Assembly: GCA_020356065.1 (NCBI GenBank)
Contig: CP070632.1
Coordinates: 135,744-199,743, forward strand
Reading direction: 5' to 3'
DNA: 64,000 bases
Source: Nitrospiraceae bacterium
Lineage (GTDB): Bacteria > Nitrospirota > Thermodesulfovibrionia > UBA6902
The first letter of the stretch is position 1, and each line of letters begins with the position of its first letter. A model generated the notes under the pieces. That model ran no database searches. It had not been told where the DNA came from and was given only the letters and a program-made list of their open reading frames with translations. This document shows positions 1-64,000 of the stretch, piece by piece. The position numbers were made by a program, and so were the translations under genes.

Positions 1-25
1 AGGAACTGATCAGTTCCTCTCTTTT
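1..25 (+). terminator. Rho-independent terminator of an upstream gene
   Basis: The window opens with a perfect 18-nt palindrome (9-bp stem, bases 1-18) followed by CTCTTTTT. This is the classical hairpin plus T-run on the plus strand, so it probably ends a plus-strand gene lying just outside the window. Confidence 0.75.
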
Positions 26-320
26 TACAGCGATGTAACCCCGTTTCTTTCTTTTCATCCGGATTTTTCAAGGTGATCTCTGTTCCAGGCAAGAAAATTA
101 TTCGCTAGTCGTTTAACCGTCGTGTATCAGCAGGAAAACATTCTCAGTATAATTTTATGGTATACAAAGCAGAGATCTGGCTCTTCGAGACTTTTTGAGA
201 GTTTTCACTGAAATGATATACCTTCATGATGTAGCTGAGTTAAAGATGTTTTCATCAATTTCTGCTATATTAGGTTCTGATATCATGTTAATAATACGCA
301 CATAGGAACAACATACCAAA
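26..320. other. Intergenic region upstream of ftsH
   Basis: No convincing gene is seen. A TATAAT box lies at 148-153 on the plus strand, but no good -35 hexamer is found 16-18 nt upstream, so it is only a possible ftsH promoter element. The rest looks like an ordinary AT-rich leader. Confidence 0.4.
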
Positions 321-2234
321 ATGAAATCTGATAAACCGGATAAACCTGACTTTTCAAAAGTACTGTCGGAGAAAGCTAAAGATCCAAAATGGAGACTCAT
401 TTCGGTCTTCATTGTTACTACCATCATTATCTATACATGGAGCATGTACAGCAGTCTTAATATCCAGAATGCATACAATATCAGTTACAGCCAGTTTATT
501 GATGAACTTGATAATAAAAATATTGAATCCGTCACATTAAAAAATCTGCAGGTTACGGGTAAATTAATTAACGCATCCGAGATCTACCTGACGAACAGTA
601 CGCAGCCTGTACCGGTAACAAACTTTAAAACCTTCCTGCCTTCGTTCCAGGGTGATGATCTCATAACAGCTCTTAATGAGAAAGGTGTAATTATCAATAT
701 TGAGTCTCCTGATGAATTATCGCCTTTCTGGCAGTTTATACTGGGACTGCTTCCATGGGTCCTGATTATAGGCATCTGGGTATTGATCATGAGAAGGGCA
801 CAGGGAGTCCAGGGAGGTGCAGGAGGCCTTTTTTCTTTCGGGGCCAGCAAGGCCAAACTTCATGACGTACAAAAACCCCAGGTGACCTTTGAGGATGTGG
901 CGGGGATGGAAAATGTTAAAAATGATATGAAGGAGACCATAGAGTTTCTGAAAAACCCGGAGAGGTTCAGAAAACTGGGGGCAAAGGTGCCCAGGGGAGT
1001 GCTTCTCATCGGTCCTCCGGGAACAGGAAAAACACTTCTCGCACGTGCTACGGCCGGAGAAGCAGGTGTGCCCTTTTACAGCATCAGCGCATCCGAGTTT
1101 ATCGAGATGTTTGTCGGTGTTGGAGCATCCCGTGTCAGGGATATGTTTAAAAAGGCAAAAGAGGCCCATCCGAGCATCATCTTTATAGATGAGATTGACT
1201 CCGTTGGACGCACACGGGGAGCAGGCCTCGGAGGCGGGCATGACGAAAGGGAACAGACGCTTAATCAGTTATTGAGTGAACTGGATGGCTTTGAACAGCA
1301 TGATGAGGTAATTGTTATTGCGGCAACGAACAGACCGGATGTTCTCGATCCTGCCCTCTTGAGACCGGGACGCTTTGACCGGCATGTGGTAATTGACAAG
1401 CCGGGATTGAAGGACCGTAAATTCATCCTCGAGGTTCATGTTAAAAATAAAGTGTTATCTGATGATGTTGATCTGGATAAAATAGCAAGAGGTACTCCGG
1501 GCATGTCCGGAGCAGATCTTGAAAACCTGACCAACGAAGCAGCTCTTACTGCCATCAGAAAGAACAAGGACAGGATTGACACTGATGATTTTGAAGAGGC
1601 TCGTGACAAGATACTCATGGGGGCTGTGAGAGAAGAAACGATAAACGACCTGGAAAAAAAGATAACCGCCTATCATGAGGCCGGCCACGCACTGGTAGCG
1701 CATGAACTGCCGGGATCAGACCCGATACACAAGGTCAGTATTATCCCTCGTGGCATGGCAATGGGGGTCACGCAGCAGCTCCCAGAAGAAGACAGGCACT
1801 ATTATCCCATGTCATATCTGATGAACAGGCTGAGTGTGGCTCTCGCCGGCAGGGTAGCTGAAAAGATCATTTTTAATGATCTGAGTACCGGCGCCCAGAA
1901 TGATTTGAAGCAGGCGTCTTCCCTGGCTGAAAAAATGGTTGCCCAGTGGGGAATGAGTGACAAGGTCGGCCCTGTCAGTCTGGGGCGAGGAGAAGAACAT
2001 CCCTTTCTGGGAAGAGAGCTTGCATCACCCAAGCACTACAGTGATGACCTCGCGTGGCTGATGGATCAGGAAATACAGCGGATAATAATCGATGCAGAAT
2101 CCAGAGCAGAGGATATTTTAAATAACAAAAAGGCAGTGCTCGAGAATCTCGCACAGGCTCTTCTTAAAGAAGAGGTCCTTGATAAGGAAGATGTTGACAG
2201 AATAATCAAGGAATCTGAAGAAACGCCCGGTTAG
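321..2234 (+). CDS. ftsH: ATP-dependent zinc metalloprotease FtsH
   Basis: Membrane-anchored AAA+ protease that extracts and degrades misfolded membrane proteins and short-lived regulators. The 637 residues show two membrane segments (about 26-43 and 136-157) flanking a periplasmic domain, Walker A GPPGTGKT at 231-238, Walker B with Asp290-Glu291, the SRH region RPGRFDRHV, and the zinc-protease motif HEAGH at 452-456 with a third ligand Asp at about 528. Length and domain order are normal for the family. A weak ribosome site (AGGAAC) precedes the ATG. It is a monocistronic-looking gene. Confidence 0.97.
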
Positions 2235-2406
2235 CGTGTCGTGTCTTACAGGGTCTGTTTATAATACGATCTGAAATGATTCTATATAAATCTTACTGTA
2301 TCTTCCTGTCCAACCGTCAAGCTGCCCCGCAGTCAGACCTGATTAATAATGCCGGTTATGACATAAATGATAATCTTCTCATTAAGATATACAAGCATAG
2401 ATCGCC

Positions 2407-3549
2407 ATGTTATCAATACAGAACATAATTGAAAATGAATTCAATCTCAGGCAGAATTTCATTTATCTGAATCATGCAGCAGTATCACCCTGGCCTCTCA
2501 GGACTGCTAAAGCAGTTCAGGCATTTGCTGATGAGAACCTGTCAGAGGGTTCTATGCATTACCCTGAATGGCTTAAAAAAGAAACAGCATTAAGACAACA
2601 GGCCGCGCTCATACTGAATGCTCAGTCATCTGATGATATCGCGCTTCTCAAAAATACTTCCGAGGCATTGTCTGTCGTTGCTTACGGCCTGGACTGGCAA
2701 AAAGGCGACAACATTGTCAGCAGTGATCAGGAGTTTCCGTCAAACAGAATAGTATGGCAATCTCTGGCATCAAAAGGTGTTGAATTTCGTGAGGCCGATC
2801 TGGGGAGCAGTATCTCTCCTGAGGATGCACTGTTTTCTCTTGTTGATGAAAAGACAGCTTTGATCACGATCAGCTCCGTCCAGTTCGGTGCAGGCTTAAG
2901 AGTGGATCTAAACCAGATTGGTAAGTTCTGCAGGGAAAGATCAATTCTTTTCTGTGTTGACGCTATCCAGAGCCTCGGAGCTATTCAGTTTGATGTGCAG
3001 GACATACATGCGGATTTTGTTATGGCTGACGGACACAAATGGATGCTTGGTCCTGAGGGCCTGGCAATTTTTTATACAAACCCTGAGTCAAGAGATAAGC
3101 TCAGGCTCAATCAGTTTGGCTGGCATATGGTTGAGGATCACGGTGATTTTGACAGAAGAGACTGGGAAACAGCCGGATCCGCGCGTCGGTTTGAATGCGG
3201 AAGCCCGAATATGCTTGGTATTCACGCCCTTCATGCAAGCCTGTCATTACTGCTTGAAATAGGAATGGATCATATAGAAAAAGAAGTTTTGAAAAGAAGC
3301 AAACATATTATGGATATGATCAACTCTCAGCATAATCTTGATTTAATTTCGTCAGACAAAGATAACAGATATGCAGGTATTATCACGTTTACACATCATA
3401 ATGGCGAAAATGAGAGACTGTTTCAGCACCTTATTAATAATAATATTTTCTGCGCCTTTCGCAGCGGCGGCATCCGCCTGTCCCCGCATTTCTATACTCC
3501 GATCACTCAGTTGGATCATGTTTTTGATGCAATCCTTAAGTATTCTTAA
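2407..3549 (+). CDS. Class V aminotransferase (cysteine desulfurase / isopenicillin-N-epimerase-like)
   Basis: PLP-dependent fold-type I enzyme of 380 residues. The N-terminal IYLNHAAVSP and the lysine motif ADGHKWMLGPEG, with the Schiff-base Lys at residue 211, place it in the class V family that includes SufS/CsdA-like desulfurases and epimerases. The C-terminal RSGGIRLSPHFY motif is also typical of the family. No SufU/SufE or other Fe-S genes lie beside it, so the substrate cannot be assigned; a general desulfurase/selenocysteine-lyase-like role is possible. No clear Shine-Dalgarno is seen before the ATG. It converges with the PilZ gene across an inverted-repeat element. Confidence 0.85.
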   Translation: MLSIQNIIENEFNLRQNFIYLNHAAVSPWPLRTAKAVQAFADENLSEGSMHYPEWLKKETALRQQAALILNAQSSDDIALLKNTSEALSVVAYGLDWQKGDNIVSSDQEFPSNRIVWQSLASKGVEFREADLGSSISPEDALFSLVDEKTALITISSVQFGAGLRVDLNQIGKFCRERSILFCVDAIQSLGAIQFDVQDIHADFVMADGHKWMLGPEGLAIFYTNPESRDKLRLNQFGWHMVEDHGDFDRRDWETAGSARRFECGSPNMLGIHALHASLSLLLEIGMDHIEKEVLKRSKHIMDMINSQHNLDLISSDKDNRYAGIITFTHHNGENERLFQHLINNNIFCAFRSGGIRLSPHFYTPITQLDHVFDAILKYS

Positions 3550-3571
3550 CCCACAGTATTCACACAGCAAC

Positions 3572-3707
3572 GGGGGGAAGCCTTAAAAAGTTTTGAATAC
3601 GGCGCCCTGTAAGGGAATATGATCAATCTTAGCACTTTATCAGCATTTAAAGTGTATGCTAACATTTTGCTGTGAAGACCGCTCCCAAAACTTTTTAAGG
3701 CTCCCCT
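3572..3707. repeat. Inverted-repeat element between convergent genes
   Basis: About 20-nt arms facing each other (3573-3594 and 3687-3706, core CCTTAAAAAGTTTT / AAAACTTTTTAAGG, one bulged base in the G-run) enclose roughly 92 bp that itself contains a smaller hairpin (3633-3662 region, CACTTTA/TAAAGTG). It sits between two convergent genes, so it may act as a bidirectional terminator, or it may be a small non-autonomous repeat. No target-site duplication is apparent. Confidence 0.55.
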
Positions 3708-3758
3708 CCGCGGTTCAAATATTCATGAGTAATGTGGTGTAAGAATATTAACCGGAAA

Positions 3759-4079
3759 TTACTGAAGAGTGTTTACAAATTTCCTGTATTCGTCGGGAGG
3801 GTTTATTATTTCCAGACCAACACTGTTGGTTAAATCTTCGGGAGAATTATCATAAGACCACTTTACGTTACATTGGAGATTCAAAGTCCTGCCTGTAGCA
3901 AGCTCCAGCTTTATAAGCAGTTTACGGCCAGGTTCGTAATCTCTGTTATTGGAAGGAGCAGTAATCATATAAATTCCTGTATCGGAAAGATTCTCAATAA
4001 ACACAGAGCAGTTTTTTGAACATGATAACCGTTCAGCTCTCAGGTTTACTACCAGTCTATGAGCGCTTCTTCTCTCCAT
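3759..4079 (-). CDS. PilZ domain protein (c-di-GMP receptor)
   Basis: A 106-residue single-domain protein. The N-terminal RRSAHR matches the RxxxR half of the PilZ c-di-GMP site and NLSDTGIYM matches the (D/N)xSxxG half. The strand-rich remainder, with a conserved late LTNSVGLEII, fits a stand-alone PilZ barrel. It probably acts as a c-di-GMP-responsive adaptor; the partner is unknown. A good ribosome site (AAAGGTGG) lies 6 nt before the ATG. The window also carries two HD-GYP proteins that could degrade the ligand. Confidence 0.85.
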   Translation of the reverse strand: MERRSAHRLVVNLRAERLSCSKNCSVFIENLSDTGIYMITAPSNNRDYEPGRKLLIKLELATGRTLNLQCNVKWSYDNSPEDLTNSVGLEIINPPDEYRKFVNTLQ

Positions 4080-4264
4080 TACATACCACCTTTCTTCGTA
4101 GTTAAAGTTCTAGTTCATATTATTCATGAATTTTATCAAGCAATGCAGGCATACCCGCCTTGCTTATGAATAATCATGAAGCACCTGAGTATTGGCAACA
4201 CTTTAAAAAATGAGGGGAATTTTGTCAAGGATACGTTATGCAATCAGTGACTGAAAACGTACGA

Positions 4265-4708
4265 CTACTGTATTGATACGCTGATTTTTACCCACTGTAT
4301 GAGAGAGTTCAGGTCTACAGCTCCTGACTGCCGGGCGACTTCCCGTCCGTTTTTGAAAATAATCATGGTAGGAATACTTCTAATGTTATACTGTGCGGCT
4401 ACACCCTGTTCTCTTTCCGTGTCAAGTTTTGCCACTCTTACGTATGGCTCAAGACGGGATGCTGCCTGCTCAAACACAGGCGCCATTATTTTGCACGGAC
4501 CACACCACGCCGCCCAGAAGTCTATAAGAACGGGTATGTGATCATGTGAGATGTGCTTATGAAAGTTAAATGCCGTCAGTTCAATCGGCACACCCTTGAA
4601 TATAGGCTGCTTGCATTTTCCACATACCGGATGGTCAGCAAGCTTCATCCTAGGCAGTCTGTTTATACTGCTGCACTGTGAACACACGATATGCAATATA
4701 TCAGTCAT
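4265..4708 (-). CDS. trxC: Thioredoxin 2 (TrxC-type, zinc-binding N-terminus)
   Basis: Cytoplasmic disulfide reductase of 147 residues. The N-terminus carries two zinc-ligand pairs (CSQC and CGKC), the hallmark of thioredoxin 2, followed by a full thioredoxin fold with the active site WCGPC at 68-72 and the cis-proline region SIPTMIIF. Length matches E. coli TrxC. It is divergently placed from the fmdB-type gene, so both may be reached from one short intergenic promoter region. Confidence 0.93.
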   Translation of the reverse strand: MTDILHIVCSQCSSINRLPRMKLADHPVCGKCKQPIFKGVPIELTAFNFHKHISHDHIPVLIDFWAAWCGPCKIMAPVFEQAASRLEPYVRVAKLDTEREQGVAAQYNIRSIPTMIIFKNGREVARQSGAVDLNSLIQWVKISVSIQ

Positions 4709-4758
4709 TTGACCTCGCTCTCAGTAATTTATACCAGTATTTTTCGAAATCTTCAAGT

Positions 4759-4788
4759 TTGACTTAATCTTATGCTGATAGCTAAAAT
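4759..4788 (+). promoter_or_regulatory. Sigma-70-type promoter for the fmdB-type gene
   Basis: TTGACT at 4759-4764 and TAAAAT at 4783-4788, separated by 18 nt, followed by a leader of about 25 nt with an AGGAGA ribosome site before the ATG at 4818. Confidence 0.55.
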
Positions 4789-4817
4789 ATTTATAAATAC
4801 ACACAGGAGATAATACC

Positions 4818-5036
4818 ATGCCTATTTATGAATACAGCTGTTCAGATTGTAACGAAATTTTTTCACTGCTTCAGAGTGTCTATCCTGCAGAACAAAGTAC
4901 TGCTTGTCCCAAGTGCGGAAGCTCAAAAGTGAAAAAGGTAATGTCTGCCTTTAGCTGCTCTTCAGGATCAGGCGGCAGTTCTGTCCCAGCCTCGAATTTT
5001 GGCGGAGGCGGTGGGTGAGGAATTTCATCATGCTGA
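4818..5036 (+). CDS. FmdB-family zinc-ribbon protein, probable selenoprotein (Sec67)
   Basis: The first 66 codons encode an FmdB-type zinc ribbon (MPIYEYSC start; ligands Cys8/Cys11 and Cys30/Cys33) with a Gly/Ser-rich tail. The strong AGGAGA site fixes the start. Codon 67 is TGA (5016-5018), but the frame continues Gly-Ile-Ser-Ser-Cys before a second TGA at 5034-5036. Exactly 20 nt after the first TGA is a perfect 8-bp hairpin with loop GGTCT and no T-run. This geometry closely matches the E. coli fdhF SECIS (GGUCU loop 18 nt after UGA). FmdB tails are commonly Gly/Cys-rich, so Sec67...Cys72 would be a redox pair. Inference: UGA is read as selenocysteine, giving a 72-residue protein. The fallback is a conventional 66-residue protein ending at 5018. 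Its role (regulator or metal chaperone) is unknown. Confidence 0.7.
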
Positions 5037-5051
5037 ACGGTCTGTTCAGCA
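5031..5051 (+). promoter_or_regulatory. Candidate bacterial SECIS hairpin
   Basis: Stem TGCTGAAC (5031-5038) pairs perfectly with GTTCAGCA (5044-5051) around the loop GGTCT. The loop begins 20 nt after the in-frame TGA, inside the 16-37 nt range accepted for bacterial SECIS elements, and has G at its first two positions. The downstream bases (TATGATATG) contain no T-run, which argues against an intrinsic terminator. Confidence 0.6.
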
Positions 5052-5151
5052 TATGATATGTTATCTCTTGCCGGAACCGCATGCATCGATTTATCATGCG
5101 TAGATTTCATTTCAGGCAAGCTATTTAACCTGACGTCTGTCCATGTAATAC

Positions 5152-5181
5152 TTACCATTATTCACTGCCCTCTGATATAAT
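5152..5181 (+). promoter_or_regulatory. Extended -10 promoter for the PhnD-like/kinase operon
   Basis: TGATATAAT (TGn plus TATAAT, -10 at 5176-5181) preceded by a weak -35 TTACCA at 5152-5157 with an 18-nt spacer. The leader then carries ACAGGGGAT before the ATG at 5227. Confidence 0.5.
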
Positions 5182-5226
5182 TTAAGTTATTACAACTGTT
5201 CATGATCATAATGCACAGGGGATATT

Positions 5227-6087
5227 ATGTTAAAATTGAAATCTAAGACTGTAACATGTGTGATTGTCTGTCTTTTTTTTATTCTGCCCTCTTCAGTTTT
5301 TTCTGATAATACTCTGATATTACAGATACACCCATATCTTCCTTCAAGTGAATTACTTAGTAAATTCTCTCCACTTATCAAATATCTGGAAACCAGGCTT
5401 GAATCAGATATTGTCTGTAACATCTCCAAAGACTACGAGGAGCACATTAACCTTGTAGGTAATGATAAAGTAGACATTGCCTATCTCGGACCGGTCTCTT
5501 ATGTGAAAATGGTTAAGAATTTTGGGAGCAAACCTCTTCTGGCTCGTCTTGAAGTGAAAGGCAGTCCTCTTTTTCAGGGTGTAATAGTTACATACAAGTC
5601 AGCTGCAGTTGAATCAGTTCAAAAGCTGAAAGGGAAAAGCTTTGCATTTGGAGACCCCAATTCAACCATGAGTTATATTGTTCCTCTCACGGTTTTAAAT
5701 GATCATGGCATCAAGCTGGATGATCTTGCTAAACACTCTTTTTTGAGTGGACACAGTAATGTGGCACTCGGAGTATTGATGGGTGATTTTGATGCAGGCG
5801 CTGTAAAAGAAGAAGTATTCCATGAGTATAAAGACCGGGGCCTGATTGCTCTTGAATGGACCCCAAGGATTTCAGAGCATTTGTTCGTAGCAAAGTCATC
5901 ACTGCCTGGTTCGATAATCAATGCGCTGCGGGTCGCACTGTTATCTCTCAAGGATGATCCTGATGCAGGCAGAATCATGTCTTCAATAAAGCAGGGTGTT
6001 ACCGCACTTGTCCCTGTTGAGGACAGGGATTATGAAAACCTGCGTGACATCATGAAAAAAGCGGAAAAGATAAGCGCCGGTAAATGA
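5227..6087 (+). CDS. PhnD-like periplasmic substrate-binding protein
   Basis: A 286-residue exported protein with a clear signal peptide (about residues 1-26, ending SSVFS). The rest resembles the PhnD phosphate/phosphite/phosphonate-binding family: QIHPYLPS start, VDIAYLGPVSYV, FAFGDPNSTMSY and DAGAVKEEVF are family landmarks. No ABC permease or ATPase is nearby. Instead the stop overlaps the start of a membrane histidine kinase (ATGA), so it probably serves as a periplasmic sensor subunit rather than a transporter component. The oxyanion bound cannot be told from the sequence. Confidence 0.85.
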   Translation: MLKLKSKTVTCVIVCLFFILPSSVFSDNTLILQIHPYLPSSELLSKFSPLIKYLETRLESDIVCNISKDYEEHINLVGNDKVDIAYLGPVSYVKMVKNFGSKPLLARLEVKGSPLFQGVIVTYKSAAVESVQKLKGKSFAFGDPNSTMSYIVPLTVLNDHGIKLDDLAKHSFLSGHSNVALGVLMGDFDAGAVKEEVFHEYKDRGLIALEWTPRISEHLFVAKSSLPGSIINALRVALLSLKDDPDAGRIMSSIKQGVTALVPVEDRDYENLRDIMKKAEKISAGK

Positions 6088-8228
6088 GCAAGATGAAACA
6101 ATTCAGGTATTCCCGTTTCATACTGACCTTCATTTCAATTCTTTTAATTTTCCTCATTATAGTAATCTCTTCAATCATGTCCCAACATTATGAAATGCTG
6201 GACGAAATACATCATGACACGCAGAGGGAGCTTGAGCTTATCGGAACCTTTTCACGAGAGGCCCTTCTCAGCAAGGATTATGCATCAATCGAACAGTTCC
6301 TCAATCAGTGGGCCAGGGAGCATGAAGAGATACTGGAGATGAAGGCTGTTGCACCGAATGGATTTGTCCTGGTCCATTATAAAAGTTATTCTGAATCAAG
6401 CTCCAGCCTGCACCTGAAACAGCTTGTGACGTTTGAGAACAGGAAACTGCTTGACCTTGAGATGACGAAGGACATGTCGCCGGCTCAATCAAGCATGGTC
6501 AGGTTCAGCCTCCCATTAATTATCGGATCAATCATACTGACCATTGTTATCGGTATTGTTCTCTGGTATGCAATGAAAAGACTAGCATTACTTCCCATGG
6601 AGAGAGAACTGTCAATAAGAGAACAGGCTGAGAGAAAATTCCGTCTCCTCCTGGAGTCAGCACCCGACGCAATGATCTATATCGACAGTAAAGGTAAAAT
6701 TCTCATGATTAATGCTCAGACTGAGCTGATGTTTGGGTATAATAGGAATGAACTCGTCGGTCAGGATATTGAAAAACTTGTGCCTGAGAGCCTGCGTTCA
6801 AAACATATTGAGTCAAGAAATAAGTACTCTTTAAAACCAGCTGCTCGCCCCATGGGCTCAGACATTGAACTCTTCGGAGTAACTAAAAAAGGCAGGGTGT
6901 TTCCGGTTGACATAAGTCTCAGTCCAATAGAAACCGAAGACGGTCTGTTCATTTTAAGCGCTGTCAGGGATATTACAGAACGAATAAAGGCAGCAGAAAA
7001 AATAAGGAGAAACTATAACTTTCAGACCGCGATCAGTGCAATTCTCAGTATCTCTCTTGAAGCTATACCAATCGAAGAACAGCTCCAGCGCATTCTTGAT
7101 TCTATTCTTTCAATACCCGGGCTTTCTCTGGAATCCACCGGATGTATCTACCTTGTCGATGATCAACCTGATGTGCTTGTCATGAAGGCCAATAGAGGAC
7201 TTCCCGAGTCAATTAAATTGGGATGTGAAAAAGTCCCCTTTGATACTTGCCTCTGCGGAGGTGCAGCTGCAAGCGGAAAGGTAATATTTGCGCAATGTAC
7301 CGATAACCGTCATGATCATAACAAAAAACATGAGGATGACTACCTTCATAGTCACTATTGCATCCCGATTATGTCAGGAGATACATCCCTGGGTGTTATC
7401 AATCTCGTAGTAAAGGAAGGCCATGAAAGAAGTACAGATGAAGAAGATCTTCTGAAGTCCATAGCCAGTACGCTGGCCGTTACTATTGAACATAATCATG
7501 CTGATATGGACAGGCAGAAACTTCAGGAACAGCTTGCACAGGCTGAAAAAATGTCAGCCCTCGGACGGTTAACAGCCAATGTTGCGCATGAAATAAGAAA
7601 TCCTCTCACATTAATTGGAGGTTTCGCGCGCAAGCTTGATAAGTCCATACCCGAAGGAGCACAAGACAAGGAATTTTCCGGAATAATCATTGCGGAAGTG
7701 GAGCGGCTTGAAAAGATTTTAAGAAATGTTCTCACATACTCGCGTGAAGCTCCCATAAAAAGTGAGCAGTCCGATATAGCACAGATCCTGCATGATTCAC
7801 TGAATCCGTTCATGGATAAATTTACAAAACTCTCCATTCAAGTTAAGGAGTCACTCAATAATCTTCCTGCTGTATATGTAGACAGGGACCAGGTAATGGA
7901 AGTGTTCAATAACCTTCTGGCAAATGCCATGGACTCCATGCCAGAGGGAGGAACACTTACCATCTCTGCTGAACATACGATAGTCAAAGAAAAAGATTAT
8001 CTGGTAGTCAGTTTTGCTGATTCAGGAGAAGGGATCGCAAACGATAAAATGAAAATGATCTTTGAGCCATTTTATACGACAAAAATCATAGGACAGGGGA
8101 CCGGCCTGGGATTACCGATTTCCAAAAAAATAATGGAGGACCATAAAGGATTTATAAAAGTTGACAGCTCAATGGAGAAAGGAACTACGTTCAGTCTCTA
8201 TTTCCCGGTGAATGGCAGAAAAGCATGA
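6084..8228 (+). CDS. Membrane sensor histidine kinase (PAS-GAF-HisKA-HATPase)
   Basis: A 714-residue kinase translationally coupled to the PhnD-like gene by a 4-nt overlap. Two membrane segments (about 12-31 and 143-165) enclose a roughly 110-residue periplasmic domain. They are followed by a PAS domain (about 186-305), a GAF-like domain containing a Cys/His-rich stretch (CLCGGAAASGK..CTDNRHDH) around 380-420, HisKA with phospho-His502 in AHEIRNP, and an intact HATPase (N-box near NNLLANAMD, DSGEGI, GTGLGLPIS). No receiver or response regulator follows, so the partner is elsewhere. Periplasmic contact with the binding protein is the likely input. Confidence 0.9.
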   Translation: MSKMKQFRYSRFILTFISILLIFLIIVISSIMSQHYEMLDEIHHDTQRELELIGTFSREALLSKDYASIEQFLNQWAREHEEILEMKAVAPNGFVLVHYKSYSESSSSLHLKQLVTFENRKLLDLEMTKDMSPAQSSMVRFSLPLIIGSIILTIVIGIVLWYAMKRLALLPMERELSIREQAERKFRLLLESAPDAMIYIDSKGKILMINAQTELMFGYNRNELVGQDIEKLVPESLRSKHIESRNKYSLKPAARPMGSDIELFGVTKKGRVFPVDISLSPIETEDGLFILSAVRDITERIKAAEKIRRNYNFQTAISAILSISLEAIPIEEQLQRILDSILSIPGLSLESTGCIYLVDDQPDVLVMKANRGLPESIKLGCEKVPFDTCLCGGAAASGKVIFAQCTDNRHDHNKKHEDDYLHSHYCIPIMSGDTSLGVINLVVKEGHERSTDEEDLLKSIASTLAVTIEHNHADMDRQKLQEQLAQAEKMSALGRLTANVAHEIRNPLTLIGGFARKLDKSIPEGAQDKEFSGIIIAEVERLEKILRNVLTYSREAPIKSEQSDIAQILHDSLNPFMDKFTKLSIQVKESLNNLPAVYVDRDQVMEVFNNLLANAMDSMPEGGTLTISAEHTIVKEKDYLVVSFADSGEGIANDKMKMIFEPFYTTKIIGQGTGLGLPISKKIMEDHKGFIKVDSSMEKGTTFSLYFPVNGRKA

Positions 8229-8312
8229 TTTTAAAAACCTTTCCTATCCTTCGAACAGTCTCCTCATGGATTTTTTAAATCGACCTTACTGTACAAGCCT
8301 CATTTTAATGCC

Positions 8313-8321
8313 TGCTATAAT
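8313..8321 (+). promoter_or_regulatory. Extended -10 promoter, probable leaderless start
   Basis: TGCTATAAT with the -10 hexamer at 8316-8321 ends 5 nt before the ATG at 8327, and no ribosome site is present. Transcription would begin at or within a base or two of the start codon. Confidence 0.45.
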
Positions 8322-8326
8322 ATGTA

Positions 8327-8482
8327 ATGTCCAAAAAAAGCAAAAAGAATATAAAGGGTAACGTACCGGGTAAAATTACGTCTCATAATGATACGTTTAT
8401 CTGTTTTAATAAAGAGTGCAAACTGAGAAAACAGAAGAGTTGTAAAGGCTTTGAGGGGTGTCCGGGATATCTTGGAAAATGA
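8327..8482 (+). CDS. Small Cys-rich basic protein, unknown
   Basis: A 51-residue reading frame starting MSKKSKKNIKG, with four cysteines at 26, 31, 39 and 45 (Cx4Cx7Cx5C) and a conserved-looking end GCPGYLGK. The lysine-rich N-terminus and Cys cluster suggest a small zinc- or metal-binding protein; I do not recognise the family. Support comes from codon-like composition, the well-formed promoter immediately upstream and the absence of a competing gene. It converges on the zinc-ribbon membrane gene at 8492, leaving only 9 nt between stops. Confidence 0.55.
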   Translation: MSKKSKKNIKGNVPGKITSHNDTFICFNKECKLRKQKSCKGFEGCPGYLGK

Positions 8483-8491
8483 GTATATAAG

Positions 8492-8782
8492 TTAAAACCA
8501 GAAGCGATAAATTGTTAGCCAGAATAAGCATCCTGAAAAAGCCAGAATTTTTTCCAGAAAATTCAGCTTTTCCGTCGTTAGTATAAAGTACAGACTTAAG
8601 GGAGAAGTGAGGAAACAGGAGGTAATATATATCCATTTAGAGATCCCCTCTTTTTGTGGTTCATCAGGAAAGATGGAGCAAAAGGGGCATTCAATGTCTC
8701 CATCCAGGCGATGCCCGCATCGCACACATCTTGTTATTCCCAGTATTTCATCAGTTTCAGGATCGTGCATAGGATTATTCAT
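8492..8782 (-). CDS. Small zinc-ribbon membrane protein, unknown
   Basis: Ninety-six residues: a cytoplasmic N-terminus with a rubredoxin-like zinc ribbon (CVRCG...CPFC, about residues 19-36), then two hydrophobic segments (about 50-68 and 76-95). This ribbon-plus-membrane arrangement is common among uncharacterised small proteins. No function can be assigned. It converges with the Cys-rich 51-residue gene. Confidence 0.6.
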   Translation of the reverse strand: MNNPMHDPETDEILGITRCVRCGHRLDGDIECPFCSIFPDEPQKEGISKWIYITSCFLTSPLSLYFILTTEKLNFLEKILAFSGCLFWLTIYRFWF

Positions 8783-8957
8783 TTCACATAGATAGTAATA
8801 TGCCTGTTTGAATTATTTCCTGTTATTCGTACCTAACCAGGATCTTCACCAGGATGTCTTTCGGGCTTTGTTTAAAGGAATAACAGCATGAAAATTATGC
8901 TACCCGGGAATTGTCTACTGGCTGATGAAAGATACCCCAGGATCTATGCCGTTCAGT

Positions 8958-9635
8958 CTACACCCCAAACTCGAGAAAATACTGATAGGGCAGAAAGTCA
9001 TGTGCCCGGATAAGTCTGTACCCTGCTTCCTCCAGTTCTCTGATAACAACTTCCTTTGCCAGCTTGTGATGGGGTGGCGGACCATAGGGAAGTTCTTTCT
9101 TGTAAAAATCAACAATAACCAGTCTCCCCCCATGTTTAAGACTTTCTGCAACTTTAGAAAAATATGTAACTCTGTTATCAATATGGTGATATGTATTGCA
9201 CAGGAACACAATATTTACTGAATCTTTGTCCAGTTCAGGATCATCAGTTTTTACGACCCTTGCCTCATAATTATTCAGTCCCAGTTTCTTCGCATCCTCT
9301 TTCATGTACCGGACCATGGAAGCATCGACATCAAGACCTATGGCTTTGCCGGTTAATGCGGCAAAAGCAAACCTTCGGGTAAAGTAGCCTGTTCCCGCAC
9401 CTATATCCGCAATTACATCACTCAGGTCCACATTCATTGCTTTTATCACTTCTTCAGGTTTCTGCCATTTATGTCGTTCCGGGTCTTCAAAGGCATTAAT
9501 CCAGTGCTGAATATCTTTAAACGTGTTCCGGGATAAAGGAGCGGATTTTTCCTGATTTCCCGCACACCCCGACATAACGACCATTGCAATTAACAACACA
9601 TTAACAAGTATGTTATTACATAACCTGCCGGACAT
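8958..9635 (-). CDS. Lipoprotein-signal class I SAM-dependent methyltransferase
   Basis: A 225-residue protein with a lipoprotein signal (hydrophobic about 8-21, lipobox VMSG-Cys23) followed by a class I Rossmann methyltransferase: motif I VIADIGAGTGYFTRRFA around 74-90, the acidic strand-2 residue in GLDVDAS, and motif IV-like VNIVFLCNTYHHI. A strong AGGGGG site sits before the ATG. SAM is not expected outside the cytoplasm, so either the signal is a membrane anchor facing in or the domain has another role in the envelope. It is probably co-transcribed after the cytochrome gene at 9671. Confidence 0.8.
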   Translation of the reverse strand: MSGRLCNNILVNVLLIAMVVMSGCAGNQEKSAPLSRNTFKDIQHWINAFEDPERHKWQKPEEVIKAMNVDLSDVIADIGAGTGYFTRRFAFAALTGKAIGLDVDASMVRYMKEDAKKLGLNNYEARVVKTDDPELDKDSVNIVFLCNTYHHIDNRVTYFSKVAESLKHGGRLVIVDFYKKELPYGPPPHHKLAKEVVIRELEEAGYRLIRAHDFLPYQYFLEFGV

Positions 9636-9670
9636 GTAACCCCCTTAAATGAATGAATTTAATCCTGATT

Positions 9671-10441
9671 TTAAAGGGTATTAAGAAAAGCCAGTAAGTC
9701 ATCTATCTCTTCATCCGTAAGATACTCAAATGACGGCATCCTGTTAAAGGGCTGTTTAATCTGTTTAATAATATTTTCAGGTAGAGCAGGTTTGTTGCTT
9801 ACCGGTAATCTGGCATTTTTTAATACCCTTTTAAGGCCAGGACCGACTTTATATTCAGCACTGTAGGCCTCATGGCAAAAGCTGCATTTGGAGTCGAACA
9901 GATTCTTCCCTCGTCCGATGCCCTCTGCATCCTCATCTATTATAATTCCCAGGATTTTTTTATTCTTATCTTTTTCAATATTCATTGTGGCTTTATACTG
10001 AACAAATGAATTAAAGGATGTATCTGTCCCGAATTTAGATATAAGCATATGATATCCTCCCGATAAACTGACAAGTCCGAATGTAAGAATAGCGATTGCA
10101 ATACCAAGATACCTCACCTGATCATATGACTGTCTGTATATCCTTATAAATGACAGTTTAATTCCTAGAAGTGCAAGAATCGTAACAGCAATAAAACTGT
10201 GAAGTGACGCCCGTGAGGAGAGTTCGGTTTTTGCTGACGCTATGTAATGAAGACAGAAGTAAGTAATGGTCAGGAATGAAAGTATATACACATACCCTGA
10301 TATCCTGTGCACTCTCTTTAAGTTATCGATACTATATTTTTTTTCCCTTCTTCCGAGGACTTCAAACATGCTGAACATTAAGAGAACTGTCAGAACTATT
10401 AGAAATAAAGAAAGAATGGACTTAATGAAAAATATAGACAT
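9671..10441 (-). CDS. Membrane-anchored c-type cytochrome
   Basis: 256 residues. The N-terminal half has four hydrophobic segments (about 4-27, 44-64, 80-100, 112-131) with several His, resembling a small cytochrome-b561/DUF-type membrane domain. The C-terminal third is a monohaem cytochrome c with the haem motif CSFCH and a probable Met ligand in RMPSFEYLTDEEI. It probably transfers electrons at the periplasmic face. It lies 35 nt upstream of the lipoprotein methyltransferase on the same strand. No good ribosome site is visible before the ATG. Confidence 0.75.
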   Translation of the reverse strand: MSIFFIKSILSLFLIVLTVLLMFSMFEVLGRREKKYSIDNLKRVHRISGYVYILSFLTITYFCLHYIASAKTELSSRASLHSFIAVTILALLGIKLSFIRIYRQSYDQVRYLGIAIAILTFGLVSLSGGYHMLISKFGTDTSFNSFVQYKATMNIEKDKNKKILGIIIDEDAEGIGRGKNLFDSKCSFCHEAYSAEYKVGPGLKRVLKNARLPVSNKPALPENIIKQIKQPFNRMPSFEYLTDEEIDDLLAFLNTL

Positions 10442-10618
10442 ATAATCGTTCGGTTAATAAACATCACCAATTAATATAAAAAGAATTATATCTGATTACA
10501 GAATTAACTGTCTAATAAACATCAGCACAAAGCTTTCAGCTGTCAGCCGTTAACCGAGATCCCAAAACCATCACCTATCACAATTTACCCCCTGCCCCTT
10601 ACCCTGTCCTTAATCGAA

Positions 10619-10627
10619 TGATATAAT
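10619..10627 (+). promoter_or_regulatory. Extended -10 promoter, probable leaderless start
   Basis: TGATATAAT, with the -10 hexamer at 10622-10627, lies 6 nt before the ATG at 10634. No Shine-Dalgarno is present. It has the same arrangement as the sites at 8313 and 32045. Confidence 0.45.
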
Positions 10628-10633
10628 TTTACA

Positions 10634-13069
10634 ATGAAACACTCATATGCCGTCATATTTCTTGTTTCATGCGCTCTCCTGATGTTTGAGGTATCTCTTA
10701 TGCGTTTCTTTGCTATTCATCTCTGGTATCATTTCTCCTTTATGGTGGTCAGTATCGCAATGCTCGGAGTAGGCACTGCAGGTACTGTCCTTGCCATTGT
10801 CTCAGCACGATCTCAATATGCAGATCAACGTTTCGATAAACAGAGATTGATATTCAGAAATATTTCAGAATGGATCTGCTCTGAATCAGTCATTCCGCTT
10901 TTTGCATTGACTGCCGGGGTATCGATTATGCTTTCATATCTGGCTGCCAATCGTTTCCCTTTTGATCCGGTCAGGCTTTCATGGGAAAAGTGGCAGATAC
11001 TGTATCTGTTTCTTTACTGCACAATTCTTAGTGTACCCTTTTTGTTCTCAGCCCTTCTTATCGCATCCATGTTTTTACACCGAAGTGAAAGGGCAAAATC
11101 TATTTACTCCGCTGATCTTCTGGGTGCGGGTCTGGGGTCAATATCTGTTCTCGCCCTTTTACATATTTCAGGTCCTGAAAATCCGGTCATTTGTGCATCT
11201 GTCATGTGCCTGACAGGAACATGTATATCAGGAAAGAGAACATATAAAGTTGCAGCCATCCTGCTGATCTTTTCGAACATTATTCTGTTAACTGCCGGTC
11301 ATGACATACTGGAGCCAAGATTGTCTCCATTTAAGAAGCTATCCAATTACCTGAAATACCCCGGAGCTGAACATATGAAAACTTATAACAGCTCTTACTC
11401 AAGGATAGATGTATTTAAGAGCCCGGCTGTGCGTCTTGCACCTGGCCTCAGCCTGAAATATCTTAATCCCCTGCCTGATCAGACAGGGATGGCCGTTGAT
11501 GGAGACAGAATTACTGTGGTAACAGACGCGTCAGACAAGTCAAAATTACATTTTCTAAGCCATCTCCCCTCCTCTGCCGCATATGAAATAACACAAGATG
11601 TCACAGTACTGGTGATCGATCCGGGAGGCGGTCTGCAGGCCCTTATGGCTGCATATTATGAAGCAAAAGAAGTACATAAAGTTGAAAGCAATCCGCTATT
11701 GCTTAAGATCATAAGGGATGATCTGAGTGAATTTTCCGGAGGAATATACGGGGAAAATACATGGACTGGACTGGGACGTAACCGTCTCAGCCTTATGAAC
11801 AGTGATAAATATGACATTGTTGATATTCCCATGACGGGGATATCTGTCAGCGGTTCATTTGGCATATCAGAAGACTACAGATATACAGTTAATGCCTTTG
11901 AAAAATATTTAGCTGCATTAAAGAGAGATGGTATGCTCAGTATCAGCCTTTATATCATCCCTCCGGCAAGAACAGAATTCAGGCTGCTGGCAACTTTATT
12001 ATCTGCATTTGAAAGAATGGGGATAGATGATGCATCAGGCAGAATCGTTGCCATCAGGAGCTGGGACAGCTTGACGATACTTGCGGCAAAAAATCCTTTT
12101 ACCAAAAAAGAATTGGCAGGAATAAAGGAATTCTCGGGATCAAGACGGTTTGATATGCTGTATTATCAGGGCATTAAAAAAGAAGAGAGTAATGCATACA
12201 TCAAGTACGCATCAGATAATTATTATGAAGGATTTATCAGTCTGATCGACAGGGAGAAACGTTCGCAATTTATAGATAATTATTTATTTGATATTTCACC
12301 GGTCACAGATAATTCACCTTTTAGCGGATATTATATCAAACTGGAAAATATTAAAGCTATTTATAAGACTATGGGTCATAACTGGTTGTATTTTATGGAT
12401 GAAGGATACATGCTTCCATTCATATTGGCCATACTTGTCATCTCATGCATAATAATCATTTCCCTACCTGCTGTTTCAAAACCCATACGAACAAAGCTAA
12501 GGACATATCATCGTTCAGTCACTGCATCAACAATGGTCTACTTCGCAATGCTCGGTCTCGGATTCATGTTCCTTGAGGTTTCTCTGATGCAAAAGAATAT
12601 TCTTTTACTCGAAAATCCGTCATACTCATTTTCGGTCATGCTTACCGCAATTCTTATCAGTTCCGGTGCTGGGAGCTATGTGAGCAGGAGACACACCGGC
12701 CTGAGCAGTCCTTTCTTTATTGTTGTACTGTCTGCTGCAATTCTTGGATACAGTTATCTGTATCCATTTCTGCTGCACCACCTTGTCTCACAAAACCTTA
12801 TGACAAAAATACTGTTATTGTCGCTGTCTGTCATACCAATCGGTTTCCTCATGGGCATCCCCTTTCCCACCGGCCTGACGCTGCTCGGTAAAAATCATGG
12901 ATCACTGATCCCATGGGCATGGGCCATAAATGCCTGTTTTTCCGTTCTTGCGCCTGTTCTCTCGGTGGCAATTGCACTGTCAGCCGGATTTGATATGGTT
13001 TTACATATTGCCTCGGTTGCATATTTTTTTGCGTTTATATCACTCCTGTCAATTCGGAAGAACACCTGA
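10634..13069 (+). CDS. Polytopic membrane protein with spermidine-synthase-like domain
   Basis: An 811-residue protein with three parts. The N-terminal block has about six membrane helices (1-220; MFEVSLMRFFAIHLWYHFSF is near the start). The central soluble part (about 225-570) carries a Rossmann strand VTVLVIDPGGGLQALMAAYYEAKEVHKVES like spermidine synthases and class I methyltransferases. The C-terminal block has about six further helices and a second copy of the EVSLMQ motif. Such fusions are found in Nitrospirota and deltaproteobacteria; the product is unknown and polyamine synthesis should not be assumed. No ribosome site precedes the ATG. Confidence 0.75.
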   Translation: MKHSYAVIFLVSCALLMFEVSLMRFFAIHLWYHFSFMVVSIAMLGVGTAGTVLAIVSARSQYADQRFDKQRLIFRNISEWICSESVIPLFALTAGVSIMLSYLAANRFPFDPVRLSWEKWQILYLFLYCTILSVPFLFSALLIASMFLHRSERAKSIYSADLLGAGLGSISVLALLHISGPENPVICASVMCLTGTCISGKRTYKVAAILLIFSNIILLTAGHDILEPRLSPFKKLSNYLKYPGAEHMKTYNSSYSRIDVFKSPAVRLAPGLSLKYLNPLPDQTGMAVDGDRITVVTDASDKSKLHFLSHLPSSAAYEITQDVTVLVIDPGGGLQALMAAYYEAKEVHKVESNPLLLKIIRDDLSEFSGGIYGENTWTGLGRNRLSLMNSDKYDIVDIPMTGISVSGSFGISEDYRYTVNAFEKYLAALKRDGMLSISLYIIPPARTEFRLLATLLSAFERMGIDDASGRIVAIRSWDSLTILAAKNPFTKKELAGIKEFSGSRRFDMLYYQGIKKEESNAYIKYASDNYYEGFISLIDREKRSQFIDNYLFDISPVTDNSPFSGYYIKLENIKAIYKTMGHNWLYFMDEGYMLPFILAILVISCIIIISLPAVSKPIRTKLRTYHRSVTASTMVYFAMLGLGFMFLEVSLMQKNILLLENPSYSFSVMLTAILISSGAGSYVSRRHTGLSSPFFIVVLSAAILGYSYLYPFLLHHLVSQNLMTKILLLSLSVIPIGFLMGIPFPTGLTLLGKNHGSLIPWAWAINACFSVLAPVLSVAIALSAGFDMVLHIASVAYFFAFISLLSIRKNT

Positions 13070-13115
13070 TTGCGATTTATACTTTCTTGTTCTTTTCTCA
13101 CTTAAGTGCTAAATA

Positions 13116-13167
13116 GGGATTAAGATGGGAGCGACTCACCCCGGTGAGTCGCTCCCACCTTGATCCC
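13116..13167. repeat. Long palindrome sharing the GAGCGACTC core
   Basis: A 14-bp perfect stem (13127-13140 with 13143-13156) is extended outward by GGGAT..ATCCC with two mismatches, giving a 52-nt near-palindrome. No T-run follows on either strand. The core GAGCGACTC recurs in the repeats at 14299 and 38651, so this may be a REP-like element rather than a terminator. Confidence 0.65.
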
Positions 13168-13318
13168 TTGAACCATGACTTATTGCTGTGGTTTTGGAGT
13201 TGAGCCTGTTTTTACCTGTCAGCAGTAAAGCTATTCAAGTCGCTATCTTTTAAAGAAAATTTCAGTTTAGTCCGAGTACATACATATTTCATGTAGTGTG
13301 TACAAAAAGGAATGCCCC

Positions 13319-14266
13319 ATGGTAACAGTTTTAGTTGTTAATGACGAAATAAACGTCCTGAATTCAATTGAAAGACTGTTTATCGATTCTGGAATCAGGC
13401 TGTTAAGAGCGGAGAATGCCCTTACAGCACTGGATATTGTAAGCAATGAAAACGTAGCAGTTGTTGTATCAGACCATCAAATGCCGGGAATGAAAGGTAT
13501 TGACCTTCTCTCAAGGATAAAGGATATTTCGCCTGATACCTTCAAAATTCTCATGATAGCAAATACAGATCTTGAAAAAGCAGTTGAAGCAGTAAACACG
13601 GGAGATGTGTTCCGTTTCATTATCAAACCATGGCAGAATGATTCTATCATAAAGGCTGTCAATGAAGCCATCGAACAGTTCGCTCTTGTGCAGGCTCTGA
13701 AAAGCTCTGATGAAAACACCCTTCTCTCTCTTGCCGAAGCAGTGGAGTTAAAGGATGGTTATACCAGAGGGCATTGTGAAAGAGTGGCGGATTATGCATT
13801 GATAACTGCATCTGAGTTAAATTTGCAGGATGCTATTAAAACCGACATCAGACATGGAAGCTGGATTCACGATTGCGGCAAGATCGGAATACCCGAAAGT
13901 ATTCTTAAAAAAAAGGGAACGTTAGACGCAGATGAGTTTGAAATCATGAAAAACCATCCTCAATGGGGGGTTGACATAGCAAAAAAGGCTGCAATGTCTC
14001 ATGCTGTTATCAATATAATAAATTATCACCATGAACGTTATGACGGCTCAGGATATCCCGCGGGACTATCATCAGATGAAATCCCTATTGAGGCCCGTAT
14101 AGTTACCATTGCTGATGTCTATGATGCCCTTACTACGGAAAGACCGTACCGGGATAAATACAGTAATGAAAAAGCTACAGAAATAATGAGTATCATGAGG
14201 GGAAGTGTATTTGATCCTGATATTCTGGATATATTTCTGGATGTGTATGCAACGGTCACGAAATAG
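13319..14266 (+). CDS. HD-GYP response regulator
   Basis: 315 residues from the chosen ATG: an N-terminal receiver (phospho-acceptor Asp52 in VSDHQMPG, Lys in FIIKPW) followed by an HD-GYP domain (HCERVADYA, HDCGKIGIPE, HHERYDGSGYPAGL). It should hydrolyse c-di-GMP under control of phosphorylation. The usual acidic pair at the receiver N-terminus is Asn-Asp here and the switch Thr position is altered (MIANTD), so receiver control may be atypical. An upstream in-frame ATG exists at 13298, but AAAGGA lies about 8 nt before 13319 and the receiver starts right there. No kinase is adjacent. Confidence 0.88.
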   Translation: MVTVLVVNDEINVLNSIERLFIDSGIRLLRAENALTALDIVSNENVAVVVSDHQMPGMKGIDLLSRIKDISPDTFKILMIANTDLEKAVEAVNTGDVFRFIIKPWQNDSIIKAVNEAIEQFALVQALKSSDENTLLSLAEAVELKDGYTRGHCERVADYALITASELNLQDAIKTDIRHGSWIHDCGKIGIPESILKKKGTLDADEFEIMKNHPQWGVDIAKKAAMSHAVINIINYHHERYDGSGYPAGLSSDEIPIEARIVTIADVYDALTTERPYRDKYSNEKATEIMSIMRGSVFDPDILDIFLDVYATVTK

Positions 14267-14298
14267 TGTCTTGATATAACGTACCGTATCCCGTCAAT

Positions 14299-14344
14299 CC
14301 GGTCAGAGCGACTCCTCGCGGAGATCCGCTTCGGACCTGACCGG
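14299..14344. repeat. Dispersed hairpin repeat, copy A
   Basis: CCGGTCAG at 14299-14306 pairs with CTGACCGG at 14337-14344. The 32 nt at 14301-14332 match the reverse complement of 38651-38682 at 28 of 32 positions, and share GAGCGACTC with the palindrome at 13116. It lies between the HD-GYP regulator and the glycogen-synthase-like gene. Confidence 0.65.
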
Positions 14345-14478
14345 AATCTTACTCCAAATGGATCCCCAAAGTAGAGTACCGGCTGGAATGAAAGGATGAT
14401 CAACGATCGCAAAACTTTTATTGGAAAATTCATTTATAATTACTGCCAGTACAAATCAATTGCGTACGGAGTTTCATT

Positions 14479-16212
14479 ATGGGATTAAATTTTAAAGGCT
14501 GGAAAAAGAACTGGTCTTTAATGAGCGCTTTTTTCAACGCTGAAGAAATCAGGACAATCACAGACAGGTTAAAGCATTTAACAGCTGAACATATCGTGTT
14601 CTGCTCGTTCGAGAACAGATTTGCCAGAAGTGGGGGTCTTGCTACTGTCATTACCAACATCCTGCCGTATCTTAAAGAGTTAAATACAGTCCAGTCTGTT
14701 ATCCTCCTCACCCCTTTTTACCCGCATATAATGGACGGAAAGAAACTCAGGCCAACAGGGATAAAGTTTAACGTACAGTTCAGCGGAAAACCGGTCAGGG
14801 CAGAACTTTATGAGTATACCTGGTCATACACCTCTCCTCTTAAAGGAAGTATAAAGGAATACTATATTGGGGCCAGAGGTTTTTTTGAAGCCAGTAACAG
14901 TCTTAAAGACCCTTATATATATATTGAAAAAAGCAAAGAGCAGAACAATAAAGCCCTTTGTCGTAACGCATTATTTTATTGTAAAGCTGTCCCTTCTGCT
15001 CTTGGTGCCCTGGGGATACGGAAAAATATCATTTTTCATCTGCATGAATGGCAGACCGCTTTTGTTTCACTGACATCCAAGGAGGCCATGCTTAATCGCG
15101 TATTAATATCCGGTGCTACTGTTCAGACAATGCATAATTCATATGATTCCCAGATCAGCTGGAAAGAGCTAAAAAGTATTTTAACCAGACCCAGACGACC
15201 GAGCCTGGCTCGAATAAGCGAACAATCGCTTTCAGCATATCAGATAGGACTCCAGCTGGTAGATGCCCCTCTTACAACCGTCAGTGAAAATTTCGCGAAA
15301 GAACTTACAACTGACATCATTCAAACCAAGCATTATGCGCCTCATTTACAGAATATCCTGAAGGCAAACAAAACATTTGGTATTAATAACGGTATGTTTG
15401 TTGATTTCTCACCTGAATTTCCCAAAAAAGATAAACATACTCTCAGTGAAATCAAGAACGTGAAATTAAAAAACAGAAAAGCCCTGCTCGAGATCCTTGA
15501 CTGCTATCACCCAAAGGAACGGTTCGGAGAATTGACATACAGAGAGAAATCCATAATAAAATTACCTGATAATGTACCGATCGTTGTTATGACCGGAAGA
15601 CTCGATCCAATTCAGAAGGGATACTTCGTACTGTTGAGATCAATTGAGAAATTTGCCCGTGATAAAATTAAATTCATACTTGCCCCATTACCGGTAAACC
15701 CGGCGCACCTGGATTACTTTTACGAGATCGCATGCAAATGCAGAGGGAATGTTACAGTCTTCCCCCTCAGAATGATAAAGGGATACAGGGAACTGCAGAC
15801 AGGAAGTACCTTTGGAGTCATGCCATCAATTTATGAGCCCTTTGGTGCCGCTGTTGAGTATATGGCCAGCGGCACTGTCGTAATAGGAAGAGCCACCGGA
15901 GGACTTGTAGACCAGATAGACAATACATGCGGTTTTCTGTTTAAAGAGGATGCTGTATTTTACAAGCCGGAAAACATCAGGGATTTTATAGACTCCGGCA
16001 CAATAATGCAGGCAAATAAAATAAATACATGGGCGCAGAGCATGGCGGACAATTTATCATTAACATTAAAAAAGGCTTCAGAGATATATCAGAACCATCC
16101 ATCTCAATATTACCGGCTTATACAGGAAAGTTTTAAAAAGGCGTCTCGATTTGACTGGAGAAAAGCTGCAAAAAAATACTTTCAGGTTTACAATATGGTT
16201 AATAATAAATAG
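14479..16212 (+). CDS. Glycogen/starch-synthase-like glycosyltransferase (GT5-type)
   Basis: A 577-residue GT-B enzyme. The N-terminal sugar-nucleotide loop reads FARSGGLATV, where the usual GlgA motif is KxGGLxDV, so the ADP-glucose-contacting Lys is replaced by Arg. The C-terminal half has MTGRLDPIQKGY, EPFGAAVEYMASG and RATGGLVDQI, typical of glycogen synthases. It is somewhat longer than GlgA (about 480). An alpha-glucan or related polymer is the probable product, but donor and acceptor are uncertain. A CGGAG ribosome site precedes the ATG. No branching or pyrophosphorylase gene is nearby. Confidence 0.8.
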   Translation: MGLNFKGWKKNWSLMSAFFNAEEIRTITDRLKHLTAEHIVFCSFENRFARSGGLATVITNILPYLKELNTVQSVILLTPFYPHIMDGKKLRPTGIKFNVQFSGKPVRAELYEYTWSYTSPLKGSIKEYYIGARGFFEASNSLKDPYIYIEKSKEQNNKALCRNALFYCKAVPSALGALGIRKNIIFHLHEWQTAFVSLTSKEAMLNRVLISGATVQTMHNSYDSQISWKELKSILTRPRRPSLARISEQSLSAYQIGLQLVDAPLTTVSENFAKELTTDIIQTKHYAPHLQNILKANKTFGINNGMFVDFSPEFPKKDKHTLSEIKNVKLKNRKALLEILDCYHPKERFGELTYREKSIIKLPDNVPIVVMTGRLDPIQKGYFVLLRSIEKFARDKIKFILAPLPVNPAHLDYFYEIACKCRGNVTVFPLRMIKGYRELQTGSTFGVMPSIYEPFGAAVEYMASGTVVIGRATGGLVDQIDNTCGFLFKEDAVFYKPENIRDFIDSGTIMQANKINTWAQSMADNLSLTLKKASEIYQNHPSQYYRLIQESFKKASRFDWRKAAKKYFQVYNMVNNK

Positions 16213-16436
16213 TGTACCCATTAATGTAATTTAAAATGAGACAGGTATGCTAATGAAACTAATTCATCTATACTGGGATATAATATTCATAAACGCTCTG
16301 CTTAAATGTGTTCTTATATGGTAATGATGCATATAATTAATCTCATCTCATTTAATGCGTTTTTTAGTACGCCTGTCTAAATATGAATGTTTATGAATAA
16401 TATTACTGATATGATTCATACATTGAAGGAGGAAGA

Positions 16437-16616
16437 ATGATAGCAGAAGTACAGATAATAGAAGGCGGTCAAACCATAAAAAAAGAACCTATGAAATTAA
16501 AAGCTGTAAAAGAGTTCAGTAATGATGTAATACTTTTTGAAAATGAGGAAGGAAGGGCAGTAATTTATTTCAAACAAAAAGATGAGTATATTCTCGTATC
16601 AATAGATATGGCATAG
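16437..16616 (+). CDS. Small conserved-looking protein, unknown (59 aa)
   Basis: A 59-residue frame with an excellent ribosome site (AAGGAGG, 6 nt before the ATG). The sequence MIAEVQIIEGGQTIKK...VILFENEEGRAVIYFKQKDEYILVSIDMA alternates hydrophobic and charged residues as in a small beta-barrel. There is no signal, membrane segment or Cys. I do not recognise the family; codon use and start context make it a likely real gene. Confidence 0.6.
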   Translation: MIAEVQIIEGGQTIKKEPMKLKAVKEFSNDVILFENEEGRAVIYFKQKDEYILVSIDMA

Positions 16617-16829
16617 TATTTTGCGTATTAGGAAATAAGCTGCGATAGTCACCAAACGCATTTGCATTTTATAAAGGGCTTTCATGACGTATCTGTGAAA
16701 TTACAAATTACGAGTGATGAGTAACGGTTACGGGTAACGAGGATAATAAGTGTAAAGTGCGAGGTTTTTTTCAGTAAAATGTATTTGAATTTTGGATTTT
16801 GATATTTATTTGTAATTTGTAATTTATCA
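16617..16829. other. Low-complexity intergenic stretch
   Basis: Contains short imperfect repeats: GTAACG units around 16720-16742 and two TGTAATTT units around 16811-16825. No gene or clear terminator is seen. Confidence 0.4.
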
Positions 16830-17564
16830 TTATTCTCTCGCCCTGCCTGTCATCGGTACAAATGCAACGCCTCCCATCTGCTCAACCTCAAGCTCTTCTT
16901 GTATCTTTGTCACAAGAGTCAGTGTCTGAAAGTAGAGAGTACTTCCAAGCGGAATTATCAATTTGCCGCCCTCTTTCAGTTGCATTATCAGTGGCGGTGG
17001 TATATGGTTTGCTGAAGCCGTGATAATTATGGCATCAAAGGGGGCATGTTCGTCCCATCCAAAATAACCGTCGGCATATCGGGTTTTTACTTTATCATAT
17101 CCTAGACTGTCAAGGAGTGATAATGCCTGTTTCTGAAGGCTTTCTATTATCTCTATTGTGTATACTTCAGAAACGATTTCAGCAAGGACAGCCGCCTGAT
17201 ACCCCGAACCAGTTCCTATCTCAAGTACCCTGTCGGTTGATTTCAGGTTCAAAGCTTCCGTCATCAGGGCAACTACATACGGCTGTGATATCGTCTGTCC
17301 TTCTCCTATGGGGAGAGGATGATCATTATATGCTTTACCGCTTAATGATTTATTGACAAACAGATGTCTCGGGATTTTGCCCATTGCCTGTAAGACCCTC
17401 TCATCCTTTATGCCCCTTTTTTCCAGCTGGTCACTGACCATTGCCGATCTCTGCCTACTATATGTTTCAGAATCCGGGTTATTAACAAGCGAATCAGGAG
17501 GAGAGGAAAATCCAGAAAGAAAAAAAGAGAAGATTAATATGAACAGTTTACCCATTGTATGCAA
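16830..17564 (-). CDS. pcm: Protein-L-isoaspartate O-methyltransferase with export signal
   Basis: 244 residues. After an N-terminal hydrophobic signal (about 5-22, [20 protein letters not shown]) comes a complete [35 protein letters not shown] (SAM motif I), TIEI and [18 protein letters not shown]. It repairs isoaspartyl residues using SAM. The signal implies a periplasmic location or an inner-membrane anchor; periplasm-predicted Pcm copies are known in proteobacteria, though SAM supply there is unclear. ATG at 17555 is an alternative start that keeps the signal. Confidence 0.9.
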
Positions 17565-17625
17565 AAGACCCTGATAACTTAATGTTCGGAAACTATTTTT
17601 TATTAACTAATAAGGGGACTGAGGG

Positions 17626-18249
17626 TTAAATACCTTTCATCAGTCTCCTTATATTGGCCTTGATATCACCAGACTGTATTGCCGATATTACGGCGCATGC
17701 ATCTGCTCCCGTCTTCATTATTTCACTGATATTGTCCCATGAAATCCCACCGATTGCAACAACAGGTATGTTTATTTTATTACAGACATTTTTAAGAGAT
17801 CTCAGTCCTTTTGGTCTGCCGGCGTATTTAGTTGAAGTATGAAACACCGGTCCAAACCCGATATAATCAGCCCCTCTGTTCTGCGCTTCCATGGCCTGGA
17901 CCAAATTATGAGTTGATACTCCAATAATTGTGTTCCTGCCAAGAATTCGCCTTGCATCCTCGACCGGCATATCGTCCTGACCAATATGGACACCGTCTGC
18001 CCTGACAGCCATGGCAATATCAATATAGTCATTCATAATGAATTTCACTTTATGTTTCAGAGTAATATGCCTGACATTCACCGCCTCTTCATAAAGTCCT
18101 CTCTTGTGCATCTGCTTGTCCCTTACCTGTACTGTCTTCACTCCCGCAGATACAGCTTTCCTCACTATCTGAGAATGTGTCAGCCCGGTTATTGATGTAT
18201 CGGTTATGAGATACAAGGGATTATTTTCAGAAAAGAGGTTTCTTAACAT
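17626..18249 (-). CDS. thiE: Thiamine-phosphate synthase
   Basis: A 207-residue TIM barrel that couples HMP-PP and HET-P to thiamine phosphate. Family motifs are YLITD, VQVRDK, MNDYIDIAMAVRADGVHIGQDDMP, VSTHN, YIGFGPVFHTSTK and VAIGGIS. Length is normal. It stands alone downstream of accC. The 190 nt upstream contain none of the conserved TPP-riboswitch blocks, so it is probably not thiamine-riboswitch controlled from here. Confidence 0.95.
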   Translation of the reverse strand: MLRNLFSENNPLYLITDTSITGLTHSQIVRKAVSAGVKTVQVRDKQMHKRGLYEEAVNVRHITLKHKVKFIMNDYIDIAMAVRADGVHIGQDDMPVEDARRILGRNTIIGVSTHNLVQAMEAQNRGADYIGFGPVFHTSTKYAGRPKGLRSLKNVCNKINIPVVAIGGISWDNISEIMKTGADACAVISAIQSGDIKANIRRLMKGI

Positions 18250-18441
18250 ATTTCAATCTAAGCTAGAGTGTTCAATACATGTATGCTTATAATGGATCTA
18301 TTGATACAGTCATCAAATGACCGTTGGCAGTTATTCCTGTTGCCTGCGGCAAGCAGGTTTTGCATCAATATTCAATAGGGATTCCCGAAGCATTTCTTTT
18401 GCGCGAATGACAAATGAGTGCTCTATATTCAGGAACAGCAG

Positions 18442-19800
18442 TCAGGCACTGGCAGAAGCTTTTTTAAAATTGTCAAGAAAATGCGTATTATATGTGCCGC
18501 TGATAAAATCCCTGTCTTTAAGGATCTTCAGATAGAATGGGATGGTTGTCTTTATCCCTTCAATAACAAACTCACTCAGCGCCCGTTTCATCCTCATTAT
18601 CGCTTCTTCCCTGTCCCTTCCGTGGACTATGACCTTGGCAATCAGCGAATCATAATAGGCAGGCACTTTCCAGCCAGAAAATGCAGCGGTATCTGTTCTT
18701 ACGCCATGACCACCAGGCGGGATAAAGAGCGATACTGTTCCGGGTGAGGGGATAAAACTTTCCGGATCTTCAGCATTAATTCTGCACTCAATGCTGTGGC
18801 CGGAAAATTTTACGTCCGACTGCTTTAATGATAACATAGAACCTGCAGCAAGTTTGATCTGTTCCTTGATTATATCGATGTCCGTGATCATTTCTGTCAC
18901 AGGGTGCTCGACCTGTATTCTTGTGTTGATCTCCATAAAATATATATCACCGTTGCTGTCAAGAATAAACTCTACTGTACCGGCATTCCTGTATTTCATG
19001 GCTCTGGCGGCCTTGATAGCAGCATCCCCGACTTTTTTCCTGAATTTCGGAGTTGACAGGACAAAAGGGGCTTCTTCAACAAGCTTCTGATGTCTTCTCT
19101 GAATGGAACAGTCTCTTTCTCCAAGATGAATAATGTTCCCTTTTTTATCGGCAAGTATCTGAATTTCGATGTGTCTCATGTCAGAAATATATTTTTCCAT
19201 ATAGAGTTCACCGTTTCCAAAGGCTGCAAACGCCTCTTTCTGGGCCATGTGATACATCTTGCCAAGATATTGTTCTTCCGGAACTATTCTCATGCCCTTG
19301 CCACCCCCGCCTGCTGATGCCTTGACAATAACAGGAAACCCTATTCTTTTTGCAGTCTCCATAGCCTCAGCTTCGTCACTGATCGGTTTATCACTGCCCG
19401 GGACAACCGGTACTCCTTTCTTCATCATGATCCTGCGTGCCTTTGCTTTGTCTCCTCCTAAACGGATATTATCAGCAGTTGGTCCGATGAAGGTAATATT
19501 TGATGCGGTGCAGGCCTCAACAAACTGGGGATTTTCAGCCAGGAACCCGTATCCGGGATGTATTGCCTCTGCATCGGTTATTTCTGCCGCGCTTATGATA
19601 GCCGGAATATTAAGATAGCTTTCTGCAGATGGCGCGGGACCTATACAGACAGCTTCATGAGCAATTCTGACAGGCAGGGTATCGCGGTCTATGTCTGAAT
19701 ATACAACGGCCGTTTCAATACCAAGTTCATGGCAGGCCCTGATTATCCTGATCGCGATTTCACCTCTGTTGGCTATGAGGATTTTTTTGAATAATTTCAT
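18442..19800 (-). CDS. accC: Acetyl-CoA carboxylase biotin carboxylase subunit
   Basis: A 452-residue ATP-grasp enzyme that carboxylates biotin on AccB, the first step of fatty-acid synthesis. Motifs: [17 protein letters not shown], the glycine-rich [25 protein letters not shown], and the active-site [14 protein letters not shown]. Its start overlaps the accB stop (ATGA), so the two subunits are translationally coupled. Last gene of the yicC-accC operon. A CCTGC/GCAGG hairpin lies downstream near 18339-18353 but without a T-run. Confidence 0.97.
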
Positions 19801-20228
19801 GTCGAGGGTTCAATAAGAAAAAGAGGTTCACCATACTCAACAGGATGACCGTTTTCAACAAGAATTTTCGAGACTATACCGTGTGTGTCACTTTCTATCT
19901 CATTCATAAGTTTCATAGCCTCAACAATGCATAATACCTGTCCTTTCCTTACTGTGCTCCCCACTTCTACAAAGGGAGGGGACTCAGGAGACGGGGCTCT
20001 GTGAAATATTCCAACTATAGGTGATGTAATTTTGGCCAGCATCAGATCGTCCGGAGCCTTCTCTTCAGCAGAAGCAGCATGATGGGGAACAGATGTAACC
20101 ATTTCAGCAGCAGCAAGATATTTCTCTCTTTTAATTTTGATCTTTGACCCATCCCGTTCAATCGACAGTTCTGTTACGTCTGTTTCCTTTATAAGATCAA
20201 TCAGTTTCTTAATCTCATCAAGTTCCAT
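19797..20228 (-). CDS. accB: Acetyl-CoA carboxylase biotin carboxyl carrier protein
   Basis: 143 residues: an N-terminal helical arm ([15 protein letters not shown]), an Ala/Pro linker around 55-70, and a biotinyl domain with the lysine motif EAMKLMNEI. It carries carboxybiotin between AccC and the transferase. The start overlaps the efp stop codon region by one base and the stop overlaps accC by 4 nt. Confidence 0.97.
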
Positions 20229-20788
20229 TATTTCACCTTTTCGATATATTCAGAGGTTCTCGTATCAATCTTTATTACATCTCCTTCATTCAGGTGAAAA
20301 GGCACCTTTACCGTGACTCCTGATTCCAGTACGGCAGGCTTGCTGCCACCGCTGGCTGTATCGCCCTTGAATCCAGGATCGGTCTCCGTTATTGCCAGTT
20401 CAACAAACATCGGGACTTCAACAGTAAGGGGTGATCCGCTGTATAAAAGGATCTTCACCATCATGTTTTCTTTAAGGAACTTTTTTGCATCACCGAGCTG
20501 TTCCGCTGTCAGCGGCACCTGCTCATAATTTTCATTGTCCATAAAATGATACTGATCACCATCATTATACAGGTACTGCATGGACCGTTCATCAAGGTTA
20601 GGGGCCTCGAACTTTTCTCCGCCCTTAAAGGAGTCATCAAATATGCTCCCCGTCTTTAGGTTCTTCAGCTTGGTCCTGACTATTGCTCCCCCCCTTCCCA
20701 TCTTATGGTGCTGGAAGTCTAGGATTTCGTGCGGAGCACCCTTATACTCGATTTTTTTACCCTTTCTGAAATCACTTGTTGATATCAC
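20228..20788 (-). CDS. efp: Translation elongation factor P (Arg32 type)
   Basis: 186 residues, three-barrel EF-P that relieves ribosome stalling at polyproline stretches. The N-terminal KOW-like domain has KMGRGGA with Arg at position 32 at the loop tip, where E. coli has the beta-lysylated Lys34. Arg-tip EF-Ps may be rhamnosylated by EarP or left unmodified; neither EarP nor EpmA is in this window. Sited within the housekeeping operon between pepP and accB, a common arrangement. Confidence 0.97.
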   Translation of the reverse strand: MISTSDFRKGKKIEYKGAPHEILDFQHHKMGRGGAIVRTKLKNLKTGSIFDDSFKGGEKFEAPNLDERSMQYLYNDGDQYHFMDNENYEQVPLTAEQLGDAKKFLKENMMVKILLYSGSPLTVEVPMFVELAITETDPGFKGDTASGGSKPAVLESGVTVKVPFHLNEGDVIKIDTRTSEYIEKVK

Positions 20789-20790
20789 AT

Positions 20791-21867
20791 TTACCTCTCT
20801 ATTATTTTCAGTTTTTTTGGCAGCGATGTCATAACGTCAGCTCCGCCTTTTTTTGCCGCTACCATATCCTCTATTCTCACTCCCCCGAAACCCGGAAGAT
20901 AAATGCCGGGCTCAACAGTAAAGACCATGTTTTCCTTGATAACTTCCCTGCTCCGCCATGATACAACAGGTTTTTCATGAACTGCAAGCCCGACACCATG
21001 GCCCGTTCCATGACCAAAATACTCATCATATCCGGTCTGTTTAATATATGTCCTCGCGGCCCTGTCTATGTCAGCCGCATTTACGCCCGGCTGAACTTTA
21101 AAAATGGCCCTTTTCTGTGCCTCAAGCACATTGTAGTATAATTCTTTTTGCTTTGAAATGCTTCTGCCCTTAAGGAGTACGGTCCGGGTCATATCTGAAG
21201 TATAGCCTTTACATTCCCCTCCCCAGTCTATTACAACAAGATCACCGCCTCTGAGTTTTCTTTCTGTTGGCTGGGCATGAGGAAGAGCCGCTGTGGGACC
21301 AGACGCTACTATAACCTCAAACGGGAGTGTTTTGCAACCTTCAGACTTGAGCAACCCCTCAAGTTTTAAAGCTAATTTTTTCTCTGTCGTACCTGCCATG
21401 ATAAATGGCTGAAGTTTACGGAATGCAGATTCAGCCCTTTTCACAGCGGTCCTGATATCATACAGTTCCTGTTCGGTTTTTGTGATCCTTATCTGCTCGA
21501 TCACATTAGTGAGCTGCTTAAGCCTTATTTTTCTTTTGACAAGCTTTCTGTATAAACCATAATTGACATTATGGTCTTCAAAGCCCAGAGTCCTTATCCT
21601 GTATGATTCACAATATTTTTTTATTTCACCTGTCCGTTCCGCATTCTCAATAATGATCTTGAACCCCTTCACCTCACCCCTGGCCTGTTCCTTATAGCGG
21701 AAATCGGTTATAAACAGAGCGTCCCTTTCCGTAATAATACTATAGCCCGAGGAACCGGTAAATCCCGTAAGATACCTAACGTTTATGAGATCCGTTATGA
21801 GGATAGCGTCAACCCGGGCTTTGGCAAGCTTTTTTCTAAGAAGCGCTTTTTTTTGCATTGGCAACAA
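20791..21867 (-). CDS. Xaa-Pro aminopeptidase / proline dipeptidase, M24B family
   Basis: 358 residues: a creatinase-like N-terminal domain and a pita-bread catalytic domain with dinuclear-metal ligands visible in [17 protein letters not shown] (two Asp), [10 protein letters not shown] (His), [10 protein letters not shown] (Glu) and GVRIEDM (Glu). It cleaves N-terminal or dipeptide bonds before proline. The annotated start overlaps aroQ by 32 nt; the Met at codon 4 (21858) is an alternative. It sits 2 nt before efp, the usual pepQ-efp pairing. Confidence 0.93.
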
Positions 21868-22282
21868 TAACCGCAGCCCGCAATCCTAGAAGATAACTGT
21901 CAGGACCAAATCCGGCAACCTGTCCTGATGCAACGGGAGAAATCAGAGACGTGTGCCTGAACTCTTCTCTCTTATAGATATTGGAAAGATGTATTTCAAC
22001 CGCAGGGATGTCAACCGCTGCAATAGCATCTCTGATGGCAACACTCGTATGAGTATATGCGGCCGGGTTTATGAGCAGAGCTGAACATTTACCGGAATGC
22101 TGTATGATCTCCACTATTTCACCCTCATGGTTGGACTGGTGAATCGCCAGCTCAACACCGAGTTCTTCAGCGAGGGAGTTCAGGGAGTCATTTATCTCAT
22201 CCAGTGTTTTGATGCCATAAATGTCTGACTCTCTCGCACCCAGCAGATTGAGGTTCGGACCGTGAATAACAAGTATTTTCAT
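21836..22282 (-). CDS. aroQ: 3-dehydroquinate dehydratase, type II
   Basis: 148 residues, shikimate pathway. Signature motifs are [14 protein letters not shown] with catalytic Tyr in [31 protein letters not shown] and [16 protein letters not shown]. It overlaps the coaBC stop by 4 nt upstream and pepP downstream, consistent with a tightly packed operon. Confidence 0.96.
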
Positions 22283-23460
22283 GAGCTCCCCTTTTTTTTC
22301 TTTAAGCAGTCCAGAATGATATGTGCTACCTCGATTTTCTTCATAATGGGATAATCTTTTACATCCCCCTTTTTATGTATCAATGTGACAATATTTGTGT
22401 CAGTATCAAACCCGGCACCTTCCTGTGATATATCATTTAACACCATGAGGTCAAGCTTTTTTTCTTTTAGCTTGGCTGAAGCCCTTTTTACATTCTTACC
22501 TGATTCCGCAGCAAAACCTATGAGAAATCGTTTTCCTTTCCTGCTTCCCAGTTTTTTAAGTATGTCAGTTGTTTTATTTAATTTCAATGATTTAACTATG
22601 TTTTTATCAAGTTTATTCTTAGTATTTAAATCAGCTCTGAAGTCTGAAACTGCGGCAGACATGATCACCGCAGTGGCCTTATCCAGATGCTTAAATACTG
22701 CCTTTTCCATATCATCTGATGTTTCCGCGTATACAATTGAAACGCCATGGGGAGGATCGACTGAACAGGGTCCGCTGACCAGGGTTACGTCTGCTCCCCG
22801 TCTCTTTGCTGCCAGTGCCAGAGCATAGCCCATTTTACCGGAAGAACGGTTTGAGATGTATCTGACGGGATCGATCTGTTCCCGAGTCGGCCCGGCAGTA
22901 ACCAGTATCTTATGTCCAGTCAGATCATGAGGTGACATAACTGAAATTGCAGCTTCCACAATTTCACTGACTTCAGACATCCTGCCCTTTCCCTCTTCAC
23001 CACAGGCAAGGCTCCCCTTTGCAGGACCTATAATTTCAACTCCTGTTTTTTTAAAATTTTTTATGTTTGACTGAACAGTCCTGTTCTTATACATCCGGAA
23101 GTTCATTGCAGGTGCCATAAGCGCCGGTCCGTCATAGGCAAGCCAGAGGCAGCTGAGAAGATTATCAGCCAGTCCACAGGACAGTTTGTTAATTGTGTTG
23201 GCTGTGGCAGGCGCGATTATGAAAAGATCAGATTCAGCAGCGAGGTGTATATGACAGTATGGATCCCTAAACAGGTCCACATGTACCGCATTTCCTGTAA
23301 TGGATTCCAATGTATAAGGAGTGATAAAGCGACAGGCCGCATCGGTCATAACGACATTGACCTTTGCACCTTCGTCCATTAAACGTCTGGCAAGATCTGC
23401 AGCTTTGTAAGCTGCTATACTTCCAGTAATACCAAGAAGGACATTGCTTCCACTGAGCAC
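22279..23460 (-). CDS. coaBC: Bifunctional phosphopantothenoylcysteine decarboxylase / synthase
   Basis: 393 residues making 4'-phosphopantetheine from phosphopantothenate and Cys for CoA. The flavin-dependent CoaC half (about 1-180) has [18 protein letters not shown], the catalytic His in [10 protein letters not shown] and PAMNFRMY. The CoaB half (about 190-390) has [29 protein letters not shown] and AAVSDFR. Immediately follows rpoZ, as in many bacteria. Confidence 0.96.
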
Positions 23461-23464
23461 TTAA

Positions 23465-23848
23465 TCAGCTGTCTCCGAAAATGTCCTCGATCGTCTTCTT
23501 CTGTTCTGACTCACCTTTTTCACTCAGATAGATTTTAAGGTCTTTTTCAAGTTCAGTCATATCCTCGGGCATGGTTTCCTTCTGCTGTGCCTCATCAATC
23601 ACCTTTTGATGGGTCAGCTTTTTTGCCTCTTCACTGGCCTTTACAGCTTCTTCGCCAGTGAGTATTTTTACAGCGCCTGAAGCGACCTCTTCAATTGCCA
23701 GTGTAGTGATTTTTTGTGCCTTCGAAGAGATAACCGGCAGGGATCCCTGTGACAGATCTTTTGCTCTCTTGACTGCTGCCATGACCAGCCTGTAATTGCC
23801 ATCGATTTTTTCCCTGTCATATTTAATTGGTAATGAAATTATATCCAT
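23465..23848 (-). CDS. rpoZ: RNA polymerase omega subunit
   Basis: 127 residues. The first half contains the omega fold (RLVMAAVKRAKDLSQG, TLAIEEVASGAVKI). The remaining 50 residues are a charged, Glu/Lys-rich extension ending KKTIEDIFGDS, longer than the about 70-90 residues usual for omega. A strong AGGAGG site precedes the ATG. Position between gmk and coaBC supports the call. Confidence 0.92.
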   Translation of the reverse strand: MDIISLPIKYDREKIDGNYRLVMAAVKRAKDLSQGSLPVISSKAQKITTLAIEEVASGAVKILTGEEAVKASEEAKKLTHQKVIDEAQQKETMPEDMTELEKDLKIYLSEKGESEQKKTIEDIFGDS

Positions 23849-23857
23849 ACATCCTCC

Positions 23858-24499
23858 TTAATTTATTATTTTTTTAATCCATTCATGATCAGCACATTCT
23901 GTTTTCAGCCTTGCTGAAAGCACTATGCTTTCAAGTTCCTTATATGCTGTATCAATCCTGTCATTCACAATTATATAATCGTAATTTTTATATTCCGATA
24001 TTTCAGCCTTTGCGTTATCAAGCCGTTTTGTTATAATTTCCTCAGAGTCGGTTTTGCGGTGTATCAGCCTCTTCTGCAGCGCCTCCATGGTCGGAGGTAG
24101 TATAAAAATATAAACAGCACCTTTGTAGCTCTTTTTGAGCTGAATCGCACCATGGATATCTATATCGAGTATTATATCATAGCCCTTGCTGTTCAACTCC
24201 TTCACCCTCTTTATGGATGTGCCGTAAAGGTTTCCGTGGACCATGGCCCATTCGGCAAACTCTCCCTTATCAATCATCTTCTTAAACGTCTCTCTGGTCA
24301 CAAAAGTATAGTCCTCATCATGTATTTCACCTCTTCTTGGCTCCCTCGTTGTGTAAGAGACAGACATCTTGATATCAGACATTTTATTCAGAAGCTTCCG
24401 GCAAAGGGTTGTCTTGCCTGCACCTGATGGCGCTGATATAACAAAGAGATTGCCTCTTCGCTGTATGGTCCTTTTAATTTCGGCGTTAGCTGCTGCCAT
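23858..24499 (-). CDS. gmk: Guanylate kinase
   Basis: 213 residues. P-loop SAPSGAGKTT, the GMP-binding region SYTTREPRRGE, and the lid region DSEEIITKRLDNA are all intact. It phosphorylates GMP to GDP. Directly follows the remA-type gene by 1 nt, and precedes rpoZ. Confidence 0.96.
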   Translation of the reverse strand: MAAANAEIKRTIQRRGNLFVISAPSGAGKTTLCRKLLNKMSDIKMSVSYTTREPRRGEIHDEDYTFVTRETFKKMIDKGEFAEWAMVHGNLYGTSIKRVKELNSKGYDIILDIDIHGAIQLKKSYKGAVYIFILPPTMEALQKRLIHRKTDSEEIITKRLDNAKAEISEYKNYDYIIVNDRIDTAYKELESIVLSARLKTECADHEWIKKIIN

Positions 24500-24500
24500 A

Positions 24501-24761
24501 TTATTCTTCTGATATAAACCTCTGTGTTATGGTTTCAACCTGAAGAGCTGATAATATGATATGATCACTGTCAGTAATTATGATCGCCCTTGTCTTGCGC
24601 CCCTGTGTCGCATCAATAAGTTTTCCTCTTTCACCTGCCTCTTCACGCAGTCTCTTGATCGGCGATGAGCCGGGAGCTACAATGGCAACCACACGTGTCG
24701 CTGACACAATATTACCAAAACCGATGTTTATAAGGTTTATTAATTTACCGGACTTCTTCAT
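24501..24761 (-). CDS. remA: RemA family (DUF370) DNA-binding regulator
   Basis: 86 residues matching the RemA/DUF370 family ([55 protein letters not shown]). In Bacillus RemA is an oligomeric DNA-binding activator of matrix genes; in other phyla the gene sits between yicC and gmk as here and its role is not established. No unusual features are seen. Confidence 0.9.
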
Positions 24762-24764
24762 TAT

Positions 24765-25616
24765 CTATTGAAGGTTTTGAATCTGCTCCTTTATCTTTTC
24801 CAGCTCGTGCTTGGATTCAACAACCTTTGTCGATATCCCAGCGTCCTGGACCTTGGCGCTGATCGTGTTTATCTCCCTGCGAAGTTCCTGTACCAGAAAG
24901 TCCAGTTTTTTGCCGATAGTATCACCTGCCCTCAGCACCTCTTCGAAATGCTTCAGATGGCTTTTGATCCTCACAATCTCTTCAGTAATGTCTGATTTCT
25001 CTATGAGATAAGCCACTTCCTGGACCAGACGTGTATCATCAACATCCTTGTCATCCAGGAGCTCCCTGATTCTGTCGCGAAGCCTGTTCTGTGAAGACCT
25101 GATAAAGTCCTGTCTCTGGTCTTCTATTGCCTTCAGATATGTGCGAAACAGATGAACGCGTTCAGAAATATCATCCATAAGCTCTTTTGCTTCATCAGAC
25201 CGTGACCTCATCAGATCATCAATAGCCAGATCAACAGCCTGATACAAATCATCTGTATTGACCTCAGGCTCGTCCATAAAAAAGATGTCCCTTTGGGATG
25301 CAAGCAACTGAATACCGATTTCTTCATTAATAGAGAGTTCGTCCTTCAGTGAGGTCAATGCATTATAGTATTCCCTGGCGAGCGACCTGTTTACATTCAG
25401 CTTTATGCCTTCAATGTCCTGTTTGGGTACATAGACATCAATGCGACCACGATTAAGTTTCTTCTTGACAATCTTCCTTATTTCTGTTTCATGGGAGAAT
25501 AAATAATAGGGAAGATTGATATTGATATCAATATTTTTATGATTGGATGACCTGATCTCGATCTTAAAACAACCTGAGGTCCCTCTTCCATATCCTGTCA
25601 TCGATTGCGCTGTCAT
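24765..25616 (-). CDS. yicC: YicC family endoribonuclease
   Basis: 283 residues. The N-terminal MTGYGRG and SSNHKNIDININLP, and the C-terminal IKSHLKHFEEVLR, GKKLDFLVQELRREINTISAK and VVESKHELEKIKEQIQNLQ are the family hallmarks. YicC proteins are reported ribonucleases linked to small-RNA turnover. First gene of a ten-gene minus-strand operon ending with accC. An AAAGG site precedes the ATG. Confidence 0.92.
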   Translation of the reverse strand: MTAQSMTGYGRGTSGCFKIEIRSSNHKNIDININLPYYLFSHETEIRKIVKKKLNRGRIDVYVPKQDIEGIKLNVNRSLAREYYNALTSLKDELSINEEIGIQLLASQRDIFFMDEPEVNTDDLYQAVDLAIDDLMRSRSDEAKELMDDISERVHLFRTYLKAIEDQRQDFIRSSQNRLRDRIRELLDDKDVDDTRLVQEVAYLIEKSDITEEIVRIKSHLKHFEEVLRAGDTIGKKLDFLVQELRREINTISAKVQDAGISTKVVESKHELEKIKEQIQNLQ

Positions 25617-26123
25617 AATAAAAACTTACCTTTATCATTACGTATTCAAATCCCGGCCATAACATAATAATATATAATAATTGCTTACTTTAAGCAATAA
25701 CCAGCATATTATCCTGTCTTTTGTGTAACCTTCCAGCGCTAGCAAACCGATGACAATAATTTTTGTATACCAATATCTTAAACGTTTTTTTTACTAACAG
25801 ATTTAGACTTTCCATTTTCACGCATCATATCACCTGAATATTATCAATACGATATGTTGAGCATACTCATTCTTGTGCAAAATATGTGGCATAAGGTATA
25901 CTTTTAATTATCAAAATTCTTGAGCGTTGAAACTCCGGAGAAGGTCTGTAGATACAGTATCAAACTGAACGCTAATTTCGCCTCTCGACTCTACACATTG
26001 TTTTTGCATGAGGGCAAATCCAATATTGAATGAAATAAACGGGTGTCGAAACTCGACATCGACAATATAGATAAAAAAAACTGAACCGTTCACATAGTCG
26101 CCAATCAAATGTAAACTGGAAGA
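25617..26123. other. Long intergenic region with a hairpin, upstream of yicC
   Basis: About 500 bp. A perfect 8-bp hairpin (ATTGCTTA/TAAGCAAT, loop CTT) lies at 25680-25698 within AT-rich sequence that should hold the yicC operon promoter on the minus strand. The part from 25911 on contains a minus-strand open frame of 65 codons (TTG start) that I could not recognise and do not call. The remainder shows nothing definite. Confidence 0.4.
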
Positions 26124-26618
26124 ATGAGACCCGGATCCGCCATTGCCCTCATATGCTCAGCCATCATTGGCTTGACCCACGTCAGCATATCCTCCAGAGC
26201 AGAGGCCAATAATGCCATTACTGCCGGGAATACTACCCGGCTATCCATTGTCGTCAAAGGTATACCTTCACAGGCTGCTTTGCTTCATTGGGTGCTTTAC
26301 GCTTCCAAGGACGCTCTGCCGGGTCTTTTTTCTCGCGGGCAGCCCTATCGAAAGGGGTCTATGGAGAGTTTCGGTGATACAGCAGTAATTGAGGTGGGTG
26401 AAGTACCCGGAGGCACCTACTTCGCTATCGTTGGCCAGGACATAGACGGCAGCAAAGACATTGCCAAGTTTTCCGAACCACGCGGTTACTCTGGTTACAA
26501 CGGTTGCTGGCTGCCCAGCTGGGAAAAAGGTGCGCGATATGTGAAGGGGGAGCAATCATTGATTGAGGTAGTGCTGGGGTGTAATGCATCAATCCGGGAG
26601 CTATCCGGTGCTCCATGA
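26124..26618 (+). CDS. DUF2141-like exported protein
   Basis: 164 residues with an N-terminal signal (about 1-27, IALICSAIIGLTHVSISSRAEA). The body resembles DUF2141: a beta-strand LSIVVKGIPS, then VPGGTYFAIVGQDIDGSKDI (family form LPxGxYAIxxxxDxNxNG) and EPRGYSGYNG. A GGAAGA site precedes the ATG. Codon use looks more GC-rich at third positions than in neighbouring genes, and it is flanked by fragments, which hints at recent acquisition. Function unknown. Confidence 0.65.
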   Translation: MRPGSAIALICSAIIGLTHVSISSRAEANNAITAGNTTRLSIVVKGIPSQAALLHWVLYASKDALPGLFSRGQPYRKGSMESFGDTAVIEVGEVPGGTYFAIVGQDIDGSKDIAKFSEPRGYSGYNGCWLPSWEKGARYVKGEQSLIEVVLGCNASIRELSGAP

Positions 26619-26712
26619 CTTTCTGCTGCTTGACAGATTACAATCTCTTTTCTTCATACCATGCCAGGCGCATTTATAAAAATATGTGCTTCGTCTTGGT
26701 GCAGGAACTGTC

Positions 26713-26859
26713 ATGTCTCATCCATACATCAAGGTAAGAGGCAAAACGAATTTAAAATGCGGTGGAGGCATCATACCAAAGATATGGACAGACAGATACC
26801 ATTGTTGCGGAATAACCGGCCAGGTCAGCATTTCAAGAGACATTCAGCTGGTTAATTAA
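26713..26859 (+). CDS. Short reading frame, doubtful (48 aa)
   Basis: ATG at 26713 with GGAAC 6 nt upstream opens a 48-codon frame (MSHPYIKVRGKTNLKCGGG..., with Cys-Cys at 35-36). It may be a real small protein or the end of a broken larger gene. I recognise no family. Confidence 0.3.
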   Translation: MSHPYIKVRGKTNLKCGGGIIPKIWTDRYHCCGITGQVSISRDIQLVN

Positions 26860-26982
26860 TTATATTTCATTCCGGAGTTAAAATTAACTCACGCGAGGCA
26901 GGACGTTCCCATTGCAGATGGTTCGGTAAAGGTAAATATCACAGCACTTCACTTTGATTTTGGACTGGGATATTTCTTCTAA
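26860..26982 (+). pseudogene. C-terminal remnant of an outer-membrane beta-barrel gene
   Basis: Following an in-frame stop, an open frame without a usable start reads ...LTHARQDVPIADGS...ALHFDFGLGYFF and stops at 26980-26982. Alternating hydrophobic strands ending in a terminal Phe match the C-terminal beta-signal of outer-membrane proteins. The upstream part of such a gene is absent, so this looks like a leftover 3' end. Confidence 0.45.
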
Positions 26983-27003
26983 TTGATATTTCGATACAGA
27001 GCA

Positions 27004-29448
27004 TCAGTTATTGGAAGAGATCAGTGCCTCAACATCAGTTTCAACAAATACCGGGGTATCGTTTTCAAGCGTTACATTGACCTTTTTCACATCAATGAAC
27101 TTGCCTTTTAAAATCTCTTCCGAGAGAGGGTCCTCAATATGTTTCTGAATTGCCCGTCTCATGGGTCTCGCGCCATAAGACGGCTCATAATTCTTCTCGA
27201 TGAGCCACTCTATTACTTCATCAGAAAGTGAAATGGCCAGGTCCTGATCAAGCAGCTCTCTGTTGAGTTCATCAATAAGCAACTTCACAATTTCTACAAG
27301 ATGAGTCTTATCAAGCTGATGAAATACAACGATATCATCAATCCTGTTCAGAAACTCCGGGTTAAACTTAATCTTCAGTTCATCCAGAACCGAGCTTTTA
27401 ATCTTGCTATATGTATTCTCGGAAGATTCCTTCTGAAAACCCAGCGGCATTGCGTTTCCAATGTTCTTGGTACCCACATTGGAAGTCATGATAATGACCG
27501 TATTCTTGAAATCGACCTTTCTTCCAAGGTTATCTGTAATCACCCCTTCATCAAGGACCTGCAATAACACATTGAAGACATCAGGATGGGCCTTTTCGAT
27601 TTCATCAAACAGCACAACAGAATAAGGTCTCCTGCGAACAGTCTCTGATAACTGGCCCCCCTCTTCATACCCCACATATCCGGGAGGGGCGCCTGTAAGT
27701 CTTGAAACATTAAACCTTTCCATATATTCAGACATATCAATCTTAATCAATGCTTTGTCATCATTAAACAGGAATTCAGTCAGTGCCTTTGCAAGTTCTG
27801 TCTTTCCAACCCCTGTCGGTCCAAGAAAGAAAAATGATCCGATAGGCCGTGTTCTGGCTTTAATACCCGCCCGTGACCTTCTAATGGCTTTTGCTATGGC
27901 ATTCACAGCATCATCCTGGGCGATAATCCTCTGGTGAAGTTCTTCTTCCATGCGCAACAGTTTCTCTGATTCCTTTTCTTCCAGCTTGGAAAGAGGAATG
28001 CCTGTAATTTTCGAAACAGTATAAGCCACATCATCTTCAAGCACATTGGGGGTTTCTTTCTGCTGATTCTCACGCCACTTCTTGTTTAAACTCTCGTACA
28101 GTTTTCTTACCCTGTCCTCTTCGTTTTTTACAGAGGCTCCCTTTTCAAAGTCATTGAGTTTAACATACAGGTTCTTTTCCTTACTCAGTCTTTTCAATTC
28201 CTTTTCAAGCTCACGAATCTCAGGCGGCATGGTAAATCTCTTCAGTTTGATCCTGGCGCCTGTTTCATCCATAACGTCAATCGCTTTATCAGGGAGATAA
28301 CGTTCGGTGATATATCTGTCCGAGAGATTGACACAGGCCTTAATCGCCTCGGGGGTAACCTTAACTTTGTGGTGAACCTCATACCTGGTTTGTAGTCCTT
28401 TCAGAATCTGAATGCTCTCGTCCAGGGTAGGAGGCTGTAAATAAATGGGCTGGAATCTTCTTTCGAATGCGCCGTCCTTTTCGATATATTTTCTGTATTC
28501 ATCAGGGGTAGTCGCACCAATACATTGAATTTCACCTCGTGAAAGCGCAGGTTTGAGCATATTCGATGCGTCTATGGAACCTTCCGCAGCTCCGGCACCA
28601 ACTAGGGTATGAAGTTCGTCTATGAAGAGTATTACATTGTCAGACTGTACGATCTCCTTCATCACAAGCTTCAAACGCTCTTCAAACTGGCCCCGGTATT
28701 TGGTACCGGCTATGAGAGCACCAAGGTCAAGGCTGACGATGCGTTTATCAATAAGGTTTTCGGGTATTTCTTCTGCAACGATTCTCTGGGCAAGCCCTTC
28801 AACAATGGCAGTCTTCCCTACGCCTGATTCACCTATGATGACGGGGTTGTTCTTCACGCGTCTCCCAAGGATCTGCAGTACTCTTTCCACCTCCCGTTCC
28901 CTGCCAATAACAGGATCAAGTTTACCGTCTCTTGCAAGCTGGGTTATGTCCCTGCCGAATTCGTCAAGCGCAGGTGTGTGGGTCTTTTTCTCTTTCTGCC
29001 CGGCCTGCATCTTTCTTATCGATAAATTGATTGCAAGCTGTCTGACACCAAGCAGGTTGGCTCCCAGGCTCCTCAGGATTTTTCCGGCTATTCCCGCTTC
29101 CTCCCTGATCAACCCAATAAGCAGATGTTCACTGCCTATATAACTGTGCCCAAGCAGCCTTGCTTCTTCAACAGCAAGCTCAAGAACCTTTTTCGCTCTT
29201 GGCGTAAAGGGAATATCACCAAATGTGAGAATATTAGATCCAGTAGGAAGGTTTCTTTCTACTTCCATGCGCAGTTCATCCGCTGAAAGCCCCATCTTTT
29301 TTAGTATAACCATGGGCAGACTTTCCTCTTCTCTTAGAAGACCCAGTAGCAGATGTTCTGTTCCGAGATAGTCATTTTGACGCTTTTCGGCTTCCTCGCG
29401 TGCATATATTATGACCTTTCTACCTCTTTCCGTAAATTTCTCGAACAT
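27004..29448 (-). CDS. clpC: ATP-dependent Clp protease ATPase subunit ClpC
   Basis: 814-residue Hsp100 unfoldase. Two Clp-N repeats (about 1-145), AAA1 with Walker A GESGVGKT at 206-213, a UVR-type coiled middle region (about 412-460, ELEKELKRLSKEKN) that distinguishes ClpC from ClpB, and AAA2 with GPTGVGKT at 543-550, then the D2-small domain. It feeds substrates to ClpP. The start has a TAGGAG site. No ctsR/mcsAB genes accompany it, unlike in Firmicutes. Confidence 0.97.
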   Translation of the reverse strand: MFEKFTERGRKVIIYAREEAEKRQNDYLGTEHLLLGLLREEESLPMVILKKMGLSADELRMEVERNLPTGSNILTFGDIPFTPRAKKVLELAVEEARLLGHSYIGSEHLLIGLIREEAGIAGKILRSLGANLLGVRQLAINLSIRKMQAGQKEKKTHTPALDEFGRDITQLARDGKLDPVIGREREVERVLQILGRRVKNNPVIIGESGVGKTAIVEGLAQRIVAEEIPENLIDKRIVSLDLGALIAGTKYRGQFEERLKLVMKEIVQSDNVILFIDELHTLVGAGAAEGSIDASNMLKPALSRGEIQCIGATTPDEYRKYIEKDGAFERRFQPIYLQPPTLDESIQILKGLQTRYEVHHKVKVTPEAIKACVNLSDRYITERYLPDKAIDVMDETGARIKLKRFTMPPEIRELEKELKRLSKEKNLYVKLNDFEKGASVKNEEDRVRKLYESLNKKWRENQQKETPNVLEDDVAYTVSKITGIPLSKLEEKESEKLLRMEEELHQRIIAQDDAVNAIAKAIRRSRAGIKARTRPIGSFFFLGPTGVGKTELAKALTEFLFNDDKALIKIDMSEYMERFNVSRLTGAPPGYVGYEEGGQLSETVRRRPYSVVLFDEIEKAHPDVFNVLLQVLDEGVITDNLGRKVDFKNTVIIMTSNVGTKNIGNAMPLGFQKESSENTYSKIKSSVLDELKIKFNPEFLNRIDDIVVFHQLDKTHLVEIVKLLIDELNRELLDQDLAISLSDEVIEWLIEKNYEPSYGARPMRRAIQKHIEDPLSEEILKGKFIDVKKVNVTLENDTPVFVETDVEALISSNN

Positions 29449-29587
29449 AAAAATCTCCTAAATTTAATATATCGTCTATACTGTTTATTGTCAAGCAAGA
29501 ACCATCCATACATCCTATGGCCAATTATGTATTCGGCTTAATGGTTGATTTAATTTAATGATGCAGAGTGAATACAAATGTATCGAA

Positions 29588-30052
29588 TTAACGGTCTTTT
29601 TTCTTGTAAACAATATCATTTATTTCCTGCATAAATTCTTTGATGTCTTTAAATTGTCTGTAAACAGATGCAAACCTTACATAAGCAACCTGATCAATCT
29701 CCTTGAGATTGTCCATAACCTGTTCACCTATAAATGCGCTCGATATTTCTTTTTCCCCTGTTGCCTGAAGACTTTTTTCGATTTTTGTTGCTAGCTCTTC
29801 CCTGGCCTCAACACTCACCGGCCTTTTTTCACATGCTCTTTCAAGCCCCTGAAGTATTTTCTGCCTGTCAAAAAGAACCCTGCTATTGTCTTTTTTGATG
29901 ACATGGGGCAAGATGTTTTCAATTCTTTCATAACTTGTGAAACGGCCTTCACATTTCAGACACTCGCGCCTGCGCCTGATCACATCAGCATCCTTACCCT
30001 GCCTCGAGTCTATGACTTTATCTTCAATATGATTACAAAAAGGGCATCGCAT
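29588..30052 (-). CDS. nrdR: Transcriptional repressor NrdR
   Basis: 154 residues: N-terminal zinc ribbon MRCPFCNHIEDKVIDSR...RRRRECLKCEGRFTSYE, then an ATP-cone (VIKKDNSRVLFDRQKILQGLERACEKRPV). It represses ribonucleotide reductase genes according to the dATP/ATP state. An in-frame upstream start exists at 30130, but MRCPFC is the universal N-terminus of the family and the extension would run into glyA, so 30052 is chosen. Confidence 0.95.
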   Translation of the reverse strand: MRCPFCNHIEDKVIDSRQGKDADVIRRRRECLKCEGRFTSYERIENILPHVIKKDNSRVLFDRQKILQGLERACEKRPVSVEAREELATKIEKSLQATGEKEISSAFIGEQVMDNLKEIDQVAYVRFASVYRQFKDIKEFMQEINDIVYKKKDR

Positions 30053-30090
30053 GATATTTTGCAGTGATAATGCAGGACGGTTATTATTGA

Positions 30091-31344
30091 TTAAATAGTT
30101 ATGTCCTCGTAAACCGGAAACTTCTTGCACAAAGATTTCACTTTGCTTCTTACTCTACTGATCGTTGCGCTGTTCTTGTGATCATGGAGCACTGCAGCTA
30201 TTAGTTCAGCTATGATAACCATTTCCGGCTCCTTCATTTTGCGGCTTGTTACTATTGGTGTACCTACTCTTATACCGCTCGTAATGGTAGCGGGCTTTTT
30301 ATCAAAGGGTATTGAGTTTTTATTCACCGTAATGCCTGCAAGGTCAAGTGCAGTTTCGGCCTCGCTTCCGGAAATATTCAATTCTGTAAGATCCACGAGC
30401 ATTAAGTGGGTGTCAGTCCCGCCAGATATGACCTTCAGCCCTGTGCCCATCAATACATCTGCCAATTCCCGTGCATTCCTGACAATCTGGAGCTGGTATG
30501 TCTTAAATTCCTGTGTCAGGGCTTCTTTAAACGCAACCGCTTTTGCAGCAATAACATGCATGAGCGGCCCGCCCTGCATGCCCGGAAATACCACTCTATC
30601 GATTACCTTTGCATACTCGGATTTACACATGATTAACCCACCACGGGGACCTCTCAGGGTCTTGTGAGATGTGCTGGTAACAAAATCCGCGTAAGGGACC
30701 GGCGATAGATGGTTACCGGTCGCAATTAATCCTGCGATATGTGCAATGTCAGCCATGAAATACGCCTTCACCTCTTTTGCAATATCAGAAAGGGCCTTAA
30801 AATCCAGTGTCCTCGAGTAGGCACTTGCACCGGCCAGAAGCAGCTTGGGTTTCTGCTTTTTTGCCAGCTTGCGAACCTTGTCATAGTCGATCATGCCTGT
30901 AACTTTGTCTACTCCATAAGATGATATTTTGTAATATTTGCCTGTAAAATTAACCTTTGCTCCGTGTGACAGGTGGCCCCCGTGACTGAGGTCCATACCG
31001 AGAATCTTATCGCCCGGTTTTAATACGGCAAAATATACCGCCATATTTGCCTGCGACCCGGAGTGGGGCTGCACATTTACATGTTCCGCTCCAAAAAGCT
31101 CCCGTGCACGTTCAATTGCAAGAGTCTCGACCTGATCTGCAAATTCACAACCTCCATAATAACGCCGGCCCGGATACCCCTCGGCATACTTGTTGGTAAA
31201 GACCGAACCCTGGGCCTGCAAAACTGCCCTGCTGGCATAATTTTCAGAAGCAATAAGCACGATTTTATCCTGTTCGCGTTTTATCTCTTCCCTGATGGCC
31301 CGATAAATCTCAGGATCAAATTTCTTCAAGTCATCGTCATTCAT
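30091..31344 (-). CDS. glyA: Serine hydroxymethyltransferase
   Basis: 417-residue PLP enzyme interconverting serine and glycine with tetrahydrofolate, the main one-carbon source. Motifs: [32 protein letters not shown], and the PLP-lysine region [14 protein letters not shown] with Lys228. The start overlaps the rpiB stop by 4 nt; nrdR follows 38 nt later. The rpiB-glyA-nrdR order recurs in several phyla. Confidence 0.97.
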
Positions 31345-31790
31345 TTCTGTTTCTCTTCAATTTCTTTTATCTTGTCCAGCCTTCGCTGATGCCTTCCACC
31401 CTCAAAATCAGTTGTAAACCATGTTTTGACTATTTCTTTTGCTTTCTCTTTATCAATAATCCTTCCGGGTAATACAAGAATATTGGCATCATTATGCAGC
31501 CTGCTCATTTTTGCTGAATAATCTTCCTGACACAGAGCAGCCCGTATGCCAGGAACTTTGTTTGCAACAATAGACATTCCGATACCGGTTCCGCAAATGA
31601 GAATCCCCCTGTCTGCTTGACCCCTGGAGACAGCATCAGATACCTTTTCTCCAAAATCAGGATAATCCACTGATTCCTCGTCTTTCGTGCCAAAATCCTC
31701 CCAATCAATGAATAACTCATCCAGAACAGGCACAATCTCGCTTTTCATGGTGACGCCGGCATGATCGCTTCCAATTGCTACTTTCATCAA
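31341..31790 (-). CDS. rpiB: Ribose-5-phosphate isomerase B
   Basis: 149 residues. [11 protein letters not shown], the active-site Cys region [25 protein letters not shown] and [12 protein letters not shown] are diagnostic of RpiB. It interconverts ribose-5-P and ribulose-5-P in the non-oxidative pentose phosphate pathway. First gene of rpiB-glyA-nrdR; an AGGAGGGTTTG-type site (plus strand CAAACCCTCCT) precedes the ATG. Confidence 0.96.
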
Positions 31791-32044
31791 ACCCTCCTGA
31801 CTTGTTTATTATTTACAGACAGTGCCTGAGAAGTTCCTCTAGACTTTTCATATTGTAAAAGACATAAGGAAAGATTTCACGATTTGACGTAAATTATATT
31901 ATCAATCTCCTTAAGGTAAGTCAAGAAAACAGTATAGTTGAGAAATTCCTCGATTCCTACATGTCACATACTTAGTTATCAGGTGTAATTCACTAATTTT
32001 TAAGCTTTAATCATTGATGCGATCCGCAACCTTATACTGAAAAC

Positions 32045-32053
32045 TGTTATAAT
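32045..32053 (+). promoter_or_regulatory. Extended -10 promoter, probable leaderless coaE mRNA
   Basis: TGTTATAAT, with the -10 hexamer at 32048-32053, ends 5 nt before the coaE ATG at 32059. No Shine-Dalgarno is present. It is the third example of this spacing in the window. Confidence 0.45.
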
Positions 32054-32058
32054 TTCTT

Positions 32059-32673
32059 ATGCCAACCATCGGTCTAACAGGCAGTTTCGGAATGGGAAAA
32101 ACAACGGTTCTGAATTTGTTTGAAAAACTCGGGGCCTATACATTTAATATTGATGAGTTTGTTCATGATATTCTGGGCAAGGAAAGTACAATCCGGAAGA
32201 TATCCAGCCTTCTTGGAGATGAAGTACTGACAAAATCTTCTTCAGGCATATCTTTAAACAAAAAAAAGTTGGCCGGTATTATTTTCAGTGATCCGGAAAA
32301 AAGAAAAGCTATTGAAGAAATAATCCATCCGGGAGTTTTAAAAGAAATAAAAGCGGTAAAATTAAATTTAACGAGAATAAACCCCGACGCCTTTATAATT
32401 TTTGAAGTTCCCCTGCTGTTTGAGGCCCATTACGAAAAACATTTTGACAAGACGATTGTTGTCCATGCAGACCGTCAGACGGCAATTAAAAGATTGCAAA
32501 GAAAAGGATTTACCAGAGATGAAATTTCACATCGATTTCGATCACAAATGCCCATGTATAAGAAAAAAAAACTGGCGGACTATCTGATCGAAAATAACGG
32601 GGACATTAAAAAAACCTCTGAAAGAGTAAAAAAATTATACCATATATTAAGGAATGATGATCAACAGGGTTGA
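32059..32673 (+). CDS. coaE: Dephospho-CoA kinase
   Basis: 204 residues. P-loop GLTGSFGMGKTT, IDEFVHDIL in place of the usual DAD(x)hxH motif, HPGVLKEI, and FEVPLLFEAHYEKHFD are family landmarks. Catalyses the last step of CoA synthesis. The Ala of the common DADxhxR region is replaced (NIDEFVH), a mild variation. The 3' end overlaps the CULT-domain gene by 20 nt. Confidence 0.92.
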   Translation: MPTIGLTGSFGMGKTTVLNLFEKLGAYTFNIDEFVHDILGKESTIRKISSLLGDEVLTKSSSGISLNKKKLAGIIFSDPEKRKAIEEIIHPGVLKEIKAVKLNLTRINPDAFIIFEVPLLFEAHYEKHFDKTIVVHADRQTAIKRLQRKGFTRDEISHRFRSQMPMYKKKKLADYLIENNGDIKKTSERVKKLYHILRNDDQQG

Positions 32674-33082
32674 GAACACGGATAACATATCGTTTAAACC
32701 ACCAAAAGAAAAACCATCTGATAACATTGTCATAAAATCAGAAAAAAAATTTGGCATAGTTGAAGGTCAGGCAATTCTATGTATATACTGCGGAAATATT
32801 GTGACCTGGCCTGAACAGATCATTACTGTGAATGATCAGCACAGGCATACCTTCATTAATCCGGAGGGTCTTGTGTTTCAGATAGGCTGTTTTTCGCATG
32901 CAGACGGCTGTCTGATTGATGAACAATCTACACTGGACAACACCTGGTTTACGGGTTTTACATGGAGCGTCAGCATCTGCTCAAACTGCACGGCACATCT
33001 CGGCTGGTTCTATGAGAAAGACGAACGGCATTTCTTCGGTCTCATCCTGGACAGGATTAAGGACTCTGCATCAAATCACTGA
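32654..33082 (+). CDS. CULT-domain protein (bacterial cereblon thalidomide-binding-domain homologue)
   Basis: 142 residues. After a polar N-terminus (about 1-38) the rest is a stand-alone CULT domain: zinc Cys43/Cys46 (CIYC) and Cys109/Cys112 (CSNC), HRHTFINPEGLVFQIGCF, and three Trp at 98, 104 and 118 in TWFTGFTW and HLGW. These three Trp align with human cereblon W380, W386 and W400, the aromatic cage that holds the glutarimide of thalidomide. Bacterial single-domain homologues bind thalidomide and uracil-like rings; the natural ligand is unsettled. The frame overlaps coaE, so coupled translation is likely. ATG at 32657 is an equal start. Confidence 0.85.
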   Translation: MMINRVENTDNISFKPPKEKPSDNIVIKSEKKFGIVEGQAILCIYCGNIVTWPEQIITVNDQHRHTFINPEGLVFQIGCFSHADGCLIDEQSTLDNTWFTGFTWSVSICSNCTAHLGWFYEKDERHFFGLILDRIKDSASNH

Positions 33083-34275
33083 TTCAGAAACTCTTTCTTT
33101 GCAACTATAAGAAATATCCTTCCCCTCTGTTTCAGATAACCTGCGATTAATTCTGACTCCTTTCCATGACCCAGAAATATATCTGCCCTGCCGTGATCCC
33201 GTATGGCCCCTCCCGTGTCCTGAACAAGGGAAAATCGTCTGATGGATTTCCACCCGATGACCTGCTCATCATCAAAAAAAGGTATTTCAGTCTGAATATA
33301 GGCAAGACCTCCTTTTGGAATACCTCTCTTATCCATTGCAATAGAACGAAGCGGTGTGAGGGGTACATCAATATTACCCAGAGGCCCCTCTTCTACCACA
33401 CGGAAAAAAACATAGCTCTGATTGTAATTTAGCACATCCTTTACTTCTTCAGGATGTGCATAAAGATATTCCTTGATCGCCTGAAGAGACATCTTTTCCT
33501 CGGGAATTCTGTCAAATAGTATTTTCCCGATCGCCTTGTACGGATGACCATTCTTCTGAGAATAGTTGACCCGCAGTGTGTTTCCATCCTGAAGCCTGAT
33601 AAGACCCGAACCCTGAATCTGGAGAAAGAAAAGTTCGATTTCTTTAACATATGCAAGTGGATTCGCACGTCCAACAAGAGATTTCCTGTGCACTATGTCA
33701 TCTCTGGAATCATATGGAACAAGTTTATTGCCGACCAGGCGACCGACAATTTTTTCATATTTCCACTTATTCGAAAAATCACCGAGATCAACTTCCACAA
33801 GATCATGAGGAGTTTCATAGAGCGGTTCGGTGAAATCCCCTTCGGGGACAAGACTTCCCTCCAGAAGAGGCTCATAATACCCGGTAAAATACGCCTCTCC
33901 TTCAGCGTTCTTACTTTCAAAAAAAAGAAACTTCTCTTTTAATTGATGTAAACGTTCATTCCCTTCCGAGCTCTCTATTATCTTAAGAAACAAAGTCAAT
34001 GATGCGATCATTTCTTTTGAAGAGTACATACGTTCTCCATACTGAAATACTTCATCCGGAGAAAGCCGTTCATAATATCTGATTGACTGCTCAATAGCCC
34101 GGTCAATTTCCACGAACATCAGATCATCCGTCCAGTCATGATCAAAGACCTGCTGAGAGGTCAGATTTTCCAGCTTTGGCTCTGGCCGGGGCTTTATAAA
34201 AAGGGAGCAGCCATACCATATTGAGAATACAAGGGTCAAGAATAAAGGTATCCATATCCTGAGGGTAGTCTTCAT
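33076..34275 (-). CDS. mltA: Membrane-bound lytic murein transglycosylase A (MltA)
   Basis: 399 residues with a lipoprotein signal (hydrophobic 8-22, lipobox WYGC23). The MltA barrel is visible in AYFTGYYEPLLEGS, VPYDSRDDI, LAYVKEIELFFLQIQGSGLIRL and YVFFRVVEEG, and the 3D domain in GGLAYIQTEIPF...RFSLVQDTGGAIRDHGRADIFLG with the catalytic Asp. It cleaves peptidoglycan to 1,6-anhydromuropeptides from the outer membrane. Its 3' end overlaps the convergent CULT gene by 7 nt. Confidence 0.93.
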   Translation of the reverse strand: MKTTLRIWIPLFLTLVFSIWYGCSLFIKPRPEPKLENLTSQQVFDHDWTDDLMFVEIDRAIEQSIRYYERLSPDEVFQYGERMYSSKEMIASLTLFLKIIESSEGNERLHQLKEKFLFFESKNAEGEAYFTGYYEPLLEGSLVPEGDFTEPLYETPHDLVEVDLGDFSNKWKYEKIVGRLVGNKLVPYDSRDDIVHRKSLVGRANPLAYVKEIELFFLQIQGSGLIRLQDGNTLRVNYSQKNGHPYKAIGKILFDRIPEEKMSLQAIKEYLYAHPEEVKDVLNYNQSYVFFRVVEEGPLGNIDVPLTPLRSIAMDKRGIPKGGLAYIQTEIPFFDDEQVIGWKSIRRFSLVQDTGGAIRDHGRADIFLGHGKESELIAGYLKQRGRIFLIVAKKEFLNQ

Positions 34276-34336
34276 CGGTTCGTAAGATTATATATAAATG
34301 AGAGGAAAATGAGAAGTATATAGACGTTATAACAGC

Positions 34337-34675
34337 CTATCTGTTTTCAATACATGAAACACACATTCTGCTTTCGGGCATGACCATCAATCTTTTAAAA
34401 GGTATCGGCTCTTCACAGCCTGCACAGATACCGAAATCAGGCTCATCGATATTATGAAGAGCAGATTTAAGCTTATTCAGTCTTGCTTGATAAGATCTCA
34501 ATGTCGCTTCACTGACACTCTTCGCATTAATAGCTTCCATCCTGGTAAGACGTCCTATCGCATCATCCGGAACAACAGGCTGAACAGTATCCTTTACACG
34601 TTCAATCGTCAGCTTTAGCTCTTCGATCTCTTTATCAATAAGTTTTCTCAGTTTTTCTGTCTGTTCTGCATTCAT
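34337..34675 (-). CDS. DksA/TraR-type zinc-finger protein
   Basis: 112 residues from the chosen Met: a long coiled-coil (about 1-75) and a C-terminal C4 zinc finger CAGCEEPIPFKRLMVMPESRMCVSC. The coiled-coil tip region resembles DksA/TraR proteins that enter the RNA polymerase secondary channel. An upstream in-frame ATG (34726) would add 17 hydrophobic residues not typical of the family, so MNAEQTEKL is preferred. Confidence 0.85.
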   Translation of the reverse strand: MNAEQTEKLRKLIDKEIEELKLTIERVKDTVQPVVPDDAIGRLTRMEAINAKSVSEATLRSYQARLNKLKSALHNIDEPDFGICAGCEEPIPFKRLMVMPESRMCVSCIENR

Positions 34676-34786
34676 ACATGGGTTGTTTCCTATAAGAAGA
34701 TACGTAATACTGCACGGTAATAACATTCATTAATAAGATTAACAAAATAAGGTTTGATTAATCATTCAAGACAGGTTGATTATATT

Positions 34787-34934
34787 ACGTATAGACAGTA
34801 CGGTGCCCTGTAATAATACAAACATTACAGATATCATAATATATCGAATGCTCACACACAGCACAACAGTGATAGCATTTATTTTATTTCATAAATCTGA
34901 TTGAAGATATATAAATCAATTCCTGTCTATACGT
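34787..34934. repeat. 12-bp exact inverted repeats flanking an intergenic segment
   Basis: ACGTATAGACAG at 34787-34798 is the exact reverse complement of CTGTCTATACGT at 34923-34934, with 124 bp between them. The segment fills most of the gap between msrB and the DksA-type gene and encodes nothing obvious. No flanking duplication is seen. Confidence 0.45.
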
Positions 34935-34969
34935 GTCACATCAGATCGTTCAATGAAAGAATACAATAA

Positions 34970-35431
34970 TTATTTCTCAAACAGTTCCAAATACTCCCCA
35001 TACCCCTCTTTTTCCATGTCTTCTTTTGGAATAAACCGGAGTGATGCTGAATTCATGCAGTAGCGAAGTCCTGTAGGTTCGGGACCATCATCAAAGACAT
35101 GCCCGAGGTGGGAGTCACCATATTTACTCCTGACCTCTGTCCTTACCCGGAATAATTTTTTGTCTTCTTTTTCTACGATAAATTCCTTGTCTATAGGTTT
35201 TGTAAAGCTGGGCCAACCTGTACCTGATGAATATTTGTCATTTGAACTGAAAAGGGGTTCACCCGATGCGATGTCAACGTATATACCTTCTTTCTTGTTG
35301 TCCCAGTATTCATTATCGAATGCCCTTTCTGTCCCATCCTCCCGTGACACTTTATACTGAATTGGTGTTAGTTTCTTTCGGATTTCATCGTCAGACGGCT
35401 TACTGTATTTATTACTTCTTTTGTCAGTCAT
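34970..35431 (-). CDS. msrB: Peptide-methionine (R)-S-oxide reductase
   Basis: 153 residues. [18 protein letters not shown] and the catalytic [11 protein letters not shown] (Cys125) define MsrB. The two CxxC zinc pairs of many MsrB proteins are absent, so this is the zinc-free form. It reduces methionine-R-sulfoxide in proteins. Expression may respond to the upstream FNR-like palindrome at 35597. Confidence 0.95.
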
Positions 35432-35596
35432 TTATTCTCCCTGTCTTATACCAATATGTTGTTCATGCATCTTCTTCGTCCTGAAGCATTGACATCTCGT
35501 ATCCATAACAATAGAGAATTCTATGTTGAATATCTTAAGCATATTCTCTTATTTTATTTTTCTTTTTTATCTTATTTGATCTAAGCAAAATTAAAT

Positions 35597-35610
35597 ATGA
35601 TATATATCAT
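35597..35610. promoter_or_regulatory. Perfect 14-bp palindrome with FNR/CRP-like core
   Basis: ATGATATATATCAT fits TGAT-N4-ATCA, the core of FNR/CRP-family operators. It lies 166 nt upstream of the msrB start in a 330-bp gap (35432-35761) that otherwise shows no gene or clear promoter. The AT-rich context makes a chance match possible. Confidence 0.3.
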
Positions 35611-35761
35611 CCCATAATTCAAAAATCAATCGACAGGTGTGCCCAACACAAGAGATTCCGGACAAGTCGGTTGTCCCTGGGGAACAACTTCGACCATCAT
35701 AACGGTGTGTGTCGATACTCAACTGATTTTATGAAATATCTCAGAGGGAAAAAGACTCTTT

Positions 35762-36412
35762 TTACTGATGTTCCTTTACATAAATCTCTTCTGCAATCAT
35801 GCTGTCTACGGCAAGAGTTGTTTCATCTATTTCAAGAACAAAAGATGGTCTCTTCTGTTTCAGCTTAATAATACTGCCTGCGATAATACCCATTGATGAG
35901 AGACGTTCAAGACGTGTGCTGTCAGATGGCCTTATGAACACGATTCTTCCTCTGGAGCCAACCTCAAAATCCTTGAGCTGTACTACAAGGGGTCTGAATC
36001 CGGACTTGTATTTTGAGCAGCACACCCCTCTGGGAATAGGCTTTCCATGCGGACATGTGGGAGGATGCCCCAGAAAAGAACATACGCTGTCAGTAACTGA
36101 AGGCGATAGAAAATGCTCTATCTCACATGCAGTTTCCTCACTCTCTTTCATACTCACGTCAAGTACGTCATGAAACAGTCTTTCAGCCAAACGATGTCGC
36201 CTCGTAAGGTCCCTCGCCCGGGTCTCACCTTTTTCAGTCAGTTCGACGTCATGATTCCTAATGAGTAAACACCCTGCCTTTTCCATCTTCCGTATTTCAT
36301 CAGATGTGTCGCTATCTCCAATACCTTTGACGATATCTTCTATACTATTTACATTTTTTTCTCGTAATGCCCATATGAGCTCAAGAATTTCATCTCTCAA
36401 TGTACTGCTCAT
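35762..36412 (-). CDS. DtxR/MntR-family metalloregulator with FeoA-like domain
   Basis: 216 residues: winged-helix N-terminus (about 1-65), the DtxR dimerisation/metal region RRHRLAERLFHDVL...EIEHFLSPSVTDSVCSFLGHPPTCPHGKPIP (about 70-130), and a C-terminal FeoA/SH3-like domain (about 140-214). It should repress iron or manganese genes when metal is bound. Cys-Cys at CCSKYK is an extra feature. The ribosome site overlaps the stop of the radical SAM gene 7 nt upstream, so the two are co-transcribed. No target transporter is nearby. Confidence 0.88.
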   Translation of the reverse strand: MSSTLRDEILELIWALREKNVNSIEDIVKGIGDSDTSDEIRKMEKAGCLLIRNHDVELTEKGETRARDLTRRHRLAERLFHDVLDVSMKESEETACEIEHFLSPSVTDSVCSFLGHPPTCPHGKPIPRGVCCSKYKSGFRPLVVQLKDFEVGSRGRIVFIRPSDSTRLERLSSMGIIAGSIIKLKQKRPSFVLEIDETTLAVDSMIAEEIYVKEHQ

Positions 36413-36418
36413 TATAAA

Positions 36419-37423
36419 TTACCCCCACACACCTTCAATTTTTGCAGAACACTTGAAACAGGTTCCGTTCTTAATTTTATTTGATGTATTATACCCAATC
36501 CGCTCTATAAGAAGCTCTCCACAGTCAGGACAGTACGTATTTTCTCCACCCTCCCCCGGCACATTACCTTCATATACGTACTTGAGTCCGGCTTTTAATC
36601 CCATGTCCCTTGCCCGTCTCAGTGTTTCAACGGGGGTTCTGGGCTTGTCCAGAATCTCATACGTAGGATAAAACTGTGTTACATGCCATGGAATTGCAGG
36701 ATCAACAGATAAAATAAATTCTATAATGTCCTGTAACACTTCATCTGAATCATTGTATGATGGGATGATAAGAGTCGTAATCTCCACCCAGACACCTGAC
36801 TCCTTCATTAATCTTATTGTGTCCAGAACAGGTTTGAGTCGAGCACCGCAAACTTTTTTATAGAATTGATCATCGCCCTTCAGATCAATATTATTTCCAT
36901 CAATATAAGGAATAATTTTTTTTGCTGCTTCAGTGCCCGTATATCCGTTACTGACAAACACATTTTTTATACCGCGTTGATGAGCAATCCTGGCGCAGTC
37001 ATATGCAAACTCAAAAAAGACTGTCGGTTCAGTGTATGTATACGATATACTTTTACAGCCAGCCTTTTCAGCGGCATGCACCACCTTCTCCGGTGTTACA
37101 TCTTCTCCCGGGATCTTATCATGGGTCTTAGGGTACTGGGCTATATCATAATTCTGACAGTGTTTGCATTTGAAATTACAGCCAACTGTGGAAATCGAAA
37201 AAGATGTCGATTCAGGACAAAAATGAAACAGCGGCTTCTTTTCAATAGGATCTATATTCATGGAAATCAGTTTTCCGTAAACCAGGCTGTACAGTATCCC
37301 ATTCCTGTTTTCCCTCACGCTGCATATTCCCTTCTTTCCTTCCGGGATTATACAGTTATGAGCACACAGAATACATTTAACTTTGAGACCATCACGTTTT
37401 CCGTAAAACATTGCTTCTTTCAT
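36419..37423 (-). CDS. amrS: AmmeMemoRadiSam-system radical SAM enzyme (AmrS-like)
   Basis: 334 residues. An N-terminal Cys region (CILCAHNCIIPEGKKGICSVREN), then the radical SAM cluster VGCNFKCKHCQNYDIAQ (Cx3Cx2C), SYTYTEPTVFFEFAYD, and a C-terminal zinc-like CPDCGELL...CFKC. This matches the AmrS family related to pyruvate-formate-lyase activases; the substrate is undefined. AmrA/AmrB partners are not in the window. It heads a two-gene unit with the DtxR regulator. Confidence 0.9.
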   Translation of the reverse strand: MKEAMFYGKRDGLKVKCILCAHNCIIPEGKKGICSVRENRNGILYSLVYGKLISMNIDPIEKKPLFHFCPESTSFSISTVGCNFKCKHCQNYDIAQYPKTHDKIPGEDVTPEKVVHAAEKAGCKSISYTYTEPTVFFEFAYDCARIAHQRGIKNVFVSNGYTGTEAAKKIIPYIDGNNIDLKGDDQFYKKVCGARLKPVLDTIRLMKESGVWVEITTLIIPSYNDSDEVLQDIIEFILSVDPAIPWHVTQFYPTYEILDKPRTPVETLRRARDMGLKAGLKYVYEGNVPGEGGENTYCPDCGELLIERIGYNTSNKIKNGTCFKCSAKIEGVWG

Positions 37424-37620
37424 ACCATCATTATATCACAGGAACTGGTTCTCTTTAATCGAATATCTACTGACATTCAAGAAGCAACGTCTAAACTTAT
37501 TTGTTCGTTATGCCGATAATAAATGCATGATTATCAATTGTTCATTATTTATCAACGATAGTGCCATTATCTGGAACGTTCACAAAATGTATTCTTATGT
37601 TCTTATTTTGTATTTTTTTC

Positions 37621-37647
37621 TTGACAAGGAATTTTATTTCATATAAA
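37621..37647 (+). promoter_or_regulatory. Promoter for the winged-helix gene
   Basis: TTGACA at 37621-37626 and TATAAA at 37642-37647 (15-nt spacer; TAAATT at 37644 gives 17). The ATG at 37661 is only 13 nt downstream of the -10, so the 5' leader is very short and lacks a ribosome site. Confidence 0.5.
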
Positions 37648-37660
37648 TTATTAATAACAT

Positions 37661-38206
37661 ATGTTAGAAAAACTTTTTACATCGGGTATCAGGGCGGATA
37701 TTATGTCCCTGCTATTCAATAACCCAGAAGAAAAGTTTTATGTCAGAGAAGTAGCCAGACTTGTCAACAAAAATCCATCAGGTGTTAAAAGAGAACTTGA
37801 CAAGCTTCTTAAGATGGATCTCGTGCTCACTGAAAAAGAAGGCAACCTGAAATATTTCAAGGTCAACAGAAACTCTCCCCTCTTTCCTGAACTGAAGGGT
37901 CTTATTGCCAAGTCACTCGGCCTCCCGGGAGCGCTCAAATCTGTTCTCAAAGCTTCCGAAGCTAAAACAGCCTTTATTCATGGTTCATATATTAAAAATG
38001 CGAACATACCTTCTGTTGATCTGTTTGTGGTTTCTGATGCAAATCATCTGAGAAGGACGCTTGATGATATAGAAAAAAGATTCGGCAGGTCTATACATTT
38101 AACATTAATGAGTGTCTCTGAATATAAGTCAAAAAAACGAGCCGGAGAACGTCAATTAAAGAAGCTGTTAAACAAACAGAAGATTCTTCTCTTGGGAAGA
38201 TTGTGA
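37661..38206 (+). CDS. Winged-helix regulator with degenerate nucleotidyltransferase domain
   Basis: 181 residues: an ArsR-like winged helix (about 1-70; SGIRADIMSLLFNNPEEKFYVREVARLVNKNPSGVKREL) followed by an MNT-like domain (about 100-170) where HGSYIKNANIPSVDLFVV retains the Gly-Ser and one Asp of the polymerase-beta fold but lacks the second catalytic Asp pattern. Such wHTH-NTase proteins are autonomous regulators or antitoxin-like. The next gene, 44 nt downstream, is the lysine-rich histone-like gene, so they may be co-expressed. Confidence 0.75.
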   Translation: MLEKLFTSGIRADIMSLLFNNPEEKFYVREVARLVNKNPSGVKRELDKLLKMDLVLTEKEGNLKYFKVNRNSPLFPELKGLIAKSLGLPGALKSVLKASEAKTAFIHGSYIKNANIPSVDLFVVSDANHLRRTLDDIEKRFGRSIHLTLMSVSEYKSKKRAGERQLKKLLNKQKILLLGRL

Positions 38207-38250
38207 TAAATACTCCCACAACATTGGGAAAAGAAAGGGGGTGAGCTTGA

Positions 38251-38382
38251 ATGGCCGCCAAAAAGAAAGCCGCTGCAAAAAAGAAAGCTACCAAGAAAAA
38301 AGTAGCTAAAAAGAAAGTAGCTAAGAAGAAAGCTACCAAGAAGAAAGCTACCAAGAAAAAAGCCGCAAAGAAAAAAAGATAA
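38251..38382 (+). CDS. Lysine-rich histone H1-like protein
   Basis: 43 residues, of which over half are Lys, built from KKKA(A/T)KKKVA units and ending KKKR. A strong AGGGGGTGA site precedes the ATG and an excellent terminator follows. Resembles the C-terminal tails of HctA/HctB, AlgP and other bacterial H1-like proteins that bind DNA non-specifically. The very repetitive gene also creates long meaningless frames on the opposite strand. Confidence 0.85.
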   Translation: MAAKKKAAAKKKATKKKVAKKKVAKKKATKKKATKKKAAKKKR

Positions 38383-38404
38383 ATTCTTCTGTGTTGCTAC
38401 ATTA

Positions 38405-38445
38405 AGCTGTCCCATCCTTCGCAAGGTGGGACAGCTCTTTTTTTA
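38405..38445 (+). terminator. Strong rho-independent terminator
   Basis: AGCTGTCCCA (38405-38414) pairs with TGGGACAGCT (38427-38436), the stem continuing inward as CCTT/AAGG around CGC, followed by CTTTTTTTAT. It ends the winged-helix/H1-like transcript. Confidence 0.92.
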
Positions 38446-38945
38446 TCTGTCCCGAACTACAAACACATTTCAAATATTGAAAACCTTTCCTTAACTTGAT
38501 CTTGAAAGGCTTCAGGGTGGAAGGGTCCAAGATTGACACTATTCTAGGTATTGATTCAAACCAGCTCTGCCGATACATGATTCTGAAGTCATACGGTATC
38601 AGTCCATTTATAATTATTCCATCACTTGTATCCCCGGACCCTCAAATATTGAAGCGAGTCTGCGCGAAGAGTCGCTCTGACCTTACATCCTTTTTTATAT
38701 TCGGGTCACGAATATTCTTTCACTGCAGGTTACACTTTCCACTGATCTTCTAACCATTGAGATATTGATAGCCAAAAACGATCTGTTCAGAAAGTTTTAA
38801 ATTTAGCGTTGCAGTAATCATTATTTCCCATTGATAGTAGCGGGATCTGCCGGCAGGGATAGTCGGGTCTATTCTCAGCTCTTCTTAAGATGAGGTGAGA
38901 CTTTCAAAAGGCTTTTGAGTATGGTCAATTGATAAAAAAGAGAGT
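38446..38945. other. Intergenic region between terminator and lpxC
   Basis: About 500 bp. Apart from the dispersed hairpin repeat at 38651-38682 I see no gene, promoter or terminator I can defend. The 85-codon open frame on the plus strand has no ribosome site or recognisable content. Confidence 0.4.
38651..38682. repeat. Dispersed hairpin repeat, copy B
   Basis: Reverse complement matches copy A (14301-14332) at 28 of 32 positions. It can fold as a 9-bp stem with one mismatch (AGCGAGTCT/AGAGTCGCT) around GCGCGA. Confidence 0.65.
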
Positions 38946-39839
38946 TTATACCTGAGCAACAACTTCTTCAGCTGTCGGCTTCGCAACATGCAGAGATACA
39001 ATTTCCCATGAGTCACTGCACAAAAGGATTTTTTTCAGAAGTTTGATATGAAGAGTATGCCCTGATTTGTTTGCAATAATATGCCCGAAAATCGGTGCTC
39101 CTATTAATGACAGATCCCCTATAGCATCAAGTATTTTATGCCGGACAAATTCATCTTTAAACCGTAATTGACCGCCGTTAATGACCTCACTGTCATTAAG
39201 TACAATCGCATTGTCAAGTGAGCCTCCCCTTGCCAGCCCTTTAGATTTCATCATTTCAACATCTCTTAAAAAACCAAACGTCCGGGCAGGAGCCAGTTCA
39301 CTGACAAATTTCATAGTTGTAATGTCTATACCCATTTTCTGCTCACCGAATGCAGGGTGCGTATAAAAAACCCTGTACGTTATTCTCGTTCCATCATACG
39401 GTGTTATTGCAATCTGGCATGGGCCTTCCATAACAACGATAGGTTTTAAAATCCTTATGCATGATAAAGCCTGTGCCTGCTTCTCCAGTCCGGCTTCCCT
39501 TATCAGAGTAATAAACGGCAGTGCGCTGCCGTCCAAAATGGGAACTTCCGGTCCATTTAATTCAACAAAGACGTTATCTATACATAACCCTGAAAAAGAA
39601 GCCAGCAGATGTTCTACTGTCCCGACCCTGGCACCGTTTGATTTAAGAGTTGTGGCAAAAGCGGTATCAGACACTGAACTGACATTTGCCTTAATCCGTT
39701 CGTTGTTTTTGTCTGTTCTGATAAAGACAATGCCGGTATCGGCCGGAGCAGGTCTCAGGTTCATTTTAATTTCTTTCCCGGTATGGAGACCTTTACCCTG
39801 GACAGAAACCTCTTTTTGTATTGTATTCTGCAAACGCAT
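38946..39839 (-). CDS. lpxC: UDP-3-O-acyl-N-acetylglucosamine deacetylase
   Basis: 297 residues. The zinc-binding motifs are all visible: GTVEHLLASFSG, VRHKILDAIGDLSL and GHTLHIKLL. It commits UDP-acyl-GlcNAc to lipid A synthesis, establishing a Gram-negative LPS-type outer membrane. Length is normal. Other lpx genes are not in the window. Confidence 0.97.
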   Translation of the reverse strand: MRLQNTIQKEVSVQGKGLHTGKEIKMNLRPAPADTGIVFIRTDKNNERIKANVSSVSDTAFATTLKSNGARVGTVEHLLASFSGLCIDNVFVELNGPEVPILDGSALPFITLIREAGLEKQAQALSCIRILKPIVVMEGPCQIAITPYDGTRITYRVFYTHPAFGEQKMGIDITTMKFVSELAPARTFGFLRDVEMMKSKGLARGGSLDNAIVLNDSEVINGGQLRFKDEFVRHKILDAIGDLSLIGAPIFGHIIANKSGHTLHIKLLKKILLCSDSWEIVSLHVAKPTAEEVVAQV

Positions 39840-39952
39840 AACTTTCTGTAGTATGCAAATTCGATACCAAATAAAATTGTTTTATTAATCAGAAGGTTTA
39901 GAATTCAGAATGTATCATAAATACATCATTAGTGTACCTATCTCCGCACAGT

Positions 39953-41344
39953 TTACACTTTTCCTCCAATCACCATTTCAGGAATCCTAATAGTCGGCAT
40001 GGCGTCAGAGACAGGTACTCCCTGCGCGTCTTTTCCGCACGTACCTATGTCAAAACCGATGTCATCTCCAACCATGTCAATAGACTTCAGAATTTCAGGG
40101 CCATTCCCTATTAAAGTGGCCCCGCGTAACGGTTCACCTATGTCCCCTTTTTCGATGATACATCCCTCTGACACTTCAAAAACAAACTCTCCTGTAACCG
40201 TATTTACCTGCCCTCCCCCCATTTTTTTCACAAAAAAACCTTTGTCCACAGATTTAACAATTTTCTCCGGGCTTCCCTCTCCAGGCGCAATAAATGTATT
40301 TGTCATCCGCGGAATGGGTCTGTTTCTGTATGATTGTCTTCTGCCGTTTCCCGTCGATGGAACTTTTCCCTTCAGTGAAGTCATCACGTCATACATATAT
40401 CCTTTTAAAATTCCTTTATCAACAAGAACGGTTCTTTGAGAAGGGACACCCTCATCATCAAACCTGAATGAGCCCCTCCTGCCGGCAAGTGTTGAATCAT
40501 CGATTATTGTTACGAGGGAAGAGGCAATCTTCTCTCCGACCTTATCGGAATATACAGACAGTCCCTGCTGCACGAGATCCGCTTCCAATCCATGGCCTAT
40601 CGCTTCATGGATCATTGTCCCTCCTGCCTCTGAAGCTATTACAACAGGCATCCTGCCGCCCGGAGCCTTTTTTGCCTTCAACATACTGACAGCCTTTTTT
40701 GCAGCCTTTACAGCTGTCTGTTCAAAAGGGTTCTCTTCAAATATTTCAAATCCAGCCATACCACCCACAGATTCATATCCTGTCTGCAGCAGATCACCGT
40801 CTGCGGCAATTACATGTATCAAGGCAAGTGAATATATTCTCTCGTCTTCAGCAATTATTCCATCAGATGTAGCTATGCAAACATCCTGAATTGTGTCCCT
40901 GTATATAACTGATACCTGACTGATACTCGAAGAAATGTTCTTTGCTGCCCGGTTGGCGTTTTCAACCAGAGAAATTTTTCGGGTCATATCAACATCGCCG
41001 GGATTACGTATAATGTCAAAGTTTACGAGCGGGTTTATTTTAGTTAAATCAAACGTTCTGTCAGCCTTATCTTTGTCCTTCACAGCCCGGCTTACTGTTT
41101 CAGCTATATCAAACAGCGAGTGTTCCGAAAAATCATTGCTGTAGGCATATGCTGACTTGTCTCCGAATACCACACGCACCCCTATTCCGGCATCAACACC
41201 CGAAGACAGTTTTTCTATCTTATCATCTTCAAGCTGTATGGTCAGAGGCCTTTGATGTTCGATAAATATGTCACCATAATCAGCCCCGGTTGACATGGAC
41301 TTCTTCAGGATACCTGCTAATACATCATCTGACGGTCTTTTCAT
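39953..41344 (-). CDS. tldD: Metalloprotease TldD
   Basis: 463 residues from the preferred Met. Contains MIHEAIGHGLEADLVQQ (HExxxH zinc motif), the N-terminal GADYGDIFIE, SSGVDAGIGVRVVFG, and the C-terminal GGGQVNTVTGEFVFEVSEGCIIEKGD. TldD with PmbA/TldE degrades unfolded peptides and processes some RiPPs; PmbA is not seen here. An upstream start at 41413 would add 23 residues not expected before the conserved N-terminal helix. Neither start has a good ribosome site. Confidence 0.93.
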   Translation of the reverse strand: MKRPSDDVLAGILKKSMSTGADYGDIFIEHQRPLTIQLEDDKIEKLSSGVDAGIGVRVVFGDKSAYAYSNDFSEHSLFDIAETVSRAVKDKDKADRTFDLTKINPLVNFDIIRNPGDVDMTRKISLVENANRAAKNISSSISQVSVIYRDTIQDVCIATSDGIIAEDERIYSLALIHVIAADGDLLQTGYESVGGMAGFEIFEENPFEQTAVKAAKKAVSMLKAKKAPGGRMPVVIASEAGGTMIHEAIGHGLEADLVQQGLSVYSDKVGEKIASSLVTIIDDSTLAGRRGSFRFDDEGVPSQRTVLVDKGILKGYMYDVMTSLKGKVPSTGNGRRQSYRNRPIPRMTNTFIAPGEGSPEKIVKSVDKGFFVKKMGGGQVNTVTGEFVFEVSEGCIIEKGDIGEPLRGATLIGNGPEILKSIDMVGDDIGFDIGTCGKDAQGVPVSDAMPTIRIPEMVIGGKV

Positions 41345-41511
41345 ATTTTTTTTGGCTGATCGTCGCTGGGAATTATTGATTACAATATATAAAAATTCAG
41401 TTCCCGCATTCATCCTGCCTTTTGAATTTATACATTCTATTATGTACAGTTAAGTGATATTATACTAAAACAGTTTTAATTCTGTATTCATTCAATGAAT
41501 GAGGAGGGATC

Positions 41512-42300
41512 ATGTCTAGAATTGGTGTAATTGCGGGAAGCGGACTTTACGAAATCAGAGGACTGACCATAAAGAAGAACAGGACTGTAACAACTCCCTA
41601 TGGGAGACCATCGGAGAAATATGTTATTGGTGAGATAGACGATACAGAAATCATTTTCCTGCCAAGGCATGGAAAGCATCATGGCATACCTCCTCACATG
41701 ATAAACTACAGGGCCAACATATGGGGCTTTAAGAAACTGGGCGTCAAAAGGATTCTTTCCATAAGCGCTGTCGGGGGCATAAGGAAAGGATTAAAACCCG
41801 GCGATATAATAATTCTGGACCAGGTACTGGACATGACGAAAAACAGGCAGGCAACATTTTTTGACGGTAAAGACGGTGTTGCACATATTGATTTTACGGA
41901 CCCCTTTTGTCCGGAGCTCGGAAAGGCAATTAAAAGGGCGGGAGTAAAGTCAAAGGTCACCCTTAAAAAGGGGGGCACCTATGTGGCTGTCGAAGGACCG
42001 CGCCTTGAGTCTGCCAGTGAAATAAAAAGTTTCCGTATTCTCGGAGGAGATGTTGTGGGGATGACTGGCATGCCTGAAGCCTCCCTGGCACGAGAGGCGG
42101 AAATATGTTATGCAGGGGTATCTGTAGTAGCCAATTATGCAGCAGGTATCAGCAGGAAGAAACTCACGGTAGCAGAAGTGATGGAGGCCATGAAAGGTAC
42201 AACCGGGAACCTGAAAAAACTCCTTAAGGCTGTCTTTACCATGATTCCTGATGAAAGAAAGTGTGCCTGCAAAGACGCGCTGGCTGAAGCTAAGATATAG
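41512..42300 (+). CDS. mtnP: MTA/purine nucleoside phosphorylase, MTAP family
   Basis: 262 residues. IGVIAGSGLYEI, FLPRHGKHHGIPPHMINYRANIWG, SAVGGIRKGLKPGDIIILDQ and GMTGMPEASLAREAEICYAGVSVVANYAAG match S-methyl-5'-thioadenosine/inosine phosphorylases. MTGMPEA replaces the more usual MTNMPEA, so whether MTA, MTI or 6-oxopurine nucleosides are preferred is uncertain. Strong GGAGG site. Confidence 0.9.
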   Translation: MSRIGVIAGSGLYEIRGLTIKKNRTVTTPYGRPSEKYVIGEIDDTEIIFLPRHGKHHGIPPHMINYRANIWGFKKLGVKRILSISAVGGIRKGLKPGDIIILDQVLDMTKNRQATFFDGKDGVAHIDFTDPFCPELGKAIKRAGVKSKVTLKKGGTYVAVEGPRLESASEIKSFRILGGDVVGMTGMPEASLAREAEICYAGVSVVANYAAGISRKKLTVAEVMEAMKGTTGNLKKLLKAVFTMIPDERKCACKDALAEAKI

Positions 42301-42346
42301 ATTGTTGGGCATAATTGCATGTCAGAATTTTTTAATCTTTTTTACT

Positions 42347-43207
42347 TTACTGCAATTCCAACATCCCACTCTGAATAGTCAATGTACCATTAGTTATTGT
42401 CATATTTCCGACAAGAGTGGTTAAGAGTATATTGTTCAAATAATCGCAATCATATCCTGCCTTCAAATAGACTGACTTGTTAATATCTATAAGAAGATTT
42501 TCAATAAAAAGCGTGGCCTGAATCTGCATAGTCTCCATACTTGCAGTATTATCATACGCATCTTGAATAAAATCATATTCATCAGTAGTGCCTTCAATTC
42601 TTGATTGAAGGTTTGGGCATGTATATAAATGTGTAACGCCATCAATGTCATCCTGATCTAAAGTCTGCTTTTTGATTTCACCAGCTGAGGCAGACCCATA
42701 CATTGTTTTTTCAGAATCTGCACCACTGTATAAATCAACTAAACATAGAGAATGACCATGCTCATGTGTCCCTACATTCTGCAAATCATAAGTACCAGAA
42801 GCCCCGGTAGTGCTCCAGGTATAATACGTGTTAAACCTGACATCACTATCAAGTAGTTCTCCCTCTTGAGATGGAGGCCAAATTTTATATCAAAATCTAT
42901 TTTCTGCCAGCGTTCCAACGCCAAGTAGACCGAATGTGACTATATTGTTTCCATCATTTATGCCATGTGCTGTTCCTGTTGTCGTTCCACCATAGTAAAA
43001 AATAAAATCTGCGCAACATCTGTCCACGTCTGCATGCCTTCCAGAATAGCTGTAATAGTGCCTATTGGCCCTCCTAAATCATTTATTAAATACATTATTT
43101 CAGAGTTCTGCCATTTAATTTCTTTACCGACACTAGTTGTACAAACTCCATAATGCAGTCCATACAAGGGTAACTAAAATAAATAACGTAAATGAGAAGA
43201 ATTTCAT
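42347..43207 (-). pseudogene. Matrixin-like metalloprotease, frameshifted and interrupted
   Basis: A complete matrixin-type gene can be pieced together on the minus strand: signal peptide MKFFSFTLFILVTLVW from the ATG at 43207; then in another frame HYGVCTT...EIKWQNSEIMYLIND...GMQTWTDV; then in a third frame FYYGGTTTGTAHGINDGNN; then a TGA (AENRF-stop-YKIW) and the rest, with the zinc motif HEHGHSL and the Met-turn region KTMYGSA. At least two frameshifts and one nonsense codon are needed, so it is not translated as one protein. The zinc-site tail reads LCLVD. Confidence 0.8.
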
Positions 43208-43210
43208 GTC

Positions 43211-43741
43211 TTAATAACTGTGCCTATTTATTTTATCAATCAATTCTTCTACAGGAATGTTATTATCGATGAGTTCCTGTCCTTCTAAAACAGAAAATCA
43301 TTTTTTTCTTGCAATACCATCATCGCCAATGACATATTTACCCTGGCCTTTTCCAACAATATTAAAAACTTCTCCTTCTTTTAAACTCCTTCCAACACGC
43401 AAAAATAAAATGACCCATTCCCCTGCTTTTAAAGGTGCAACATCAGATACCCTGAGACCAACATCTCCTATCTCTCCTCCTTCATATTCAACAATTAAAT
43501 TCCTTTTGATAGTCATACCCTTGATCATTTTTTGTTTTATCAATAGTGCTCTGCTAATTATGCTCTTACCATCACTGCTCCAGCGAGCTTTCACGTCTTT
43601 TATCTCACCCTGAACTACATGGTCTGATTCCATTGTTAGATGTTCAGTACTCATCCCTGTCATGATAGCTGATGATTCAGACTGTAAAAAGCATAAGATA
43701 CTGAAGAATAATAATTTGAATAAAACAAGATTTCTCGTCAC
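43211..43741 (-). pseudogene. Exported partner of the matrixin gene, with premature TGA
   Basis: GTG start with an AGGAG site; signal peptide ending about SSA; 147 residues then a TGA (43298-43300) after GIARKK. The same frame continues another 28 codons (FSVLEGQELIDNN...) to TAA at 43211, only 3 nt before the matrixin ATG, which marks the original end. No SECIS-like hairpin follows the TGA. The truncated protein might still be made. Domain content (VQGEIKDVKARWSSDGKSIISRA, GEWVILFL) is typical of small secreted proteins encoded next to matrixins; function unknown. Confidence 0.65.
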
Positions 43742-44018
43742 GCGAGTCTCCTGACAAAGACAGATATACAGAAAAAACCCATTTGTTTTACAGTCACAAA
43801 TATTTTCATAGCAAAAATAAATAAAAGCCTTTATAAATATTATAATTTATAGGAATATAAATGTTTAACGAAAATGCCATTTTATAAAAGTAAGGGATTA
43901 GTATTGTTGTGCACATTTGCAGATTTGAATCTCTCTTTTAAAAGCATACAATTTAAAATTCAGGAACAATCTGCAACATCACTTTCTCTCTTCTGAGGAG
44001 ACTCCCTCACAATTCTCG

Positions 44019-44429
44019 TTATCTCCATTTCCGCAGCATTATCCAGTTTTTCATTTTGCATAAAGAGACAATAATTGTGATTACCAGACCTGTGATTTCG
44101 AGTATGACATTCAGTCCTTTCAAGTTTGTACGAACTGATATTACATCCCCAAGATACGCACATAAGAAAAGTGAAACGACCGGGAATATGAAGACCGGAA
44201 CATACGCTTTCACTTGAACACTTTTTTTCAGACCTAACGTGACCCTGTCACCTTCCCGTGCATGTAATGTATTGCCTGCCTCCATGACCATTCCTTCCCC
44301 GCTCTTGCCGCAGATGCCCGCCTGGGCCTTGCCGCACTCCTTGCAGGATGTGCTCTTATCAATCCTGATTTTGGCTCTGTTCCCCGCTATTTCAATAACA
44401 GTCCCTGTTTTAAGTCCTGAGCGTTCCGT
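44019..44429 (-). CDS. rseC: RseC/MucC-like (SoxR-reducing system) protein lacking a standard start codon
   Basis: About 136 residues: TVIEIAGNRAKIRI, a Cys cluster SCKECGKAQAGICGK, GDRVTLGL, and two membrane helices (about 75-115). This is the RseC/MucC family, linked to electron-transport control of SoxR and sigma-E. The conserved N-terminus is open back to an in-frame TAA at 44430-44432, but between them no ATG, GTG or TTG occurs in frame; ACG at 44427-44429 lies where a start is expected. Either a non-canonical start is used or the ATG has mutated. The first standard in-frame start (44291) would delete the Cys cluster. Confidence 0.65.
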   Translation of the reverse strand, partial: TERSGLKTGTVIEIAGNRAKIRIDKSTSCKECGKAQAGICGKSGEGMVMEAGNTLHAREGDRVTLGLKKSVQVKAYVPVFIFPVVSLFLCAYLGDVISVRTNLKGLNVILEITGLVITIIVSLCKMKNWIMLRKWR

Positions 44430-44487
44430 TTATGTATGTTAATTAATATAAATTGCTCTGCATATGATTCAGATCATCTTTACGCAA

Positions 44488-44516
44488 TTGATAATTAAAA
44501 TCCGGTATTTTATACT
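44488..44516 (+). promoter_or_regulatory. Sigma-70-type promoter for the nnr gene cluster
   Basis: TTGATA at 44488-44493 and TATACT at 44511-44516 with the ideal 17-nt spacer, 26 nt upstream of the ATG at 44542. Confidence 0.65.
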
Positions 44517-44541
44517 GGTCTAAAACAGGACAGAGGCACTC

Positions 44542-46074
44542 ATGATAAAAGTGGCAACAGCCAAAGAGATGCAGGATATTGACCGGCTTACCATTGACAG
44601 ATTCGGCATCCCCGGAACAGTGCTGATGGAGAGAGCCGGTCTATCAGCTGTTGAGAAGATTAACGAGTTTTACCCAAACAAAAAAATAGCAGTTTTATGT
44701 GGTGGGGGAAATAACGGCGGTGACGGTTTTGTTATCGCAAGAGAACTGCATAATCAGGGAAGGAAAGTTGACGTCTTTATCACTACTCATCCGGCAAAGT
44801 TAAAAGGTGACGCAAAGACCAATTATGAAATCGCAAAGAAATTCAAAGTCCCTGTTTTTCCCGCACGCAAATTTGTGCGCACACGTTTTTCAGCTCATCA
44901 TCTGATTGTTGATGCTCTGCTCGGGACTGGTCTCAGTAAATCTGTCAAGGCACCTCTGTCCGATGTAATTAAGAAAGTAAACAGGTTATCCTGTCCTGTG
45001 GTTGCAGTTGATATACCTTCCGGTATTTCTTCAGATACAGGCCAGGTGATGGGAACGGCAGTGAAAGCAGATGTTACCGTGACCTTTGGTCTTCCCAAAC
45101 GAGGTCACCTGATCTATCCCGGAGCGGAATATACAGGCAGGTTATGCATCGAGGATATCGGATTTCCTGCCATTCTTCTCGCATCAGAAAAAATCAGGAT
45201 CAACCTTTTCCGTTCAGATGATGCACATGCGTTACTCCCTGTGAGACCAAAGTCCTCTCACAAAGGCACATATGGTCACGCCCTCGTTGTTGCAGGTTCC
45301 AGAGGAAAGACAGGCGCCGCCCTGATGACAGCCAGGGCATGTTTAAAAGCAGGGGCCGGACTGGTAACGATTGGAACTGCTGAAACCGTCGTTAACTCTT
45401 TGCAGTCTCGGGTAACGGAAGAAATGATATTGCCTCTTGAAGATAATGGAAATGGGACTGTCTCATATAGGGCCGCTAGTTCTGTTTTAAATTTTCTTGA
45501 CTCTAAAGGTAACGTGCTTGTCATAGGACCCGGTCTTTCTGCCGGTGATGAAATTCCGAATTTTGTTGCTGAACTGATAACCAGATCCAGGGTACCTGTT
45601 GTTATAGACGCTGATGGTCTGAATGCAATTGCAAATAAAATAGGAGTTCTGAAAAAAAGTAAAGCTCCTGTTATACTCACTCCGCATCCCGGGGAGATGG
45701 TCAGGCTTGAAGGTCCTCGAACCGGAGACATACAGGACAGAATCTCGAGGGCTTTAATGTTTGCGAGCAAATATAAGGTTTTTATGGTCTTAAAAGGCGT
45801 TCCTACGGTAACTGCGACACCTGATGGCATGGCGTATATTAATTCATCGGGCAATCCCGGAATGGCCACAGCTGGTGCAGGTGATGTACTGACGGGCATG
45901 ATAGCTTCTTTCCTTGCCCAGGGCTTGACTCCCCAAAATGCATCTGCGCTTGGCGTGTATATGCATGGTTATGCAGGTGATATTGCTGCGGATAAAAAAG
46001 GGCAGGAATCCCTGGTCGCATCTGACATCATAAAGGAAATTCCCGGTGTGTTCAGGTCTGTTAAGTCCTGTTAA
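44542..46074 (+). CDS. nnr: Bifunctional NAD(P)H-hydrate epimerase / ADP-dependent dehydratase
   Basis: 510 residues, the fused YjeF form. The epimerase domain (about 1-215) shows GGGNNGGDGFVIARELH and VDALLGTGLS. The ribokinase-like dehydratase (about 228-505) shows SHKGTYGHALVVAGSRGKTGAALM, VIDADGLNAI, LTPHPGEM and the catalytic NPGMATAGAGDVLTGMIA. It repairs damaged NAD(P)H hydrates. First gene after a good promoter, leading into a series of small housekeeping genes on the same strand. Confidence 0.96.
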   Translation: MIKVATAKEMQDIDRLTIDRFGIPGTVLMERAGLSAVEKINEFYPNKKIAVLCGGGNNGGDGFVIARELHNQGRKVDVFITTHPAKLKGDAKTNYEIAKKFKVPVFPARKFVRTRFSAHHLIVDALLGTGLSKSVKAPLSDVIKKVNRLSCPVVAVDIPSGISSDTGQVMGTAVKADVTVTFGLPKRGHLIYPGAEYTGRLCIEDIGFPAILLASEKIRINLFRSDDAHALLPVRPKSSHKGTYGHALVVAGSRGKTGAALMTARACLKAGAGLVTIGTAETVVNSLQSRVTEEMILPLEDNGNGTVSYRAASSVLNFLDSKGNVLVIGPGLSAGDEIPNFVAELITRSRVPVVIDADGLNAIANKIGVLKKSKAPVILTPHPGEMVRLEGPRTGDIQDRISRALMFASKYKVFMVLKGVPTVTATPDGMAYINSSGNPGMATAGAGDVLTGMIASFLAQGLTPQNASALGVYMHGYAGDIAADKKGQESLVASDIIKEIPGVFRSVKSC

Positions 46075-46132
46075 GACAAATGAATTGGTGTAATTACTCA
46101 GCAATAAAAGACGTTTAGGGTCAAAGAAACTC

Positions 46133-46825
46133 ATGGAAACCATTATCAAACCTCCCAATATAAATTCAACAGGCATCCGGGCTTTTTTCACATCAAGACA
46201 TTTTTGCAAATCTCATGCAAGTATAAAAGAAGCGCTCCTTAACGAATCCGGATGTGATAAAGATAAGGTTTACCTTCCGGTGCAAAAACATACAAATAAT
46301 GTCCATGTTCTTGATTTACATTTTAATCCTGTAGTGGCTGACGCAGTTATCACAAAGAGAACTGATGTATTAATCGGTGTGATTGTTGCAGATTGCGTAC
46401 CTGTCCTTATTTATGACCGGGCCAGAAAAGTCATTGGAGCTGTACACGCAGGCTGGAGAGGGACAGCAGACGGAATACTCCCGCATGCATTACTGAAGAT
46501 GAACAATTTATTTAACTCCCGTCCTGACAATGTTCTCGTCGCAATTGGACCAAGCATAGGAAAATGCAGTTATGAGGTTAACACTGATGTTAAAGATGCA
46601 GTTGAAAATAAAACTGGAAAGGGAAACTATTATGAGATGAGGGGAGATAAGTTCATGATGGACCTCGCAGAGGCAAACAGAATTCAGGCACTAAACTCCG
46701 GAGTATCCGAACTCAACATCTGGAAGTCAGATGAATGCACGTTCTGCAACCCTGATAAGTTTTATTCATATAGATACGCAAAAGAAACCGACGGGAGACA
46801 GGGTGGTTTTATCGGAATGTGGTAA
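46133..46825 (+). CDS. pgeF: Peptidoglycan editing factor PgeF (YfiH/laccase-domain)
   Basis: 230 residues. The metal-site motifs are in place: PVQKHTNNVHVLD, VADCVPVLIYD, GAVHAGWRGTADGIL and AIGPSIGKCSYEV. Members act as purine nucleoside phosphorylase/deaminase-like enzymes and, in E. coli, remove wrong amino acids from UDP-MurNAc. No strong ribosome site is seen; 58 nt downstream of nnr. Confidence 0.93.
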   Translation: METIIKPPNINSTGIRAFFTSRHFCKSHASIKEALLNESGCDKDKVYLPVQKHTNNVHVLDLHFNPVVADAVITKRTDVLIGVIVADCVPVLIYDRARKVIGAVHAGWRGTADGILPHALLKMNNLFNSRPDNVLVAIGPSIGKCSYEVNTDVKDAVENKTGKGNYYEMRGDKFMMDLAEANRIQALNSGVSELNIWKSDECTFCNPDKFYSYRYAKETDGRQGGFIGMW

Positions 46826-46859
46826 TATATCGGAATAATCATAACATTTTGGAGGTCAA

Positions 46860-47306
46860 ATGCTTAAAGCCAGAGATATAATGACAAGGGATGTAATAAC
46901 GGCAACGAATGAAACCACTATCGAGGAACTCGCAAGACTTCTTATCGAACATAAAATCAGCGGAGTGCCGGTTATTGATGATAACAAGAACTTAATCGGA
47001 ATAGTCACTGAAAATGACCTCATAAAAAAGAACAAACGTTTTCATATACCTACCATCGTTCGCCTGTTTGATGCGTATTTCCTTCTCGATTCGGGTAAAG
47101 TTGAAGATGAAATAAAGAAAATGGTAGCTACTACTGTCGGTGAGATCTGCACTAGAAAGGTCCAGTCAATATCAGAAGATACCACACTCGAGGAAATCGC
47201 CACGATAATGGCGGAAAAGCATATACATCTTCTGCCCGTGTTAAAAGATGAGAAAGTTGTGGGGATAGTAGGCAAAGCTGATGTGGTCAGGTCCATGACA
47301 GGATGA
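46860..47306 (+). CDS. Tandem CBS-domain protein
   Basis: 148 residues made of two CBS domains (AREDIM-type start KARDIMTRDVITA; HKISGVPVIDDNKNLIGIVTENDL; ICTRKVQSISEDTTLEEIATIM; HIHLLPVLKDEKVVGIVGKADV). It probably binds adenine nucleotides and regulates a partner that is not identifiable. Strong TTGGAGG site. The stop overlaps the tsaE start. Confidence 0.92.
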   Translation: MLKARDIMTRDVITATNETTIEELARLLIEHKISGVPVIDDNKNLIGIVTENDLIKKNKRFHIPTIVRLFDAYFLLDSGKVEDEIKKMVATTVGEICTRKVQSISEDTTLEEIATIMAEKHIHLLPVLKDEKVVGIVGKADVVRSMTG

Positions 47307-47722
47307 GGCTTCAGAGTAAGAACGAGAGCGAAACAATACAGTTCGGTCAGCGCCTGGGAAAGAAACTTAAACCCGGAGACATTGTCTGTCTGTACGGAGA
47401 GCTTGGCGCAGGTAAAACTACAGTTACCAAAGGGATTGCATCCGCATTTGGCATAAAGGAACGGGACATAACAAGTGCCAGTTTCACCATAATCGCGGAA
47501 TATGATAATGACATTCCCTTCTATCATATCGATCTTTACAGGATATTGAATGGAGAGACCCGGGAACTGGGGCTTCATGAATATTTCAGACCGGACTGTG
47601 TATCAGTGATAGAGTGGGCTGAGAAAGCTGACAATGAAATTCCGGACACTCCTATAAAAGTGAGACTCAAACATGCGGGAGATGATATGAGGGAAATAGA
47701 GCTGGAAGGTCTGGAATTATGA
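47303..47722 (+). CDS. tsaE: tRNA threonylcarbamoyladenosine biosynthesis ATPase TsaE
   Basis: 139 residues with P-loop LYGELGAGKTTVTKG, SASFTIIAEY, and the FYHIDLYRI and VSVIEWAEKA motifs. It is the essential ATPase of the TsaB-TsaD-TsaE t6A complex. Overlaps the CBS gene by 4 nt and nadK by 4 nt. Confidence 0.95.
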   Translation: MRLQSKNESETIQFGQRLGKKLKPGDIVCLYGELGAGKTTVTKGIASAFGIKERDITSASFTIIAEYDNDIPFYHIDLYRILNGETRELGLHEYFRPDCVSVIEWAEKADNEIPDTPIKVRLKHAGDDMREIELEGLEL

Positions 47723-48564
47723 AACGTATCGGCATTATCGTTAAAAGGGAAGAGCCGGCAACTGTCAGGGCTATCAGAGAGCTGATAAAATTATTTCAGG
47801 GAAAGGACGTCAAATTTTTTATTGAATCTGAAGCGGCCGCAGCCCTGAAAATGAAGGGATATTCCAGGAAGAGCATTCCTTCCAGATCAGATATTATTAT
47901 CGTGTTTGGGGGAGACGGCACCGTCCTGAGCGCTGCACGACACATAGGTGACAGGGGAATCCCTGTTTTAGGAATTAATATGGGAGGCCTCGGGTTTATT
48001 ACAGAGCTGAGAAAAAATGAAGTACGCAAAAATATAAATATGATTTTTTCCGATGACTGCTGCTATGAAGAAAGAATCATGCTGCTTGCAGATGTGTACA
48101 GGGGAAGAAAAAGAATCATTCAACATAACGCTCTTAATGATGTGGTTCTTAACAAGAGCGCCCTTGCGAGGATGTTTAATCTGGATATTGATATCAATAA
48201 ACAGCATGTGACTACATTCAGACTCGATGGATTAATTATTTCATCGCCCACCGGCTCCACAGCTCACTCACTGTCAGCAGGCGGTCCCATTCTGTATCCC
48301 ACTCTCGAAACTTTTTTAATGACGCCCATATGTCCGCATTCACTTACCAGCAGACCCATAGTATTGCCGGATACATTTACCATCGATATTCATGTTCGGG
48401 ATGGAGATGATGTATATTTGACCCTGGATGGCCAGGAAGGTTTTCCGTTAAAAGTTAAAGACAGAATAAGGGTCAGAAAAGCTGATTACAAGATAAAGTT
48501 TCTTGTTCTCCGGGACAGGGACTACTTCAAACTGTTACGAACTAAACTCAAATGGGGCGAATAA
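47719..48564 (+). CDS. nadK: NAD kinase
   Basis: 281 residues. VFGGDGTVLSAARH (GGDG motif), INMGGLGFITEL, LNDVVLNKSALARM, and the conserved ISSPTGSTAHSLSAGGPILYP define NAD kinase, which makes NADP. Length and motif order are normal. Translationally coupled to tsaE. Confidence 0.96.
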   Translation: MKRIGIIVKREEPATVRAIRELIKLFQGKDVKFFIESEAAAALKMKGYSRKSIPSRSDIIIVFGGDGTVLSAARHIGDRGIPVLGINMGGLGFITELRKNEVRKNINMIFSDDCCYEERIMLLADVYRGRKRIIQHNALNDVVLNKSALARMFNLDIDINKQHVTTFRLDGLIISSPTGSTAHSLSAGGPILYPTLETFLMTPICPHSLTSRPIVLPDTFTIDIHVRDGDDVYLTLDGQEGFPLKVKDRIRVRKADYKIKFLVLRDRDYFKLLRTKLKWGE

Positions 48565-48581
48565 TTTCTAGATCCGGGGAA

Positions 48582-49319
48582 ATGGATAACAGGGAAGTTA
48601 CAGAAGAACTGATTAAGGCGCTCGAAGTGTATGAAGAACTCGGATTTACATTTCTTCCCCTGAAACGTGACCGCATCTTTAATCTCATGCAGAGCAGGCC
48701 TGTCTATGCTGTTGCTGAATCACGCGAAGGCACGATATCAGAACCTGATCATATCATGTCCAGGGACAATGCCCGGGCATTGCAAGAGTTGAGGGAGGAA
48801 CTAGGAGAATGCACAAGATGCAAACTTCACAAGGAGAGAAAAAATATCGTTTATGGTGAAGGATCATCTGATGCCCGCCTTATGTTTATCGGCGAAGGCC
48901 CTGGCAGAGATGAGGACATGCAGGCCCGCCCCTTTGTTGGTGAGGCAGGCAAGCTTCTTACGAGGCTGATAGAAAAAATGGGCATGAAGCGAGAGAATGT
49001 GTATATTGCAAATATCGTAAAATGCAGGCCGCCTTATAACAGGGACCCTGAAGAGAATGAAATAGCCGCCTGCAAACCATTTGTGGAAAGACAGATAGAG
49101 ATAATCAAGCCTAAAGTCATCATGAGTCTGGGAAGGGTCTCCGCACAATCCATACTTGGCATGAAAATGCCTATCAGCAGAATGCGGGGGAATTTTTTCA
49201 GCTTTCATGATATTGCGCTTATGCCAACTTTTCATCCTGCTTACCTGCTGAGAAATCCTAAAGACAAATGGCTAGTCTGGGACGACGCTCAAAAGGTGCT
49301 GGAAAAACTTAAAGATTGA
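48582..49319 (+). CDS. Uracil-DNA glycosylase, family 4 (Fe-S)
   Basis: 245 residues from the chosen Met. ECTRCKLHKERKNIVYGEG, FIGEGPGRDEDMQARPFVGEAGKLL, ANIVKCRPPYNRDP, ACKPFVERQI and MPTFHPAYLLRNP match type 4 UDGs with a 4Fe-4S cluster held by the Cys pairs. An N-terminal helical extension of about 70 residues precedes the core. ATG at 48552 is in frame and overlaps nadK, but CCGGGGAA lies just before 48582. It removes uracil from DNA. Confidence 0.92.
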   Translation: MDNREVTEELIKALEVYEELGFTFLPLKRDRIFNLMQSRPVYAVAESREGTISEPDHIMSRDNARALQELREELGECTRCKLHKERKNIVYGEGSSDARLMFIGEGPGRDEDMQARPFVGEAGKLLTRLIEKMGMKRENVYIANIVKCRPPYNRDPEENEIAACKPFVERQIEIIKPKVIMSLGRVSAQSILGMKMPISRMRGNFFSFHDIALMPTFHPAYLLRNPKDKWLVWDDAQKVLEKLKD

Positions 49320-49331
49320 GGCGGAGGTTTT

Positions 49332-49835
49332 ATGAAGCGGTTATGGGCCCCATGGAGGATGGAGTATATACTTGATGATAACAAGCACGACACCTGTCTG
49401 TTCTGCGATGTATCAAAAACAGAAAAGAGCACGGTTAATAAAACAAGGGACAAAAAAAATCTGATCCTTCACAGATCAAAAAAATGTTTTGTCATGTTGA
49501 ACAAGTATCCGTACAACAGCGGACATGTAATGGTCGTCCCGTATTTTCATACTTCTTCTTTTGATGGACTTGACGATGATGTTCTTTTTGATCTTATCAA
49601 GAATGTGGAAAGGTCAACAGGACTCCTAAAACAGGTACTCAATCCTGACGGGTTTAATATGGGGCTGAATTTCGGTAAGGTTGCAGGCGCCGGAATGGAA
49701 TCTCATATGCATATTCATGTGGTACCGCGCTGGACAGGTGACACCGACAGCATGCCTATTATTGCAGAAACAAGGGTCATGCCTGAACATCTTATAAAGA
49801 CATACAATAAACTGGTCAGGGTCTTTGCAAAGTAG
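49332..49835 (+). CDS. HIT-family hydrolase (AP4A phosphorylase-like)
   Basis: 167 residues. MKRLWAPWRMEYI and CLFCDV at the N-terminus and the histidine triad HMHIHVVPRW near residue 131 identify the subgroup of HIT proteins related to Ap4A phosphorylases. N-terminal Cys pair (CLFC) fits a zinc site together with His. GCGGAGG site precedes the ATG; it follows the UDG gene by 12 nt. Confidence 0.93.
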   Translation: MKRLWAPWRMEYILDDNKHDTCLFCDVSKTEKSTVNKTRDKKNLILHRSKKCFVMLNKYPYNSGHVMVVPYFHTSSFDGLDDDVLFDLIKNVERSTGLLKQVLNPDGFNMGLNFGKVAGAGMESHMHIHVVPRWTGDTDSMPIIAETRVMPEHLIKTYNKLVRVFAK

Positions 49836-50107
49836 TAATTGCGAGCGGTTATTCTATTCACTTCTTATCATGAGATACTTACATTAATTATTCTCGATTC
49901 CTTTCATTATGCCTGTATCTCAAAGAAACATTATCAAAATTAATTCCGTGTACAAATTCTACAGTGCAACACAGAATTACCATAACATATTGTTTTTTAA
50001 GGTTTTATATGCATAGATATATCACCGATCATATTATTTAGTTCAAAATAGCATTCGTGCATTAGTTATGTTATACTTATTAGTTACATGTCCGGAGGAT
50101 CAATACT

Positions 50108-51538
50108 ATGAAAGAAAAAGATGTATTCGATGAGTTAATCGAGATAGGTAAGAAGCGCGGCATGCTTACTTATGATGAAATCAATGATGCTCTTCCATCG
50201 GAATTTTTTACTCCTGATGAAATCGAAGAGTTAATGGATCTCCTGAGCGATATGGGAGTAAAAATAGTGGACAGCGATGAGTCCGCCCCACTGGAAGAAG
50301 TCGCAACTCCCGAATATGAAAAAACCGAAGACCTGGTTCAGGCATATTTCCATTCAATGGGAGACATCTCCATCCTTACCAAAAGTGAGGAAGTCGAACT
50401 TGCCAAGAAACTTGAAGAGGGCAAGGAAATTATTGGAGAGATTATCAGGCCCCTCGCTTTGACTAAACGGATCGAAAAAGATCTTGTCGAAAACGAAGAG
50501 AATCAGGATATGGAAGAAGACGAAAAAACAAACTATATCCTGGATTCCACCCTGTTCAGACTGGATACGATGGTTGAAGTTATCAATGATTTCAATGATG
50601 AGATTTCTCTTTACGGGGAGTCGCTTGGTGAATTAAAAGTTCTTATCAAGTATGAAAAAAACAAAAAACGAGTACGAAGCGCCGTGCTGGCTGACATGGA
50701 AGAACTGGCAGAAAGGGCTCAATCTGTCTTTAAGAGAGTAGAGGCCGAAGTAGGGATCAAGACTGATCAGCTCATTTCAATGTGGGAGCGAATCAGCAGG
50801 GTGCAGGCGTTTGTGCTTGAGGCAAAAAATGAACTTATAACGCGTAACCTCCGGCTTGTTGTAAACATTGCGAAAAACTATGTAGGCAGGGGACTGCCCC
50901 TCCTTGACCTCATTCAGGAAGGCAATATTGGACTGATGAAGGCTGTTGACAAATTCAAACATGAAAAAGGGTTCAAATTCAGTACGTATGCAACATGGTG
51001 GATAAGACAGGCCATAACAAGGGCGCTCATCGATCAGACCAAGACTATCAGGGTGCCGGTCCATATGATGGAATTTTATAACAGGGTCACAAAAGCCTCC
51101 AGGGAACTGACCCAGGAACTGGGCAGAGAACCCACGGATGAAGAAATAGCAAAGAAACTCATCGTACCAACGAAAAAAGTTGAAGAGGTTTTCAGGGCAA
51201 TTCAGGACCCGATTGCACTTCAAACACCTGTTGGAGATGAAGACACTGAACTGGAAGATTTTATTGGTGACAAGAACAGCCCCTCACCTTATACAGATGC
51301 CGAAAATAATGAAATATCCGGCTATATTAAGAAGGTACTCGGCACTCTTACCCCGAAAGAAGAAAAAGTCATCAGGATGAGATTCGGTATTGGCGTTGAC
51401 AGAGACCACACCCTTGAAGAAGTGGGAAGGCACCTGACAATTACCAGGGAAAGAGTACGGCAGATAGAGGCCAAGGCCTTAAGGAAACTGAAACATCCGA
51501 GCAGGTTAAAGGCACTTAAGGCTCTGGTAAGCACATAA
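50108..51538 (+). CDS. rpoD: Primary RNA polymerase sigma factor RpoD
   Basis: 476 residues. Region 1.1 (KRGMLTYDEINDALPSEFF), 1.2 with DLVQAYFHSMGDISIL, region 2 (NLRLVVNIAKNYVGRGLPLLDLIQEGNIGLMKAVDKF, STYATWWIRQAITRALIDQ), region 3 and region 4 (HTLEEVGRHLTITRERVRQIEAKALRKL). The non-conserved insert between 1.2 and 2.1 is short, so it is smaller than E. coli sigma-70. Ribosome site CCGGAGG. A TATACT box lies at 50072 but with no matching -35. Confidence 0.97.
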   Translation: MKEKDVFDELIEIGKKRGMLTYDEINDALPSEFFTPDEIEELMDLLSDMGVKIVDSDESAPLEEVATPEYEKTEDLVQAYFHSMGDISILTKSEEVELAKKLEEGKEIIGEIIRPLALTKRIEKDLVENEENQDMEEDEKTNYILDSTLFRLDTMVEVINDFNDEISLYGESLGELKVLIKYEKNKKRVRSAVLADMEELAERAQSVFKRVEAEVGIKTDQLISMWERISRVQAFVLEAKNELITRNLRLVVNIAKNYVGRGLPLLDLIQEGNIGLMKAVDKFKHEKGFKFSTYATWWIRQAITRALIDQTKTIRVPVHMMEFYNRVTKASRELTQELGREPTDEEIAKKLIVPTKKVEEVFRAIQDPIALQTPVGDEDTELEDFIGDKNSPSPYTDAENNEISGYIKKVLGTLTPKEEKVIRMRFGIGVDRDHTLEEVGRHLTITRERVRQIEAKALRKLKHPSRLKALKALVST

Positions 51539-51953
51539 TTTGGAAAGATGCAAAGGCCTGAAAGACAATAATAGCTGTATTTGAATCATCCTGTTTGATT
51601 CAGCGCTCCGGCCGTATCAGGACTTATCCTGTAATACCATATTAACGATACGTGAGTTAAACTGTACATATCTGTAGTAAGGGATAATTGCATATAATCA
51701 ATCATGGCTGTATAATACTGAATTGGTAACACGGTGCTATTTGGACCATTGGTGAGACTCGTGTACTGCCTGAAACGCAATAATGACAAAATAATTGCCA
51801 ATATGACATTCTCCATTAGTTGCCTTTAGAGGCAACTTACTATTTTTAAAAAATAATTGAAATATGAAATTATGGCATGAGATTTGCTTTTGTATTAATG
51901 ATTCAATTTTTTATACATAATTAACAAATAAGTTTCAACATTCCGGGGTAGGG
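51539..51953 (+). other. Intergenic region with terminator-like hairpin
   Basis: Between rpoD and the MopE-like gene. The only clear element is AGTTGCCT/AGGCAACT (51818-51825 with 51830-51837, loop TTAG) followed by TACTATTTTT, an intrinsic-terminator-like structure on the plus strand. The rest shows no gene. Confidence 0.5.
51818..51846 (+). terminator. Rho-independent terminator candidate
   Basis: Perfect 8-bp stem with a TTAG loop and a T-rich tail (TACTATTTTT). It lies nearly 280 nt after rpoD, so it ends a long rpoD 3' region or a small transcript. Confidence 0.6.
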
Positions 51954-53618
51954 ATGAAAGAAAAACAAAAAAACACGACAGGCTTGTCATCTCCATGTGC
52001 GCTTCATTACGCAAATAGGGAGAATGCGATTGCATTTTTTATGAGGAATGGTGGCATCAGTAGCAAAAATATCCATTACGGAAACGCTGTAATAGTTGCT
52101 TCTGGTATCGTTCTGTTAATCATAATATTACTGTTATCATCCGCCTCTGCCCAGCAATGCACAGATAATGATCGGGACGGGTTTTTTAAGGAAGGCGGCT
52201 TGTGTGGTGCTACGGACTGTGATGATAATGATCGTAGCGTTCATCCCGGGGCACTGAAATTGTGCGATGGCAAAGACAGTAACTGTGATGGAAAACGTGA
52301 TTTCCCAACTGATGTTGATAATGATCTCGATGGGGTACCGTGGTGTGCCGGTGACTGTAATGATAATCATCCGGACATCTCCCCTCTTGTGCAGGAAGGT
52401 CCATATGCAAGTCTTACCTGCAGTGACGGAATCGATAACGATTGTGACAACACGATCGATCTGAATGATACGGAATGCGAACAACCGTGCGTGGATAAAG
52501 ACGGTGACGGTTTTGGATATCCCGGCAGAATAACCTGTGATAATGGTCCCCGGCCTGACTGTAATGACAATGATGCCAGTATACATCCGGACGCAGACGA
52601 TAATAGCTGCAATAATATTGATGAAAACTGTGATGGGTATTATGATGAAGGCTACATAAAGAGTGTTACTGCCTGTGGTGTCGGAACATGCTCAGCCACC
52701 GGTTCTCTAATATGTTCAGACGGTATCGAACTTGATACCTGCACTCCGGGAATAGCTCTGGCAGAAGGACCGCATGGGGATCTGACATGTAATGACAATA
52801 TTGATAATGATTGTGACGGAATGACCGATTCAATCGACACGAACTGTATAGAACCATGCCAAGATAATGACAATGACGGATATGGAAGTCCGGGGAATAT
52901 TCTCTGTTCCAATGGACCGGTAAGCGACTGTAATGACAATGATGCCAGCATACGTCCGAATGCAGAAGATAATAACTGCAATAATATTGATGAAAACTGT
53001 GATGGGTATTATGATGAAGGTTATGTAATCAGCGTTACTACATGTGGTCAGGGAATATGCTCGTCTTCCGGATTATTGGTATGTTCTGACGGTGTTGAAA
53101 TTGATACCTGCTCCCCTGGAGCGGTTCAATCTGAAGGACCTGCAGGCAATCCCACCTGTTCTGACAATATTGATAATGACTGTGATGGTATAACTGATTC
53201 AAATGACACAAACTGCCTGGCACCGTGCATTGATAATGATGGAGATGGATACGGGAGCCCGGGTAATATTACCTGTCCAAACGGTCCTGTTGCTGATTGT
53301 AATGATCAGGACCCGGCCATTAATGCTCATGATATTTCATATTGTGACCCGTCAACCAGTAATTGCGATAGTATTACTCTATCCTGGACGTCACCTGTAC
53401 AAAATATGGACGGATCTGAGTTAACCGATCTTGCAGGCTATAAAATTTATTTCGGAGAATACTCAAATATCTATACTGATGTCATTGATATCGGAAACAG
53501 CACATGTTTTAAGGCGTACATTCAGTCCCAGGCGCAGTCGTGTTTCTCGATAACCGCCTATGATACTCTCGGAAATGAAAGTGAATATTCCAATGAGGCG
53601 TGCTACTTAATCAATTAA
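51954..53618 (+). CDS. MopE-like Ca-binding repeat protein with fibronectin-III-like end
   Basis: 554 residues. A membrane/signal segment at about 41-62 (VIVASGIVLLIIILLLSSASA) follows an unusually long polar N-terminus. The body is built of MopE-type putative metal-binding units: repeated CxDxDGDG..., DCNDNDASI(H/R)P, NNIDENCDGYYDEGY and DNIDNDCDG motifs with paired Cys. The last 80 residues (LSWTSPVQNMDGSELTDLAGYKIYFGE) form a fibronectin type III-like domain. It is likely a surface or periplasmic calcium-binding protein. Two stretches near 52558 and 52928 are almost identical at the DNA level, indicating recent internal duplication. Confidence 0.85.
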   Translation: MKEKQKNTTGLSSPCALHYANRENAIAFFMRNGGISSKNIHYGNAVIVASGIVLLIIILLLSSASAQQCTDNDRDGFFKEGGLCGATDCDDNDRSVHPGALKLCDGKDSNCDGKRDFPTDVDNDLDGVPWCAGDCNDNHPDISPLVQEGPYASLTCSDGIDNDCDNTIDLNDTECEQPCVDKDGDGFGYPGRITCDNGPRPDCNDNDASIHPDADDNSCNNIDENCDGYYDEGYIKSVTACGVGTCSATGSLICSDGIELDTCTPGIALAEGPHGDLTCNDNIDNDCDGMTDSIDTNCIEPCQDNDNDGYGSPGNILCSNGPVSDCNDNDASIRPNAEDNNCNNIDENCDGYYDEGYVISVTTCGQGICSSSGLLVCSDGVEIDTCSPGAVQSEGPAGNPTCSDNIDNDCDGITDSNDTNCLAPCIDNDGDGYGSPGNITCPNGPVADCNDQDPAINAHDISYCDPSTSNCDSITLSWTSPVQNMDGSELTDLAGYKIYFGEYSNIYTDVIDIGNSTCFKAYIQSQAQSCFSITAYDTLGNESEYSNEACYLIN

Positions 53619-53623
53619 CCAGA

Positions 53624-54592
53624 TTAGTTAGCCCATGTGGAGCCTACTGTTATCTCATTCTTACTGTCAGTGATAACAGCTCCTGCTGTCGTGTTTCTGA
53701 GTGAAATGATTTGCATATTTCCGATAGGCCTTCTCACCGGTGTATCTGTATAAATCAGGAAGGCATCCCCGATCATAAGTCCATCTTCTTTACCTTTGTC
53801 AAGGAATATGATATTTCCGGGTCTCAAAAGCTTCAGGTTCATATGTGATTCCACGATATACCCTGAGTTATCCGGAGTCCTTGGATTTTCTGTAACCGGA
53901 GGAAGTTCAATCTCATTAAATGGAATAAGTCCATCACCTACATGCACGTTCTCAAAGGATTCCAGCACGAGCGCCTTTTTTTGACCATCGTCATCACCCA
54001 CCACCTTTATAATTCCAGAAACTCTGATCTGGTGTCCAAGTTCGTCATTTGATTCAGGATGATGAACTATCTTGATTTCTCTGATAACGAGATACTGTGT
54101 ATCGATGTCAGCATTGTCCTGAGTATTGATATACACCATTTCATGCTGACCAACCATGGTTCTTCCGGTCTCAGTAGAAACGATTTCTCCCTGACCGGGA
54201 TATGTATCATCAATCCATCCGCTGGCCAGATAGAGATTCCGGTCCACCAGAAACTTTTGCTTTTCTATTTTCGGTACAACGACAGCTGCAGCCTTTTTCC
54301 TGCGTTTCTTTACAATACGGGCCTTTTCAGGCGGTATCGTCATTCGCATTAATTCTTCCCTTGAAGGAATGATAATACTGGATCCTGGATAAATTCGGTC
54401 CGGATTTTCGATCTGGGGATTTACATTCCAAAGTTTAGGCCAGAGAAAGTTATCTTCCAGCTCCGAGTCTGAAATGTCCCAGAGGGTGTCTCCTTTCTGA
54501 ATGATATATTCTCGTGATGCTTGATCTTCTGCTCTGACAACAGAGATTGCGAATAATAATACAACGACAAAGGGAAAGAAGGTTTTTTTCAT
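53624..54592 (-). CDS. LysM-domain exported protein
   Basis: 322 residues with a signal peptide (about 1-21, VVVLLFAISVVRA). LysM domain at about 29-75 (YIIQKGDTLWDISDSELEDNFLWPKLWNVNPQI...IIIPS), then a Lys-rich linker and a beta-rich region of unknown family (about 110-320). It probably attaches to peptidoglycan. Its 3' end is only 5 nt from the convergent MopE-like gene. Confidence 0.88.
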   Translation of the reverse strand: MKKTFFPFVVVLLFAISVVRAEDQASREYIIQKGDTLWDISDSELEDNFLWPKLWNVNPQIENPDRIYPGSSIIIPSREELMRMTIPPEKARIVKKRRKKAAAVVVPKIEKQKFLVDRNLYLASGWIDDTYPGQGEIVSTETGRTMVGQHEMVYINTQDNADIDTQYLVIREIKIVHHPESNDELGHQIRVSGIIKVVGDDDGQKKALVLESFENVHVGDGLIPFNEIELPPVTENPRTPDNSGYIVESHMNLKLLRPGNIIFLDKGKEDGLMIGDAFLIYTDTPVRRPIGNMQIISLRNTTAGAVITDSKNEITVGSTWAN

Positions 54593-54748
54593 CGTAATAC
54601 CCCCGAAATTGATATGTAATATTTCATAATAGTATATACATTAACACAATAAAAAAAATAAATTATGTGACCGCGTTTACATCTATATTCTGATTGACTG
54701 CCAGACCATTTTACGTGAATAAAGGCTAAAAAAGCCACTAATCTATGT

Positions 54749-55954
54749 CTATGTTCTATATTCGGCATTTATTGCAATATACTTTTCTGTAAGGTCGCAT
54801 GAAATTGCCCTGACCATTTTATCGCCCGCACCAAGGTCGACAGTTATGACGACTGTTTTATCCTGAAGGCCCCTGGCGGCCTGTTTCTGTTTATTTGTAC
54901 CGGCACCCTTGCTCACAACCTTGACTCTGCCTATATATATATCGATCTTATTCTCACGTATCTTTACCCCTGAATACCCCACAGCTGCCATAATTCTGCC
55001 CCAGTTCGGATCATTTCCATAAACCGCAGTCTTAACCAGCATAGAGCCGGAAATGGCTCGGGCTACCCTGTCTGCATCAGCCACAGACCGTGCTCCCTTT
55101 ATAACAACCTCGATAAGCTTTGTAGCGCCCTCTCCGTCCCGGGCTATCATTTTGGCAAGATCATACGTAATTTCCTGTAATGCATTTTTAAATGCTTCGT
55201 CGTCTGCCGACCCTGCAGTAATTGCATCATTACCGAGCATTCCGTTTGCCATGACAAATACCGAGTCATTTGTACTCATATCATTGTCAACAGTGAGCCT
55301 GTTAAATGACCGGTTAACAGCATCGTTAAGATCATGCTCCAGCAATCTGTGACTAATTGAAATGTCAGTGAGAATATAACAGAGCATTGTTGCCATGTTC
55401 GGGCATATCATGCCCGCACCTTTTGCAATACCTGCTATCGTCCCTGTCTTGCTGCCTATCTTTACTTTTTTTCTTATCGCCTTAGGGAAGCTGTCTGTTG
55501 TCATGATTGCGTCAGCAGCGTCCGTCAAAGAATACGGGGACAGCTTCCGAACTAGTCCAGGAATAGACTGTCTGATTTTGTTAATCGGTAGCTGTTCGCC
55601 AATTACCCCCGTAGATGAAACCTGTACCAGATCCGGAGATATGCCCAGTTTTTCCGCTGTTGCAACTATCATGGCGTTTGCATTTTTCAGACCCTCCTGG
55701 CCTGTACAGGCATTTGCATTTCCACTGTTTATAATTATTGCCTGACATTTTTTCCGGCCGTTAAGTCTTTTAATGGCCAGCTTCACAGGGGCGGCCTTGA
55801 TGTTATTTGTCGTGAATAATCCGACTGTTACTGACGGGACTTCAGAAAATACGAGGGCGAGGTCCTTTTTCCCGGTTTTCTTTATTCCTGAACATATGCC
55901 CGCAAACAGGAAACCGTTGACTTTGATATTGCGATAGACAGGGGCTTTTTTCAT
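54749..55954 (-). CDS. argJ: Bifunctional ornithine acetyltransferase / N-acetylglutamate synthase
   Basis: 401 residues. The autocleavage region KGAGMICPNMATML (cut between Ala and Thr), VQVSSTGVIGEQLP, and the C-terminal NDPNWGRIMAAVGYSG and INAEYRT end are family hallmarks. The arginine pathway is cyclic if both activities are present. It overlaps argC by one base. Confidence 0.96.
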   Translation of the reverse strand: MKKAPVYRNIKVNGFLFAGICSGIKKTGKKDLALVFSEVPSVTVGLFTTNNIKAAPVKLAIKRLNGRKKCQAIIINSGNANACTGQEGLKNANAMIVATAEKLGISPDLVQVSSTGVIGEQLPINKIRQSIPGLVRKLSPYSLTDAADAIMTTDSFPKAIRKKVKIGSKTGTIAGIAKGAGMICPNMATMLCYILTDISISHRLLEHDLNDAVNRSFNRLTVDNDMSTNDSVFVMANGMLGNDAITAGSADDEAFKNALQEITYDLAKMIARDGEGATKLIEVVIKGARSVADADRVARAISGSMLVKTAVYGNDPNWGRIMAAVGYSGVKIRENKIDIYIGRVKVVSKGAGTNKQKQAARGLQDKTVVITVDLGAGDKMVRAISCDLTEKYIAINAEYRT

Positions 55955-57000
55955 CAGGGAGTCGGAGAGGAAGTCATAAGCCCTGCAGTCTCTTCAAGGC
56001 CATACATTATGTTCATGTTTTGGACCGCTGATCCGGAAGCTCCCTTTATTAGATTATCTATTGCACTGACAACGATAAGAGAATATCCTTTACCCGAACG
56101 ATTATCAAGAAAGACAGATATATCACAGAAGTTAGTGCCCTTCACAGCTTTTGTCAGAGGATAATCACCGTTTTTCAATACCCTCACAAAAGGCTCCTTT
56201 TTATAGTACTCCCTGAAGTGTTCCTGAATTTCAGAAAGTTTCATTCTTTCTTTTAATCTTACATATATGGTACTTAATATTCCCCGGTCCATAGGGATAA
56301 GATGGGGTGTAAAGATTATCCGAACTTTATTCTTTGAAAGAGTGCTCAACTCCTGTTCGATTTCAGGGGTATGCCTGTGGACCGATATTCCGTACGCCCT
56401 GACAGACTCATTGACCTCACAAAACATAAAAGGCTGGGCAGGATTGCGTCCTGCACCTGAAGTCCCGGACTTGGAGTCCACTATGATCGAATCAGTGTCA
56501 ACATAATCCCGGCCCATTACTGGTGCAAGCCCCAGAATAGCACTTGTTGGATAACATCCGGGATTGGCTATAATGAACGCTTTCTTGATCATGTCCCTGT
56601 TTATTTCAGGAAGCCCGTAAACAGCTTTTCGAAGAAGTGCTGAAAACAGATGAGGTGTTTTATACCATGATTCATATATCTTAGAGCTATTCAGCCTGTA
56701 GTCTGCAGAGAGGTCTATTACTTTTTTTCCGGCCTTATGCAAATCAGCAACTATCTTCTGTGAAGTTTTGTGGGGGAGACACAGAAAGAAAAGATCAGCT
56801 CTGGCGGTAAGGTCCTGAAGATTCAAGGATTCAAATGTTAAACCGGTATTGCGGAACTGCAGAAATGTATCAGAGACCGGCGTTCCTGAAAAACGTTCTG
56901 ATGTGACTGCAGTTACCTTAACATCAGGATGTCCCAAAAGAAGCCTTAAAAGTTCACTACCTGTATACCCGCTTCCTCCTATAAGTGCAACATGTATCAT
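55954..57000 (-). CDS. argC: N-acetyl-gamma-glutamyl-phosphate reductase
   Basis: 348 residues. Rossmann start VALIGGSGYTGSELLRLL, catalytic Cys in ANPGCYPTSAILGLAP, SGTSGAGRNP, and HRHTPEIEQEL. NADPH-dependent third step of arginine biosynthesis. Follows rpsI with a terminator in between, then couples to argJ. Confidence 0.96.
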   Translation of the reverse strand: MIHVALIGGSGYTGSELLRLLLGHPDVKVTAVTSERFSGTPVSDTFLQFRNTGLTFESLNLQDLTARADLFFLCLPHKTSQKIVADLHKAGKKVIDLSADYRLNSSKIYESWYKTPHLFSALLRKAVYGLPEINRDMIKKAFIIANPGCYPTSAILGLAPVMGRDYVDTDSIIVDSKSGTSGAGRNPAQPFMFCEVNESVRAYGISVHRHTPEIEQELSTLSKNKVRIIFTPHLIPMDRGILSTIYVRLKERMKLSEIQEHFREYYKKEPFVRVLKNGDYPLTKAVKGTNFCDISVFLDNRSGKGYSLIVVSAIDNLIKGASGSAVQNMNIMYGLEETAGLMTSSPTP

Positions 57001-57053
57001 TTTCAGATAACCGGTCTGGTAATTAAGATACCAGTATATAATTTTTTCTTAAA

Positions 57054-57084
57054 TAAAAAGGCCCAGGTTAAAGAACCTGAACCC
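57054..57084 (-). terminator. Terminator of rplM-rpsI
   Basis: On the minus strand GGTTCAGGTT pairs with AACCTGGGCC (with G-U pairs) around CTTT and is followed by TTTTTATTT. It lies just downstream of rpsI and ahead of argC. Confidence 0.85.
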
Positions 57085-57138
57085 GTTTATTCATTACAAT
57101 TTGAGTATTATAAAAAATCTGTATCCTGATCTGACGTA

Positions 57139-57531
57139 TTATCTCTTCGAGAACTGGAAACGTGCCCTGGCACCCTTAAGACCGTATTTTTTCCTTTCAA
57201 CCGATCTCGGGTCCCTTGTTAACAGCCCCTCTTTTTTTAATTTTCCACGGAAATCGGAATTCGCCTGAACCAGCGCACGTGATATGCCATGTCTGATTGC
57301 CGAAGCCTGTCCGCTATATCCTCCACCCTTGACCCTGACGCTAATATCATATTTCCCGCTTACCGCAACTACATGTAAAGGCTGCTGAACTATCATTTTC
57401 ATGGTTTCATGAGGAAAGTACTGGTTCATGGGTTTCTTGTTGATGACAATATTTCCTGAGCCGGCTTTCATAAACACCTGCGCAATAGATGACTTTCTTC
57501 TGCCTGTTGCATTATATTCTATTTCTGCCAT
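57139..57531 (-). CDS. rpsI: Ribosomal protein uS9
   Basis: 130 residues. N-terminal [35 protein letters not shown], and the C-terminal RFQFSKR tail that contacts P-site tRNA. Normal length; directly after rplM. Confidence 0.98.
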
Positions 57532-57547
57532 TTTTTAAAAAAACTCC

Positions 57548-57985
57548 TTATTTGATATTTAAAGACAATTCTTCAGGGTTCTGCGAACTGTGCGGATGGT
57601 CGGCTCCGCGATATACTTTTAATTTTTTGAACTGCTGTCTTCCAAGCGTGTTTTTTGGAAGCATGCCACGGACCGCGGAATAGATTATTCTTTCAGGAGA
57701 TTCTTTCATAATATCCCTGGCCGTTTTTGATTTTAAACCGCCGGGATACCCTGAATGACGGTAATATGTCTTTTTCTCAAGTTTATTTCCCGTAAACCTG
57801 ATTTTTTCCACATTTATTATCACAACATAATCACCGGTATCTACATGTGGGGTAAAAATAGGTTTGTTTTTGCCCCTTATTATTGACGCAACTCGTGCAG
57901 CCAGCCTCCCTACTGCCAGCCCGTCAGCATCTATCACATGCCACTTCCTGATAACATCCGTATTTTTTGCTGATTTTGTTTTCAT
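57548..57985 (-). CDS. rplM: Ribosomal protein uL13
   Basis: 145 residues. [27 protein letters not shown] and [22 protein letters not shown] are universal uL13 signatures. Begins the rplM-rpsI unit; the small UGA-containing gene lies 117 nt upstream on the same strand. Confidence 0.98.
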
Positions 57986-58101
57986 ATTTCCTCGCTATGC
58001 TCGTATTAAAAAGAATAGAACATAACATGATAATGAAAAAATGCTTAATTTGTCAATACTAATGGAAATAATTACAATATCGGGGTACAAAAATCGTTTA
58101 A

Positions 58102-58287
58102 TTAAACCCTGTCACAGGAACGGTGAGAAAGTTTTTCCCAGAAATTCATATCAAGCTCGTCTACATATTCATCAATTGAATATTTATTGCTGCATTCCAT
58201 GCAGCGCAGTGTAACGCCCCTTCAACCGATTTTCAATTCCAGTTTACCGCTACATTTCCTGCATTTCATGGATGATCTTGTACTCAT
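58102..58287 (-). CDS. Dual-CxxC small selenoprotein, UGA at codon 22
   Basis: A 62-codon frame with a strong GGAGG site 9 nt before the ATG at 58287. Two zinc-type pairs, CRKC (9-12) and CMEC (29-32), flank an in-frame TGA at 58222-58224 (codon 22); the frame then runs through NKYSIDEYVDELD...SHRSC to a TAA. I recall a family named dual CXXC motif small (seleno)protein, whose members carry Cys or Sec at this position just before an R-x-V-x-x-RC stretch (here U-RGVTLRC). A 7-bp hairpin with loop GGA begins 16 nt after the TGA, loop at 23 nt. Inference: UGA encodes Sec; 61-residue product. Function unknown, probably redox or metal. Confidence 0.75.
58189..58205 (-). promoter_or_regulatory. Candidate bacterial SECIS hairpin
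   Basis: On the minus strand GCTGCAT pairs with ATGCAGC around the loop GGA. The first loop G is 24 nt after the UGA, inside the 16-37 nt window of bacterial SECIS models, and G at the first loop position fits. It lies in coding sequence, as bacterial SECIS elements do. Confidence 0.5.
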
Positions 58288-58635
58288 GAATAAAAACCTC
58301 CCATTTCCAGTTTCATATAGTATAGACCAATTGCATTTAAAAGTTAATTTTTCTGAAGTGGCATTGGCTTCTGAGATATTCCCATTTGAAAATTCATGCC
58401 TTCGACCGCTGGCGGGTGATGTACTTTGGCAATTAAATTGCATATAAATCGTTAGAATTATTTCTATACATTTCAATTTAATTTATATATATTTATGGTT
58501 GACAAATTATATATAATTAGGCATTTATTTTATTATGAATCTCTCTGAAATTATATTCCGGAAAGAGATTCATCTCATTTTTTATTGTGCATTAATAACA
58601 TCAAGGCCATTAATCAGTGAAAAGGATAGAATGAT
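58288..58635. other. Divergent intergenic region
   Basis: Between the small UGA-containing gene (minus) and the histidine kinase (plus). Very AT-rich from 58440 to 58540, where promoters for both directions probably lie; TTGACA occurs at 58499 on the plus strand but the best -10 (TATAAT at 58512) is only 7 nt away, so no promoter is called. Contains the hairpin at 58537. Confidence 0.4.
58537..58583 (+). terminator. Terminator/attenuator-like hairpin ahead of the kinase gene
   Basis: GAATCTCT (58537-58544) pairs with AGAGATTC (58564-58571) around a 19-nt loop, followed by ATCTCATTTTTT. It precedes the kinase ATG by about 50 nt on the same strand, so it could attenuate transcription or end a short RNA. 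Confidence 0.45.
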
Positions 58636-60765
58636 ATGAGTATTAGTCAGCACCATTCAGTCGCTTTGCTGATCTCATCTGCTTCATTTTTACTGTTGGG
58701 CCTGTTTGTTCTTTTTAAAGCTCCCCGCAAGCATATACATAAGGTTTTTTCATTTTACGCACTGTGTGTTGTCCTGTGGAGCTCTGGGCAGGCATACCTC
58801 AGCAGCACCACCAGTTCTGCCGGGTATATGATCGCCATTGTTCTTCTCACGTCAGGAACCATTTTCATTGCTCCGGCCTTTGTCCATTTCATATGTTCAT
58901 TACTCAGGCTTCGTAGATTAAAGAGCAGACTGCTGACCGCGCTTTACGTAATCAGCTGTTTCCTTCTGCTTGCGGTCACACCTGCATTGATTAAACCAGG
59001 CAGTAAGATAATGAGCTTCAGTATGAGCAGCTATCTTTTTTTCACAACCATTTTTTTCTGGACAGGCTGTGTTGTTTACGGATTTATTCTCCTATTAAAG
59101 TCATATGTTCGCTCAACAGGCTTGAGAAGAAAACAGTTGACGTTACTGGTAACAGGATCGCTTCTCGGATACTCTGGCGGGACGACAAACCTGCTTAACA
59201 CTCTGGGTCCTGATAGTTTCCCGATTAGTCCTTTTGCCACATACGCTGTTCCGCTATATGGGGGCATCATTGCGTATGCCATATTCCGCTATCGTTTTTT
59301 AGGGATTAATATTCCTCTGAAAAGGGGTATGGCATATTCCTTTTCAGCAGGCCTTCTAATGGGACTTTTTGTCATACTGGTCTTATCAATAACTAATACA
59401 CTGTCGGTGTATACGAAGGTTGACTCGTTTAAAATCAGTCTTTTGTCTGCCGGTATTATTGCATTTCTTTTTAATCCTCTCAGGAACCGGATTCAGGTAT
59501 TAATTGATAAAATATTCTATAAGAAGACGTATAACTATTACTCCATTCTTAAGAAAATCAATGCCAGACTTTCTTCAATATTTGACCTGAAGGAGATTTG
59601 TGACATCATCGGGAATGAGGTCTGTGCTGTCATGGGCTTAAGGAACATGTATGTACTGTCATACGTTCCGAAAGCAGGTTACAGGGTGATAAGCAGATCA
59701 TCTATAAAACCCTCCATGAGAAAAGAATGCAAGGAAGGCGGGGATATTCATGCCAATGGCCTGAATCCTGATCAGTCACTGGACATAGCACGATACTGGC
59801 TTAATTCCAGAGATATTATTTTAAACGGTGAACAGTCCGGTCTGGCCGGATATATTGCACCTGAACAACTGGAGAGCATTCACCTTGCATTCAAGCTATT
59901 TAACGGGGAGGTAATGGTCCCTGTAATGATAGACAATAAACCTTCCTTTCTTCTCATGATCGGCGAGAAAATGTCCTGTGAATTTTTCACTAGAGAGGAT
60001 ATTTCTCTGCTGGGTACAATATCGGAGCAGATGGCTGTTGCAGTGAAACATTCAGAACTATACAAGGACAAGGTGCATTCAGAAAGGCTGGCATCTATTG
60101 GCATGATGTCAGCCACATTTGCGCATGAAATCCGAAATCCTCTCACTTCATTAAAAACGTTTGCCCAGCTTATGCCAGAAAAATATAATGACAGTGAATT
60201 CAGAGATACCTTTTCAAAAATCGTTGAGGGAGAAATTGAAAAAATAGATCGCCTTATTAAAGACCTGCTTGACTTTTCCATTCATAAACAGGCATCGCGT
60301 ATTGACCATTTCAATATTGTGTCTCTGGTAGATGAGACCATTGACTATGTTAAAGAGAAGGCCCCTGATAATATGAAAAGCATAACTGTACAGAAAAAAT
60401 ATAATGAGAGTGAAATACTCATGACAGGCGATGCATCCAAACTTAACCAGGCGTTTGTAAATATAATAACAAACGGATATCAGGCAATGCACGGCGAAGG
60501 GCAGCTGATTGTTGATATCAATCCAAAAGGGAAAAATGTGGAAGTTGTCATATCCGATACGGGAGAAGGTATAGAACCTGAGAGTATGGACAGAATATTC
60601 GATCCTTTCGTGACCTCCAAAGAGATGGGCATCGGTCTTGGTCTGGCCATCAGTAAACGAATTATTGAAGACCATAACGGAGAGTTGCATGTAATAAGTT
60701 CTGTATCGGAAGGTACGAGCTTCACGATCACACTCCCTGTACAGAATGGTTCACAAATATTATAA
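58636..60765 (+). CDS. Seven-helix sensor histidine kinase with GAF domain
   Basis: 709 residues. The N-terminal third (about 1-290) has eight or nine hydrophobic segments, including the HK_7TM-type region YAIFRYRFLGINIPLKRGMAYSFSAG. A GAF-like region follows (about 310-470), then HisKA with phospho-His497 (AHEIRNPLTSLKTFAQLMPE) and a complete HATPase (FVNIITNGYQAMHG, SDTGEGIEPES, GIGLGLAIS). AAGGA site 9 nt before the ATG. Probably phosphorylates the HD-GYP regulator two genes downstream. The signal is unknown; it resembles PrsK-type kinases only loosely. Confidence 0.88.
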   Translation: MSISQHHSVALLISSASFLLLGLFVLFKAPRKHIHKVFSFYALCVVLWSSGQAYLSSTTSSAGYMIAIVLLTSGTIFIAPAFVHFICSLLRLRRLKSRLLTALYVISCFLLLAVTPALIKPGSKIMSFSMSSYLFFTTIFFWTGCVVYGFILLLKSYVRSTGLRRKQLTLLVTGSLLGYSGGTTNLLNTLGPDSFPISPFATYAVPLYGGIIAYAIFRYRFLGINIPLKRGMAYSFSAGLLMGLFVILVLSITNTLSVYTKVDSFKISLLSAGIIAFLFNPLRNRIQVLIDKIFYKKTYNYYSILKKINARLSSIFDLKEICDIIGNEVCAVMGLRNMYVLSYVPKAGYRVISRSSIKPSMRKECKEGGDIHANGLNPDQSLDIARYWLNSRDIILNGEQSGLAGYIAPEQLESIHLAFKLFNGEVMVPVMIDNKPSFLLMIGEKMSCEFFTREDISLLGTISEQMAVAVKHSELYKDKVHSERLASIGMMSATFAHEIRNPLTSLKTFAQLMPEKYNDSEFRDTFSKIVEGEIEKIDRLIKDLLDFSIHKQASRIDHFNIVSLVDETIDYVKEKAPDNMKSITVQKKYNESEILMTGDASKLNQAFVNIITNGYQAMHGEGQLIVDINPKGKNVEVVISDTGEGIEPESMDRIFDPFVTSKEMGIGLGLAISKRIIEDHNGELHVISSVSEGTSFTITLPVQNGSQIL

Positions 60766-60838
60766 TATAGATATTAAACCTCAGATTGCTGCCATATATC
60801 AGTTGGTACGGTATCATATTGTTTGTGAAAGATAAATC

Positions 60839-62875
60839 ATGGAGTTACTGGCATTATTAAGCAAAAACGAGAAAATGATTCTCGAGGTCAAAGCTGCCCT
60901 CAAAAAGTATACAGTCTATCCTCTAAAAACACTGGATGAACTGGAAGATCTTAACAGCAATATACCTCTTAACCTGGTTCTTATGGACACTGACTGCCTT
61001 GGCTTGACTGAGCTGAGGGAATTCCTCGACCGGTTTGATGATGGCATGGCCGTCATTATTACCCGTGATAATATCAGATGTGATGTTCTCAATCTGCCAA
61101 ATAGTGTAATCAGCAGTATTTCAGCGGGGGCCACAGGGGATTCATTTCTTATGAGTGTTGAGAAAGCACTTGAAAAACAGAAACTCAGGCGCAGATTAAA
61201 ATTATTGAAACAGTCAGGCAGATCCATCCCCCCCTCATATGATCAGGGGTTCGGTGTACAAAAACCGGACAGGTCGGCCGACGTTTCTGAACCACTGACG
61301 ACCGGCAGAGTAATTCACGAAAAAATAATAGTTAACTTTGCGAGGATGTTGACTGCCAGTTTTGACATGAGAAAGCTCCTTGACACCTTTATGGATTCAG
61401 TCATGGAAATAGCCAGGGTAAGCAGGATGTCCGTCCTGCTCAGGAACAAACAGGGATTTTATGTAAAAACCCACTACGGCCTGGACCCCTATATAGCAGA
61501 CAACATGAGAATCTCAAGGGACAGTGCACTTGTTTCCTGGCTCGCAAAGACGGGAAGGATTATTCATAAACCGGCAAACTTTGTCGATTCTTCCGATGTT
61601 GATGTCAGCAGTGACATGGAAGCCCTGCAATGCACCGTTTCATTTCCCATGATATACAAGGGTAAGTTAATCGGTATATTTAACATAGACAGCAAGGTGA
61701 CTGAGGAACCCTTTCATAAAGAAGAACTGGAAATGATATATGTGCTGTGCAACTATCTGGCTGCTGCTGTAAAGGATATCGATGTGTATCATCAGATGTG
61801 GTATCAGAAAGAGTTTACAAAAAACATCTTATTGAGCATGAACAGCGGAATGATAGCAATTGACAGAGATGAAGCAATCACTTTTTTTAATAAACAGGCT
61901 TCAGAAATTCTTGCCATCGATGCTGAGAACATGATAGGGAAAAACACGAGGGCTCTGCCCTACCCTTTGGGAGATATTCTTTTGAGAACCATGGTGGCCG
62001 GAACATCATACAGCAGGTACGAAGTGGAGATGGCCACCGGGGAACTAACTCTTGGCATCAACAGTTACCGGTTACAGGATGAACACAATATCCCTACAGG
62101 TGCCGGCATTATTTTTTCAGACATATCTGATTCAAAAAAACTGGCTGAACAGAACAACAGGACAGCGAAACTTGAGGCGGTTAATAATCTGGTGGCAAAA
62201 ATTGCTCATGAGGTCCGAAATCCCCTTACATCCATTCAGACATATATACAACTTCTGAGCGACAAGCTTACTGATGATGATCTTCATAACTTCTATCTCT
62301 CAACAGTCAGAGACTCAATTAATAAACTCACGGGTCTCATTGACAAGCTGGTGAGCTTCTCAAGTTCTGAAAACTACAATATGAAGCATTATGATGTGAA
62401 TGTCTTTATTAATGAATCCTTTGAATTTCTCTTAAGAAACCTTCCCGTATCTCACAGGTTGTCAAAAATATTATCCGATACTCATCTGACCATCAATATT
62501 GATAAACGTCAGATGCTAAAAGCCATATATTATATTATTTTAAACATCATTGATATGACCCCCGAGGGAACCCTGATTCGGATCGGCACATACGGTACTA
62601 AACCGGAAGAACCTTTCCTGGAAATATCCATTGAATTCACTCAGACAGGCACAGCCGTCAAGGATAAGAAAGCATTGTTAAAACCGTTACTTGATATAGA
62701 ACATCTCGGGACAGAACTGAACATCCCGATCAGTCATAAAATTATTGAAGCACATGAGGGCAGTCTTGATTTACGGTCATTTGATAAATTGCATTCCTTT
62801 ATCATTAAATTACCTCTTGTAGAGCGGAGAGACGCTCAGGTTTCTTCTGAAGAAGGATGGGTACGTGGACAATAA
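60839..62875 (+). CDS. Receiver-like/GAF/PAS histidine-kinase-like protein with degenerate ATPase domain
   Basis: 678 residues. N-terminal receiver-like fold (about 1-120; LVLMDTDCLGL but no acidic pair), GAF (about 160-310), PAS (about 325-440), and HisKA with His457 in AHEVRNPLTSIQTYIQLL. The ATPase domain retains the N-box area (LNIIDMTPEG) but lacks the DxGxG motif (FTQTGTAV there) and GxGLGL (replaced by HLGTELNIPIS). It is soluble. Autophosphorylation from ATP is therefore doubtful; it may be a phosphotransfer or regulatory partner of the complete kinase upstream. Overlaps the next gene by 11 nt. Confidence 0.82.
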   Translation: MELLALLSKNEKMILEVKAALKKYTVYPLKTLDELEDLNSNIPLNLVLMDTDCLGLTELREFLDRFDDGMAVIITRDNIRCDVLNLPNSVISSISAGATGDSFLMSVEKALEKQKLRRRLKLLKQSGRSIPPSYDQGFGVQKPDRSADVSEPLTTGRVIHEKIIVNFARMLTASFDMRKLLDTFMDSVMEIARVSRMSVLLRNKQGFYVKTHYGLDPYIADNMRISRDSALVSWLAKTGRIIHKPANFVDSSDVDVSSDMEALQCTVSFPMIYKGKLIGIFNIDSKVTEEPFHKEELEMIYVLCNYLAAAVKDIDVYHQMWYQKEFTKNILLSMNSGMIAIDRDEAITFFNKQASEILAIDAENMIGKNTRALPYPLGDILLRTMVAGTSYSRYEVEMATGELTLGINSYRLQDEHNIPTGAGIIFSDISDSKKLAEQNNRTAKLEAVNNLVAKIAHEVRNPLTSIQTYIQLLSDKLTDDDLHNFYLSTVRDSINKLTGLIDKLVSFSSSENYNMKHYDVNVFINESFEFLLRNLPVSHRLSKILSDTHLTINIDKRQMLKAIYYIILNIIDMTPEGTLIRIGTYGTKPEEPFLEISIEFTQTGTAVKDKKALLKPLLDIEHLGTELNIPISHKIIEAHEGSLDLRSFDKLHSFIIKLPLVERRDAQVSSEEGWVRGQ

Positions 62876-63887
62876 CGATAAAATTCTTGTCATCGATGAT
62901 GAACTTGCTCCACGAGAATCAATACGTATGGTATTAAAGGACCACTATCATGTGTTAACCGCTTCAGGTGCGGGAGAAGGACTGGATATAATGAGCAGGG
63001 ACCCCGTTGATCTGGTAGTGATGGATATTAAAATGCCGAAAATGGACGGAATTACTGCGTTGCAGCAGATCAAAAGCACACATCCTGATACGGAAGTCAT
63101 ACTTCTCACCGCTTATGCAAGTCTTGAAACTGCCAGAGATGCGATCCGCTTCGGTGCTTTTGATTACCTGATAAAACCTTTTGACAAAGATGATGTCATA
63201 ATGATCGTTGAGAAGGGACTTGAGAAGAGACGCACCAATGCCGGCCTCAGACTGGAACGAGATACACTGCTGGACAAGACATCCAGGCTGGAAAGTCAGA
63301 TCAATGAGGCCCGCTCAAACATTATGAATTATTATGATGGAACGGTTAAAGCCCTGATTTACACTATTGACGCCAAAGATCATTACACATTTAATCACTC
63401 CAACAGGGTTGCTGAGCTGGCATCAGCCATGGCTAAGGTAATTGGTGTGCCACAGACGACGATCAAGGGACTAGAGCACGCTGCCTCAATTCATGATATT
63501 GGGAAAATAGGAATTGATGAGAGCATTCTCAGGAAAAAAGGACGCCTCTCGCCGGAGGAATACGAAGAAGTGAAAAACCATCCTGCAATCGGAGCAAGGA
63601 TCGTAAAGTCCGTGCCCTTTCTTGAAGATGCGGTACCGGTAATTCTTTATCATCATGAACGGTTTGATGGTAACGGTTATCCTGAAGGATTCAGGAGCAC
63701 GCAGATCCCTTTAACCGCCAGAATCGTTCTCGTTGCTGACGCGATTGATGCGATGATGAGTGACAGACCATACAGAAAAGCATTACCGATTGAACAGGTT
63801 ATGAGCGAACTAAAAAATAACTCAGGCACCCAGTTTGATCCGGTTATTACGAGCCTTGTGTTAAACGGTGACGTTCCCCTTCAGTAA
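62865..63887 (+). CDS. HD-GYP response regulator
   Basis: 340 residues from a GTG start, fixed by AGAAGG upstream and by the conserved ILVIDDE. Receiver with Asp54 (VMDIKMPKMDG), Thr switch in LLTAYAS and Lys in LIKPFDKDD; a coiled linker; then HD-GYP (HSNRVAELA, HDIGKIGIDE, HHERFDGNGYPEGF). All catalytic residues for c-di-GMP hydrolysis are present. It is the output of the adjacent kinase pair. Alternative: a scaffold without enzyme activity, less likely given intact motifs. Confidence 0.93.
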   Translation: MDNNDKILVIDDELAPRESIRMVLKDHYHVLTASGAGEGLDIMSRDPVDLVVMDIKMPKMDGITALQQIKSTHPDTEVILLTAYASLETARDAIRFGAFDYLIKPFDKDDVIMIVEKGLEKRRTNAGLRLERDTLLDKTSRLESQINEARSNIMNYYDGTVKALIYTIDAKDHYTFNHSNRVAELASAMAKVIGVPQTTIKGLEHAASIHDIGKIGIDESILRKKGRLSPEEYEEVKNHPAIGARIVKSVPFLEDAVPVILYHHERFDGNGYPEGFRSTQIPLTARIVLVADAIDAMMSDRPYRKALPIEQVMSELKNNSGTQFDPVITSLVLNGDVPLQ

Positions 63888-64000
63888 AAGTATCCTGTGC
63901 AGTTATCCGCTTCTTATAAAAATTCCGAACCATGATTATTTCTTCCCTCCGCTACTAACCGTAACATTTATTAGATAAGACATGCGTGCTAAAAAAACTT

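Follow-up and report, generated by a model that had tools for sequence, protein, structure and literature searches.

An FmdB-type zinc-ribbon protein of Nitrospirota with a probable selenocysteine in its C-terminal tail

The locus and its product

The window, that is, the whole stretch of 64,000 nucleotides of Nitrospirota DNA that was analysed, carries on its forward strand a short gene, here called Sec-FmdB, that opens at ATG 4818, with an aggag just upstream that resembles a ribosome-binding site. Standard ORF calling ends the frame at its first TGA. The sequence is as originally described: 66 codons are followed by a TGA, by in-frame codons for Gly-Ile-Ser-Ser-Cys and by a second TGA, the whole occupying positions 4818-5036. 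The features of the locus are as follows.

4818-5036, + strand: Sec-FmdB gene, second stop included; its probable product is a 72-residue zinc-ribbon selenoprotein, MPIYEY...GGGGG-U67-GISSC72
4818-5015, + strand: codons 1-66, the FmdB-type frame up to the first TGA
4818-4943, + strand: FmdB-type zinc ribbon, residues 1-42 (Zn_ribbon_8 PF09723 / TIGR02605), with Cys8, Cys11, Cys30 and Cys33
5016-5018, + strand: TGA codon 67, probably read as selenocysteine, from comparison with orthologues and Cys homologues
5019-5033, + strand: conserved coding tail GISSC, codons GGA ATT TCA TCA TGC after the TGA
5034-5036, + strand: presumed true stop codon, TGA here and TAG or TAA in several orthologues
5030-5052, + strand: SECIS-like hairpin of 9 bp with the loop GGUCU, beginning within the last coding codons and extending past the stop

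The product belongs to the FmdB (Zn_ribbon_8) family: its N-terminal ribbon contains two CxxC motifs, and it scores above the curated cut-offs in profile searches (59.6 bits for TIGR02605, cut-off 31.3; 58.2 bits for Zn_ribbon_8, cut-off 34.4). An AlphaFold2 model gives a small beta-ribbon of moderate confidence (block pLDDT about 67-85) and then a low-confidence tail. Sequence and model together support a predicted product made of an FmdB-type zinc ribbon and a flexible Gly/Ser-rich tail that ends in G-U-G-I-S-S-C. The selenocysteine (Sec) would sit outside the modelled domain, in a tail that is covered by neither TIGR02605 nor Zn_ribbon_8. Foldseek returned no match at E <= 0.001, the weak matches being zinc ribbons only (MCM, HypA, a small archaeal transcription-complex subunit and rubredoxin), and the PDB sequence matches were zinc fingers, with no informative relative of solved structure among them. 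No selenoprotein model appears among the NCBIfam families listed for 29 aligned members.

Clustering of the neighbourhoods revealed no constant partner of Sec-FmdB; depending on the lineage, the neighbours are PilZ, transketolase, or a response regulator together with ValS. In the window, a gene for a TrxC-type thioredoxin with a zinc-ribbon N-terminus (4265-4708, - strand) is divergent from Sec-FmdB. The same arrangement is found in two relatives of the same genus (L136 and L137) and is not conserved across families; the adjoining thioredoxin would fit a redox role. A second selenoprotein gene lies elsewhere in the window (58102-58287, - strand) and encodes a 61-residue member of NF041197, the dual-CXXC small selenoprotein family (53 bits, cut-off 40), with its TGA at 58222-58224; this codon, number 22, falls between the pair of CxxC motifs.

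Conservation of the tail

One in-frame TGA is present in the FmdB orthologue of 39 of 61 genomes (the source genome and its relatives), the TGA-bearing orthologues of the relatives sharing 51-81% identity with the query. Among 296 sampled Nitrospirota genomes, such matches turn up in numerous families of the class. In several matches listed without a stop, the TGA is present after all, just outside the aligned segment, and the tails include U-RPSFC and U-GPSC, which are variants of a tail that mostly reads U-G[IV]SxC. Cys72 is kept in 28 of the 29 five-codon tails, in which position 69 is usually occupied by Ile or Val and the codon for Gly68 may be GGA, GGC, GGG or GGT. When sequences are compared in pairs across the four codons that follow the TGA, 49% of the codon differences are synonymous in the frame of the gene, compared with 10% and 3% in the other frames; these percentages are descriptive and do not amount to a probability, since the compared pairs are related sequences. 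The in-frame UGA is, in other words, followed by conserved coding sequence, and the pattern that had been named as speaking against a selenoprotein (close homologues that end with TAA or TAG at codon 66 and lack the hairpin) was not seen.

The tail does vary between lineages. In one Nitrospirota family (f25, comprising L213, L214, L215, L224, L225 and L226), FmdB ends in GGG-U-G[STIV]-stop and has its own downstream hairpin, with no Cys after the Sec, so that a strict U-x4-C pair is not universal. One further candidate, L223, has a TGA that looks like a plain stop, and it was left out of the Sec count. Two Planctomycetota MAGs (L048:6001 and L100:6001) contain FmdB homologues in which the frame continues beyond a TGA with APQCGDGRCHYDE or GVPQCGSGRNR; a GGTC-looped hairpin also follows the TGA, and both genomes have selA. 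The two are possibly further C-terminal Sec-FmdB proteins.

An alignment of homologues at codon 67, which the original prediction had proposed, bears it out: the position is TGA in the orthologues and Cys in homologues from genomes without selA. In three Nitrospirota homologues the tail reads GGGG(G)-C-CGGGC-GCG, placing one Cys exactly in the Sec column and another in the Cys72 column, and further Cys homologues end in GGGGG-C-SSGMC and GGGG-C-GGGMC. The gene for SelA was found in none of the seven genomes tested of the Cys group, of which one (G130) was placed there by its match to the same form, its tail not having been read, and which are not all independent, compared with 36 of 42 Sec-FmdB genomes. 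The six Sec-FmdB genomes in which selA was not found are mostly incomplete assemblies. Conversely, selA is present in some genomes that have no Sec-FmdB match, and Sec use therefore does not require Sec-FmdB.

The hairpin downstream of the TGA

The hairpin consists of a 5' arm ATGCTGAAC (5030-5038), the loop GGTCT (5039-5043) and a 3' arm GTTCAGCAT (5044-5052). The perfect stem and the GGTCT loop 20 nt after the TGA were correctly foreseen; the stem, taken to be 8 bp long, is actually 9 bp. As had also been noted, no T-run follows it. RNA folding gives -16.7 kcal/mol (z = -3.1). With a guanosine in its apical loop and a suitable distance downstream of the UGA, the structure has the properties of a SECIS hairpin, and an Rfam search returned no model matching it and no SECIS match. 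The window contains 3100 TGA triplets, both strands counted; four of them are followed at the same distance by a stem of at least 8 bp with a loop of 3-6 nt, and the TGA of Sec-FmdB is the only one with 9 bp and a GGTCT loop. Chance is ruled out as the explanation because TGA, tail and hairpin are conserved in relatives.

Of 31 sequences, 29 have the loop start at +20 from the TGA; the other two, with a tail shorter by one codon, have it at +17. When the Cys and stop codons are used to anchor the stem, 208 of 217 stem pairs are formed in the orthologues, compared with 190.6 +/- 1.9 when the 3' arms are permuted among the sequences, and none of 5000 permutations reaches 208, relatedness being ignored in this count. 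The anchored stem was used instead of one with a floating start, which gave false stems in three sequences. A slid-partner control on a MAFFT alignment points in the same direction as the permutation control, although pairing is understated there because MAFFT misplaces 4-nt loops. The compensatory changes can be read directly from the arms, where GCTGAAC/GTTCAGC is replaced by GCTGAAT/ATTCAGC, GCTGAGC/GCTCAGC, GTTGAAC/GTTCAAC or GCTAAAC/GTTTAGC, the last of these accompanying a TGA-to-TAA switch at the stop codon.

Selenocysteine machinery in the source genome

Does the host have the means to insert selenocysteine? The source genome is a single contig of 3.17 Mb, and its nearest match among the named genomes is a Thermodesulfovibrionia (Nitrospirota) MAG. 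It encodes SelA (630 bits), SelB (353) and SelD (329), each scoring higher than its curated cut-off, so the proposed check for these three genes came out in favor of the prediction. The selD gene has one in-frame TGA just before AAKLGPADL, which makes SelD a probable selenoprotein as well. Between selA and selB there is a transposase-like gene (L016:56-1273, - strand, corresponding to G000:C1 3057474-3058691).

As for selC, the 5' part of a tRNA-Sec gene, 52 nt long and with a UCA anticodon, lies at G000:C1 2032116-2032167 and is 90% identical to the intact gene of a relative, whose tRNA-Sec served as the blastn query. No complete gene was found; since the 5' half runs directly into a run of Ns, the 3' half cannot be seen, which is no evidence that it is missing. 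Because the Ns interrupt the gene, selC escapes automated tRNA searches: the Rfam tRNA-Sec search of the genome gave nothing above the cut-off (the best matches were other tRNAs), ARAGORN detected no tRNA-Sec near selA/B and selD, and a degenerate pattern search yielded background only. In the search of relatives, tRNA-Sec exceeded the cut-off in 22 of 31 genomes, and the 12 genes read from relatives are closely alike.

How is the UGA decoded?

The best explanation is that Sec-FmdB encodes a 72-residue FmdB-type selenoprotein in which UGA 67 is read as Sec under the direction of the hairpin. We hold this with high confidence, from the machinery, from the joint occurrence of TGA, U-G[IV]SxC tail and hairpin in orthologues, from the replacement by Cys, and from the other selenoprotein gene, of a known family, in the window; the central claim of the original prediction is thereby supported. 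SelB carrying Sec-tRNA(Sec) would bind the downstream hairpin (loop start 20 nt past UGA 67), the ribosome would then read UGA 67 as selenocysteine, and translation would end at the second stop, TGA 5034. The contact of SelB with the loop is proposed by analogy with E. coli.

Translation might instead stop after codon 66, as standard ORF calling has it, with the hairpin serving as a transcription terminator or an mRNA-stabilising structure and the later codons left untranslated. Hairpins just after stops are common in bacteria, but the T-run of a terminator is absent here, the codons after the TGA evolve like coding sequence, the spacing from TGA to hairpin is fixed and the loop bases are conserved, and Cys stands in place of the TGA in homologues from genomes that lack selA, all of which make an ordinary stop at this point very improbable. 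The coding character of the later codons would also be accounted for if the UGA were read through by ordinary suppression, or were a codon reassigned to an amino acid such as Trp or Gly. This is the sole point in favor of suppression or reassignment, which we regard as just as far-fetched, given that the second stop of Sec-FmdB is itself a TGA, that SelD uses an in-frame TGA in a genome equipped with the Sec machinery, that a SECIS-like hairpin follows, and that the aligned residue in homologues is Cys.

Possible function of the selenocysteine tail

Why would a small zinc-ribbon protein carry a selenocysteine at its end? FmdB zinc ribbons occur widely among bacteria, and no function has been established for them. 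Selenocysteine, the rare 21st amino acid, comes at a high cost and tends to be retained where a protein depends on its chemistry; a conserved Sec on a variable tail thus points to chemical activity of that tail, and probably also of the Cys that ordinary FmdB proteins have at the aligned position. This part of the protein would most likely be a selenol/thiol redox end or one that binds soft metals or electrophiles. As a redox center, Sec67 would be a reactive selenol on a flexible tail, paired with Cys72 for selenenylsulfide redox chemistry or thiol transfer. Homologues without Sec have a Cys-x4-Cys pair at the same place. The chances for and against such a role of Sec67 and Cys72 seem to us about evenly balanced.

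The alternatives to the redox pair compete with this proposed function only, and not with the decoding of UGA 67 as Sec. Somewhat less probable than the redox pair, though still a serious alternative, is a tail that binds a soft metal or reactive selenium or sulfur species, or that scavenges electrophiles, without any cycling of a redox pair. FmdB proteins often end in low-complexity tails rich in Gly and Cys, and family f25 keeps the Sec without a later Cys, so the pair is not always needed; in most tails, however, a Cys is retained at a distance of four or five residues downstream of the Sec, which is what a selenenylsulfide pair would require. It is also conceivable, if improbable, that the tail senses selenium, the selenium supply setting the ratio of a 66- to a 72-residue form that act differently. 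Failed Sec insertion would cost only the last six residues and leave the zinc ribbon intact, so that selenium supply would balance two forms of a regulator-like zinc-ribbon protein; FmdB is named as a putative regulator, and PilZ or response-regulator genes are neighbours of Sec-FmdB in several lineages. Against this, the efficiency of Sec insertion varies with selenium supply for any selenoprotein. The broadest possibility, which is likewise speculative and improbable, is that Sec-FmdB represents a lineage-wide, selenium-dependent subfamily, possibly extending to Planctomycetota, whose C-terminal Sec tail would be a switchable reactive or regulatory end.

Whatever its role, the Sec tail offers a testable handle on an old and uncharacterised family. 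Gene callers normally stop at TGA, and Sec-FmdB has therefore likely been missed in many genomes.

Comparison with known systems

The original prediction knew of no FmdB proteins described as selenoproteins. Selenoproteins of the family were reported in 2008 in the Global Ocean Sampling (GOS) survey from two metagenome reads with a CxxU motif (PMC2398784), but the accessible text of that survey does not contain the C-terminal form. The 2026 inventory of prokaryotic selenoproteins has FmdB only as a GOS metagenome entry, with UxxU and no accession (PMC13188914). As far as the survey text describes them, the GOS proteins resemble Sec-FmdB in family, in-frame UGA and downstream SECIS-like element (PMC2398784). 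They differ in having CxxU or UxxU, whereas Sec-FmdB and its orthologues have a single Sec in a C-terminal tail of the form U-x(3,4)-C or U-Gx; Sec-FmdB itself has U-x4-C, and the CxxC pairs of its ribbon stay Cys. No paper describing the C-terminal form was found in the open-access literature. Different Sec positions in the same architecture are counted as distinct subfamilies in the inventory (PMC13188914), by which rule the C-terminal form would be new, and it appears to be a new subfamily, set apart from the GOS form by the latter's description in the accessible text.

Other members of the FmdB family (TIGR02605, CxxC_CxxC_SSSS) share the N-terminal ribbon and a Gly/Ser-rich tail, in which the aligned position is a Cys in some of them. 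NF041197 (OS_HP3/DW) is likewise small, with two CxxC motifs and one Sec, but its Sec lies between the CxxC motifs; it did not match Sec-FmdB in NCBIfam scans at E values up to 10, and its only match in the genome is at the other locus.

The SECIS of E. coli fdhF is a hairpin downstream of the UGA with a GGUCU-like apical loop, and the Sec-FmdB hairpin is alike in its place and in its GGUCU loop. Unlike in fdhF, most of the Sec-FmdB stem is 3' untranslated, because the hairpin overlaps the end of the gene. Mammalian thioredoxin reductase, which ends in -Gly-Cys-Sec-Gly, likewise has a short, flexible tail at its C-terminus, on which a reactive Sec stands close to a Cys. The likeness is one of analogy only, since Sec-FmdB is without the flavoprotein domain and its Sec and Cys are differently spaced (U-x4-C).

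Follow-up and report, generated by a model that had tools for sequence, protein, structure and literature searches.

The gene described here occupies positions 58102..58287 on the minus strand of the window, the whole stretch of 64,000 nucleotides that was analysed. Its 61 codons and TAA stop, established by translation, NCBIfam score and a whole-genome scan, are confirmed on sequence grounds as a real gene and a new member of a known, functionally uncharacterised selenoprotein family, NF041197 (also CxxC_Se_CxxC, OS_HP3 or hypothetical protein DW), in which UGA codon 22 is very probably read as selenocysteine. This high confidence applies to the assignment as a selenoprotein gene and does not extend to the mechanism proposed for its product. 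Selenium insertion is what we infer from the sequence, its conservation and the presence of the machinery genes. Because the family has already been described, the finding, though correct, holds no great surprise, and its use lies in annotation. Frame-based annotation is likely to miss or mis-call the gene, both in this genome and in more than a hundred relatives.

The sole interruption of the reading frame, marked by both the translation and the homologous genes, is an in-frame TGA at 58222..58224 (minus strand), the putative Sec22. Reading through it from 58287 to 58102 on the minus strand yields the product MSTRSSMKCRKCSGKLELKIGURGVTLRCMECSNKYSIDEYVDELDMNFWEKLSHRSCDRV*, whose translation places one CxxC motif ahead of the TGA, at residues 9-12 (58252..58263, minus strand), and a second one beyond it, at residues 29-32 (58192..58203, minus strand), the codons of the latter forming much of the SECIS stem-loop. 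The sequence also contains a ribosome binding site, GGGAGG (58297..58302, minus strand), 9 nt before the ATG. An initial annotation, made from the letters and a list of open reading frames, had already pointed to a strong ribosome site and to CxxC motifs on either side of the TGA, both of which are borne out, and had located the gene at its present coordinates without naming a strand; the location stands, and the strand to be added is the minus one. A plus-strand reading of 58102-58287 was considered and rejected, as its translation makes no sense. The scan for promoters and terminators yielded no clear signal above chance. The expectation that frame callers would either miss the gene or call a longer frame that the TGA terminates was also well founded: without read-through, the frame list contains an 84-aa frame (58476..58222) that ends at the TGA, plus a 32-aa fragment beyond it. 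This pair of frames is at the same time an argument for taking the TGA as a true stop, in which case there would be a pseudogene or a pair of small, independent frames, and it is against this reading that the evidence from the family has to be weighed.

At 62 bits and an E-value of 4.3e-17, the read-through product exceeds the curated cut-off of 40 bits for NCBIfam NF041197.2, the 'dual CXXC motif small (seleno)protein'. The match spans residues 9-61 and positions 1-53 of the 53 in the profile, and the segment past the TGA scores 28.8 bits by itself. The initial annotation had proposed membership in this very family and an HMM search of the 61-residue product, and had described the sequence past the TGA as coding-like; the family match across the TGA and the conservation of the downstream part agree with it on each of these points. 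A DNA scan of the whole genome recovered the same gene as a single copy, with 53.1 bits and one TGA inside. The closest relatives that bear a name are Thermodesulfovibrionia (Nitrospirota) assembled from metagenomes, at 84 and 80% identity. Family matches are present in 48 of 61 genomes of near relatives, with exactly one TGA in all 48, and in 152 of the 395 genomes of the phylum as against none of 14 control genomes. The Cys residues of both CxxC motifs are invariant in 40 of 40 aligned rows (the first Cys of the first motif is lost in locus L098), and the same 40 of 40 holds past the TGA for Y41, W50 and R56, a degree of conservation that argues against a true stop. So does the prevalence of silent changes in the post-TGA part, which differs from the two nearest relatives by 10 and 12 silent and by 5 and 4 non-silent changes. 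Beyond NF041197, a Pfam search of the protein gave nothing over the cut-off, phage and plasmid records held no relative of the gene, and solved structures searched by sequence offered nothing convincing.

The most direct evidence on codon 22 comes from its reading at base level in 90 distinct homologous genes, where it is TGA in 84, Cys in six (four TGT and two TGC) and anything else in none. These genes derive from 94 family loci (L001, L024-L076 and L088-L127), comprising the 50 best-scoring returned, four from the search for relatives and 40 hand-picked for spread across families; L073, L074 and L106 were left out for encoding the same protein as others, and L127 for being a contig-end fragment, which also has TGA at residue 22. 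The base-level set is a part of the phylum matches listed, which do not reach down to the weakest ones. The UGA form is the rule in Nitrospirota members of the family, and across many families of the phylum the TGA occupies an unchanged alignment column, where it alternates with Cys alone, a pattern that weighs heavily against a true stop. The initial annotation had suggested an alignment of homologues for a Cys at this position. Homologues do align across the TGA, none of them carries an unrelated residue there, and the proposal of Sec22 is supported by the homologues together with the family match and the Sec machinery genes.

The Cys form seems to have arisen more than once. On a tree built without the residue-22 column, the Cys label needs four changes, three of which are forced by well supported branches, in a tree that is itself weak because it has 52 columns for 90 rows. 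Three of the Cys genomes (G234, G282 and G284) have no selA or selB match, and three (G215, G277 and G366) match both; G215 (locus L111) contains two selB genes besides its Cys-form gene. The Cys gene of G234 (L126, with a TGC codon) keeps a perfect SECIS hairpin of -8.2 kcal/mol, and likely represents, to judge from this one gene, a recent change from Sec to Cys. With three to four Sec/Cys switches, the 84 UGA and six Cys genes, including this Cys gene still endowed with its hairpin, make up a natural series for the loss and retention of Sec.

Sequence, folding and covariation point to a SECIS-type hairpin at 58189..58205 (minus strand), GCTGCAT-GGA-ATGCAGC, with a 7-bp stem and a GGA loop at 58196-58198. 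The hairpin and its GGA loop had been noticed initially and placed 23 nt downstream of the TGA; both are upheld, and the 23 nt are those to the loop, the stem itself beginning after 16 nt. Bacterial SECIS elements are described as having a loop of 3-9 nt, a stem of 4-16 bp and a G in the first two loop positions, at 16-37 nt from the UGA and with at most -7.5 kcal/mol, in the accessible text of a recent review (PMC13188914). The window hairpin (loop of 3 nt, 7 bp, 23 nt, -8.3 kcal/mol) lies within these limits, and 59 of the 84 UGA family genes attain the energy limit with an unbroken stem.

Synonymous recoding was chosen as the null model because the hairpin is also coding sequence. With kinship ignored, hairpin energy across the 84 UGA genes averages -8.8 kcal/mol versus -2.5 kcal/mol in the recodings, the lowest mean among 200 replicate recoded sets being -3.0 kcal/mol, and 74 of the 84 genes, again without regard to kinship, fall in the best 5% of their own recodings; for the window gene, just 1 in 100 recodings folds equally well. 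Stem-forming Cys codons are TGC in 160 of 168 cases, as compared with 131 of 241 for Cys codons elsewhere in these genes, kinship again being ignored. The pair that closes the stem, 23-27, obeys Watson-Crick rules in 49 of the 84 genes (T-A in 26, C-G in 18, G-C in four and A-T in one), against a mean of 26 and a maximum of 39 in 2000 shuffles that ignore kinship. It is non-standard in 28 of the 84 genes (17 of them T-T), where the loop has 5 nt. Of the six Cys genes, five have a weaker hairpin or none at all. Folded alone and compared with dinucleotide shuffles, the downstream RNA is unremarkable (z from -0.3 to -1.9), and hence the evidence for the hairpin rests on comparison between species; Rfam had no match on the window. 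The counts at codon 22, the conservation past the TGA and these hairpin energies refute in the main, as far as sequence evidence goes, the reading of the TGA as a true stop, which we consider exceedingly improbable.

The genome also possesses the protein-coding genes that selenocysteine decoding would call for, with profile matches to selA (630 bits), selB (353 bits) and selD (329 bits). The selD gene (C1:1606201-1607112, minus strand; L022 / L017) has an in-frame TGA of its own, within GGUAAKLG, and is likely to be itself a selenoprotein gene. Of tRNA-Sec the assembly holds a 5' part at C1:2032116 (L128:1501-1554), 52 nt of which are 92% identical to the tRNA-Sec of a relative and include the region of the TCA anticodon, the gene being broken after about 55 nt by 100 N. 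The search of the genome with RF01852 (tRNA-Sec), in which 150 of 206 candidates were scored, gave no match over the cut-off, and seven matches below it were discarded because ARAGORN identifies them as other tRNAs. Neither Rfam nor ARAGORN made a call on the selA-selB stretch or on the partial tRNA-Sec. Another run of 100 N directly follows selB (L021 near 10855), and in two relatives (G008 and G039) the contig with the selA match also carries tRNA-Sec, 2.7-3.1 kb further on; this run was considered as the site of the missing tRNA-Sec and dropped when the 5' part was found elsewhere. A tRNA-Sec match near 70 bits was obtained in six of the 13 genomes searched. The check for Sec machinery that the initial annotation had recommended thus finds selA, selB and selD present, and tRNA-Sec as a 5' part before the run of N.

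It is the incomplete state of tRNA-Sec in the assembly that lends some weight to the idea that UGA is read as another amino acid, be it Trp or, via a different tRNA, Cys. The presence of selA, selB and a Sec-type selD, the fit of the hairpin to the SECIS model and the tRNA fragment with its TCA anticodon region nonetheless argue for selenocysteine. Moreover, TGA ends nine of the 30 long frames in the window, and its use there as an ordinary stop implies that there is no global recoding. We therefore hold decoding as another amino acid to be hardly credible, and selenocysteine remains the preferred reading of codon 22.

The distribution of the family in the phylum can be set against that of the machinery. 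In the 395 genomes, with kinship ignored, the family and selA occur together in 141, the family without selA in 11, selA without the family in 33 and neither in 210. The family follows selA in the phylum, since selA is matched in 141 of 152 family genomes and in 33 of the 243 others. Three of the 11 family genomes without a selA match have the Cys form and eight the UGA form. Among these eight, selB is present in three, so that selA is probably missing from the draft, and the other five (G005, G096, G193, G259 and G410) have no match to selB either. UGA-form genes in genomes without selA and selB matches are the other observation in favour of a true stop, and the completeness of G193 is 99%; they may reflect either gaps in the drafts or decaying genes.

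The genomic context of the gene had been described initially as just upstream of rplM, and a family search does identify rplM (L13) as the next gene downstream, on the same strand (57985..57548, minus strand), with S9 (rpsI) following it, also on the same strand. Two histidine kinases (58636-60765 and 60839-62875, plus strand) are divergent from the selenoprotein gene. Apart from the window, the L13-S9 pair lies downstream in 24 of 89 loci, and further neighbours among these loci, many of which span just 1.5 kb per side, are argC (23), a YacP-type NYN gene (12), S20 (seven) and, upstream, aspS (six). Two unnamed Cys-cluster proteins recur nearby, in 10 loci each, and their representatives had no family match in Pfam or NCBIfam. 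One of the Cys-cluster genes follows the selenoprotein gene, with ends overlapping or nearly touching, in ten loci (L031, L040, L056, L071, L072, L099, L100, L105, L117 and L122). The neighbourhood changes by lineage, and hence no partner is indicated.

The mechanism that we favour would begin with SelB carrying Sec-tRNA-Sec, which would decode UGA at codon 22 as selenocysteine under the direction of the stem-loop located 17 to 33 nt past the UGA, the same bases encoding the second CxxC region. The product would fold as a zinc ribbon, in which two CxxC knuckles and their four Cys hold one metal ion, and Sec22, rather than binding the metal, would be exposed where strand 15-20 turns into strand 25-29, at the far tip of the primary hairpin. 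The structure model, of medium confidence (mean pLDDT 70, pTM 0.49), predicts strands at 15-20, 25-29 and 35-37 followed by two helices, with residues past about 47 poorly modelled. Foldseek found no significant match (best E 0.31) and neither did structural comparison (best Z 3.9), so that the zinc ribbon is only weakly suggested; the top structural matches are mostly chains of RNA polymerases, topoisomerase I, eIF2 beta, Trm112 and the ATCase regulatory chain, which we take to be zinc ribbons. On the strength of this model, we put the chances of a zinc ribbon with an exposed, non-ligand Sec22 at its turn at about even. Chemically, the selenolate of such a small redox protein might attack a peroxide, a disulfide or a soft-metal ligand, and thiols would regenerate it. 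Cys58, often present (74 of the 84 UGA genes), could assist, but is not essential, as it is missing in the remaining 10. The scheme assigns the selenol a position that can be tested, in a family as yet uncharacterised.

The same selenoprotein can also be conceived with Sec22 taking part in the metal site, as ligand or as redox partner, the protein then binding or buffering a metal (zinc, mercury) or selenium instead of acting as a thiol-redox catalyst. Four invariant Cys and one Sec within 53 residues are consistent with such a role, as is the Cys-cluster gene that closely follows in ten loci. The model spacing, however, would put Sec22 in a turn away from the knuckles, and the recurring neighbours to which a name could be given include no gene for metal resistance or for transport. 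We deem this role possible but unlikely, and retain the exposed Sec22 of the ribbon as our working model. A more specific proposal is that the ribbon tip with its Sec docks on the transcription or translation machinery, for redox sensing or redox action. Other ribbons of these machines work by their hairpin tips. The nearest folds, which are ribbons found in subunits of RNA polymerase and in translation factors, point weakly in this direction, as do the translation genes (rplM-rpsI, rpsT and aspS) that adjoin the gene in several separate lineages. Yet many ribbons occur in such machines, and housekeeping genes are frequent neighbours as well; docking appears improbable.

Compared with known zinc ribbons (RPB9, the topoisomerase I ribbon, Trm112 and the ATCase regulatory chain), the predicted product would share the two CxxC knuckles on a beta hairpin, but differs in having no significant sequence or fold match to them. 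To our knowledge, none of these families has a Sec in its hairpin turn. As regards NF041197 itself, the accessible text of the review lists it under two names, OS_HP3 and hypothetical protein DW, without a function, and gives its Sec motif as RxU and GxU (PMC13188914). The deep-Sep study reports Desulfosarcina to have 'DW', for which it describes homologues with Cys and with TGA as well as SECIS-like structures, while one OS_HP3 escaped it (PMC12013277); OS_HP3 is also listed elsewhere (PMC9312934). Nitrospirae figure in the accessible parts of three papers through a tRNA-Sec overlapping selB (PMC13188914, PMC9312934, PMC8124441). A search by title or abstract, with most subscription journals outside its reach, returned no paper treating the family in Nitrospirota. 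The window gene has in common with NF041197 / OS_HP3 / DW a profile score over the cut-off, the two CxxC motifs and a Sec between them at the same place, but its motif, IGUR, departs from the RxU and GxU given for published members. Finally, the seleno-examples in the accessible text of these sources stem from the Olavius symbiont study and from Desulfosarcina (PMC13188914, PMC12013277), whereas the gene analysed here belongs to the Thermodesulfovibrionia, in the Nitrospirota.
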